Assembly (NCBI GenBank): GCA_029007115.1
Contig: JAQXHG010000054.1
Coordinates: 1 to 40,649 of the forward strand
Reading direction: 5' to 3'
Source: a bacterium
GTDB lineage: Bacteria; Bacillota_I; Bacilli_A; RF39; UBA660
DNA: 40,649 bases
Made by a program: the position numbers and the translations under genes. The notes under the pieces were generated by a model. The model saw only the letters and a program-made list of their open reading frames with translations, made no database searches and was not told where the DNA came from. This document shows positions 1 to 40,649 of the stretch, in pieces (the first letter of the stretch is position 1; the number at the start of each line of letters is the position of its first letter).

Positions 1-74
1 CCTTTAAAACCACTAAATAAGCCATCAAAGAATACAGAAATAAATTCATAAAAGAATCTTAAAAATGTATTCAT
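1..74 (-). CDS. Partial gene, start of an unidentified protein
   Basis: Only the first 24 codons are present, beginning MNTFLRFFYEFISVFFDGLF and running off the left edge of the window. The ATG at 72-74 has a good ribosome binding site (GGGAGGT on the minus strand, about 81-87) placed between it and the stop of the SipW-like gene, so it is translated and in the same transcription unit. The visible part is very rich in Phe and aliphatic residues, like an amphipathic or membrane-associated helix. The family cannot be recognised from this fragment. The operon position next to a signal peptidase hints at a surface or secretion role, which is inference. Confidence 0.55.
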   Translation of the reverse strand, partial: MNTFLRFFYEFISVFFDGLFSGFK

Positions 75-87
75 ATTTTACCTCCCA

Positions 88-2091
88 CTAATCTATTATT
101 TTTAAATAAGCATCATCATTAACTATTTTATTTTTTAATTCTTCTGGAATAAATTCAATAAGTTTTATTTTTTCAACCACTTCATTTTTAGCAATTAGAT
201 ATTCTCCAAGTACTAAATTGCTAGCATCTTTATTATTAATAACAGTTTCCTTGTTAAATGCAATTGCAAAATGATAACCTGATTTTTTAAGTTCCTTAAT
301 AACTTTTTTATTTTTAATTATGTCATTATAGTCATTAACAATAATTATACTCTCACGCCCTCTATCATCATCAAACATATCAAATATTCTATCAAGTTTA
401 TTTCTTTTTTCATATATACTAGATGGTACATGTATAAAATATTTATTTTTAAAATTACTATTTAACATATCATTAACTATTATAGAAATTAACATAGTAA
501 TCATTATCATAGTCTTATCTTCTGCAATTACACCTTCTGAATAAGTTTTATCAACTATATAATCACTATAAACCTTACTAAAATTAATATTATGCTTTAA
601 ATTTACTGCATACATATTTTTATCAATACTTTCTACTTGCAATGAAAATGTATTAGAATTTAACTTTTCTAATGAAGAATTTAATATTTTAGAATGTACT
701 TTTTGAATAATAATTATTTTATTAACTATATCCATAAGTTCAAGACCACTAGTTAATTCATTCTTAAGTACAGGTAATATTTTACTTTTATAATTTTCTC
801 TTTTAGAAGTAATATCTTTATACTGAATATTATAACTTTCTAAAATGTTTATAAGCATATAAAATTTAATATATTTATCTACTTTCTCTTCATATAACTT
901 ATCACTACCTTTATACTGAGATATCATTTGAGTAGCTTTGCTTTTTATTAGTTCATTTATCTTAGAATTCATATTTTTAGAATTATATTCTAAATTTTCG
1001 CCATCACATAATCCATAATATCTAGCATATATATATGTTTTTAGAAAACTATCATTTATTGTACTTTCATTTGTTTTAAACTTTTCTTTTCTATTTAGTA
1101 CATTAATTATTGAATTAATTTCATCTTCTTTAATATACATTATCTTATCTATTATATTTTTAAACTTTTTCTTTTTGCTTTGTAATTCAGATACGCATTT
1201 TTTTACTTCAGCTTCCGTTTTACTTTCTATCTCTTCCTCACTAATGTTGGAATCTTCAATTATTATTTCTGATTTTTTTATATTCTTTTTATTATATACT
1301 CCATCCACATCACCTTTATTAACACTAACCATTCTAAAGAATCTTGTTTGTTCCATATCCATTGGTGTTATTTCTATTTCATCATCTATATCATCTTCTA
1401 AAACTTCTTCATCATTATTCTCCTCAAAAGATGAATTAGATTCTATTGTTCTCTCTTCTACAACCTCTAATACATTCTTTTTTTTAGTTTCAGTTTTATT
1501 ATCTTTTAATGACATAAGTTTATCTAACAATTTTGTTATAAGGGCATCTATTTTACTTCTTGTATTTTTATTTGTATTTACCTCATCCTTACTATTTTTA
1601 ATACTTCTAAATGCATAACTGAATAGATACAATGTGATAATTAATGTTACTAAAACAATAGGATTAAATAAAGTCTTTTTAAAAATACCAAAGTTTGGTA
1701 ATATTTTAACTACTTTACCAACAACCTGACTCTTACTTATTGCTTCATCCTTAGTGTTATTAGCATCCCCTTTTGTTACATATGTATCGACATACTCTTC
1801 AACAACTCTATGAGTTATATAATTATCATCTTTTTTATAAGTAATAATATCATCTAACTTAATATCTGTGCTATATTTAACAATAATCCAATCTCCAATA
1901 TCTATTTTATCTCTCATACTACCTGATTGTACTTCAAATACTGAATATCCAAATAAACTTGAATAATCATTGCCAAATATTTTTGTCTGAGCACCATTAT
2001 ATATTGAAAATAACAATATAATTCCAAATATAACAATTAACAAATCTAATAATATATTAATAAGTATTTCTAATATTCTTTTTTCCTTCAT
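88..2091 (-). CDS. SipW-like signal peptidase with long cytosolic extension
   Basis: The first ~165 residues form an ER/SipW-type signal peptidase I (S26B): a membrane helix near residues 13-33, the SGSM motif with the nucleophile Ser60, ITHRV with His96 in place of the bacterial Lys general base, and the GDANNTKDE box near 110-118. A second helix lies near 145-163. About 500 further residues follow, first Lys/Glu-rich and low-complexity, then a helical region (about 310-480) and a compact C-terminal part (about 490-669) that I do not recognise. SipW-type peptidases are usually about 190 residues, so the extension is unusual. The open frame starts at a TTG (2097), but the ATG at 2091 sits better behind GAGGAG. 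Residue numbers count from the TTG. A promoter lies just upstream. Confidence 0.8.
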   Translation of the reverse strand: MKEKRILEILINILLDLLIVIFGIILLFSIYNGAQTKIFGNDYSSLFGYSVFEVQSGSMRDKIDIGDWIIVKYSTDIKLDDIITYKKDDNYITHRVVEEYVDTYVTKGDANNTKDEAISKSQVVGKVVKILPNFGIFKKTLFNPIVLVTLIITLYLFSYAFRSIKNSKDEVNTNKNTRSKIDALITKLLDKLMSLKDNKTETKKKNVLEVVEERTIESNSSFEENNDEEVLEDDIDDEIEITPMDMEQTRFFRMVSVNKGDVDGVYNKKNIKKSEIIIEDSNISEEEIESKTEAEVKKCVSELQSKKKKFKNIIDKIMYIKEDEINSIINVLNRKEKFKTNESTINDSFLKTYIYARYYGLCDGENLEYNSKNMNSKINELIKSKATQMISQYKGSDKLYEEKVDKYIKFYMLINILESYNIQYKDITSKRENYKSKILPVLKNELTSGLELMDIVNKIIIIQKVHSKILNSSLEKLNSNTFSLQVESIDKNMYAVNLKHNINFSKVYSDYIVDKTYSEGVIAEDKTMIMITMLISIIVNDMLNSNFKNKYFIHVPSSIYEKRNKLDRIFDMFDDDRGRESIIIVNDYNDIIKNKKVIKELKKSGYHFAIAFNKETVINNKDASNLVLGEYLIAKNEVVEKIKLIEFIPEELKNKIVNDDAYLKIID

Positions 2092-2135
2092 AGTCAAACT
2101 GCTCCTCTAAATTGCATAGTTTCCTACTTTAATTA

Positions 2136-2164
2136 ATTTTATCATATTAGAGATATTTTTACAA
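2136..2164 (-). promoter_or_regulatory. Promoter of the SipW-like operon
   Basis: Minus-strand TTGTAA (2159-2164), a 17-base spacer and TAAAAT (2136-2141) match sigma-A spacing. The predicted start is about 35 bases before the coding start. The leader also contains a 7-codon frame (ATGCAATTTAGA...) whose TGA lies just before the coding ATG. Confidence 0.55.
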
Positions 2165-2182
2165 TAAAAACGCTTATAAAAA

Positions 2183-2212
2183 TATAAAAAAAAATCACGT
2201 TAAAATGATTTT
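2183..2212 (-). terminator. Terminator of rmuC
   Basis: A short hairpin, AAAATCA/TGATTTT around an 8-base loop, is followed on the minus strand by a run of T. It begins a few bases after the rmuC stop codon. Confidence 0.6.
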
Positions 2213-2217
2213 TTTTA

Positions 2218-3294
2218 CTACTTTTCGATTAATTGAATATCATCATTTTCTATCTTAACATTATTAATGCTATCAAATCTCTTTGTAATTTTTTCAGTAG
2301 TTTTATGTATATTTTCAATATCATTATTAACTGTTTGAATAGATCTTGATAATTTATCCCATCTTTCTCTATATCTTCCAAATTCTACACCTAATTTATT
2401 TAATTCTTCATGAATTACTGATGTATATTTATCTCTTTCAAGCCCCATTAATACTGATTGAATTATAGTTAATAAACTCATTAACGTTGTAGGAGATGTT
2501 ATCCATACTTTTTTACTCGCAGCATATTTTATTAAATTAGTGTGATATGCATTTATTTCAGCAAATATTGCTTCAGCTGGTAAAAACATTATTGCTTGAT
2601 CTGTTGTTTCTCCTGCAATTATATATTTTGATGCAATTGCATCTATATGTTTTTTTACATCATTATCAAATGCTTTACTTCTAGCTTCTCTTTCTGTATT
2701 AGTAAGTCCTTTTTCAACTAATCTTCTATAATTTTCAAGAGGAAATTTAGAATCTATACATATTGTACCAAGTGGTTCTGGCCCAAATAATATTGCATCT
2801 GCAACTAAAGTATTAGAAAGTGTGTATTGTGTTTTATATATATTATCATTTTTTTCACCAAATATTGATGATAAAATGTGATATAAATTAACCTCTCCAA
2901 ATATACCTCTACTTTTTTTATCAGTTAATATACTCTCTAAAGATATTATTTCACTTCCAAGTCCATCTATTTTCTTTTGAGCTTCATCTATTCTAGTAAG
3001 CCTATTCATAACTTCATTAAAAGTTTTATTTGTTTTATCAAAACCATCTTCTAACTTTTCATTAACTTTTTGATTTATTAAATTTAATTTATGCTCAATC
3101 CTATCATTTAACGTATTAAAATCTTTATTTAAATTGCTAGAAAAATCATGCTTAAAATCTCCTATTTCCTTAATAACATTAATTTCTGTTCTAGATAATT
3201 TTTCGTTTATATCTGAATTATCATTTTTTCTTAAAACTAATATTATTAGTAAAACTATTACTATTATTAACAAACATATAATTATATAATTCAT
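2218..3294 (-). CDS. rmuC: DNA recombination protein RmuC
   Basis: This is an RmuC-family protein, linked in E. coli to limiting rearrangements at inverted repeats and related to PD-(D/E)xK-type nucleases. The architecture fits: an N-terminal membrane helix (residues 3-20), a coiled coil (about 30-115), then the conserved core with KKSRGIFGEVNLYHILSSIF, GTICIDSKFPLENYRRL and SPTTLMSLLTIIQSV. At 358 residues it is shorter than the E. coli protein (about 475) but usual for Bacillota. The start is set by AGGAGGATTATT before the ATG. It follows the VTT-family gene closely, so the two are probably co-transcribed. Confidence 0.93.
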   Translation of the reverse strand: MNYIIICLLIIVIVLLIILVLRKNDNSDINEKLSRTEINVIKEIGDFKHDFSSNLNKDFNTLNDRIEHKLNLINQKVNEKLEDGFDKTNKTFNEVMNRLTRIDEAQKKIDGLGSEIISLESILTDKKSRGIFGEVNLYHILSSIFGEKNDNIYKTQYTLSNTLVADAILFGPEPLGTICIDSKFPLENYRRLVEKGLTNTEREARSKAFDNDVKKHIDAIASKYIIAGETTDQAIMFLPAEAIFAEINAYHTNLIKYAASKKVWITSPTTLMSLLTIIQSVLMGLERDKYTSVIHEELNKLGVEFGRYRERWDKLSRSIQTVNNDIENIHKTTEKITKRFDSINNVKIENDDIQLIEK

Positions 3295-3304
3295 AATAAT
3301 CCTC

Positions 3305-3886
3305 CTATATATTTAACTTAAATACTTTTTTAAATATTATATATGCTATGTATACTAGTAAAATTACAATAGCAACTTTTAGTAATATAACCGGATTATG
3401 AATGCTTTCAACAAATGATAATCCAATATATGCAGAATATATTACTAAACTAATTTTACCAAAAATAATCGCAATTAAAAACTTTTTAACATCCATTTTT
3501 ACAAGACCTGCAACAATATTTACTATAAAAGCAGGAGTAAATGGAAAAGCAACTATTAAAAATAATTTATCTGTTGATATATGTCTAAATAATTTAGTAT
3601 ACTGTTTTATCTTTTCTTTGTTTTGAGTTAATCTTTCAAAATAATTTCCAAATCCATTTCTAAATATAAAATATGATAATAAGCATCCAAGTATAGTAAA
3701 AATCCAAGAAACTAAAAATCCAAGTATATTTCCAAGTAACATAAAATTAATTGAAGTAAAAACTAAAACCGGTATAATTGGAAATATTGATTCAATTAAT
3801 ATTATAAAACATGATAAAACAACTCCATAAATACCAGTACTTAAAATAAAATTAACTATGTTTTGTATTAAATCTATCATATACAT
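3305..3886 (-). CDS. VTT/DedA-type membrane protein (TVP38/TMEM64 family)
   Basis: This is a multi-pass membrane protein with about five hydrophobic segments and the loop FPFTPAFIVNIVAGLVKM, which matches the VTT (formerly SNARE-associated) domain of TVP38/TMEM64 and DedA proteins. Members of this superfamily include lipid scramblases or flippases; the substrate here is unknown. The length (about 193 residues) is typical. The start is uncertain because TTG, ATG and ATG lie in succession at 3889, 3886 and 3880 with no clear ribosome binding site; 3886 is used. It lies 11 bases upstream of rmuC and 22 bases after the rhodanese gene, so the three probably form one unit. Confidence 0.8.
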   Translation of the reverse strand: MYMIDLIQNIVNFILSTGIYGVVLSCFIILIESIFPIIPVLVFTSINFMLLGNILGFLVSWIFTILGCLLSYFIFRNGFGNYFERLTQNKEKIKQYTKLFRHISTDKLFLIVAFPFTPAFIVNIVAGLVKMDVKKFLIAIIFGKISLVIYSAYIGLSFVESIHNPVILLKVAIVILLVYIAYIIFKKVFKLNI

Positions 3887-3911
3887 CAAAATAATTATAT
3901 TACAAAAAATA

Positions 3912-4127
3912 CTATTTTTCTAGAGTAAATACATTATATCCTAAAGATGATAAAACCATCGTTGCTCTTTTACTTAATTTTCCACTTTTACAATATAAAT
4001 AATAACTATCTTTTTTATTTAAATATTTCCTATAATTATTAATTAATTCATCATAAGGAATATTTACGCTTCCATTTAAATGACTAGTCTGATAAGTATA
4101 TTTATCACTAACATCTATTATTTTCAT
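3912..4127 (-). CDS. Single-domain rhodanese
   Basis: A small cytosolic rhodanese domain of about 71 residues. It has the substrate-binding DVSDKYTYQTSHLNGSVNIP segment and an active-site loop CKSGKLS with the catalytic Cys. Such proteins carry persulfide sulfur; the acceptor is not indicated by context. The start is taken at the ATG at 4127 because GGTGAT precedes it at good spacing; the in-frame GTG at 4136 lies inside that ribosome binding site. It is shorter than a typical rhodanese (about 100 residues), lacking the first strand and last helix. Confidence 0.85.
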   Translation of the reverse strand: MKIIDVSDKYTYQTSHLNGSVNIPYDELINNYRKYLNKKDSYYLYCKSGKLSKRATMVLSSLGYNVFTLEK

Positions 4128-4159
4128 ATAAATCACCTATTGTAGTTTATGTAAAAACT

Positions 4160-4186
4160 TAAAATAAAAAACCCTTTATAGGGTTT
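4160..4186 (-). terminator. Terminator of the T4SS operon
   Basis: The hairpin AAACCC/GGGTTT with a 6-base loop is followed on the minus strand by TTTTTATTTT. It starts 4 bases after the virD4 stop and closes the secretion gene block. Confidence 0.75.
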
Positions 4187-4189
4187 AAT

Positions 4190-6412
4190 TTATTCACTTC
4201 CAAAAAAATCATCAAAGAAATCATCATCATTATTATTGTTTTTTACAACAACACTATCAACATCAATGTTTACTTTAGGTTTATCTAAATTTTCATTTGT
4301 TGAATTTTGTTTATATTTTTCTTCTTCAGATGTAATTCCTTTTAGATTATGATTAAATATATCATTCATTTCTTTTTGAATTTCTTCTTGCGTCTTTTCT
4401 TTCACAACTTCTTTTTGTTCTACTGCGCCTTGTGATAATGCTTGTTTTTCTTTTTCTTGTCTTGCTTTCTCTTCTGCCTCTTCTCTTTCAAGTTCAGCAA
4501 TTTTCTCATCAAGTTTTCTAACATAATCATCAAGACTAGTAGGTACAATTCCAGATGATGAGCCTCTACCTCCTGGTACAGGTCCAGGGTTAGCAAATGG
4601 ATTTGGCATACCCCCGCCCATCATTCCTGGCATACTAGGTCCAAAACCACCAGGCATTCCTGCTCCAACAGGAACTCCTTGTTTTTCCTTTAATTTTTGA
4701 ACAAAATCTTTTAAGTCAAAAACCTTTACTTCATGTGGTGGCCTTTGAGAGTATCCCATTTTCTCATATTTTCTTCCCCAATTAATTTTCCAGTTTGGAG
4801 TAAGTTTAGTTTTATAAGGCATACTTCTAAATCTATTAAAAATAACTTCATTTTCTTTTAATGCTTGTAAATCACTTACAGTAAATAATGGTCTAATTGG
4901 TGGAGCTGGTTCATCTTTTTTAGGCTTATCAGGTTTTTGATCACCAAGTAACTTACTAATTTCCTCTAAAGCAGCTAATTCTGTGCTCATGATATAAACA
5001 AAGTTTCCGCAGTTACCTTTAATTGTTTCTGCTACTTCTTTTCCATATACTTGATTTAATTGTGAAAAGTTTTGAATAGCGAAACTAAATCTAATATTTC
5101 TTGAACGAGATGCTGTTATCATTGTTCCAATATCTTTAATAGCAGGCATATTTGCAAACTCATCTAATATAAAATTAGTTCTATATGGAAGCTTTAAATT
5201 TGGAAATGTTTGAGCAGTTGCAATCAATGCTTCATATGCTTGTTTTACAAATATAGTAGCAAGAGCATGATAAGTTGTTTTTTCATCATGAACTTTTAAG
5301 AATATTGCAGTTTTTTCTTTTCCAATATCCCTAATATCAAAATCACTATATGAAAGCATTTCTGATAATGATTCTTGTGATGAGAAAATTCTTGTCTTTG
5401 TTCTGAAGGTAGACATAATTCCACCACGAGTTTCATTTGGTGCATTTATACATGATGCTGCTGCTATATAAGCAGGAGATAACTCTCCTTTAGCTTTAAA
5501 ATATTCTTTTATATAAGTTGATGGACCAATTCTATCTTCACCAACTTCAGCCATCATATTAATACTATTAATATTAACTTCTTCCTCAGTCGCATCATCA
5601 AACAAACCTAATGATAATCCTGTAAAAAAGTTAGATGCTGTTTGCTCCCAAAATGGTTCAGCTTTATTATTTGGATCTATTAATATATTACTGGCAAGGT
5701 CTTGTAATAATTCATTTGCTTTATCTACATTTCCCTCTTTATATATCCTATATGGATAACTAAACGGATTCCATGCAGAGCCTTCTTTAGGATCACGGAA
5801 GTTTAATAATATAACTTTATATCCCTTTTCTTGCAATAACTTTCCACATTCTTCATATAACTCACCTTTAGGGTCTGTTACAATAACACTCTCTCCGTGT
5901 CTTGCAAGAATTTTAAGAAGAGGGAACATCAAACATTGTGTTTTACCAGAACCAGAAGCACCCATAATAAGTGCATGTGGCTCTCCACCATTATCTACCC
6001 AGGCATTTACTCCATCGTTTATAAATGGAATACCTCCTCCTTCATAAGTATCATCAGTTAATTTAATCTTAACAATACCACGATCTTTTTTCATTTCACT
6101 ATCTGACATTAGTTTTGAATAACCATCATTTTTACTTTTTTGCTCAGTTGATATACCAAATCCTTTTTCTCTTTCGAAAAAATAAGAAGAACAGCCAAGC
6201 ATTAATGCAGCAATTACAAATATATAAACAACTAATGTATAAAATATAAAATCTAACGAAAATGCAGGTAATGGATTTAAACCACTAAATACTCCATCAA
6301 CTGCAAAACTATTTAAATTAACTACAGCTACAGCAACTAAGTATAATAATACTCCACAAAAAATAAGAAATATTATAAAATCTTTTTTTTCTGCTCTAAA
6401 TTTTAACTTCAT
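4190..6412 (-). CDS. virD4: Type IV coupling protein, VirD4/TraG family
   Basis: This is a membrane-anchored AAA+ ATPase that brings substrate to a type IV secretion channel. Two N-terminal membrane helices (about 12-32 and 53-74) precede the ATPase: Walker A GASGSGKT (151-158), Walker B NFILDE (413-418) and the TraG-type segment SRSRNIRFSFAIQNFSQL. After about residue 585 comes a Gly/Pro/Met-rich linker (to about 630), then a Lys/Glu coiled stretch and an acidic tail ending DDDFFDDFFGSE. That tail is unlike the compact core and could bind cargo or partners (inference). The start has GAGGTGAGACT before the ATG. It is the last gene of the secretion block. Confidence 0.93.
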   Translation of the reverse strand: MKLKFRAEKKDFIIFLIFCGVLLYLVAVAVVNLNSFAVDGVFSGLNPLPAFSLDFIFYTLVVYIFVIAALMLGCSSYFFEREKGFGISTEQKSKNDGYSKLMSDSEMKKDRGIVKIKLTDDTYEGGGIPFINDGVNAWVDNGGEPHALIMGASGSGKTQCLMFPLLKILARHGESVIVTDPKGELYEECGKLLQEKGYKVILLNFRDPKEGSAWNPFSYPYRIYKEGNVDKANELLQDLASNILIDPNNKAEPFWEQTASNFFTGLSLGLFDDATEEEVNINSINMMAEVGEDRIGPSTYIKEYFKAKGELSPAYIAAASCINAPNETRGGIMSTFRTKTRIFSSQESLSEMLSYSDFDIRDIGKEKTAIFLKVHDEKTTYHALATIFVKQAYEALIATAQTFPNLKLPYRTNFILDEFANMPAIKDIGTMITASRSRNIRFSFAIQNFSQLNQVYGKEVAETIKGNCGNFVYIMSTELAALEEISKLLGDQKPDKPKKDEPAPPIRPLFTVSDLQALKENEVIFNRFRSMPYKTKLTPNWKINWGRKYEKMGYSQRPPHEVKVFDLKDFVQKLKEKQGVPVGAGMPGGFGPSMPGMMGGGMPNPFANPGPVPGGRGSSSGIVPTSLDDYVRKLDEKIAELEREEAEEKARQEKEKQALSQGAVEQKEVVKEKTQEEIQKEMNDIFNHNLKGITSEEEKYKQNSTNENLDKPKVNIDVDSVVVKNNNNDDDFFDDFFGSE

Positions 6413-6461
6413 AGTCTCACCTCATACAAATATATTATACAATATAATATATTTTTTTTCA

Positions 6462-7253
6462 TTAATAAACAAGTTTTTTACTAACTAAAATTTGATATTT
6501 AAAATATTTTCCTCTAGTATTCTTTTTAAATTGTATTTGCTTATGAGTTACTGTACCATTTAAGTAATTTTCAACTAATGCCTTAGCTTTAGAATAATCT
6601 TTACTATCAATTGCTTCTCTTAATAAATTTTCATAATATTTTTCATTAGTAGAACTTGCATAATACTCATAAACATATAAATCTGTTGTTATAGTAGTAC
6701 CAAGCATAGACATTCTTTCAACAGCTATTTTTATATTATTATCATATTCACTAGCTACCCTTTTAAAATCTAAACAGTACCCTTTTGCACTAATATAAAC
6801 ATATTTATAATAACCTTCTAAGTAGTTATATTTATCAGTAATATCCAAACCATAAAATTCTTTAAATGCATTTATTAAATTCTTTTTACTAAAACAATAT
6901 TTACCATTTGCTGAGTCAGTATATGAAAAATATCTATCATTTGATAATTCATAATTAAATATAAAATGCCATAACAATTCTTGTAAATTTTCAGTAGAAG
7001 ATTCTTTATAATCATAATCTGTCATTATTGCAAGCTTATTAAAATAAAAGTCTTTTTCTAGGTCTTTTTTTATTTGCTCATATGTCTGTTCATCACTTAA
7101 TAAATCTTCATCAATATCAATTTCTTTATATTCAGGAAAGTTTTCTTTATCTTTTTCTAAATTATATTTAATAATAAGAGGAATAGTAATAATAGATAAA
7201 ATTACTATAAGTACTAATATTATCATAAATGTAATTTTCTTTTCTTTATTCAT
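6462..7253 (-). CDS. Membrane-anchored protein of the T4SS block, unknown family
   Basis: The protein has 263 residues with one N-terminal membrane helix (about 9-29) and a hydrophilic remainder predicted outside the membrane. Most of it is rich in Tyr, Lys and Glu. I do not recognise a family. The size, single N-terminal anchor and position between the wall-associated protein and VirD4 are what one would expect of a VirB8-like assembly factor, but no sequence motif supports that. GAGGAGGAAGA precedes the ATG. Only 14 bases separate it from the preceding gene's stop, so it is in the operon. Confidence 0.8.
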   Translation of the reverse strand: MNKEKKITFMIILVLIVILSIITIPLIIKYNLEKDKENFPEYKEIDIDEDLLSDEQTYEQIKKDLEKDFYFNKLAIMTDYDYKESSTENLQELLWHFIFNYELSNDRYFSYTDSANGKYCFSKKNLINAFKEFYGLDITDKYNYLEGYYKYVYISAKGYCLDFKRVASEYDNNIKIAVERMSMLGTTITTDLYVYEYYASSTNEKYYENLLREAIDSKDYSKAKALVENYLNGTVTHKQIQFKKNTRGKYFKYQILVSKKLVY

Positions 7254-7267
7254 TCTTCCTCCTCTTA

Positions 7268-10135
7268 TTAATAACCTATTTTAAATACTGAACCATCATA
7301 GCTATCACTATTTTTCTCCCAAATAAATCCTGCAGGCTTATAGGCATATTTATATAAAATATAATTAACATTTCTACAATCTTCTTCTTTACCCAGTGCC
7401 TCTACAAATTCATTATAATCACTTATTGTACTACTCTTAGAATATGGTTTATATGTTTTATTATTAATTGTATATACTTTATTATAATTCCAAGATTGAG
7501 AAATTCCATATGATGATTCACTAAATAAACCACTTGATGATTTTCTTTGCTCAAATGTTATACCACCTTGTAAGTCATCAATTGTATACTTACATATCTT
7601 ACCATCACTTAATTTAACACCATTATTAAGTATATTTTCTATATTTTTAAAAGCAAGTTCAAAATTATTTTTTGCTTGTGTATTAACTCTATATGATGTA
7701 TTCCAAGTTGTATTAATTGTTATGATATTAGCATTAATCCAATCTGGGTTAATAGTAATATCTCTACCAACTGGATCATCATTATATGAATAACCATAAA
7801 ATTTACCTAAATTTGGAGATAATTTATTATATTCTTCACTAATAGTATTACCAACTTTCTTAATTGTTACACTATCACTACTAGGTCCATTTCCCATACT
7901 ATTATCAGCTATAGTTGATGAATTACTATCAGCATTTATACACTGAACAAGTTCTGCACCATCTGGACCATATGTTTCTTGCATTATTTGAGTAAATGAC
8001 ATACCACTCTTAGCCATTTCATACCATCTATTTTGAACAGTTGAAACATAACCAGCACTATATACGGCACCATCTTTAACAAGTAAGAATTGAGATGCTT
8101 CATCATATAACCTTGCATATTTTTGTATTAATGCATCTCCTGCTGCACCATGATACATAGTATAATCTGTACCTGGATAATAAGAAGTACATGAAAATCC
8201 ACCACAATCTAAATTAGATTTATTACTAGAACATCCTGATTTCATCGGACAATAAACTTGGTCACAGTTTCCAGACTTCATAGTAATAGTTGGAACTTTT
8301 GTATAATTTCCTCTTCTTGCAAGAGAATAACTAATAGCAGCTACCATTTCAGATTTAACATAATCATCATGTTTATCACTTACTTCTCCATAAGCAACAC
8401 CCATAATATAATCTTTAAAATTAGTTTTACCTAATTCTCTACCATCACAATCTTTAATAATAACTTCTATTTGATTAAATGGAACTGCAACATAGTCTGC
8501 ACAATAAGCTCCACCAACAGATGACCACATCGTACCAAAATTTGAATATGCTAATGGATTATCTTGATCTTCAAAATTAAGTATATCATTCATTACCGTT
8601 TTCTTTTCCTCTGAATTTTTTATCAGCGTTTCAATTACTTTTGGAGTGATTGCATCATCATAACTAAGTTCAGTTTTATTAGAATCATATGCTCTTTTAA
8701 AATATGGAAATCTATTATAAGCAAATCCATCAACATAATCAAAATTTACTGATATATCTCTATAATTATATGGTTCTAAAATATCTTTTTCATATCCTTC
8801 AATTTTTGCTTTCTGTTCAAATAAACTCATATTAGGTGGGTCTTCATACTCTTGTAAATATTTTTGTGCATCTCTAACAGAATTATCTATAGTATTTTTA
8901 GGAGCTCCTGATGCAGAAATTTTTGCAAGTAATGTACTATCATCTACAGTACCATTACATTCAACATCAGATGCTGCCCAAGCTTTTTTTCTAATCATTA
9001 ATTTATCATAAGTTTTTACTGTATCATCACCATATCTTAAAAACATTTGCCATCTAAGTAGACTATATTTTACATCTTGTTGTTCTTTTTTGATACACTT
9101 ACCAACAGATTCAATAAGCCTTCCTTTTCTATCATATATATCTTCTACTTGCCATTCATAATAAGGATGTATATGATTAGCAACGGCATTATTAATCATA
9201 TCATCTAAATCATCAATTGTAAGAGTACCAGATTTAAGCATATCCATTAAAGATTCATAATGTTCTGCTGCACTAATTGTATATGGTGCATTATAACTAT
9301 CTATATATTCAGAATAATTTGGTTGTGCAGCATATCCATAAAATATTCCTGATAATACCAAAGATCTGTCCATATGAAGAGTTGGATATTTTTTTTCTAA
9401 TTTTTCAATACTTTTTTTCACATATCTAGTATAAGTACAAAAACTATCTATTGTTCCATCAAATTTATCTAACCAGTCACTTAAACCACTAAAAAAAGTA
9501 GTTTTACATTGTTCATCTTCCTTTAACATCTCAACTAATTCATCTGTATTATATTCTTCACCGGTTTCAGGATCAATAAAATACTTTTCGTTTTTCAATA
9601 AAGACTCTTCAGTTTCAGTTTCAGAAATTCCAAAAAATGATGATATTGAATTTAATAATGCATCATAAGCAGCAATAAAATATGAAATTATAAATATAAC
9701 AACAAAAAATGATAATATTATACCTATTAAAATTAATTTAAGTTTCAATTTCGATAATTTAGCCTTTAGCCCAGTTTTTTTTGATACTATATCAAAAACT
9801 TCACTTTTTTTACTTTTTGATTCTTCTCCTTTTTTATTAGTTTTAGCATTTGAAGATTTACTATCAGATTTAGAATTGTCATCATCTTTAAGACCATCAT
9901 CATTATCAAGTTCAGAAGATTTTACTCTTTGCTTTTCAACATTATTATTCTTTCTAAATGTTTTAGAATATTCTGCTCCGTTTGTACCTCTTTTGTTTAT
10001 TGCATCTACATCTGATTTATTTGGTTTTAATGTACTAGAAAAACCCACAGGATTACTTCCTGCAGTTGAAGAACTTGAAGTATTATTATTTGATGATTCT
10101 TCTACTCCATTATTTGCATTTCCATCACTAGCCAT
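7268..10135 (-). CDS. Large T4SS wall-associated protein, SpoIID-like with M15-like tail
   Basis: The protein has 955 residues. Residues 1-130 are Ser/Asn/Lys-rich and disordered; a membrane helix spans about 132-158; the rest should be outside. Around 572-610 the stretch FKDYIMGVAYGEVS followed by SEMVAAISYSLARR matches the SpoIID/LytB lytic transglycosylase pattern, keeping the Glu of the GE motif. Several Cys pairs follow (623-649). The last ~170 residues resemble a VanY/M15 peptidase outline (SSYGISQSWNYN, then AGFIWEKNSD), but the usual metal-binding His residues are absent, so it may be inactive. In Gram-positive conjugation modules the VirB1-like wall hydrolase sits at this position. 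The SD lies in a hairpin (see 10143-10178). Confidence 0.75.
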   Translation of the reverse strand: MASDGNANNGVEESSNNNTSSSSTAGSNPVGFSSTLKPNKSDVDAINKRGTNGAEYSKTFRKNNNVEKQRVKSSELDNDDGLKDDDNSKSDSKSSNAKTNKKGEESKSKKSEVFDIVSKKTGLKAKLSKLKLKLILIGIILSFFVVIFIISYFIAAYDALLNSISSFFGISETETEESLLKNEKYFIDPETGEEYNTDELVEMLKEDEQCKTTFFSGLSDWLDKFDGTIDSFCTYTRYVKKSIEKLEKKYPTLHMDRSLVLSGIFYGYAAQPNYSEYIDSYNAPYTISAAEHYESLMDMLKSGTLTIDDLDDMINNAVANHIHPYYEWQVEDIYDRKGRLIESVGKCIKKEQQDVKYSLLRWQMFLRYGDDTVKTYDKLMIRKKAWAASDVECNGTVDDSTLLAKISASGAPKNTIDNSVRDAQKYLQEYEDPPNMSLFEQKAKIEGYEKDILEPYNYRDISVNFDYVDGFAYNRFPYFKRAYDSNKTELSYDDAITPKVIETLIKNSEEKKTVMNDILNFEDQDNPLAYSNFGTMWSSVGGAYCADYVAVPFNQIEVIIKDCDGRELGKTNFKDYIMGVAYGEVSDKHDDYVKSEMVAAISYSLARRGNYTKVPTITMKSGNCDQVYCPMKSGCSSNKSNLDCGGFSCTSYYPGTDYTMYHGAAGDALIQKYARLYDEASQFLLVKDGAVYSAGYVSTVQNRWYEMAKSGMSFTQIMQETYGPDGAELVQCINADSNSSTIADNSMGNGPSSDSVTIKKVGNTISEEYNKLSPNLGKFYGYSYNDDPVGRDITINPDWINANIITINTTWNTSYRVNTQAKNNFELAFKNIENILNNGVKLSDGKICKYTIDDLQGGITFEQRKSSSGLFSESSYGISQSWNYNKVYTINNKTYKPYSKSSTISDYNEFVEALGKEEDCRNVNYILYKYAYKPAGFIWEKNSDSYDGSVFKIGY

Positions 10136-10142
10136 ACTACTT

Positions 10143-10178
10143 CTCCTTTAGAAAAGGAGGAATCTATTAGAATCCTCC
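10143..10178 (-). promoter_or_regulatory. Hairpin hiding the ribosome binding site of the SpoIID-like gene
   Basis: On the minus strand CTCCTTT-TCT-AAAGGAG folds a 7-bp stem that hides the AAAGGAG ribosome binding site. The upstream CCTCC can instead pair with GGAGGA inside the last codons of the VirB4 gene. Ribosomes finishing VirB4 (stop at 10167-10169) would open the stem, which suggests translational coupling. Confidence 0.45.
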
Positions 10179-11957
10179 ACCTGAACCAAATGATTCTAAC
10201 TCTTGTTGTGTAGCAATAACATTAATTCTCATTCTTCTATTACCACATACAAATAGCGCTTGACCTTGACTATATCTTTTTATTGAATCTTTTTCTTGTT
10301 CATTTAAATCAACTAATTTACTTAAATCTTCTACAGCTTGCTTCTTTAATCCCATTACCAAATAATATGAAGCATTATCAAATATAGCTTTACCATGTAT
10401 TAGTACATTTGGTGCGGCAAAATCAGTAGGTTGTTGAGTAATGATAATCGTACCTGTATTATATTTACGACTTCTTCTTTGAATACGAGCCAAAAACTCA
10501 GCACCTAAAGTATTTTGATCAGCAAGCAACATATGTGCCTCATCAACCATCAATATTGTATTGACTTCTCTATCTAAAGTTAGTCCCCATGCATATTTCA
10601 AAATGTTAAAGAACAATGCATTACGAATATTATTATCGGCATTCATCAATTCACGAATATTAAATACAATAAAATCTGCATCTGTATCAATTGTAGTCTT
10701 ACCTGTAAAATAATATCTTAATTCTTTAGTCAATGGTCTAATTTTAAGTTCTAATCTTTCCATAATATCTCTTTCATGCGTATGTTCTGTCATTGATAAA
10801 AGTCTACCTTTTATTGTTGCATAAACATCATCAAATGTAGGATAATCATGAGATAATATTTTAGTAAAATCAGTATCATAATCTATTTTATATCTTTTAT
10901 ATGTATCTTGTACAACTTCACTAAATAATGTAAGAACATCTTCTTCAATATCAGGACTATAATATTTCATAAATGCTTTTAAAGTTTGAAGTGTACGAGT
11001 AAGTACAGCATAACCAGTACCTTCAGCCATTTCTTCTTCATCTGCATCCAATACTATTTCAAGTGGGTTAATCATACCAAAGTCTCCACCTTTACCTAAA
11101 TCAATAAAGTCTCCACCATATAATTTAGTCATTTCTTGAAGTTCACCTTCAGGGTCGATTGCTACGATTTTATGACCATTTCTAATATTTGCTCTAAGTA
11201 ATACTTTAGCAGCAGTAGATTTACCACTACCAGAAGTACCTAGTATAATCATATTAGCATTATTTCTATTAAACTCTTTTTTAGTTTGATATAAAAATTG
11301 ATTAAATAAGATAACACCACCAGAATAATCAACACCAAGTAAACATGAAAGTCCTGGATCTTTGATACTATCAAATACAAACGGATACATTGCAGCCATA
11401 GTAACTGATGGTATTGGTGTTCCAATTCTATCTTCAATATCATTTTTTTCAAATATAGGAAGCATGCTCTTTAAAATCTTTTCTTGTTCAAATCTTAATA
11501 CAACACCTTTCATTCCCATTGCATCTAAATAATTTTTAACTTGTACTTTTTTATTTTCTAATTCTTCATGAGAATCAGCAGAAATCATAATATGCATTTG
11601 AAAGTCAAATATTCTAGCTTGAGTAGCAGTTAACATTGAAATAAAATCTTCAATACTCTCATAATCTTGTCTTATTTGTTCTTGAATAGTTCTATCATGC
11701 TCATTTGAATATCTAGATTTCATATCTGCTATTTCTTTATTAAGCATTTTAGATAGTACTGAAAACGCAATTGGAATATGTTTAATACATACTTTAATTC
11801 CTGATAATTGAGTAATATTTGCAAGATAACCTTCACTTATAGATTTAGGATAACTAATTATTGTTAAAATAGCACAATATTTATCACTAATTATCATTTC
11901 AGAAGGTCTAAATTCTAATCCCTTAGGAGCCAATTGGCTTTTAAAACTTACGCTCAT
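10167..11957 (-). CDS. virB4: VirB4-family T4SS ATPase
   Basis: This is the motor ATPase of the secretion system. An N-terminal VirB4-type domain (about 1-200) precedes the ATPase: Walker A GTSGSGKST (240-248), the RANIRNGHKIVAIDPEGEL strand, Walker B ILMVDEAHMLL near 466-476, and the RRSRKYNTGTIIITQQ segment typical of VirB4/TraC enzymes. At 596 residues it is shorter than the roughly 800 of many VirB4 proteins; the missing part may be supplied by the gene just upstream, which overlaps it by ATGA. The C-terminus ends in a Gly/Ser-rich tail. Confidence 0.93.
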   Translation of the reverse strand: MSVSFKSQLAPKGLEFRPSEMIISDKYCAILTIISYPKSISEGYLANITQLSGIKVCIKHIPIAFSVLSKMLNKEIADMKSRYSNEHDRTIQEQIRQDYESIEDFISMLTATQARIFDFQMHIMISADSHEELENKKVQVKNYLDAMGMKGVVLRFEQEKILKSMLPIFEKNDIEDRIGTPIPSVTMAAMYPFVFDSIKDPGLSCLLGVDYSGGVILFNQFLYQTKKEFNRNNANMIILGTSGSGKSTAAKVLLRANIRNGHKIVAIDPEGELQEMTKLYGGDFIDLGKGGDFGMINPLEIVLDADEEEMAEGTGYAVLTRTLQTLKAFMKYYSPDIEEDVLTLFSEVVQDTYKRYKIDYDTDFTKILSHDYPTFDDVYATIKGRLLSMTEHTHERDIMERLELKIRPLTKELRYYFTGKTTIDTDADFIVFNIRELMNADNNIRNALFFNILKYAWGLTLDREVNTILMVDEAHMLLADQNTLGAEFLARIQRRSRKYNTGTIIITQQPTDFAAPNVLIHGKAIFDNASYYLVMGLKKQAVEDLSKLVDLNEQEKDSIKRYSQGQALFVCGNRRMRINVIATQQELESFGSGGGF

Positions 11958-12529
11958 ATTGTACTCATCACCGTCCCAAACTTAGTGGTATCGCCACCAT
12001 TCATAAATCCATCTACTAATACTCTTAAATCATCATTACTAACTTGAGCAGATTGTAATCCCGCACTAGCAAGCCCAGATACTAAATTTTGTATCTTCTT
12101 TTGTATCATTTCAGGCCTTCTATCTTTAAATAATATAAAATACTCAGTATCAGTGACACTAACCTCTTTACTCATAAACAAATTAGCCTTATCAATATCT
12201 TCTCTAACTAATTTTCTAATTGCTTGAGTTTGAACTGAATTATATAATAACTTTAATTGTGCAAGATATACATTTATATCAACGGGTCTATCAGATACAA
12301 TTAACCAAAAAGGATAATCAATTGTATTATAAAAGTTTCTCAAGTTAAATATTGCGTTACTTTGTGAGTTATAATCTAAAATAAATATATTTCTTGGTCT
12401 TACTTTTACACCAGTAACTCTAACTCCATTATCTAAAATAATTTCACCATTTTGTATTCCCTTAATAGGTAACCAATTCTCAGTTTGTGCTTTTTCTAGT
12501 TTCTTCGCCATAAATATCGCTTGTCGCAC
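11954..12529 (-). CDS. T4SS protein resembling the TraC/VirB4 N-terminal domain
   Basis: A soluble protein of about 190 residues. The segment NWLPIKGIQNGEIILDNG followed by YPFWLIVSDRPVDINVYL looks like the amino-terminal domain found at the front of TraC/VirB4-type ATPases, here encoded separately. It overlaps the VirB4 start by ATGA, so translation is coupled and a 1:1 complex is plausible (inference). The open frame reaches an ATG at 12559, but that lies inside the PrgI gene without an SD. A GTG at 12529 preceded by GGAAAGGA, or the ATG at 12511, is more likely. Either way it overlaps the end of the PrgI-like gene. Confidence 0.75.
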   Translation of the reverse strand: MRQAIFMAKKLEKAQTENWLPIKGIQNGEIILDNGVRVTGVKVRPRNIFILDYNSQSNAIFNLRNFYNTIDYPFWLIVSDRPVDINVYLAQLKLLYNSVQTQAIRKLVREDIDKANLFMSKEVSVTDTEYFILFKDRRPEMIQKKIQNLVSGLASAGLQSAQVSNDDLRVLVDGFMNGGDTTKFGTVMSTI

Positions 12530-12815
12530 ACCATCCTTTCCATATATATTCCTTTTCATTAAATATAAATAATAATACCTCTCTTAAAAATGTAAGAACA
12601 TTATGATAATGTGGTACTGGTAATACAAGAAGTAAACCAGTTGCAAGTGGCAATAATTTTATAACTAAAATATATAATTGTTCACCAGGTATAGCAACCA
12701 TTAATAATAATGAAATAACTGCAGAACCTATAGCAACCCATAAATCAGTCATAGTAAATACACCCAATATTAATTGACTTTTTTTGCTATTTGCAGGTAT
12801 TAAATATTGATTCAT
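12480..12815 (-). CDS. PrgI/VirB3-like T4SS membrane protein
   Basis: A 111-residue protein with two adjacent membrane helices (about 27-46 and 49-66), a short basic N-terminus and the motif YLIPANSKKSQLILGVFTM typical of PrgI-family proteins. These sit immediately before VirB4 in Gram-positive conjugation modules and act like VirB3, tethering the ATPase to the membrane. AAAGGAAAAAAGAAT precedes the ATG. It ends in TGA, which helps show that UGA is a stop in this genome. Confidence 0.88.
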   Translation of the reverse strand: MNQYLIPANSKKSQLILGVFTMTDLWVAIGSAVISLLLMVAIPGEQLYILVIKLLPLATGLLLVLPVPHYHNVLTFLREVLLFIFNEKEYIWKGWCATSDIYGEETRKSTN

Positions 12816-12840
12816 ATTCTTTTTTCCTTTCTTTTATTAA

Positions 12841-14745
12841 TTATTTATCTTTACTAGCGCCATGTGTTTGACCATATGATGTTTTATTTTCAAGTTCATG
12901 TTTCTTATTAGTAATTTCTTTAGTTGTTCCTTTAACATCTATATTGCCATCTTTCGTTTTAATTTCAATTCCAGCTTTCTTAGCAGCGCCTTCTGCTGCT
13001 TCTTTCTTAGCATTTATATTGTCATTCGTAGCCGCATTTTTATTTCTATCATAATGATCTTTTGCAGCAGTAAGAGCTTTTTGTTTTGCGTTTGCCAATT
13101 CTAATTCCGCATTTTGAATATCACTTGCAGAACCACTTTTTTGAGCAATTTCTAATGACGCTTTTGCTTGAGTATATCCATCATTAAATTCTAACATTTT
13201 GTTTGCATATGCATCTTTATCTTCACCAAATTTTATATTTTTATATTCATCTCCAGAAAAACCAGTAAGTTCACCAGTAGTATTATCTTTAATTGCCTCA
13301 ATTTGCGCTGATTCAAATGCTTTTAATGCACTATTTGCCTGATCATATTTATACATTTGCATATCTTGTCTACCTTTAGTACCAATAGCACCATGTATAG
13401 CACCACCTACTACATTACTAAATCCACGTCTTCCCCAATCATCTGCTCTTGCAATATCTTTCTTAACACTACCAGACATATTTTTAATTTTATCAGAAAT
13501 ACTATTACCTTTAAATCCATTAACTCCACCACTGAAGGCACCTGCTCCCATGTTTGCTATTGTTCCAGCAACTCCTGCACCAGATGATATACCGGCCGCA
13601 AGACCTGCAACACCACCAACACCTATACCAGCCATAGAACCAAGCAAATTACCAAATGATTTATCTGTCTTTCCAAGTTCCTTTCCAGTAATTTGTTTAA
13701 TAAAATCAGGTAATGATTTAGCAAATGTATATCCTGCTATAATAATAATAAGAGTTAAAAACATTTTTGTTCCGAAACCAGTAGCATCAGACAATGATTC
13801 ACCAAAAAAATCATCAATATTAATAATAAATTTTCCAACAAATACATTAATTATTAACACCGTTGCTATTCTAATAAATGCCGACATATATACTTGTATA
13901 TATGTTTTAACAAAATTATTAAACATATTTTCTTTTTCATTTAGTTTTGAAATAATTGCTATTGGTGCGAGTAATTGTAGTACCATTAATTTAAACATTC
14001 TCACTGCTACTTCAATAGTTACTGAGCCAATACAATAAATAACATATAATCCGACCAAACCACTTACAAATGGAGAATATAAAACATCTTTTCCAACTTG
14101 ATTACTTAAGTTACTTACCTTATTAAAATTATAACCATCTCCATCAGCAATAGTTTTTTCAAGTATTGTAGATTGCGTTTCATCTTTTGCATCTCTAATA
14201 AATATACTAAGAGTCTCAAATGCAAGAAAATCTCCTATTTCTACATTATTAAAATCTTTTCCGAATATAAATCTGTTTATTAAGCCATCATTATCTTCAG
14301 CATTATTAGTAACACCTGCTAATCTATTTAATGTGGTAAATGAATAATTTTCTGGCACACCAATTATTAACATACTAAATTCATTTAAAGCACTAAATAC
14401 TAAATTATAGCAAGTAAGCATCGCTCCTACAATAAATATATTTTTTATTAGTTTTGTTCCAGTTTTAGGTGCATCATCAGGATTTATCATAAGCTGAATG
14501 AGTGCAATCCCTAATTTAAACATTATAAAAACCATTATTACTGCTTCTATTCTATCTATTAAAGGTGAAATAATTGCCCCTAAATAATTAAAATTCAATT
14601 GACTTACTAATGTAAATAATTCATATATCTTTGCTACTAAATCATAGATTATTCCGTCAAAAAACAATAGTATAGTATTAACTATTCCCAAATCCCATGA
14701 CCATAATGTCGTAAAAAATGATGAAAAAAACATCTCAAACGTCAT
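12841..14745 (-). CDS. VirB6/TrbL-like polytopic channel protein
   Basis: The protein has 634 residues. The first ~360 carry about six hydrophobic segments and match the VirB6/TrbL-like channel proteins placed before PrgI in Gram-positive conjugative elements (CD1112 family by organisation). A Gly/Ala-rich stretch (about 365-415, IGVGGVAGLAAGISSGAGVA) follows. The last ~200 residues are a hydrophilic Ala/Lys/Asp-rich coil, likely cytosolic. It is the first gene of the secretion block, with AGGGAGTGAAACT before the ATG and an extended -10 promoter upstream. Confidence 0.87.
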   Translation of the reverse strand: MTFEMFFSSFFTTLWSWDLGIVNTILLFFDGIIYDLVAKIYELFTLVSQLNFNYLGAIISPLIDRIEAVIMVFIMFKLGIALIQLMINPDDAPKTGTKLIKNIFIVGAMLTCYNLVFSALNEFSMLIIGVPENYSFTTLNRLAGVTNNAEDNDGLINRFIFGKDFNNVEIGDFLAFETLSIFIRDAKDETQSTILEKTIADGDGYNFNKVSNLSNQVGKDVLYSPFVSGLVGLYVIYCIGSVTIEVAVRMFKLMVLQLLAPIAIISKLNEKENMFNNFVKTYIQVYMSAFIRIATVLIINVFVGKFIINIDDFFGESLSDATGFGTKMFLTLIIIIAGYTFAKSLPDFIKQITGKELGKTDKSFGNLLGSMAGIGVGGVAGLAAGISSGAGVAGTIANMGAGAFSGGVNGFKGNSISDKIKNMSGSVKKDIARADDWGRRGFSNVVGGAIHGAIGTKGRQDMQMYKYDQANSALKAFESAQIEAIKDNTTGELTGFSGDEYKNIKFGEDKDAYANKMLEFNDGYTQAKASLEIAQKSGSASDIQNAELELANAKQKALTAAKDHYDRNKNAATNDNINAKKEAAEGAAKKAGIEIKTKDGNIDVKGTTKEITNKKHELENKTSYGQTHGASKDK

Positions 14746-14779
14746 AGTTTCACTCCCTATTCAACTTTTTATATGTAAA

Positions 14780-14788
14780 ATTATAACA
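14780..14788 (-). promoter_or_regulatory. Extended -10 promoter of the T4SS operon
   Basis: The minus strand reads TGTTATAAT, a perfect TATAAT (14780-14785) with the TG extension, about 35 bases before the VirB6-like start. The -35 region is poor (TTTTAT), which is common for extended -10 promoters. Two hairpins upstream should isolate it from the preceding genes. Confidence 0.65.
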
Positions 14789-14803
14789 CACTTCTTACTC
14801 AAA

Positions 14804-14836
14804 TAAAAGCATTATTACTTAAAAAATGATGCTTTA
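14804..14836 (-). terminator. Second terminator-like hairpin before the T4SS operon
   Basis: AAAGCATCATT pairs with AATAATGCTTT on the minus strand, followed by TTTATTT. It lies between the terminator of the small gene pair and the T4SS promoter. Confidence 0.5.
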
Positions 14837-14868
14837 ATATTATAATTAAATATTAGTTTAAATACAAG

Positions 14869-14902
14869 AAAAACTTAAGCATATTTAAAATACTTAAGTT
14901 TT
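14869..14902 (-). terminator. Terminator after the small gene pair
   Basis: AAAACTTAAG pairs with CTTAAGTTTT around a 13-base loop. It overlaps the stop codon of the 87-residue gene and has a weak minus-strand T run. Confidence 0.55.
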
Positions 14903-15164
14903 ATTCATTATTAACTAATTCTAATATATCATCACTTAAATCTAAAAATATTTTGTTCATAACAAAATCAAATTCACTATTATCATCTATATTAGTAAAT
15001 TCATATTTTCCTTCTTTGTTAATAACTTTTGTTATAGATATATCATTTAAAAACTCATGATTATTTATAAGATATAAATAAGTATTATCGTTTCTATTAA
15101 TTACATCCAAAACTAAATACTCTCCATTATTAAATTCAATAACATCATCTATTTTAATATTCAT
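14901..15164 (-). CDS. Small acidic protein, unknown (weakly DUF1292-like)
   Basis: An 87-residue acidic cytosolic protein rich in Asp, Asn and Ile, without membrane segments. The pattern of a short beta-rich N-terminus (IEFNNGEYLVLDVINRNDN) followed by acidic strands loosely recalls DUF1292/YrzB-type proteins, but I cannot confirm that. It overlaps the previous gene by ATGA, so the two are translated together. Confidence 0.75.
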   Translation of the reverse strand: MNIKIDDVIEFNNGEYLVLDVINRNDNTYLYLINNHEFLNDISITKVINKEGKYEFTNIDDNSEFDFVMNKIFLDLSDDILELVNNE

Positions 15165-15457
15165 AATCTACCTCTTAATTCTTGATTTTCATGATTATAT
15201 TGTTCTATTTTGTCTTTAGCATTATTTATCATTTTTTTAACAATATTTATTTCACTAAGATTACTATTGTCTCTAACAATTTCATCATAATAACCGCACA
15301 TACTCATAAGAGATAATATAGATGCTCTTGCAAAATCTTTTTTCTCTTCACTAGTTTCTCTATCTACAACTCTGCCAAAACCAATAACATTAGGATTAAA
15401 TCTAATTGAATTATATTCATCTATCAAATCATCATTTCTTTTATCTTTAAATTTCAT
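15161..15457 (-). CDS. Small helical protein, unknown
   Basis: A 98-residue charged protein, mostly helical, with a C-terminal coil (KKMINNAKDKIEQYNHENQE). It has no membrane segment or motif I recognise. GGTGAT precedes the ATG, and a TATAAT lies about 20 bases upstream as a possible -10. It is the first gene of a two-gene unit with the 87-residue gene downstream and is separated from yebC by a terminator. Confidence 0.7.
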   Translation of the reverse strand: MKFKDKRNDDLIDEYNSIRFNPNVIGFGRVVDRETSEEKKDFARASILSLMSMCGYYDEIVRDNSNLSEINIVKKMINNAKDKIEQYNHENQELRGRL

Positions 15458-15481
15458 ACTATCACCAATATTATAATATCA

Positions 15482-15507
15482 TAAAAAATAGAGTTTTTAC
15501 AACTCTA
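15482..15507 (-). terminator. Terminator of yebC
   Basis: TAGAGTT pairs with AACTCTA around a 5-base loop and is followed on the minus strand by TTTTTTATG. The stem overlaps the yebC stop codon. Confidence 0.7.
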
Positions 15508-16213
15508 CATTATGATAAACATTACTTACATCATCTATATCATCAAGCATAGTAAGTAATCTTTCAAATTTCTCTTTTTCTTCACCTTCTAGATGAATAG
15601 TATCTTTAGCAAAATAAGATATTTCATCTAATTCAAATGTTATTCCTTCAAATGCATTTTCAAGTGCTTTTTTAGCATTATTTAAGTCAGCTACTTCAGT
15701 ATAAACAACTATTGTTCCATCATCTTCAACTTCGATATCATTAGCATCAATATCTCCATTAATAAGTGCATCCATTACTTCTTCTTCACTATGATTTTTA
15801 ATTCCAACAACGCCTAAATGTTCATACATAAAACTGACTGCACCTTGAGTAGCCATTTTACCACCGCACTTATTAAGTGCTGTCTTAACAAAAGTAATTG
15901 TTCTATTTGGATTATCAGTTAAACATTTAACTATTAAATTACTTCCCCCTTGTGCGAATACTTCGTATTCTACAGTTTCATAATTTTCCCCTTCACCTTT
16001 TTTAGCTTTGTCTAAGTTTCTATTAATTACATCTGATGGTACTTGTTCTTTTTTCGCTTTTTCTATAATTCTTCTTAAAGCATCATTACTAACAGGATCC
16101 GGATTACTCTTAGCCGCCTTTATAATTTCTTTTGCATAAATTGAATACAATTTTGACTTTTTAGCCGCAGTAGCAGCCATTGCCTTTGCTCTTACTTCAT
16201 GAGCTCTTCCCAT
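15497..16213 (-). CDS. yebC: YebC/TACO1-family protein
   Basis: A 238-residue member of the YebC/PmpR family, long annotated as a transcription regulator and more recently linked to translation of proline-rich stretches. Family landmarks are seen: an N-terminal basic helical domain with AKEIIKAAKSNPDPVSNDAL and IIEKAKKEQVPSDVINRNLDKA, and the acidic C-terminal domains with KCLTDNPNRT. The N-terminus MGRAHEVRAKAM differs from the more usual MGRKW-type start but belongs to the same family. AAGGAGGGATAATC sets the start. It lies 16 bases downstream of recG and is probably co-transcribed with it. Confidence 0.95.
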   Translation of the reverse strand: MGRAHEVRAKAMAATAAKKSKLYSIYAKEIIKAAKSNPDPVSNDALRRIIEKAKKEQVPSDVINRNLDKAKKGEGENYETVEYEVFAQGGSNLIVKCLTDNPNRTITFVKTALNKCGGKMATQGAVSFMYEHLGVVGIKNHSEEEVMDALINGDIDANDIEVEDDGTIVVYTEVADLNNAKKALENAFEGITFELDEISYFAKDTIHLEGEEKEKFERLLTMLDDIDDVSNVYHNVEL

Positions 16214-16229
16214 GATTATCCCTCCTTAA

Positions 16230-18230
16230 TTAATCTAAATTTGTAAGTTCATTTATTATTTTAGCATACTCTATATAATTTTCAAAATTATTCTTAATAT
16301 TTTCATCTAAAAAATCTTTAGAATCTGCTTTAGCTTGTAATAATATCTTCATATCTTGATGTAAATTAGCAATCTTAAATTCCATATCGCCACTTTGTTT
16401 TACACCAAATAAATCTCCTTCTCCACGCATTTCATAATCTTTTTCTGTTATATAAAATCCATCGTTACTCTCTTGTAAAACTCTTAATCTTTCACAATCT
16501 TCATTTCCGATTAATACGCATGTTGATTCAAATTCATTTCTTCCAACTCTGCCTCTTAATTGATGTAATGTTGCAAGTCCAAATCTTTCTGCATCATAAA
16601 TTACTATCATAGTAGCATTCTTTACATCTATTCCTACTTCAATAACAGTAGTTGATATTAATACATTAGTTTTGCCTTCCTTAAATTCATTCATTATTTT
16701 TTCTTTATCATTACGAGATAATTTACCATGCATTATAGAACTTTTTACTTGACCTTGAAAATAAAGTTCTATATTTCTTTTTATCTCATTTACAGTTGTT
16801 AAATCTATAGTATCACTTTCTTCTATTAATGGAGATACTATATATATTTGATGAGAGTTTTCTATTTCTTTTTTCATAAGTTCATAGACACTTACTAATT
16901 CTTTTTCACTCTTAATAATAGTTTTTATCTCACGTCTACCCTTAGGCTTAGTTTTAATATTTGATATATCCATATCTCCATATATCGTTAATGCAAATGT
17001 TCTTGGTATCGGTGTTGCAGACATATATAATATATCTGGAAGCAAACCTTTATTTTTTAAATTAGCTCTTTGATTAACACCAAATCTATGTTGTTCATCA
17101 GTTATTACAAGACCTAAATTCTTAAAAATAACATTTTCACTAAGAAGTGCATGAGTTCCTATTATTAAATCTATTTTTCCATTTTTTAGTTTTTCTACAA
17201 CTTCATCTTTATCTTTCTTCTTCATACTACCAACAAGTAACCCTACTCTCATATTAGTATTTTCAAGTAATCCTTTAATTGATTCATAATGTTGAGTAGC
17301 AAGTACTTCAGTTGGTGCCATAAGAGCTGTTTGGTTTTTAGATAAATAATTTATATATGAAGCAATAACTGCTACTATTGTTTTACCACTACCAACATCA
17401 CCTTGAAGCATTCTATTCATTCTTTTACTTGATGTCATATCCTTATATATTTCTTCTATTGCTTTATCTTGATCTACTGTTAATTCAAATGGTAGCATTC
17501 TAATAAAATCATCTACATCAGATGGATCTATATTTCTAATATATCCTGTTTTATTTTCTTTATTTATTTCTTTTAAATAATTAATTTTAAACATAAATTT
17601 AAATAATTCTTCATATTTAAGTTTTACCATTGCCTGTTTTACTTCATCTTCATTTTTAGGTTCATGTATCATCTTAACAGCACTTTTCTTATCTATAAAA
17701 TTATATTTTTTATTCAAATAGTCTGGTATGTAATCAATATAATCATCATACACAAGTAATGCTTCATTTATATACTTTTTTAATGATTTTGATGTAAGCC
17801 CACTTGTTAAATGATAAATACTTTCTATACTTCCAGTTAATAACTTTTCAAATTTGATATCTGATGCCACTACTGTATTTCTTAATGCATCATATTTACC
17901 AATAACTGTGATAACTGCACCTGGTTTAATATGAGTTTTTAAAAAAGCACGATTAAATATTACAACTGCAATCATCTTTTTTGAAGACATTGCTCTAAAA
18001 GTTAATGATGTCATATTAGCCTTAAATCTTCTTGTTAATGGAACTGAATCTACGATACACTCTATAGTTACTTTATCTTGATTTTTGGCTTCTTTAATAT
18101 CATTTAAAACTATTATATCATGTCTATACGGATAATAATTAACCAAATCATCGATAGTATTTATACCTATATTGCTAAGTATCTCTAAGGTTTTTGGTCC
18201 TAACCCTTTTATTTTACTCAAATCACTCAT
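16230..18230 (-). CDS. recG: ATP-dependent DNA helicase RecG
   Basis: RecG remodels stalled forks and Holliday junctions. The 666-residue length is standard. It has a helix-hairpin-helix-like start (IKGLGPKTLEILSNIGINTI), the wedge/OB domain, Walker A GDVGSGKT, the DEQH box in LVITDEQHRFG, YMSATPIPRTFALT (motif III) and LHQLRGRVGRNEFES (motif VI). GCGGAGGAATAAT precedes the ATG. A TATAAT about 25 bases upstream is the likely -10. Confidence 0.97.
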   Translation of the reverse strand: MSDLSKIKGLGPKTLEILSNIGINTIDDLVNYYPYRHDIIVLNDIKEAKNQDKVTIECIVDSVPLTRRFKANMTSLTFRAMSSKKMIAVVIFNRAFLKTHIKPGAVITVIGKYDALRNTVVASDIKFEKLLTGSIESIYHLTSGLTSKSLKKYINEALLVYDDYIDYIPDYLNKKYNFIDKKSAVKMIHEPKNEDEVKQAMVKLKYEELFKFMFKINYLKEINKENKTGYIRNIDPSDVDDFIRMLPFELTVDQDKAIEEIYKDMTSSKRMNRMLQGDVGSGKTIVAVIASYINYLSKNQTALMAPTEVLATQHYESIKGLLENTNMRVGLLVGSMKKKDKDEVVEKLKNGKIDLIIGTHALLSENVIFKNLGLVITDEQHRFGVNQRANLKNKGLLPDILYMSATPIPRTFALTIYGDMDISNIKTKPKGRREIKTIIKSEKELVSVYELMKKEIENSHQIYIVSPLIEESDTIDLTTVNEIKRNIELYFQGQVKSSIMHGKLSRNDKEKIMNEFKEGKTNVLISTTVIEVGIDVKNATMIVIYDAERFGLATLHQLRGRVGRNEFESTCVLIGNEDCERLRVLQESNDGFYITEKDYEMRGEGDLFGVKQSGDMEFKIANLHQDMKILLQAKADSKDFLDENIKNNFENYIEYAKIINELTNLD

Positions 18231-18268
18231 ATTATTCCTCCGCTAAAAACTTTACATATTATATCATA

Positions 18269-18306
18269 AAAAAAGAAATTATTAAAGATTTAATTTCTTT
18301 TTAATT
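18269..18306. terminator. Bidirectional hairpin between recG and the GNAT gene
   Basis: AAAGAAATTA pairs with TAATTTCTTT, flanked by A runs on one side and T runs on the other. On the minus strand it would end transcripts from aroF/GNAT just before the recG promoter. Confidence 0.6.
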
Positions 18307-18375
18307 TGCAGTCAATATTTTGAATAAAAGACTAGTTTTTTATTCAATTATTTTTATTATTGATTGCATCTTGTA

Positions 18376-18491
18376 CTACATCCTTCTATTATCAATATAT
18401 TTACTAACTAATTCTTCTTTTAATTTTCTATATTTTTCTAATTCTACTGGAACTTTTTTAATGACACAATCTTATCCTCAAAATTATACAT
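18376..18491 (-). pseudogene. Small broken or frameshifting reading frame after the GNAT gene
   Basis: An ATG at 18489-18491 opens a 15-codon frame ending KIVSLKKFQ. At the heptamer A AAA AAG (18453-18459), stepping back one base opens a frame reading VPVELEKYRKLKEEL on to the stop at 18376-18378, giving about 38 residues in total. The codon use and charge pattern look protein-like. There is no good ribosome binding site. It may be a decayed gene, a sequencing slip in the A6 run, or a -1 frameshift gene. Confidence 0.3.
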
Positions 18492-18522
18492 ATCGTAAAA
18501 TATCAAATCATCATACAAATTA

Positions 18523-19023
18523 TTATCTAACTTCTTTAATTAGTGTAGTATTCTTACCTCTTTCATTAATATATTCATTTGTAATTTTAAATCCAAACTT
18601 TAACATATTAGATAATGAATATTTATTATCACTTGCAGCTTTGGTAAATATATATTTGTAATTATTAGTTTTACAATATTTCTCTAACTCTTCCATCATT
18701 TGAAATTGTAGATTATTTCCAACATAATTTTTACTTACCATAATTGGTCCTAAAGAAGCACATACTTTTTCATCATAAAATACATTATTCTTATTTAATG
18801 TTTTATTACTAGAAGGAAGCATAAACATAGAACATACTAGATCATTATTATTGTAATATAACCATATTTTAGCTCCTACTTTTAATAATTCTTCTATTTC
18901 TTCTTTAGTAAAATCTCCTAACCAACTAGGACTTTCCATATTATCTTTTACGGATTTATATAATTTTAAATAATCATCTAAATCAACATTTTCATTTACA
19001 CAATATAAATCACTTATTTTCAT
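18523..19023 (-). CDS. GNAT-family acetyltransferase
   Basis: A 166-residue protein with the GNAT fold pattern: SLGPIMVSKNYVGNNLQFQM corresponds to the acetyl-CoA binding strand and helix, here with a loosened Q/RxxGxG/A loop, and the C-terminal YIFTKAASDNKYSLSNMLKF is the usual last helix and strand. The substrate is unknown. It overlaps the end of aroF by ATGA and is therefore the second gene of that unit. Confidence 0.75.
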   Translation of the reverse strand: MKISDLYCVNENVDLDDYLKLYKSVKDNMESPSWLGDFTKEEIEELLKVGAKIWLYYNNNDLVCSMFMLPSSNKTLNKNNVFYDEKVCASLGPIMVSKNYVGNNLQFQMMEELEKYCKTNNYKYIFTKAASDNKYSLSNMLKFGFKITNEYINERGKNTTLIKEVR

Positions 19024-19739
19024 ATTACCTCTTTTATTCTTCTTATATCATTTAATATTTCTTCTAATTCTTCTATAGTTATTGCTTGTTCTTTATCACA
19101 AAGTGCTTCATCTTTTTTATCATGCACTTCAATAATAAGTCCATCTGCACCTGCTACTATAGATGCTAAAGACATAGGCTTTATCATATAAGATAGTCCT
19201 GATGCATGACTTGGATCTATTATAATCTTGTTATTTGTGTTATTTTTTATATAAGGTATACTTTGTATGTCTAGTGTATTTCTTGTGGAATTATCAAAGT
19301 TTCTAATACCTCTTTCACATAATATAACTTTACAATTATTTATATATTTTGAAGCATTTATCCATTCATTATATGTAGCTGAAAATGCTCTTTTTAATAT
19401 AACTGGTTTATCATATTTACTTAATTCTTTTAATAACTCATAATTATACATATTTCTACTACCTATTTGTATTATATCTATAACATTAGCAAATTTTTTA
19501 ACTTGCTCAATAGTCATAAGTTCAGTGACTATTTTTATACCAGTTTCTCTTTTTGCCTTAAGTAAATATTCGATACCTTCATCCCCTAAACCCTGAAAAC
19601 TATCAGGATTAGTTCTAGGCTTAAACGCTCCTCCTCTTAAATAATTAATACCTAATTTTTTTAATTTTTTTGCAATTCTTATAATTTGATCCTTTGATTC
19701 AACCGCACATGGTCCTGCTATTATTAATAATTCATTCAT
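19020..19739 (-). CDS. aroF: 3-deoxy-7-phosphoheptulonate (DAHP) synthase, type I-beta
   Basis: This enzyme catalyses the first step of the shikimate pathway, joining phosphoenolpyruvate and erythrose 4-phosphate. The short (239-residue) class related to KDO8P synthase is identified by GPCAVESKDQI, RGGAFKPRTNPDSFQGLG, ILCERGIRNF and IIDPSHASG. No regulatory ACT or chorismate mutase domain is attached, so feedback control, if any, is separate. AAGGTGAAATT precedes the ATG. It follows the two-HEPN gene by 26 bases and is translationally coupled to the GNAT gene. Confidence 0.93.
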   Translation of the reverse strand: MNELLIIAGPCAVESKDQIIRIAKKLKKLGINYLRGGAFKPRTNPDSFQGLGDEGIEYLLKAKRETGIKIVTELMTIEQVKKFANVIDIIQIGSRNMYNYELLKELSKYDKPVILKRAFSATYNEWINASKYINNCKVILCERGIRNFDNSTRNTLDIQSIPYIKNNTNNKIIIDPSHASGLSYMIKPMSLASIVAGADGLIIEVHDKKDEALCDKEQAITIEELEEILNDIRRIKEVI

Positions 19740-19765
19740 AATTTCACCTTAATTTCTTTTTAATC

Positions 19766-21343
19766 TTATAAACTCACAGGCTTATTCTCTCTATTATCCA
19801 AAAAATCTAATATAGTTTTTAAATACTTTTTTAAATTATCTAATGATTGCATAGTACCAACTATGTTTTCTAATTCTTTAATAACATCATCAACTGATAA
19901 TTCATATTGTATTTGAGATTGGCTTTCAATTTGTTTTAAAAAGTTATCCATATTTTCAACACTTATTCTACAATCAAAATCTCTATCATCATTCCTATTA
20001 TCTTTTCTATCAAATATTTCTATGTAATCATCTACATCAAAATTAATATTTTTATGAGCAACTCCATTTCTAATTTTATTTAATAACCATTCATTTCTTC
20101 TTTTTAATAAAATTAATAAATTATTAATTTCATTAACAACATATTCTCTTTGTATTTCAGGATTTAAATAACTTTTTCTATTACTATCTCTAAAATTATC
20201 TAATACTACTATTAATTTCCTAATTGCTTTTTTTATACTTTCCTTATATATGTCATCACTTACATCAAAATTATACATCGTTAGACCATCAGCCTCTACA
20301 TTTTCCATATCGGAAAATACAAAAATCATATGTGAGTATAATACACAATAATAATCATTTTCGTTTATTAATAATCTTGATAATAAATTAAGTAGTTTTC
20401 TTGATTTAGAATCATTTAACTTATTTTTCTTAACAAATGATTTTATAAGTTTTAAAAGTCTAATAAAGAAATAATTTCTTTGCTCATTATTCATTCTATC
20501 TCTTAATCTATTATATTCATTTATTATATCTTTTAACTCATTTAAAAATTTTATATCATCAATATATTTTATTTCTTCTTTAATCAAGATTATTATTTCT
20601 TCTATACTTTTTTTATTATCTTGATAATAATTTTTAGTTTTATAATTATATTCATTATATTTATTATTATCTATGTCAAAATCTGGCATTTTTTTAATAT
20701 AAATATCAGATAATTTATTTGATTGTATTTTTCTATTTTCAGTTTGAACACTATAATAGTTACTCATTATATTTTTTTCTTCACATAAAAAATTAAGTGC
20801 CTCTGGAGATATATCAACTTTAAACTCAAAACTACCTAACTTATCATCTATAATACTATTATTAATTATAATTACATTATTACTTAAATCAAATTCGAAT
20901 TGTTCTCCATGAACAAATGAATCCCTAATTTTTGAGTATATCCAAACTACTCTTTTAATTTCATTTAATTCATTATTGCTTCCACTAAAATTATCTATTT
21001 CGATTTTTGTTCCTAATGGAAAAGTTAAATTATCTATTCCATCAAAACAACCAGTTTTTGTTAAATCAAACTCTCCAAGAGATGGTACATTTATTTTTAT
21101 CGTTGATGATTTAAATAATTCTTCTATAAGTATTTTACATTTTATGTAATCATTTTTATATAATGAATAGTCAAAATACAATGTATTAGTAGTAGAATCT
21201 TTTCTAATTATTGACTCTTTTTTAGCAACAAAAAGAGAAACACTTAACATAAAAAAATCTTCTATATTAAGTATTGAATCATTGTTAGATTTTAATTTAT
21301 CTACAAGTTTTCTAGATTTTTTAATTATATCTTTTAATTTCAT
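19766..21343 (-). CDS. Protein with two HEPN RxxxxH motifs, putative RNase
   Basis: A soluble protein of about 525 residues. It contains two copies of the HEPN catalytic motif: IRDSFVHGEQFEFD (R140/H145) and IRNGVAHKNINFD (R425/H430), each followed by the short acidic beta segment usual in HEPN domains. HEPN proteins are commonly metal-independent RNases in toxin-antitoxin, abortive-infection and CRISPR (Cas13, Csm6) systems. The length and spacing match none that I recognise. The open frame begins upstream at 21448, but AGGAG at good spacing fixes the start at the ATG at 21343. A structured RNA gene is divergent from it. Inserted between housekeeping genes, it looks acquired. Confidence 0.75.
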   Translation of the reverse strand: MKLKDIIKKSRKLVDKLKSNNDSILNIEDFFMLSVSLFVAKKESIIRKDSTTNTLYFDYSLYKNDYIKCKILIEELFKSSTIKINVPSLGEFDLTKTGCFDGIDNLTFPLGTKIEIDNFSGSNNELNEIKRVVWIYSKIRDSFVHGEQFEFDLSNNVIIINNSIIDDKLGSFEFKVDISPEALNFLCEEKNIMSNYYSVQTENRKIQSNKLSDIYIKKMPDFDIDNNKYNEYNYKTKNYYQDNKKSIEEIIILIKEEIKYIDDIKFLNELKDIINEYNRLRDRMNNEQRNYFFIRLLKLIKSFVKKNKLNDSKSRKLLNLLSRLLINENDYYCVLYSHMIFVFSDMENVEADGLTMYNFDVSDDIYKESIKKAIRKLIVVLDNFRDSNRKSYLNPEIQREYVVNEINNLLILLKRRNEWLLNKIRNGVAHKNINFDVDDYIEIFDRKDNRNDDRDFDCRISVENMDNFLKQIESQSQIQYELSVDDVIKELENIVGTMQSLDNLKKYLKTILDFLDNRENKPVSL

Positions 21344-21406
21344 TATTGCTCCTATTAAAAGAATAACATACATAATAAAATTATTAAATATTTTTTTAAA
21401 AAATAC

Positions 21407-21435
21407 TTGACAAAATACTACTTTACCTTTAAGAT
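21407..21435 (+). promoter_or_regulatory. Strong promoter of the small RNA
   Basis: A perfect TTGACA (21407-21412), a 17-base spacer and TAAGAT (21430-21435) sit on the plus strand. The predicted start near 21442 falls exactly at the first RNA hairpin. Confidence 0.7.
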
Positions 21436-21441
21436 ATAGAC

Positions 21442-21590
21442 TTACCAATTCACTTTTAGGCGAATTGGTGCTAGTATCACACTAGCCAACCCCTTTTTAT
21501 TCTTTTTTCCGGACTGTCCATCAGGGGGTGGCAGTCCTATTTTATTGAATTTTAAAGCATAGATGATTTAATCTCTATGCTTTTTATTTT
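21442..21590 (+). ncRNA. Structured small RNA of about 150 nt, unknown family
   Basis: Between a sigma-A promoter and an intrinsic terminator are three hairpins: ACCAATTC/GAATTGGT (21444-21469), GCTAGT/ACTAGC (21470-21486) and GGACTG...CAGTCC (21511-21537), whose inner CCA/TGG step holds the loop TCAGGGGG. That G run can pair with CCCC at 21490-21493, making a pseudoknot across a U-rich linker. No open frame of note is present on the plus strand. It is divergent from the two-HEPN gene and convergent with the radical SAM gene. I could not match it to a known RNA; a riboswitch is less likely because no gene follows on that strand. Confidence 0.65.
21554..21590 (+). terminator. Terminator of the small RNA
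   Basis: AAAGCATAGA (21554-21563) pairs with TCTATGCTTT (21574-21583) and is followed by TTTTATTTT on the plus strand. The minus-strand tail is weaker, so it primarily serves the plus-strand RNA and may also end the radical SAM transcript. Confidence 0.75.
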
Positions 21591-22516
21591 ATATACTTAA
21601 TTCCTTGATAACTATTTCTTTTTTTCATTTCTTTGTCAATATCATTAATAATAGTAGTTTTATTTATTAGCCAATCTGGAGCAATTAAATCTTCTTTTTT
21701 TGGATCACCAGTTAATCTATTAACAACTATATCTTCTCTTAAATATTCTAATTGATCACACACTATATCGATATATTCATCCCTAGTTAACAATTTAAAT
21801 GATTTATTATTATAGTATTCTTCAAGAACAGTATTTTTTAATACTGATAATGCATGTATTTTTATTCCTTGAACATCTAAAGAACTTATATGTTTTACTG
21901 TTTCAATCATCATTTCTTTTGTTTCATATGGCAAGCCATTTATAATATGAACTACTACATTTATATTTCTTTCTCTAAGACGATTAACCATATTATCAAA
22001 ACAATCAAGTGTATGACATCTATTAATTAATATCGATGTTTTTTCATGTATAGTTTGAAGGCCTAATTCTATTGTTAAATAAGTTCTATCATTTAATGAA
22101 GTTAAATAATCTAGGCACTCATCACTAATAGAATCGGCTCTTGTTGCAATACTAAGTCCAACAACATTATCAAGTTTTAGTATTGGCTCATATTTTTGCT
22201 TTAGTACATCAACACTAGCATAGGTATTTGTATTAGCTTGAAAATAACCAATATATTTAGCATTAGGCCATTTTTTTAACATTACTTCTTTTACTTCATT
22301 AAATTGAGTCACTATATCTTTAGTTTTATCTCCTGCATACTCCCCACTTCCACTATTAGAACAATATATACACCCTCTTTTTCCAACTTTACCATCTTTA
22401 TTAGGACAAGTAAAACCACCATTAAGACTCACTTTAAAAACTTTAGAATTAAATTTATGTTTATAAAAATAATCTAAAGTATAATATCTTTTATTACTAT
22501 CACTATATTTAAACAT
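21584..22516 (-). CDS. Radical SAM protein, YhcC/TIGR01212 family
   Basis: A 310-residue radical SAM enzyme of the YhcC family. It has FTCPNKDGKVGKRGCIYCSN, whose Cys spacing is the family's variant of the cluster motif, then GYFQANTNTYASVDVLK and LELGLQTIHEKTSILINR. The reaction is not established for most members. It starts one base into the stop of the HMA gene (TAATG), with AGAGGAG upstream, so translation is coupled. Confidence 0.9.
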   Translation of the reverse strand: MFKYSDSNKRYYTLDYFYKHKFNSKVFKVSLNGGFTCPNKDGKVGKRGCIYCSNSGSGEYAGDKTKDIVTQFNEVKEVMLKKWPNAKYIGYFQANTNTYASVDVLKQKYEPILKLDNVVGLSIATRADSISDECLDYLTSLNDRTYLTIELGLQTIHEKTSILINRCHTLDCFDNMVNRLRERNINVVVHIINGLPYETKEMMIETVKHISSLDVQGIKIHALSVLKNTVLEEYYNNKSFKLLTRDEYIDIVCDQLEYLREDIVVNRLTGDPKKEDLIAPDWLINKTTIINDIDKEMKKRNSYQGIKYIK

Positions 22517-22812
22517 TATCTCCTCTTCCTAAAAAATAATCTTCTTTTAATACTATCTTTTGTATCAAATTCTTCATATTCATAATCAACACCATTCTTT
22601 TCAAGTATCGTAACATCATTTAAAGATGAATATATTGTATTTTCTATTCTTTGATCTGATAAAATATTCTCATCAAATTTTACAATTAATTTTAGTCCAA
22701 AATAATTCATTGAACATTCTATTACGCCATCTAATTTTTTAATTGATTCTTCTAATTTTAATGAACAGGCAATACAATCTATATCATCTAACTTATATAT
22801 ATTTACTTTCAT
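22516..22812 (-). CDS. Heavy-metal-associated (HMA) domain protein
   Basis: A 98-residue protein whose first ~70 residues form an HMA fold with the metal-binding pair in DDIDCIACSLKLEESIKKL (CxxC). These small proteins pass copper or similar metals to transporters, or are fused to them. No P-type ATPase is in the window. The C-terminus is strongly basic (RRLFFRKRR). It is translationally coupled to the radical SAM gene downstream, which is an unusual partner. Confidence 0.8.
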   Translation of the reverse strand: MKVNIYKLDDIDCIACSLKLEESIKKLDGVIECSMNYFGLKLIVKFDENILSDQRIENTIYSSLNDVTILEKNGVDYEYEEFDTKDSIKRRLFFRKRR

Positions 22813-22881
22813 AATTACACCACAAAATAATTATATATCACAGAAGAATGACAAATCAATCTATTTCTAATTTTATTATTT

Positions 22882-22918
22882 TATAAATAAAAGTGAGTTT
22901 ACTTAATAAAACTCACTT
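22882..22918 (-). terminator. Terminator of nifJ
   Basis: AAGTGAGTTT pairs with AAACTCACTT around an 8-base loop, followed on the minus strand by TTTATTTAT. Confidence 0.75.
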
Positions 22919-22934
22919 AAAATATTTTATATTA

Positions 22935-25900
22935 TTATTTATTTTGTTTATTTTCTAAGTCCTTATAATAATAATATCTTTCTTTAGATTGATTCATATT
23001 TTCTTCATATAATCTTTGATATTCTTCTTCATTCTTAACTTCAAGATTTTTATATCTAAGTTCATGATTAAATATTGTATCATAATTAGTAAAATCAGGT
23101 TCTTTAGAATCTATTGTTAGTTTATCTTCACTAGGATTATATCTCATAAGTAAATTATATCCTACATCCACAAGCATCTTTTGCTCATCTATTTGATTGT
23201 TCATACCACCTATTATACCTTGAGTAATACATGTACTATAAGCAATTATTAAAGATGGGCCATCATGCTCATATGCTTCTTTTAACACTTTTAATGTTTG
23301 CATCATATTAGCTCCCATTGAGATAGATGCTACATAAACATTTGGTATAGCCATAGCTATTTTAAATAGATCTTTCTTATTTTCAAGTTTTCCACTACTT
23401 GCAAACTCAGCAACACTACCAATTCTAGTTGATTTAGATTTTTGTCCACCAGTATTTGAATATACTTCAGTATCAAGTACCATGATATTAATATTTTCAT
23501 TACTATGAAGAACATGATCTAATCCACCATATCCAATATCATATGCCCAACCATCTCCTCCTAATATCCATACTTTTCTAGAAGGTATATAATCAATTAA
23601 TTTTCTAATTTCATCTGGTATTTCTGATGATTCAAGTTTTTCTTTTATTGCAAGAGTATAATCATCATCTTCCATATTATCTATCCACTCTTTAAATGTT
23701 GCTTTTACTTCTGCATTAACCTCATCTTTATATTTATACATTAGTTTCTTTAATCTTTCTCTCATTTTCTTATATGACATATGAATACCAAAACCAAATT
23801 CTGCATTATCTTCAAATAATGAATTCATCCATGGTATTTTATATGGCGTTAAAGGAAGAGAACCTCCATATATAGATGAGCATCCAGTAGCATTAGCGAT
23901 TACCATATTTTTTCCATATAATTCAGTTATTAATTTAATATAAGCAGCCTCTCCACATCCAGCACATGCACCACTAAATTCAAAATATGGTTTTCTAAAG
24001 CCAATACCCTTAACAGTATACTTATTAAATGGTGTATTATTTTCATGATTATTAAATAAATATTCACTTATTCTATCATGTCTTTCGCTATATTCGCCTT
24101 CAACTAATGCTTTTTCACCATTCTTACCAGGACACGACTTTATACATAAACCACATCCAGTACAATTAGATTCATTTACTGCTATATAAAAGTTCTTATT
24201 TTCTTCTCCAATACTTTTTATCACTTCATCTTTATCTAAATGTGCATTAATTAACTCATTATCATAAAGTGAAAATGGTCTAATACATGCATGAGGGCAA
24301 ACAAATGCACATTGATTACATTCAATACAGTTTTCACTACACCACTTAGGTACCAAATCTGATACTTTTCTCTTATCACTTGCTGCTGTTCCACCCTTAA
24401 AAGTACCATCCTTACTATCAATAAAATCTGATACCTTTAATTCATTACCTCTTAACATTAATACTTCATTTGTAAAGTCTTTTTCATTTACACTTTCATT
24501 TACAAATGTAAATATACTATTATCAATTTCTTCTAAATATTTAAGTCCTTCACTAATCGCACCTAAATTGTTATCAACAACATTTTGGCCTTTCTTTTCA
24601 TATGTTTTCTTGACAAGATCCTTAAATTTATCAATCTCAGTCTTATCATATCCAGTTATTTTTAGCATATACATACATATAATATTATTTATCTTACCAC
24701 GCAAATTATATTTTTTATTTAATTCATCTAAATTTGCAATATACACTTTAATATTTTTATCAAGAATTGCTTTTTTATTTTCATTTGTTAATAACTTGTT
24801 TAATTCTACATCACTTTTGTTACTAGATATTAATAATATCCCATTTTCTTTAATATCTTTTAAACAAAAATATCTATTTAAATATATATCTTTTGATACT
24901 ACTATAAAATCAGGATTAGTTAAAAAATATGGTGCATTTATTTTATTTGGACCAACACGAAGATGGGAAATTGTAACACCACCACTCTTCTTAGAATCAT
25001 ATTCAAAATATCCTTGAACATAATTTCCTTCCATATCACCTAAAACTTTCATAAAATTTTTAGATGCTCCTACCATACCATCAGATCCAAATCCAAAAAC
25101 CTTAATCTCTTTATAATTATTTTCTATTTTTATTTCCTTTGACTCTAAACTTAAATTAGTGACATCATCAATTATACCAATAGTAAAATTATTTTTAGGG
25201 TTACTATTAAACATATTTTCAAATACTGCATTTATATCTTTAAGTGGAACATCTTTAGAAGAAAGACCATATCTACCACCAACTACTTTTATATTTTTAT
25301 CTTTAAGTACTGATACTACATCTAAGTATAATGGTTCTCCATTGCTTCCTGCTTCTTTTGTTCTATCAAGTACAGATACAATCTTAACAGTACCTGGAAG
25401 TACACTAAGTAAATATTTACTACTAAATGGTCTATATAAATGAACTTCAATAAGACCAACATGTTTACCTTCACTATTTAATTTATCAACAACACTTTTA
25501 ATAGTATCACAAACACTACCCATTGCAACTATTACATGAGTTGCATTTGAATCACCATAATAATTAAATGGTTTATAATTAGTACCTGCTAAATCATTTA
25601 ATTTTTTCATATTATTTGCAACGATACCAGGAATCATATCATAGTATTTATTTCTAGCCTCAGTATTTTGAAAATAAACATCTCCAGTTTGTGAAGTACC
25701 ACGCGTAATTTCTTTACCAATATTTAAAGCTCTATCTTTAAATTCATATATTCTATCAAAATTTACAAGTTTCAATACTTCTTTATCATCTAATAATGAT
25801 ACTTTATTAAGTTCATGACTAGTTCTAAAACCATCAAAGAAATGCATGAAAGGTAAACTTCCTTCAATTGCAGATAGATGTGATACTATTGACATATAAT

Positions 25901-26345
25901 AAGCATCTTCAACAGAAGTAGAGGCTAACATACAAAAACCAGTACTCCTACAAGCATACACATCCTGATGATCTCCAAATATTGATAATGCATGAGTTGC
26001 TAGACTTCTTGCAGCTACGTGTATAACTCCAGGTAACATCTCTCCTGCTATTTTATACATAGATGGTATCATTAATAATAAACCTTGAGATGCGGTAAAT
26101 GTTGTAGTTAAACTTCCTGCTTGAAGAGAACCATGCATTAATGCAGATGCACCAGCTTCACTTTGCATTTGAGTTACTTTAACTGTATCATTAAAAATAT
26201 TTAATTTTCCTTCACTACTCCACTTATCAACTAAAGTTGCCATAGGACTTGCAGGTGTTATTGGATATATTCCACATAACTCACTAAATAAATATGCTCC
26301 CTTAGCACAAGCTTCATTACCATCAATTATATAACTTTTTTTCAT
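22935..26345 (-). CDS. nifJ: Pyruvate:ferredoxin (flavodoxin) oxidoreductase
   Basis: A single-chain PFOR that oxidises pyruvate to acetyl-CoA and CO2 and reduces ferredoxin or flavodoxin. Domains run as in the family: the N-terminal pyrimidine-binding part (YPITPASPMATLVDKW), the gamma domain, two 4Fe-4S motifs (CIECNQCAFVCP and CTGCGLCIKSCP), the proximal cluster (GACAGCGEAAY) and the TPP-binding GGDGWAYDIGYGGLDH. About 1,136 residues is a normal length. The ATG at 26345 is preferred because GGGTG lies before it; the upstream in-frame ATG at 26357 overlaps a TATAAT and lacks a ribosome binding site. It marks an anaerobic metabolism. Confidence 0.97.
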   Translation of the reverse strand: MKKSYIIDGNEACAKGAYLFSELCGIYPITPASPMATLVDKWSSEGKLNIFNDTVKVTQMQSEAGASALMHGSLQAGSLTTTFTASQGLLLMIPSMYKIAGEMLPGVIHVAARSLATHALSIFGDHQDVYACRSTGFCMLASTSVEDAYYMSIVSHLSAIEGSLPFMHFFDGFRTSHELNKVSLLDDKEVLKLVNFDRIYEFKDRALNIGKEITRGTSQTGDVYFQNTEARNKYYDMIPGIVANNMKKLNDLAGTNYKPFNYYGDSNATHVIVAMGSVCDTIKSVVDKLNSEGKHVGLIEVHLYRPFSSKYLLSVLPGTVKIVSVLDRTKEAGSNGEPLYLDVVSVLKDKNIKVVGGRYGLSSKDVPLKDINAVFENMFNSNPKNNFTIGIIDDVTNLSLESKEIKIENNYKEIKVFGFGSDGMVGASKNFMKVLGDMEGNYVQGYFEYDSKKSGGVTISHLRVGPNKINAPYFLTNPDFIVVSKDIYLNRYFCLKDIKENGILLISSNKSDVELNKLLTNENKKAILDKNIKVYIANLDELNKKYNLRGKINNIICMYMLKITGYDKTEIDKFKDLVKKTYEKKGQNVVDNNLGAISEGLKYLEEIDNSIFTFVNESVNEKDFTNEVLMLRGNELKVSDFIDSKDGTFKGGTAASDKRKVSDLVPKWCSENCIECNQCAFVCPHACIRPFSLYDNELINAHLDKDEVIKSIGEENKNFYIAVNESNCTGCGLCIKSCPGKNGEKALVEGEYSERHDRISEYLFNNHENNTPFNKYTVKGIGFRKPYFEFSGACAGCGEAAYIKLITELYGKNMVIANATGCSSIYGGSLPLTPYKIPWMNSLFEDNAEFGFGIHMSYKKMRERLKKLMYKYKDEVNAEVKATFKEWIDNMEDDDYTLAIKEKLESSEIPDEIRKLIDYIPSRKVWILGGDGWAYDIGYGGLDHVLHSNENINIMVLDTEVYSNTGGQKSKSTRIGSVAEFASSGKLENKKDLFKIAMAIPNVYVASISMGANMMQTLKVLKEAYEHDGPSLIIAYSTCITQGIIGGMNNQIDEQKMLVDVGYNLLMRYNPSEDKLTIDSKEPDFTNYDTIFNHELRYKNLEVKNEEEYQRLYEENMNQSKERYYYYKDLENKQNK

Positions 26346-26381
26346 ATCATCACCCATTATATTTTAACATTTTTTTTTAAA

Positions 26382-26409
26382 GAAAAAAAGATACAATAAA
26401 TGTACCTTT
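26382..26409 (-). terminator. Terminator of the UPF0316 gene
   Basis: AAAGGTACA pairs with TGTATCTTT (one G-U pair) around a 5-base loop, followed on the minus strand by a run of T. Confidence 0.6.
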
Positions 26410-26456
26410 AATATAAATTAATATTATCTTTCATTAAAATTTATAATAATATTTAA

Positions 26457-26948
26457 CTACTTAACCTGAATTATTCTCTTAAATTTAGTTTCGCTATTTT
26501 TTATATAATTATCAATTAATTTACTTTGTTCTTTTGTTTCAGCATAAGCAGTAATTGCAAGAGTTTTCTTCCAATCTTTTGTATAACCATCTGTTGTTAA
26601 ATTTGTTATTTTATTTTCTACTAAAAAGGCTCTTAAATCTTTCATAATTTTTTTATTATCATTTAATATTACATTTACATAGGTTCTATCTTTAGAAAAT
26701 TTATTACTTATTACAAGAGCAAGTAATGTACCAATTCCACTAGCAATAGCAATAACATAAACAGTTATATCTCCTCCATCGCTTGCTGCATCAATTAATT
26801 TATAAAATATTATATTACTTATTACTACTGTTAATGCCGCTAATAATGCTTTATTCTTTTGAACTAAAATAACTTTACTAGTACTAATTATATTATCAAA
26901 AACTTTAATAAAAAAAATAATAACTAAATTAATAATAAATGCTTTCAT
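26457..26948 (-). CDS. UPF0316/DUF5698 membrane protein
   Basis: About 163 residues: three membrane helices in the first ~90 residues, then a cytosolic DUF2179-type domain (YVNVILNDNKKIMKDLRAFL). This is the UPF0316 family (B. subtilis YebE-like), of unknown function. AAAGGAGG before the ATG at 26948 fixes the start; the longer open frame to 27005 would run into the neighbouring gene. A terminator follows. Confidence 0.85.
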   Translation of the reverse strand: MKAFIINLVIIFFIKVFDNIISTSKVILVQKNKALLAALTVVISNIIFYKLIDAASDGGDITVYVIAIASGIGTLLALVISNKFSKDRTYVNVILNDNKKIMKDLRAFLVENKITNLTTDGYTKDWKKTLAITAYAETKEQSKLIDNYIKNSETKFKRIIQVK

Positions 26949-26991
26949 TCTTGCCTCCTTTAAAAAGCGCTCGAACATAATAGCATTTTTA

Positions 26992-27384
26992 TTAATAAAT
27001 GTCAACCATACTTTCTAGTTTCATTATTTCATTAATGCTACATACTACATTTACCTCTTCTACCTTAATACCATGTTCCATATAGTATAATACTTCATCA
27101 ATAGATTTATTCTTTAAAAAATTATTTTCTAGTATATCAAGATTTCTAGCATAATATTTCTCATCTTCAACTATAAAACTTAATATTTCTAAATCCAGAA
27201 TTGAAAATGCTTCTCTTAATTCAAAAGTATCAGTATCAATAAAATAAATTGAATAATAATCTTTGTTATAAATATCATCTGTGTTATATATAAGTCTTTT
27301 ATAACTATTACTATCAATATGAGATAAATCAAACAAAAAGAAAAAAATTAATAAACACAATATTTTTTTAATACAAATCACCAT
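26992..27384 (-). CDS. Secreted or membrane-anchored small protein, unknown
   Basis: A 130-residue protein with an N-terminal hydrophobic segment (about 6-20) behind a basic start, so it is probably exported or anchored. The remainder is acidic and Tyr/Ile-rich. I do not recognise a family. The start is uncertain: no clear ribosome binding site precedes the ATG at 27384. It lies 43 bases upstream of the UPF0316 gene on the same strand and may be co-transcribed with it. Confidence 0.6.
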   Translation of the reverse strand: MVICIKKILCLLIFFFLFDLSHIDSNSYKRLIYNTDDIYNKDYYSIYFIDTDTFELREAFSILDLEILSFIVEDEKYYARNLDILENNFLKNKSIDEVLYYMEHGIKVEEVNVVCSINEIMKLESMVDIY

Positions 27385-27422
27385 TATTATTATGATTACT
27401 TTTATATATTTTAAGTTTCCAA

Positions 27423-27451
27423 TTGTTGGTAAATGTTAGCTACTATATTAT
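27423..27451 (+). promoter_or_regulatory. Promoter of the arginase-family gene
   Basis: TTGTTG (27423-27428), a 17-base spacer and TATTAT (27446-27451) lie upstream of AAAGGAG and the ATG at 27514. Confidence 0.5.
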
Positions 27452-27513
27452 TATTTTACAAGTAACATAAATTGTGTTATTATTAATGAGTACTTAAAAT
27501 AAAGGAGATACAA

Positions 27514-28350
27514 ATGAAATATAAATATATTGGGTTTCCTATGAAAGATGGTTGTCATGTATATGGCGCTGATTTAGGAATCGAAATATTAAATAAACAT
27601 GTTAAAATTGATAAAATAATAGAGATTGACACTGATAAAGATGATTTAAATAATGTTATATCATCTGATACAAGACTTGCATCTTATGTTCATAAAACTA
27701 TAGATGATGGATATATACCTGTAACACTTGGTGGAGATCATAGTCTTGCAATTGGAACAATAGCTGGTGCTAGTCAAAGTGGTGAAATTGGCGTAATATG
27801 GTTTGATACACATCCAGATTGTAATACTGATAAGACAACTACTACATTTAATATACATGGTTATCCCCTTGGAGCCTCAATGGGATTTGGAAAAAAAGAA
27901 TTAACAGAACTTTATACTCCAAATACTAAAGTAAACTATCAAAACGTAGTTATGTTTGGTATTGATGATATAGATGAACCAGAAAAAAAATTAATTGAAA
28001 AATATAATATTAAAAACTATCCTCTATCAATAATAAAAGAAAAAGGAATTGAATATTGTATTAACGATGCAATTAATTATTTAAAAAACAAAGTATCAAG
28101 AATACATTTAAGTTTTGATATAGATGTTATAAATAGAAATGAATGTCCCGGAGTAAATGTTCCAAATAGATGGAATAATGGAATAACTAAACAAGAGGCA
28201 TTAAATGCATTTAAATCATTTATCAAAGATTTAAATATTACATCAATAGATATTGTGGAATATAATCCTAAAACAGATATAGAAAATAAATCTTTAAATA
28301 TAGTATTGCAAGCTATTGACACATTAGAAAAGACAAAGGACTCAAAATAA
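27514..28350 (+). CDS. Arginase/agmatinase-family ureohydrolase
   Basis: A 278-residue manganese enzyme of the ureohydrolase fold. The metal ligands are kept: GGDHS (His76), DTHPD (Asp98, His100, Asp102) and SFDID (Asp202, Asp204), with the later VEYNP matching the family's Glu. Sequence details such as DTHPDCN and HGYPLG fit arginase or formimidoylglutamase at least as well as agmatinase, so the substrate is open. AAAGGAGATACAA precedes the ATG. It is one of only two clear plus-strand protein genes here, with its own promoter and terminator. Confidence 0.88.
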   Translation: MKYKYIGFPMKDGCHVYGADLGIEILNKHVKIDKIIEIDTDKDDLNNVISSDTRLASYVHKTIDDGYIPVTLGGDHSLAIGTIAGASQSGEIGVIWFDTHPDCNTDKTTTTFNIHGYPLGASMGFGKKELTELYTPNTKVNYQNVVMFGIDDIDEPEKKLIEKYNIKNYPLSIIKEKGIEYCINDAINYLKNKVSRIHLSFDIDVINRNECPGVNVPNRWNNGITKQEALNAFKSFIKDLNITSIDIVEYNPKTDIENKSLNIVLQAIDTLEKTKDSK

Positions 28351-28369
28351 ATTATCCTTTGTCTTTTTT
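28331..28369 (+). terminator. Terminator of the arginase-family gene
   Basis: AGACAAAGGA pairs with TCCTTTGTCT and is followed by TTTTT. The stem's left arm lies inside the last codons. Confidence 0.8.
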
Positions 28370-28380
28370 ATGTCTTTAAG

Positions 28381-29166
28381 TTATTTCTTACTAATATTTT
28401 TCTTGTTATTATTTACTTTTCTTATATTATTAGCTTTCTTTTTAACTTCATTCTCTAAAGTTTCCTCATTACTTGTTTTCTCTTCTTCGTTTGTTTCATC
28501 CTCTAAACCATTTGGTAAATAACCCATAGTTCTAAGCATTTTTCTATTAGAAGAACTAACATGTAACATTACTACACCAGCAGCTACAAATGTAATTACC
28601 GCATTCCATAAAATAATTCCTGCATTTTCTTGAGAAGACTTTTTATTTTCTTCTTTTACATAGTCATTATATGCCTCAATTACATCGTATCTTTCATCTG
28701 ATTCATATAATTTTTTAATAACACTTTTAATGCTATCATCGTAATCAGAAGCATAACCTGGAAATACTTGATCTCCAATTATAATATATGGTACTCCTTG
28801 TGCTGGGTTATTCATAAATGTTGATAAATTAGTTAATAAATTAGCATTATTTTCATCATACCATGATTCAAAAGATACAACCTTAAAATATTTTCCATAT
28901 TCATCAACAATACTATTTAAGAATGTTAAAAATGAACGGCAATAACCACATCCTTGACCTCTAAATAAATAGATAGTAACTTGATCATCAGCTTCTTTAT
29001 AATTTTTTGATGACAATTCCATTTCTTCAGATTTTAATGTTTCACTTAAATCTAAATGCTTATAATCATCTAAATTAACTTCTTTTAATTCACTAGCTGC
29101 TAATACATTTGTTACGGGAGATAATACTAAAACTAAAGCAAGTAATACCCCTAATAATTTTTTCAT
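28381..29166 (-). CDS. Exported thioredoxin-like protein with C-terminal membrane helix
   Basis: 261 residues: a signal peptide (about 1-24, ending LAASE), a thioredoxin fold with the redox pair CGYC (73-76) and a cis-Pro in QGVPY (126), then a membrane helix (about 182-203) and a charged Lys/Glu/Asn tail. The fold should lie outside the cell, anchored by the helix with the basic tail inside. A role in disulfide or peroxide chemistry of exported proteins is inference. AAAGGAG sets the start. An inverted repeat lies in its promoter region. Confidence 0.85.
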   Translation of the reverse strand: MKKLLGVLLALVLVLSPVTNVLAASELKEVNLDDYKHLDLSETLKSEEMELSSKNYKEADDQVTIYLFRGQGCGYCRSFLTFLNSIVDEYGKYFKVVSFESWYDENNANLLTNLSTFMNNPAQGVPYIIIGDQVFPGYASDYDDSIKSVIKKLYESDERYDVIEAYNDYVKEENKKSSQENAGIILWNAVITFVAAGVVMLHVSSSNRKMLRTMGYLPNGLEDETNEEEKTSNEETLENEVKKKANNIRKVNNNKKNISKK

Positions 29167-29192
29167 GTAAATTTTCTCCTTTCTTATAATAC

Positions 29193-29224
29193 TATTGTAA
29201 TTTAATTTTAAAAAAATTACAATA
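29193..29224. repeat. Inverted repeat upstream of the thioredoxin-like gene
   Basis: TATTGTAATTT (29193-29203) and AAATTACAATA (29214-29224) form perfect 11-base arms around a 10-base spacer, about 25 bases before the start codon. It could be an operator or an mRNA leader hairpin. Confidence 0.5.
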
Positions 29225-29251
29225 AAACATGCATTATTTATTAATTTTCTA

Positions 29252-29282
29252 ATAAAAAAGTAAGTTTATTTATTAACTTACT
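29252..29282 (-). terminator. Terminator of the ABC exporter gene
   Basis: AGTAAGTT pairs with AACTTACT around an 8-base loop, followed on the minus strand by TTTTTATT. It overlaps the stop codon. Confidence 0.75.
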
Positions 29283-31014
29283 CTTCTGAATTTAAATTTT
29301 CTTTCTCATATAGATTTCTATATAACTTATTGTTTTTTAACAAATAATCATGGTTACCAGAATCCGATACTTTTCCATTTTCAATTATGTATATAATATC
29401 TGCATCAACTATTGTTGATAATCTATGAGCTACGATAATAACTGTATGATTTTTTACTAAGTTATCAATTGACTCTTTAATATATTTTTGTGAATTATTA
29501 TCAAGGGCACTAGTTGCCTCATCAAATAATATAATCTTACTTTTCTTTAAAAGTGTTCTTGCTATTGATAACCTTTGTTTTTGTCCGCCAGATAGATTAA
29601 CTCCACCTTCTCCTAAAATAGTGTCATATTTTTCTGGTAGTGACATAATATAATCATCTAAATATGCAATTTTAGAATATTTTCTTACTTCTTCTAAACT
29701 AACTTCCTCATCAATTAATTTAAAATTTTCAAAAATTGTTCTATTAAATATAAACGGTTCTTGTCTAATTATTGATACTTGCTTTCTAAGTTCTTGTTCA
29801 CTTAAATCTCTAATATCTATTCCATCTATACTAATAACTCCACTATCTGGATCAAACACTCTTGTAAGTAAATTAAATATTGAAGATTTACCACTACCAG
29901 ATGCACCTACTATTGCAATTTTCTTGTTTGGTTCTAATTTTAAATTAAAATCTCTAAGCAATTGTTTTTCATTTGGATAACCAAAATTAATATCTTTAAA
30001 TTCTATTACTCCTTTAATATTATTTATCGTTTTATTACCAAACTTTTCATCATCATATAACCTATTTTCTAATATTTCATTAACTCTTTGTAATGATACA
30101 TACATTTTTTGATACACTTCATTAAAATAATTAATTCTTTCTATTAATCTTGTAAAATTATATACATAATATGTCATAGCTACCAAAAATGTTAATGATA
30201 TTTTTCCATAAAACAATAATATTATACAACTAGCATATATAAAAAATTCTAACGTATTTCTAAGTATAGAAGTTGTTGTTTTATATTTAGTATTTAAAGA
30301 TACTTCTTCTATTGATTTATCAAGCAATCTACTATTAATATTTAACATATTCTTCATTAATCTTTTCTTTATTCCTAAAGTTTTTACTTCTCTTATTCCT
30401 CTTATAGATTCGTTAGTTAAAGAAGTGAATTCATCTCCTATTTTCTTTCTTTGTTTATGTAATTTAACAAGTAATGGGTTATATCTTTTAACTATAAAAT
30501 AAACAACAACAAGAAATATTAATATCTCTATTCCTATAATCCATGAATTTATAAATACATATACAAGAATACAAAATGCTGCTATTATCGATGATGATAA
30601 TTCCAATATATGTAAAAATGCAAAACTTAAAGTACTCGCATCATTATTAATTCTATTTATTATTTCGCCACTAGAAAATTTCTCAAAAGCATAAGCAGGT
30701 AAATATAAAGCTTTTTTAAATGCATTAAATTCTAATTTTCTTGTAATTTTACTTTCAAGTTTTTGAAATAAACCACTTATTCCATAATAAACAATACTAT
30801 CAAAAACTACACCAAGCATATAATATATACATAAAAAAATAAGAGCTTCTTTTATTTTTAAATTAGTTATTGCTTCAACGGCTGAGCCATGTAAATAACC
30901 TGTAAACGTATTAATAATTTCTACCAAAAAAATTAATAAACTTGCAAAAATAATTTTTACTTTTTCTTCTTTAACTAAATTCCACAGAGGCTTAAATTCA
31001 TTTTTCTTTTTCAT
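29278..31014 (-). CDS. ABC exporter, fused permease and ATPase
   Basis: A half-size exporter of 578 residues: six membrane helices (about 20-300), then an ATPase with Walker A GASGSGKSS (370-378), the signature LSGGQKQR, Walker B IILFDEATSALD and the switch His in VAHRLST. It lacks a C39 peptidase domain, so any peptide cargo would not be leader-cleaved by the transporter itself. AGGAGGTAAAA precedes the ATG. It lies 27 bases behind a 21-codon gene and shares its promoter, which makes that peptide a candidate cargo (inference); multidrug or lipid export is the alternative. Confidence 0.93.
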   Translation of the reverse strand: MKKKNEFKPLWNLVKEEKVKIIFASLLIFLVEIINTFTGYLHGSAVEAITNLKIKEALIFLCIYYMLGVVFDSIVYYGISGLFQKLESKITRKLEFNAFKKALYLPAYAFEKFSSGEIINRINNDASTLSFAFLHILELSSSIIAAFCILVYVFINSWIIGIEILIFLVVVYFIVKRYNPLLVKLHKQRKKIGDEFTSLTNESIRGIREVKTLGIKKRLMKNMLNINSRLLDKSIEEVSLNTKYKTTTSILRNTLEFFIYASCIILLFYGKISLTFLVAMTYYVYNFTRLIERINYFNEVYQKMYVSLQRVNEILENRLYDDEKFGNKTINNIKGVIEFKDINFGYPNEKQLLRDFNLKLEPNKKIAIVGASGSGKSSIFNLLTRVFDPDSGVISIDGIDIRDLSEQELRKQVSIIRQEPFIFNRTIFENFKLIDEEVSLEEVRKYSKIAYLDDYIMSLPEKYDTILGEGGVNLSGGQKQRLSIARTLLKKSKIILFDEATSALDNNSQKYIKESIDNLVKNHTVIIVAHRLSTIVDADIIYIIENGKVSDSGNHDYLLKNNKLYRNLYEKENLNSEE

Positions 31015-31041
31015 TTTTACCTCCTAATTAAACGTTATATT

Positions 31042-31107
31042 TTAGAAAGATGGAAAAAAGATTAATTCCCTTCTTTCATTAAATACATACATAATTGAAT
31101 TTTTCAT
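31042..31107 (-). CDS. 21-residue peptide upstream of the ABC exporter
   Basis: A short gene beginning MKNSIMYVFN and ending ELIFFPSF. It has a strong ribosome binding site (AAAGGAG, 7 bases before the ATG) and its own promoter (31139-31167). Its stop is 27 bases before the exporter start. The peptide is hydrophobic at both ends with a charged middle (NERRE). It could be an exported signal peptide or small bacteriocin, or a leader peptide controlling the exporter. There is no Cys or double-Gly leader. I do not recognise it. Confidence 0.6.
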   Translation of the reverse strand: MKNSIMYVFNERRELIFFPSF

Positions 31108-31138
31108 TTTTCCACTCCTTTCATTTAAATTCGACAAC

Positions 31139-31167
31139 ATCATATCAAATACAACAGAAAATATCAA
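31139..31167 (-). promoter_or_regulatory. Promoter of the peptide-exporter unit
   Basis: Minus-strand TTGATA (31162-31167), a 17-base spacer and TATGAT (31139-31144). The -35 lies inside the right arm of the preceding terminator. Confidence 0.6.
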
Positions 31168-31184
31168 CCATTTTTAGTTGATAT
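31155..31184 (-). terminator. Terminator of the macrodomain gene
   Basis: ATATCAAC pairs with GTTGATAT around an 8-base loop, with a short TTTTCTG tail on the minus strand. Confidence 0.5.
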
Positions 31185-31185
31185 A

Positions 31186-31692
31186 TTATTTAACACTCAT
31201 ATACACTTGATAATCATTCTCATTATAACAAGAAAGGATAACATTAATATTAGGATAATTTAAACTTTTTAATGTATTCAATACTACCCTAGCAGCCTCT
31301 TTTTTTGGGTATCCATATACTCCCGTACTAATGCATGGAAAAGCTATTGTAATTTCTTCTAAGTTATTAGAGACTCTATATTTTTCTGCTAAAGCAATAG
31401 AATTTTTATAACAATTTGATAATAATTCTTCATTATTATTACCTTTTTTATATATAGGCCCAACAGTATGAATTATTCTATCACATGGTAATTTATATGC
31501 ACTTGTCATTTTAGCTTCACCAGTATTACAACCATTTAATCTCTTACACTCATCAAGTAACTCTTTTCCAGCTTTTCTATGTATTTGGCCGTCAACCCCT
31601 TCTCCACCAAGTAAACTCTTATTAGCTGCATTTACTATAATATCTACATCAAGTGAAGTAATATCACATATCATTGTTTGTATATCTTTCAT
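31186..31692 (-). CDS. Macrodomain protein, O-acetyl-ADP-ribose deacetylase type
   Basis: A 168-residue stand-alone macrodomain. It has IVNAANKSLLGGEGVDGQIH (the ADP-ribose loop with the conserved Asn-Ala-Ala-Asn), CDRIIHTVGPIY and FPCISTGVYGYP. This matches MacroD/YmdB-type enzymes that remove ADP-ribose or O-acetyl-ADP-ribose. GGAGGATAAAAT sets the start. It follows the VWA gene by 68 bases and likely shares its mRNA. Confidence 0.92.
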   Translation of the reverse strand: MKDIQTMICDITSLDVDIIVNAANKSLLGGEGVDGQIHRKAGKELLDECKRLNGCNTGEAKMTSAYKLPCDRIIHTVGPIYKKGNNNEELLSNCYKNSIALAEKYRVSNNLEEITIAFPCISTGVYGYPKKEAARVVLNTLKSLNYPNINVILSCYNENDYQVYMSVK

Positions 31693-31760
31693 ATTTTATC
31701 CTCCATAGACATTTTATCATACAATTCTCTTACTTATACAAAAAATAACTTAATTATTTA

Positions 31761-32372
31761 TTATTCATTCTCTTTTATGTAATCATCTAATTCTTTTTTC
31801 CATGAAGAATCAATATGATCTTTAGAACAATAGTTTTCACTAGCATAAGACACCGCTTTAAATAATTTTGATACTCCTTTTTTATCTTTTCTATAATTAG
31901 CTATATTTTCTTTATTAATTCCAATACTTTGTCCTTCACTATATGAATCAATATCCGCCCCTATGTACATAAACTCCCATTCTTTATGTCCTTGTATCAT
32001 CTCTTTTATTTGTTCTTTACTATATCTATGTGAAGCATTCTCATACCCATCTGTTGTAATAATAAACATTACTTTCTCTGCTTTTTCATTTTCCATAAAT
32101 TTTATTGACTCCCCTAACGCATCAAGTAATGCCGTGCATCCCCTTACAAAATATTTTTCTTCAGTTAAATTAGGAACATCACTAACATTTTTCCTTTTAG
32201 TTAATATTTCATACTTATCATCAAATAATATTGTTGTTATTTTTACATTTTTATTTTTGAAATCATTAATATAACCATTATATCCTCCAATCGTATCCTT
32301 TTCAGTACCTCTCATAGAACCACTTCTATCAAGTATAAAAACTACATCCATTAATTTTTCTCTTTCTTTCAT
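31761..32372 (-). CDS. Von Willebrand factor A (VWA) domain protein
   Basis: A cytosolic single VWA domain of about 203 residues with a complete metal-ion-dependent adhesion site: DRSGSM near the start, the Thr in GCTALLDAL and the Asp in ITTDGYENAS. No signal peptide or membrane helix is seen. Such small VWA proteins with macrodomains occur in predicted stress or defence cassettes. The start is taken at the ATG at 32372 because AAAGGAG would be too close to the upstream in-frame ATG at 32381. It is divergent from the HTH gene with overlapping promoters. Confidence 0.85.
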   Translation of the reverse strand: MKEREKLMDVVFILDRSGSMRGTEKDTIGGYNGYINDFKNKNVKITTILFDDKYEILTKRKNVSDVPNLTEEKYFVRGCTALLDALGESIKFMENEKAEKVMFIITTDGYENASHRYSKEQIKEMIQGHKEWEFMYIGADIDSYSEGQSIGINKENIANYRKDKKGVSKLFKAVSYASENYCSKDHIDSSWKKELDDYIKENE

Positions 32373-32414
32373 ATATAACATCTCCTTTTCTTTTACATAA
32401 TACTAAAAACATTC

Positions 32415-32464
32415 ACTATATTGGTCTATTAATAAGCGACAATTTATACTTTATATGATAAAAT
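32415..32464. promoter_or_regulatory. Overlapping divergent promoters between the VWA and HTH genes
   Basis: Minus strand: TTGTCG (32437-32442), 16 bases, TATAGT (32415-32420). Plus strand: GCGACA (32436-32441), 17 bases, TAAAAT (32459-32464). The two -35 elements coincide, so one bound regulator could control both directions. Confidence 0.55.
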
Positions 32465-32506
32465 ATTCTTATAATTATTATTTCTTTATTAAAAGGGAGA
32501 AAAAAT

Positions 32507-33046
32507 ATGAATGATATAAAAAACAAATTAAAATTATTTATTAATAATAATCTAGTTGATGAAGTTAAAAAAACTAAATTAGTTAATAATATTAGCATCT
32601 TTAAGGATGAAGAATCAGTTAATATTGACAATAAAAGTTCATTCTATAAAATTAAAAAAACAAATAAAAATTCAAATATAGAAGATTATTTTAATAAACA
32701 TAATCAATATAGTGATTTTCAAACTATGTTATTTAAACTTATAGATGATAGAAACTTAAAAGATTCTGATGTTTATAATAAAGTGCATATTGATAGAAGA
32801 TTATTTTCTAAAATAAGAAGTGATAATAATTATCATCCAAGTAAAGAAACAATAATTCTTTTAGCAATAGCATTAGAATTAACAGAATATGAATTAGATG
32901 AACTTTTAAATAGTGCATCATATTCATTACCTAAAAACAATAAGTATGATTTAATAATAAGATTTTGTTTCATTAATAAAATATTTAAGATTTCTGATAT
33001 AAATGAATTATTACATGAATATAATTATAAACTATTTAACTATTAA
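32507..33046 (+). CDS. HTH (XRE-like) regulator
   Basis: A 179-residue protein. The N-terminal ~65 residues are Lys/Asn-rich and variable. The C-terminal half carries a helix-turn-helix-like segment (VYNKVHIDRRLFSKIRSDNN, then HPSKETIILLAIALELT) of a type widespread in Bacillota and often encoded beside macrodomain, kinase or VWA genes. GGGAG lies before the ATG. The position across overlapping promoters from the VWA-macrodomain genes suggests that it regulates them, which is inference. Confidence 0.8.
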   Translation: MNDIKNKLKLFINNNLVDEVKKTKLVNNISIFKDEESVNIDNKSSFYKIKKTNKNSNIEDYFNKHNQYSDFQTMLFKLIDDRNLKDSDVYNKVHIDRRLFSKIRSDNNYHPSKETIILLAIALELTEYELDELLNSASYSLPKNNKYDLIIRFCFINKIFKISDINELLHEYNYKLFNY

Positions 33047-33070
33047 CTTATTAAAAATACATCATAATAA

Positions 33071-33109
33071 AAAAAATACATTTCTTTATTATATAAATGT
33101 ATTTTTTTA
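33071..33109. terminator. Bidirectional terminator between HTH and U32 genes
   Basis: AAAAAAATACATTT pairs with AAATGTATTTTTTT, giving U-tails in both directions between converging genes. It slightly overlaps the U32 stop codon. Confidence 0.8.
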
Positions 33110-35248
33110 TATGTTTTTCCTAATATTATTTATTCCAATTTTATAATAATTATCTATTTTATTTGTTCTTTTATAATCGTATATATGCATCAAATTATTC
33201 TTTATTTTAATCTTATATTTATTAGAAAATCTATCTATTAAATATCCAGTGTCAACTTTATATCTTCTTAACATATTGTATTTACATACCATTGCTTCTA
33301 TATTGTCATTAGTTATAACTTCTAAATTTGGATGTGCATTATATCTTTCTTTATATGATTTAACTAGTTTTTCAATTTGAGAATATGTTAATTCATGAGA
33401 TAGAGTTATTTTATTAACACCTAAACTATGAAGTAATGCGACTGAATATGAATTTGTTACATTCAGTGAAAAATCAGTATCAACATTTTTATACTTATAT
33501 ACACTTCCTAAATCACTTACTAAAATTGGAGCTTCATATTCTTTTAACTTTTCATTAATTCTTGGTATTTTCAAAATACACTTTTTATCTTTTATTTTGC
33601 TAAATTCTTTTTCATCATCAATATAGATAATATTATATTTATCTTTAAATTTTAAATATTCTTCATATGTATTAACTAATATATTACTATTCTCTTCCTT
33701 ATTAAAATTAGGTACTACTAAATAATAACATTCCTTTTTATATGGTATTTTATATAATCTTAATTCATCTAATTTTAAGAGTGTTTTTCTTCTTAATTCA
33801 TTTAATATGTTTATCGGAACAAATATATTATCATCTTTTAATATTTCTAAGTTATCATACTCATATACTGTTTGTCCTAATTTTGATAATTGTTCTTTTA
33901 TTCTTTCTAATGTTGTCTCAGAATTTTGAGCTTTATTTACTATATAATCACTTTCTAACTCAACACTATTTTCTCCATCATTAATAATTAATTTTATTTT
34001 TGAATTTAATTTTAAAATACATCTAGCTTTTATTTTTATTCTTTTATTGATTTTTATATTTTTTTCTATTTCTTTTAATTGATTATAATCAGTTGTTTTT
34101 AAAACACTTGAATTAATTGATACTTTATCTTTAAATGGTATATCAACAATATCACCCTTAGTAGCTTTATCTATTCTCTTATTATTTTTAAACATGGTAG
34201 TTATAATACATCCAGAATCATTATTACCTATTATCCTTATACCATCATTAATATTTAACTCATCTTTTAATTTTATCTTTAATTTGTTTTTATTAATTTG
34301 TATTACTTTTCCTATTTCTATACCTAAATGATTTGGCCTATAAGTGTTAATTATTTTATCATTTTCTTCATTAAATATAAATCCCTTTGTAAATTCTCTA
34401 TTAAACACTTTTTTAAGATTAATTATATCTTCATTAGTTATTCTAGTTTCTTTGTATTTCTTATAATTATCAATTGCTTTTCTATATAATGATGTCACTA
34501 AAAATACATATTCAGGTCTTTTCATTCTTCCTTCTATCTTTAAACTATTTATTCCCATATCGATAAGTTTACCAATATTTTCAAGAGTCTTTAAATCTTT
34601 AAGACTCAATAAAAATTTATTTTTTTCTACTATTTTATTATTTACTTCTAAAGAGTATTCTTGTCTACAACATTGTGCACAAGTTCCTCTATTACCACTT
34701 CTATTACCAATTAATGCACTCATTAAGCACTCACCCGAATAACTCATACATAAAGCACCATGAATAAATATTTCAAGTTCAATATTTGTGTTATCCTTAA
34801 TATTTTTTATTAATTCAATAGGAGTTTCACGAGCTAAAACTACTCTTTTTATGCCTAACTGTTCACAAAATTTAACACCTTCTAAATTATGAATATTTGC
34901 TTGAGTAGATGCATGTATTTCTATATTTGGAAAAGTTTTTCTAATTAAATCAATCATGCCTATATCTTGCATTATTAATGCATCTACATTTATTTTATGT
35001 AAGAAATCGACATATTTAATTAATCTTTCAACTTCACTATCATAAATAATTGTATTAATAGTTACATACACTTTTACTCCATATAGATGACATATGTTAA
35101 TAGCTGTAACTAACTCATCATTAGAAAAATTACCTGCAAAACTTCTTGCACCAAAATTTTTGCCCGCTAAATATACTGCATCACATCCACCATTTATCGC
35201 AGCCATTAAACATTCCATATTACCAACTGGACTTAATAACTCTGTCAT
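33107..35248 (-). CDS. U32-family protein, RlhA-like
   Basis: A long U32 'peptidase' family member of about 713 residues. The N-terminal half has LLSPVGNMECLMAAINGGCDAVYLAG, the Cys-containing IFIHGALCMSYSGECLMS and the NRGTCAQCCRQEY motif that probably holds an iron-sulfur cluster. The C-terminal half matches the DUF3656 extension seen in RlhA, which hydroxylates a cytidine of 23S rRNA. Assignment to RlhA is by size and layout. GGAG precedes the ATG at 35248; in-frame ATG (35254) and GTG (35257) lie too close to it. Confidence 0.85.
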   Translation of the reverse strand: MTELLSPVGNMECLMAAINGGCDAVYLAGKNFGARSFAGNFSNDELVTAINICHLYGVKVYVTINTIIYDSEVERLIKYVDFLHKINVDALIMQDIGMIDLIRKTFPNIEIHASTQANIHNLEGVKFCEQLGIKRVVLARETPIELIKNIKDNTNIELEIFIHGALCMSYSGECLMSALIGNRSGNRGTCAQCCRQEYSLEVNNKIVEKNKFLLSLKDLKTLENIGKLIDMGINSLKIEGRMKRPEYVFLVTSLYRKAIDNYKKYKETRITNEDIINLKKVFNREFTKGFIFNEENDKIINTYRPNHLGIEIGKVIQINKNKLKIKLKDELNINDGIRIIGNNDSGCIITTMFKNNKRIDKATKGDIVDIPFKDKVSINSSVLKTTDYNQLKEIEKNIKINKRIKIKARCILKLNSKIKLIINDGENSVELESDYIVNKAQNSETTLERIKEQLSKLGQTVYEYDNLEILKDDNIFVPINILNELRRKTLLKLDELRLYKIPYKKECYYLVVPNFNKEENSNILVNTYEEYLKFKDKYNIIYIDDEKEFSKIKDKKCILKIPRINEKLKEYEAPILVSDLGSVYKYKNVDTDFSLNVTNSYSVALLHSLGVNKITLSHELTYSQIEKLVKSYKERYNAHPNLEVITNDNIEAMVCKYNMLRRYKVDTGYLIDRFSNKYKIKIKNNLMHIYDYKRTNKIDNYYKIGINNIRKNI

Positions 35249-35266
35249 ACACATCACTCCATGTAG

Positions 35267-35275
35267 ATTATAACA
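35267..35275 (-). promoter_or_regulatory. Extended -10 promoter of the U32 gene
   Basis: The minus strand reads TGTTATAAT, with TATAAT at 35267-35272, about 20 bases before the coding start. Confidence 0.55.
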
Positions 35276-35441
35276 TAATTATTTGTATAATGTTTATTAT
35301 AGAAATCATAGAAGCAAATTCATAATTTTTTCTGTTAAACTTCTAGTTTTTAATATATTCTATCTTTAAGATATATTTATATTTAAATAACAATAATTAT
35401 CTTTTATTTAACTTTTAATAAAATTATTTTTTTATTAAAAT

Positions 35442-35927
35442 TTATAAATCAATTTCACTTATAAATTCATAATTTTTATTTATTTTTGTTAGTTTTGTCT
35501 TTAAATAATCAGGTTTAATTGGGGATTTTTTTATATCTTTTTTATCAATCCATTTATAAATAATATTTTTACCTTCTTCAATCCCGTCAAATTCACCTTC
35601 TTTTATTAATGATGAATTATCTGGAATACTAACTAAATATCCTAAAATATATTGATGTTGTGTTTTACCGCCAAATTTGAAGAAATATTCTGTAAACCAT
35701 AAAGGTCTTTCTATGATTGCATTTTTCTCTCCTGTCTCCTCAAATAATTCTCTTAATACTACTTCTTCTCCTGTTTCCATAGTAGCAATTGCTCCACCAG
35801 GTAATGCCCAGTTTTCATCTCCTTTTCTTTTTTGAAAAAGTATTTTATTATTTTTTTCAATTACCGCTACTGCTCTACTACTAAATTTAACATCTCCTAT
35901 CATTAATCTTATATCTGTTTTTTCCAT
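35442..35927 (-). CDS. Nudix hydrolase
   Basis: A 161-residue Nudix protein with a complete Nudix box: GAIATMETGEEVVLRELFEE and TG, residues 45-66, including the REL and EE catalytic residues. It hydrolyses a nucleoside diphosphate linked to another group; the substrate cannot be told. AAAGGAGAGAAAGAAA precedes the ATG. It has a long upstream region (470 bases) with traces of decayed genes and a 4-codon frame. Confidence 0.92.
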   Translation of the reverse strand: MEKTDIRLMIGDVKFSSRAVAVIEKNNKILFQKRKGDENWALPGGAIATMETGEEVVLRELFEETGEKNAIIERPLWFTEYFFKFGGKTQHQYILGYLVSIPDNSSLIKEGEFDGIEEGKNIIYKWIDKKDIKKSPIKPDYLKTKLTKINKNYEFISEIDL

Positions 35928-36008
35928 TTTCTTTCTCTCCTTTAACTCATACTATATATTTTTTAATTGTCTATATTATTATCAGTTATTGTTATGATTA
36001 CTTATCTT

Positions 36009-36040
36009 TTAGGTTTTGCACATAAATTTACCTCCTTTAT
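36009..36040 (-). promoter_or_regulatory. Tiny reading frame with ideal ribosome binding site
   Basis: AAAGGAGGT sits 7 bases before ATGTGCAAAACCTAA, encoding Met-Cys-Lys-Thr, about 80 bases before the Nudix start. It could be a leader peptide or the start of a broken gene. Confidence 0.4.
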
Positions 36041-36048
36041 TTTATACA

Positions 36049-36174
36049 TTACATTTTAAAATAATGATATATCATTTCAAATTTTTCTAAAATTATATTC
36101 ATAGAGTTTTCATTGTTATATTTGTAAAGAGTTTATATGAAAAATACTACTTTTAGAGTTTCTATTTTGCTCAT
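36049..36174 (-). pseudogene. Broken small reading frame
   Basis: A frame beginning MSKIETLKVVFFI has an in-frame TAA at codon 14 and then continues with TLYKYNNENSMNIILEKF to a second stop. No ribosome binding site is seen. It may be a decayed gene; chance is possible in AT-rich DNA. Confidence 0.25.
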
Positions 36175-36397
36175 AAATATTTATTAATCTATTTGCATTA
36201 TTTTATCATAAAAAAAAAGAAGATTAATATCCAAATATTATTCTATTTAAAAAATATTAATATTAAATTCTTTTGAATTATTAACTTCTCCTTTCATAGA
36301 ATTATCTATTATATATTCAATTAATGCTTACTTTCTATTTCAACGTTGTATATTCTATAAATTAATTTTCAAATAAAAAGAATTACAACTTCGTCCT

Positions 36398-38227
36398 TTA
36401 ATGGACTAGGTCATTTTTTAATTTGTCACTTAAATAGTTATATATTATTTCAAAATTTTTTAGTGTCTCCTCACTAACATTTACTTTTATATTAGTCATT
36501 AATAATTCTTGTAATGATTTATTGAATAGTTTCTTGTTATATGTTTTACTATCAGGATAACACATTTGTTGAATAGATATTCTTTCTTGTTTTGACAATA
36601 TCTTTTCCATACATTTTCCAGACCATTTTTTATTTATGTCTTTAAATGTTACCAATTTTTCTTCTACTAATGGTCCAAATTTGTTTAAATATTCTTTTTT
36701 ACTATCTTCTCCTGCTGAATCACTATCTAATACAACAACAGCATTTTTACCCCATCCTGCATATAACGATATTAAATTATGTGCACTATCACATGACATA
36801 CCAGGTATCATAATCAAATCACGTTTACCTAGCATGATTTTAAAGAAATAATTTAATGTATAATAATCATTTTTACCTTCAAATATAACTGCTGAGTCAC
36901 TAAAATCTAGCTCATTAGGCACATATTCTAAAACATCTAAAATAGGTTGAAAATAACTTGTATTCTGTGGATGACTATTAACATAACTTCTATATCTTTC
37001 AATTTTAATATTGGTTTTATTAGTATCATATTCAGATAGTTCATCTTTTTCTAAAGCACTATTAGTTACTACAAATGCACCCTCTAACCAATTAGGATTA
37101 ATTAAGTATTGACTATGGGTAGTATAGATAATTGAACATTTATCACTAATTCTTTCTAAACTTTTTAACAATTGATTTTGTGCATTTCTAGATAAATTAG
37201 CAGCAGGTTCGTCAAATAAGAATATGACTTGTTTATTCTCATTTTTTCTAAATCCTCTAAATTGAGTTATTAGCAAGAATACAAAGAACCATCTAAATCC
37301 TAAAGATCTTTCGCTTAATTTAAATATTCCCTCAGATCCTTTTTTTACTTTAAATTCAACATAGCATCCTTGTTCATCTTTTTTTACATATACTACTACT
37401 TCATAATCTCTATTTTTTAACACCTGAGACCATTCATCTGTTATCTCTTTTGTAATTTTTTCACTCATTTTAAGTGCCAACTGATCAATGTTTTCTCTAT
37501 CTGTTTCTATTCCACTATTCATCCTGTCAATTATATGAGTTTGAATATTTAAATCATCACCTAATGAATCAAGTATATCTTGTACAACGGCCTTATAAAA
37601 TTGTGGTTTATATCCTTTATTTTCGACATTAACACCATTAAGATATATTTTATCAGGAAAATCAAATAATGTTGTTGGAAAATATAACACTTTAGGCATT
37701 TTTTGTTTAATTAGTTCTATTAGTTGTTTCCATATTTCATTATCTTCTTTAAATAAATTGGTTTCCTTCTTTCTGCCTTTCTTGATACCTTTTAAATTAA
37801 CATCCCATATTATCTGATGGTTACCTTGTAATTTAGAATCCTTAAATATATATTTTTGTGTTAGTGATAATTCGTTTGGTAATTCAGACAATTTATAACC
37901 ACAATTTTTTTCAGCAAATTTAGTTACTTCTTCTATATCTTCATCATCAAGTTCAAAAATAAATTTTATTTCTATACTATCATTGAAATTTGATCTTTTA
38001 TTAATTGGAATAATATCATTTTCACTTAGTTGGGATGCATTACTTATTTCTTTTAAAGCTTTATCATCATTATATTCAAAGTAATCAAGAGCTTCAAGAA
38101 TAGTAGTTTTCCCGCTTTCATTTATTCCTACTAATGTATAAACATTATTACTTGGTGTTTTTGATAAATCTAACTCTAAATGTTGAATTCCTTTAAAATT
38201 TTTTACATCAATTTTTTTTAATTTCAT
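36398..38227 (-). CDS. OLD-family AAA ATPase with TOPRIM nuclease domain
   Basis: A 609-residue OLD-type protein. The ABC-like ATPase has Walker A GINESGKTT (34-42), a signature-like LSERSLGFRWFF (about 304-315), Walker B VIFLFDEPAA (334-343) and the switch His in YTTHSQYL (His371). The TOPRIM domain follows with FEGKNDYYTL (Glu450) and VVLDSDSAGEDS (Asp501, Asp503). OLD nucleases act in phage defence alone or with partners (as in Gabija with a UvrD-like helicase). No helicase or reverse transcriptase is adjacent, so a stand-alone (class 1-like) system is suggested. It follows the DUF4143 gene after a terminator. Confidence 0.9.
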   Translation of the reverse strand: MKLKKIDVKNFKGIQHLELDLSKTPSNNVYTLVGINESGKTTILEALDYFEYNDDKALKEISNASQLSENDIIPINKRSNFNDSIEIKFIFELDDEDIEEVTKFAEKNCGYKLSELPNELSLTQKYIFKDSKLQGNHQIIWDVNLKGIKKGRKKETNLFKEDNEIWKQLIELIKQKMPKVLYFPTTLFDFPDKIYLNGVNVENKGYKPQFYKAVVQDILDSLGDDLNIQTHIIDRMNSGIETDRENIDQLALKMSEKITKEITDEWSQVLKNRDYEVVVYVKKDEQGCYVEFKVKKGSEGIFKLSERSLGFRWFFVFLLITQFRGFRKNENKQVIFLFDEPAANLSRNAQNQLLKSLERISDKCSIIYTTHSQYLINPNWLEGAFVVTNSALEKDELSEYDTNKTNIKIERYRSYVNSHPQNTSYFQPILDVLEYVPNELDFSDSAVIFEGKNDYYTLNYFFKIMLGKRDLIMIPGMSCDSAHNLISLYAGWGKNAVVVLDSDSAGEDSKKEYLNKFGPLVEEKLVTFKDINKKWSGKCMEKILSKQERISIQQMCYPDSKTYNKKLFNKSLQELLMTNIKVNVSEETLKNFEIIYNYLSDKLKNDLVH

Positions 38228-38242
38228 ATTTTACCTCCTAAT

Positions 38243-38294
38243 ATAAAAAGAGCAAAAAATACCAGTGTTACTACATATTGGTATAATTGCCCTT
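38243..38294 (-). terminator. Terminator of the DUF4143 gene
   Basis: A long interrupted hairpin (AAAG, GCAA and ATACCA pair with TGGTAT, TTGC and CTTT) ends on the minus strand in GCTCTTTTTATATT, between the ATPase and OLD genes. Confidence 0.65.
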
Positions 38295-38306
38295 TATATT
38301 CTTCTT

Positions 38307-39521
38307 TTATTCTTTATTTAATAACCAATCAACTACATTGATTTTTGTTATTCCATCATAATCAGCTTCCATATCCATATCATAAGTTATTAAATATTTT
38401 GGATAATGGTCTCCTGTTTTTTGTAATGATTTTAGTTCTCTCTCTAATACTTTTTCATCCCTAACTGTTAATGCTACTTGATAATATTTTAAGCCATCTC
38501 TATTTTCAGCAACAAAGTCAACTTCTAAATCATCAACTTTTCCCACATATACTTTATATCCTCTTCTTAACAATTCAAGATAAACTATATTTTCTAATAT
38601 ATGTCCCATATCACTATCAGCTTTTTTACCTAATAAATAACTTCTTAATCCTTGATCTACAACATAATATTTGTAATCTCTTGCAAGTAAATTTTTACCT
38701 TTAACATCAAATCTTTCAGCTTTATATATTAAGAAACTCTCTACAAATGCAGAAATATAATTTTCAACAGTATGATTACTTGTAGGAATTCCCTTACTTG
38801 TTAATGTATCACTTATTTTTTTAGTAGATATTGGACTACCTATGCTATCAAATATAAATTTTAATACACTTTCTAATAGCATTTTATCTGTTATATTATT
38901 TCTAGTTATTATATCTTTATAAACTATTGTAGTAAATATACCTTCCAAGTATGTATCCAAATCATTAGGATTATCTTGAAGTATTGATATATTACCTGGC
39001 ATACCACCATTTTTCATATAGTCTAAAAAATATTCATAACGACTTTTATAAGAATTATTAAATGCACTTAGATATTCCTTGAATGATAAAGGTAACATTT
39101 TTATTTCTACATATCTTCCTGATAATAATGTTGCTAATTCTCCAGATAGCATATAAGCATTTGAACCTGTTATATATACATCAACATTTTTCTTTATATA
39201 TAAACTATCAACAGCTTTTTGAAATTTAGGAACATTTTGAACTTCATCTAAGAAAACATAATAATTTTTCTTTGAATCTATTTTTTTATTTACATAATCA
39301 TATAGTTCCTTATAACTTTCAAAATTATAATCAGCATCTTCAAGATTTATCTTTATTATTTGATCATCTTTAACACCAGTTTCTTTTAAATAATTTATAA
39401 ATAATTCAAATAATGTAGATTTACCACATCTTCTTATTCCAGTAACAACTTTGATTAAATCTTTATCCTTAAATCTTTTTAATTGTTCAAGGTACTCTGT
39501 TCTTTCTATCATAGTTTTCAC
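38307..39521 (-). CDS. AAA_14/DUF4143 ATPase
   Basis: A 404-residue ATPase of the common AAA_14 plus DUF4143 type: Walker A GIRRCGKST near the start, YYVFLDEVQNVPKFQKAVDS (Walker B), ITGSNAYMLSGELATLLSGR (sensor), PLSFKEYL, and the C-terminal DUF4143 domain with a nuclease-like VYVGKVDDLEVDFVAE (D/E-x-D-F pattern). Function is not established; such genes are frequent, mobile and often next to defence genes. AGAGGTGAAAACT sets the start. The promoter overlaps a striking repeated operator. Confidence 0.92.
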   Translation of the reverse strand: MKTMIERTEYLEQLKRFKDKDLIKVVTGIRRCGKSTLFELFINYLKETGVKDDQIIKINLEDADYNFESYKELYDYVNKKIDSKKNYYVFLDEVQNVPKFQKAVDSLYIKKNVDVYITGSNAYMLSGELATLLSGRYVEIKMLPLSFKEYLSAFNNSYKSRYEYFLDYMKNGGMPGNISILQDNPNDLDTYLEGIFTTIVYKDIITRNNITDKMLLESVLKFIFDSIGSPISTKKISDTLTSKGIPTSNHTVENYISAFVESFLIYKAERFDVKGKNLLARDYKYYVVDQGLRSYLLGKKADSDMGHILENIVYLELLRRGYKVYVGKVDDLEVDFVAENRDGLKYYQVALTVRDEKVLERELKSLQKTGDHYPKYLITYDMDMEADYDGITKINVVDWLLNKE

Positions 39522-39531
39522 CTCTGCTATA

Positions 39532-39560
39532 AGTATATATTAAATTTGATATAAAGTCAA
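39532..39560 (-). promoter_or_regulatory. Promoter of the DUF4143 ATPase gene
   Basis: Minus-strand TTGACT (39555-39560), a 17-base spacer and TATACT (39532-39537), overlapping the operator repeats. Confidence 0.65.
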
Positions 39561-39612
39561 GTTTTGGAAATATTTTTCCAAAACTACCAAAATTCGACAA
39601 GTTTTGGAAATT
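39556..39612. repeat. Repeated palindromic operator TTTTGGAAA
   Basis: A perfect palindrome has arms AGTTTTGGAAA (39560-39570) and TTTCCAAAACT (39575-39585), and CAAGTTTTGGAAAT recurs at about 39598-39611. Three half-sites cover the -35 and upstream region of the ATPase promoter, as expected of an operator. Confidence 0.6.
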
Positions 39613-39613
39613 G

Positions 39614-39820
39614 TTATTTTTTGTTATTTTTATCATTATCTTTTTCTACTTCAGATAATTCTTCATAATCTTCTTCATATCCTAATCTTCTTAAATAATC
39701 TTTTCCACCATCAACTGCAACTGCACCACATTTACAAAACTTAAAATCATGTCTATATGTTGATTCAATTATATATCCACACTTTTTACATTTAATTTTA
39801 TTAACTATTATCTTATTCAT
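39614..39820 (-). CDS. Small zinc-ribbon protein (DUF7695-like)
   Basis: A 68-residue protein with two Cys pairs, CKKCG (11-15) and CKCG (29-32), likely one zinc site, followed by AVAVDGGKDYLRRLG and an acidic tail. I recall this pattern from the family catalogued as DUF7695; its function is unknown. It overlaps the end of the AbiEi-like gene by 8 bases, with GGAGTGGTTTT before its ATG, so the two are translated together. Confidence 0.8.
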   Translation of the reverse strand: MNKIIVNKIKCKKCGYIIESTYRHDFKFCKCGAVAVDGGKDYLRRLGYEEDYEELSEVEKDNDKNNKK

Positions 39821-40439
39821 AAAACCACTCCAATAAATCCATTACTTCTTTCTTAATACCCATTTTATCTGCGTACTTAGAAAGTTTAACAAGATCCTTA
39901 TCCTTTCTCTTAATATATTCTCTTAAACTATATTTAATATGTTCATTATCCATTCTTTTTTTAGACCTTATAATATCACAGATACATCTTTCAATATCAT
40001 ATACTCTAACAATATTCCCAAATGGTGTTTTCACTTCTGTTAATCCTAATTCATATATATCATCAGATACATAAAACACATTATGATTTTTCAATTTAAC
40101 ACTATTATAATTTTTCTTAACAGTTATATCGTACTCACTGTTAGGTGCTTTAATTGATAATCCATGAAAATATAATGCAGTCATATGAGAATATATAATA
40201 CCTGGTAAATTCAAATTAAGTACATAATAAGAATCTGGAAATTTATTAACATCAATATATATTCCATTATCAAGTTTTTCTATAATACCTCTATCTAGCA
40301 TAATATTAAGATACATTCTATGAATGCCTAATTCGGTTAATTGTTTAGATGTAATGTATCCATTATTAACCTTCATTAGTTCTTGTATTATCTCAATATT
40401 ACTTTGATCTTTAAACTCTTTTATAGTCATCGTTTTCAT
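39813..40439 (-). CDS. AbiEi-like antitoxin/regulator
   Basis: About 208 residues. It has an N-terminal winged-helix segment (NNGYITSKQLTELGIHRMYL, then LDRGIIEKLDNGIYID), the YSHMTALYFHGLS middle and a C-terminal part with VYDIERCICDIIRSKKRMD. These match AbiEi-type antitoxins, which bind their promoter and oppose the AbiEii nucleotidyltransferase toxin. No AbiEii follows; a zinc-ribbon gene does. The ATG at 40439 is used since AAAGGAG would be one base from the ATG at 40445. Confidence 0.85.
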   Translation of the reverse strand: MKTMTIKEFKDQSNIEIIQELMKVNNGYITSKQLTELGIHRMYLNIMLDRGIIEKLDNGIYIDVNKFPDSYYVLNLNLPGIIYSHMTALYFHGLSIKAPNSEYDITVKKNYNSVKLKNHNVFYVSDDIYELGLTEVKTPFGNIVRVYDIERCICDIIRSKKRMDNEHIKYSLREYIKRKDKDLVKLSKYADKMGIKKEVMDLLEWFYE

Positions 40440-40469
40440 ATACATTCTCCTTTTGTCTTTTACACCTTT

Positions 40470-40498
40470 ATTTTATATTTTATCAGTATAAATGTCGA
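40470..40498 (-). promoter_or_regulatory. Promoter of the AbiEi-like gene
   Basis: Minus-strand TCGACA (40493-40498), a 17-base spacer and TAAAAT (40470-40475). Confidence 0.5.
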
Positions 40499-40509
40499 TA
40501 TCATTATAA

Positions 40510-40553
40510 AAATAAAATACTAATAATTTATATAAAAAATTAGTATTTTTTTT
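40510..40553. terminator. Terminator hairpin near the right edge
   Basis: AAATACTAAT pairs with ATTAGTATTT around a 14-base loop, with a T run on the plus strand (to 40553) and a T-rich tail on the minus strand. Confidence 0.65.
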
Positions 40554-40577
40554 AAATTTACGTACCTAGCTTAGTAC

Positions 40578-40649
40578 CTAAAATAATTCAATAGGCCTCA
40601 AACCCTTTAAAATAAACAAAAATGAGCCCTTTCGGCATCCTTCAGGGGG
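40578..40649 (-). other. Right-edge sequence: possible gene end or second copy of the RNA motif
   Basis: A minus-strand frame runs from the edge for 23 codons (ending LKGLRPIELF) to a TAG at 40578-40580. It could be the C-terminus of a gene cut by the window edge. The same bases resemble the core of the RNA at 21.5 kb on the plus strand: AAACCCTTTA, then CCTTCAGGGGG at the edge. The present sequence cannot decide between these. Confidence 0.3.

Follow-up and report, generated by a model that had tools for sequence, protein, structure and literature searches.

The window analysed here, a stretch of 40,649 nt from the genome (1.24 Mb in 54 contigs) of a gut-type bacterium, carries a gene, P0001, that stands alone between a DAHP synthase gene and a radical-SAM gene (Table 1). 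Reading the sequence directly, we found on the minus strand the 525-aa ORF reported in the initial annotation, with its two motifs, RDSFVH and RNGVAH, 285 residues apart. The remaining window neighbours are a 166-aa protein that matched nothing in Pfam, HMA, RecG and POR (pyruvate:ferredoxin oxidoreductase). The DAHP synthase and the 166-aa protein are encoded between recG and P0001, where they were not seen in the congeners examined. No MNT antitoxin gene is present among the window neighbours and no defence island or prophage context was found; CRISPR arrays were absent from the window, from the locus of the homologue in a congener (G004, see below) and from the vicinity of 22 relatives. The structured RNA gene that had been noticed alongside P0001 was borne out by its promoter, its folding stability and its covariation.

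Table 1 Features of the P0001 locus (positions refer to the window)
Feature	Position	Strand	Basis
166-aa protein	18523..19023	-	
DAHP synthase	19020..19739	-	
CDS, double-HEPN protein P0001 (525 aa, ATG at 21343)	19766..21343	-	Open frame with Shine-Dalgarno-like AGGAGC; congeneric homologue; family alignment
C-terminal HEPN motif RNGVAH (residues 425-430)	20054..20071	-	R425 and H430 invariant in 23 relatives; profile-profile match to L183 subfamily
N-terminal HEPN motif RDSFVH (residues 140-145)	20909..20926	-	R140 and H145 invariant in 23 relatives; profile-profile match to L183 subfamily
Shine-Dalgarno-like AGGAGC ahead of the P0001 ATG	21348..21353	-	Read from sequence
Promoter of the ncRNA gene (not of the HEPN gene), TTGACA-17-TAAGAT	21407..21435	+	Sequence; congeners also have TTGACA and a -10-like hexamer ahead of the RNA
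Neighbouring core ncRNA, three hairpins, the last terminator-like; judged independent of the HEPN gene and divergent from it	21438..21545	+	Folding z -5.8; family-wide single copy; covariation
Radical-SAM gene	21584..22516		

P0001 has three histidines in total, two of them within the motifs, and two R[NDH]xxxH motifs per permutation were obtained at a frequency of 1.5e-4 when its sequence was shuffled. Pfam, NCBIfam, PADLOC, PDB, viral contigs, phages and plasmids, searched with the single sequence, yielded no or chance matches, and PHROGs a chance-level match and nothing else. No HEPN profile matched P0001 itself in profile searches, neither a CARF nor any other Pfam domain was detected in it, and up to E 10 Pfam returned no match for P0001 or the G004 homologue, Abi_2 (PF07751) included. 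The first reading had recognised no family that fitted the protein in size and context, and no named family was matched here either. The silence of the single-sequence HMM searches is the one observation in favour of the two motifs being a chance occurrence in an unrelated protein. The shuffling frequency argues against it, and conservation provides far stronger evidence, because both motifs are kept at 26% identity and their four R/H residues are invariant in relatives; the alignment of 23 divergent relatives described below refutes a chance origin for practical purposes.

When the whole protein was used as the query, P0001-type genes were recovered from 2 of the 18 genomes of the genus (its own and G004) and from no other genome of the bacterial family. 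The search of the order yielded no true further member, and only P0001 itself and the G004 homologue stand; a match in G304 at that level was discarded, being partial and located in a short ORF, and a GTDB scan found the G004 contig alone. The G004 homologue, of 508 aa and 26% identity, has retained both motifs, as RDSFAH and RNAVMH. For the same two loci, identity is about 80% for the flanking RecG and POR proteins and 65% for the radical-SAM protein, indicating that the HEPN gene is diverging far faster than its surroundings or was acquired twice.

More divergent relatives were reached with a profile built from nothing but the four motif segments (A4), which gave matches in 26 of the 291 genomes of the same family, belonging to 21 genera, and about 20 further proteins were taken from there. 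Nearly all the top matches were ORFs of 490-650 aa, with a few of 800-1000 aa, harbouring two RNxxxH or RDxxxH motifs; in the compact relatives the first motif is usually located near residue 100-170 and the second 170-470 residues further on. Relatives were admitted to the 23-protein alignment with two motifs as a filter, yet the pairing of motifs is no selection effect, because the 13 best matches came through a single segment and the second motif was present in 13 out of 13. The aligned proteins share 15-24% identity with P0001 (n = 23), and the only invariant columns are the start methionine, R140, H145, R425 and H430, N426 and D445 being nearly invariant. The R(N/D/H)xxxH motif of the HEPN superfamily is kept among the homologues, a point that the initial annotation had singled out for checking. 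Relatives, and not P0001 itself, also showed very weak similarity to HEPN_MAE_28990 (E 0.014), HEPN_Swt1 (0.095), the DRT-associated RTasHEPN (0.0015) and CARF_HEPN (0.0038), the only HEPN families with any resemblance and ones of other architectures and partners. These sequence comparisons place P0001, as a divergent representative, in an unclassified family of compact double-HEPN proteins that stand alone. The taxonomic limit of this family is a lower bound, since the class-wide search with profile A6 was a coarse first look that missed known members (e.g. G126).

Double-HEPN genes were found in about 5 of the 18 members of the genus, at different loci. The genome G123 contains three of them, of different subfamilies (L185, L192 and L200), each solitary among ordinary genes. 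Larger members of 800-1000 aa (L187, L191 and L188) carry both motifs plus extra regions. At L197, a 309-aa protein with a single RNLCAH motif, which presumably resembles an Abi_2 protein, is encoded a few genes away from a double-HEPN gene (10929-11858, minus strand). The survey of genome neighbourhoods that had been suggested revealed that the relatives sit singly amid housekeeping-type genes, with flanking gaps mostly below 130 bp, and that, away from the window and G004 loci, the flanks fetched hold neither a defence island nor the ncRNA. No copy of P0001 or its relatives was found in searches of phages, plasmids and viral contigs. One close pair of relatives gave a dN/dS of 0.14, indicative of purifying selection in that pair. 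Such selection, together with housekeeping-type surroundings outside defence islands, would suit a cellular RNase or RNA-binding protein, e.g. an RNA-processing or stress-response factor lost in many lineages. We consider a cellular role unlikely, in view of the very patchy distribution, the several distant subfamilies at different loci in one genus, the three copies in one genome and a divergence far above that of the flanking genes.

The two motif regions were compared by profile-profile alignment with those of the L183 subfamily, of nine members, to which the P0001 subfamily was matched in both its N-terminal region (probability 97.1%, E 6e-11) and its C-terminal region (90.6%, E 1.3e-6). 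Over the whole set, the N- and C-terminal motif segments matched each other as well (97.5%, E 7.1e-12), the match running past the motif into the hairpin and the next helix; as both compared segments are motif-anchored, an internal duplication behind the two regions is taken as likely. The HEPN-like context that had been claimed for both motifs was recovered in two homologous regions, in both of which a helix ends in RxxxxH and is succeeded by a beta-hairpin and a further helix. The AlphaFold2 model of P0001, built from two sequences, is unusable as a fold (pLDDT 41.8), and at this low confidence it places a helix ending in each motif, then strands, then a helix. A better model was obtained for the relative L183 with nine sequences (pLDDT 84.4, pTM 0.75). 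Its first half shows a helix (103-115) with RNKMAH, strands (120-140) and a helix (141-157), and its second half a helix (488-505) with RNSIAH, strands (509-539) and a helix (540-562); the middle comprises an alpha/beta region (163-278) and a long coiled-coil hairpin (409-486). No HEPN or Cas13 structure was among the matches listed for this model against the PDB and viral models, which were mostly to the coiled-coil hairpin (model 406-482). With this hairpin dominating the matches, the fold searches neither favour nor rule out a likeness to HEPN.

The neighbouring ncRNA folds far better than its shuffled versions, and its last hairpin shows covariation at all eight pairs, the middle being nearly invariant. 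At about 105 nt, it comprises a nearly invariant GCUAGUAUCACACUAGCCAACCCCUUUUUAUUCUUU core and the covarying terminator-like hairpin, and its conserved G-rich loop could pair with an AACCCC stretch; it is possibly a C-rich regulatory sRNA. At gathering scores no Rfam family matched in the window, the abiF RNA motif (RF03085) included, and identity with a known Rfam RNA was dropped, the RNA region giving only a chance match to P14 (E 3.9). Two viral contigs, L035 (4283-4359, minus strand) and L036 (8101-8177, plus strand), contain the invariant core in an exact 38-nt copy, located immediately after a tRNA-like sequence and scoring 34.5 bits with the ncRNA model; a phage mimic or a borrowed terminator is possible.

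The initial annotation had taken the gene and the RNA together as an RNA-associated defence or toxin module. Under this reading the adjacent ncRNA would control the protein as antitoxin, guide or activator, as RCd22 does for AbiF and crRNA for Cas13an. In its favour, gene and ncRNA are divergent neighbours in both species carrying the gene here (window and G004), the RNA is structured and nearly invariant, and AbiF demonstrates that HEPN-ncRNA pairing is possible (PMC12373285). The distribution of the two genes argues against it: the ncRNA was found in 18 of 18 genomes of the genus and 256 of 291 of the family, normally as one copy, against 2 of 18 and no other family genome for the P0001-type gene by whole-protein search. 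In a class-wide sample, 35 of 38 family members had the ncRNA, compared with 0 of 258 genomes from outside the family. Nor did the ncRNA turn up in the flanking sequence fetched for the other double-HEPN genes checked, among them the P0001-like gene present in G010. Moreover, window and G004 share 97% identity in the ncRNA and 26% in the protein, so the pair is not co-diverging. We therefore regard a module controlled by the adjacent RNA as improbable. Being near-universal, the ncRNA could nonetheless act in trans on any double-HEPN protein, and one may imagine a family of CRISPR-free, Cas13-like RNases that all employ this single core RNA as guide, activator or antitoxin, the window locus preserving or re-creating a cis layout; this extended version seems to us more improbable still.

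The usual place of the ncRNA is between recG and POR. Among 58 loci with recG 5' of the ncRNA, recG directly adjoins it in 45, and in 13 there are intervening genes, which are HEPN genes in two cases; of 80 ncRNA loci read, a double-motif gene adjoined in 2 only. We judge the ncRNA to be an independent core gene that almost always occurs without a HEPN gene, and not a partner of P0001. That two congeners have the genes side by side can be accounted for by common descent or by a weak insertion hotspot. Many members of the genus have small conserved ORFs (101-109 aa and 120-129 aa) next to the core ncRNA, on its 3' side in L071-L077, L080 and L081 and on its 5' side in L082-L084 and L088, from which we conclude that the recG-RNA-POR interval is mildly variable. 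Most simply, the place next to the core RNA would be a mildly variable one, which the HEPN gene either invaded or occupies by descent.

Among described systems, Cas13an comes closest in layout. Its proteins have 429-577 aa, the motifs of Cas13an2 are R127/H132 and R363/H368, and a CRISPR array adjoins in 10 of 13 cases (PMC12165695). P0001, with R140/H145 and R425/H430 in 525 aa, agrees in size and motif positions, that is, in one chain of about 430-580 aa with an N-terminal and a C-terminal RxxxxH, and intramolecular pairing of its HEPN domains is likely as well. An intramolecular HEPN dimer has been described for twelve uncharacterised AlphaFold clusters, two of which became Cas13an (PMC12165695); the P0001 family might be one of the remaining ten or lie outside them. 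P0001 could hence be a CRISPR-less relative or precursor of Cas13an, of Cas13/AbiD-F ancestry and possibly from one of those ten clusters, a descent that we treat as a tentative possibility. The likeness is one of size and layout, taken from the published description and not from compared sequences, and two HEPN domains in one chain can also arise by independent duplication. CRISPR arrays are lacking, as stated above, around P0001, its G004 homologue and the relatives, and the middle of the P0001-family proteins is variable, with the long coiled-coil hairpin in L183. Since ancestry alone is at issue, such a descent would be compatible with the explanation that we prefer below.

Other known systems differ more clearly. 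AbiF, a HEPN toxin, is paired with an ncRNA antitoxin, RCd22 in C. difficile (PMC12373285). AbiF/Abi_2 (AbiD/F) proteins resemble P0001 in their HEPN RNase-type motif and in the ncRNA found next to the gene at the window locus, but P0001 has two motifs per chain and no Abi_2 match, and its neighbouring RNA is a family-wide core RNA instead of the abiF motif. The HEPN RNase effector logic is shared with CARF-HEPN proteins of the Csx1/Csm6 type, from which P0001 differs in having no detected CARF domain and no CRISPR context. HEPN-MNT (type VII) toxin-antitoxin pairs differ in their adjacent MNT gene, and type III-like RNA antitoxins in that here the ncRNA does not co-occur with the double-HEPN gene.

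The explanation we favour, with a probability of roughly 0.6, is that P0001 is a stand-alone compact double-HEPN protein acting as an intramolecular HEPN-dimer RNase, a solo accessory effector in defence or as a toxin that is independent of the ncRNA. This explanation is favoured because of the patchy distribution, the rapid divergence, the conserved paired motifs, the duplicated architecture, the confident L183 model, the weak HEPN-profile matches of relatives, the purifying selection in one close pair and the solitary position of the relatives. The two HEPN domains would pack together within one chain, as in Cas13, creating a single composite RNase site, and the variable middle region would sense or bind a trigger. 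Normally held inactive, the enzyme would respond to a trigger, most plausibly phage infection or another invader, by cutting cellular or invader RNA, which would lead to growth arrest. The HEPN gene would thus act as a single-gene, accessory effector, and its adjacency to the core ncRNA would reflect the place of its insertion. Some HEPN domains bind RNA only, which weakens the RNase reading of P0001. The lack of defence-island, prophage or CRISPR context and the position of most relatives among ordinary genes count against defence specifically, as does the absence of phage or plasmid copies, unusual for a mobile defence gene. The observation originally made on P0001 is confirmed and its interpretation partly supported: a defence or toxin role is plausible for a solo, patchy and fast-diverging gene, and the partnership with the ncRNA was not upheld for an RNA that occurs once per genome with or without the gene and is absent near other double-HEPN genes.

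To our knowledge, few CRISPR-free double-HEPN single-chain proteins have been described. The case also calls for caution: a partnership should not be read off one locus, as the adjoining RNA proved to be a separate core gene. Cas13 has been proposed to derive from compact single-chain proteins with two HEPN domains (PMC12165695). As judged from its sequences, the P0001 family is new and unclassified, and it is of interest as a CRISPR-free, Cas13-like architecture, of which one bacterial lineage provides many divergent solo double-HEPN examples that keep the catalytic-type residues and are covered by no database model. Because the family offers so many solo examples, the trigger of a stand-alone HEPN pair and its possible need for an RNA partner can now be tested directly.
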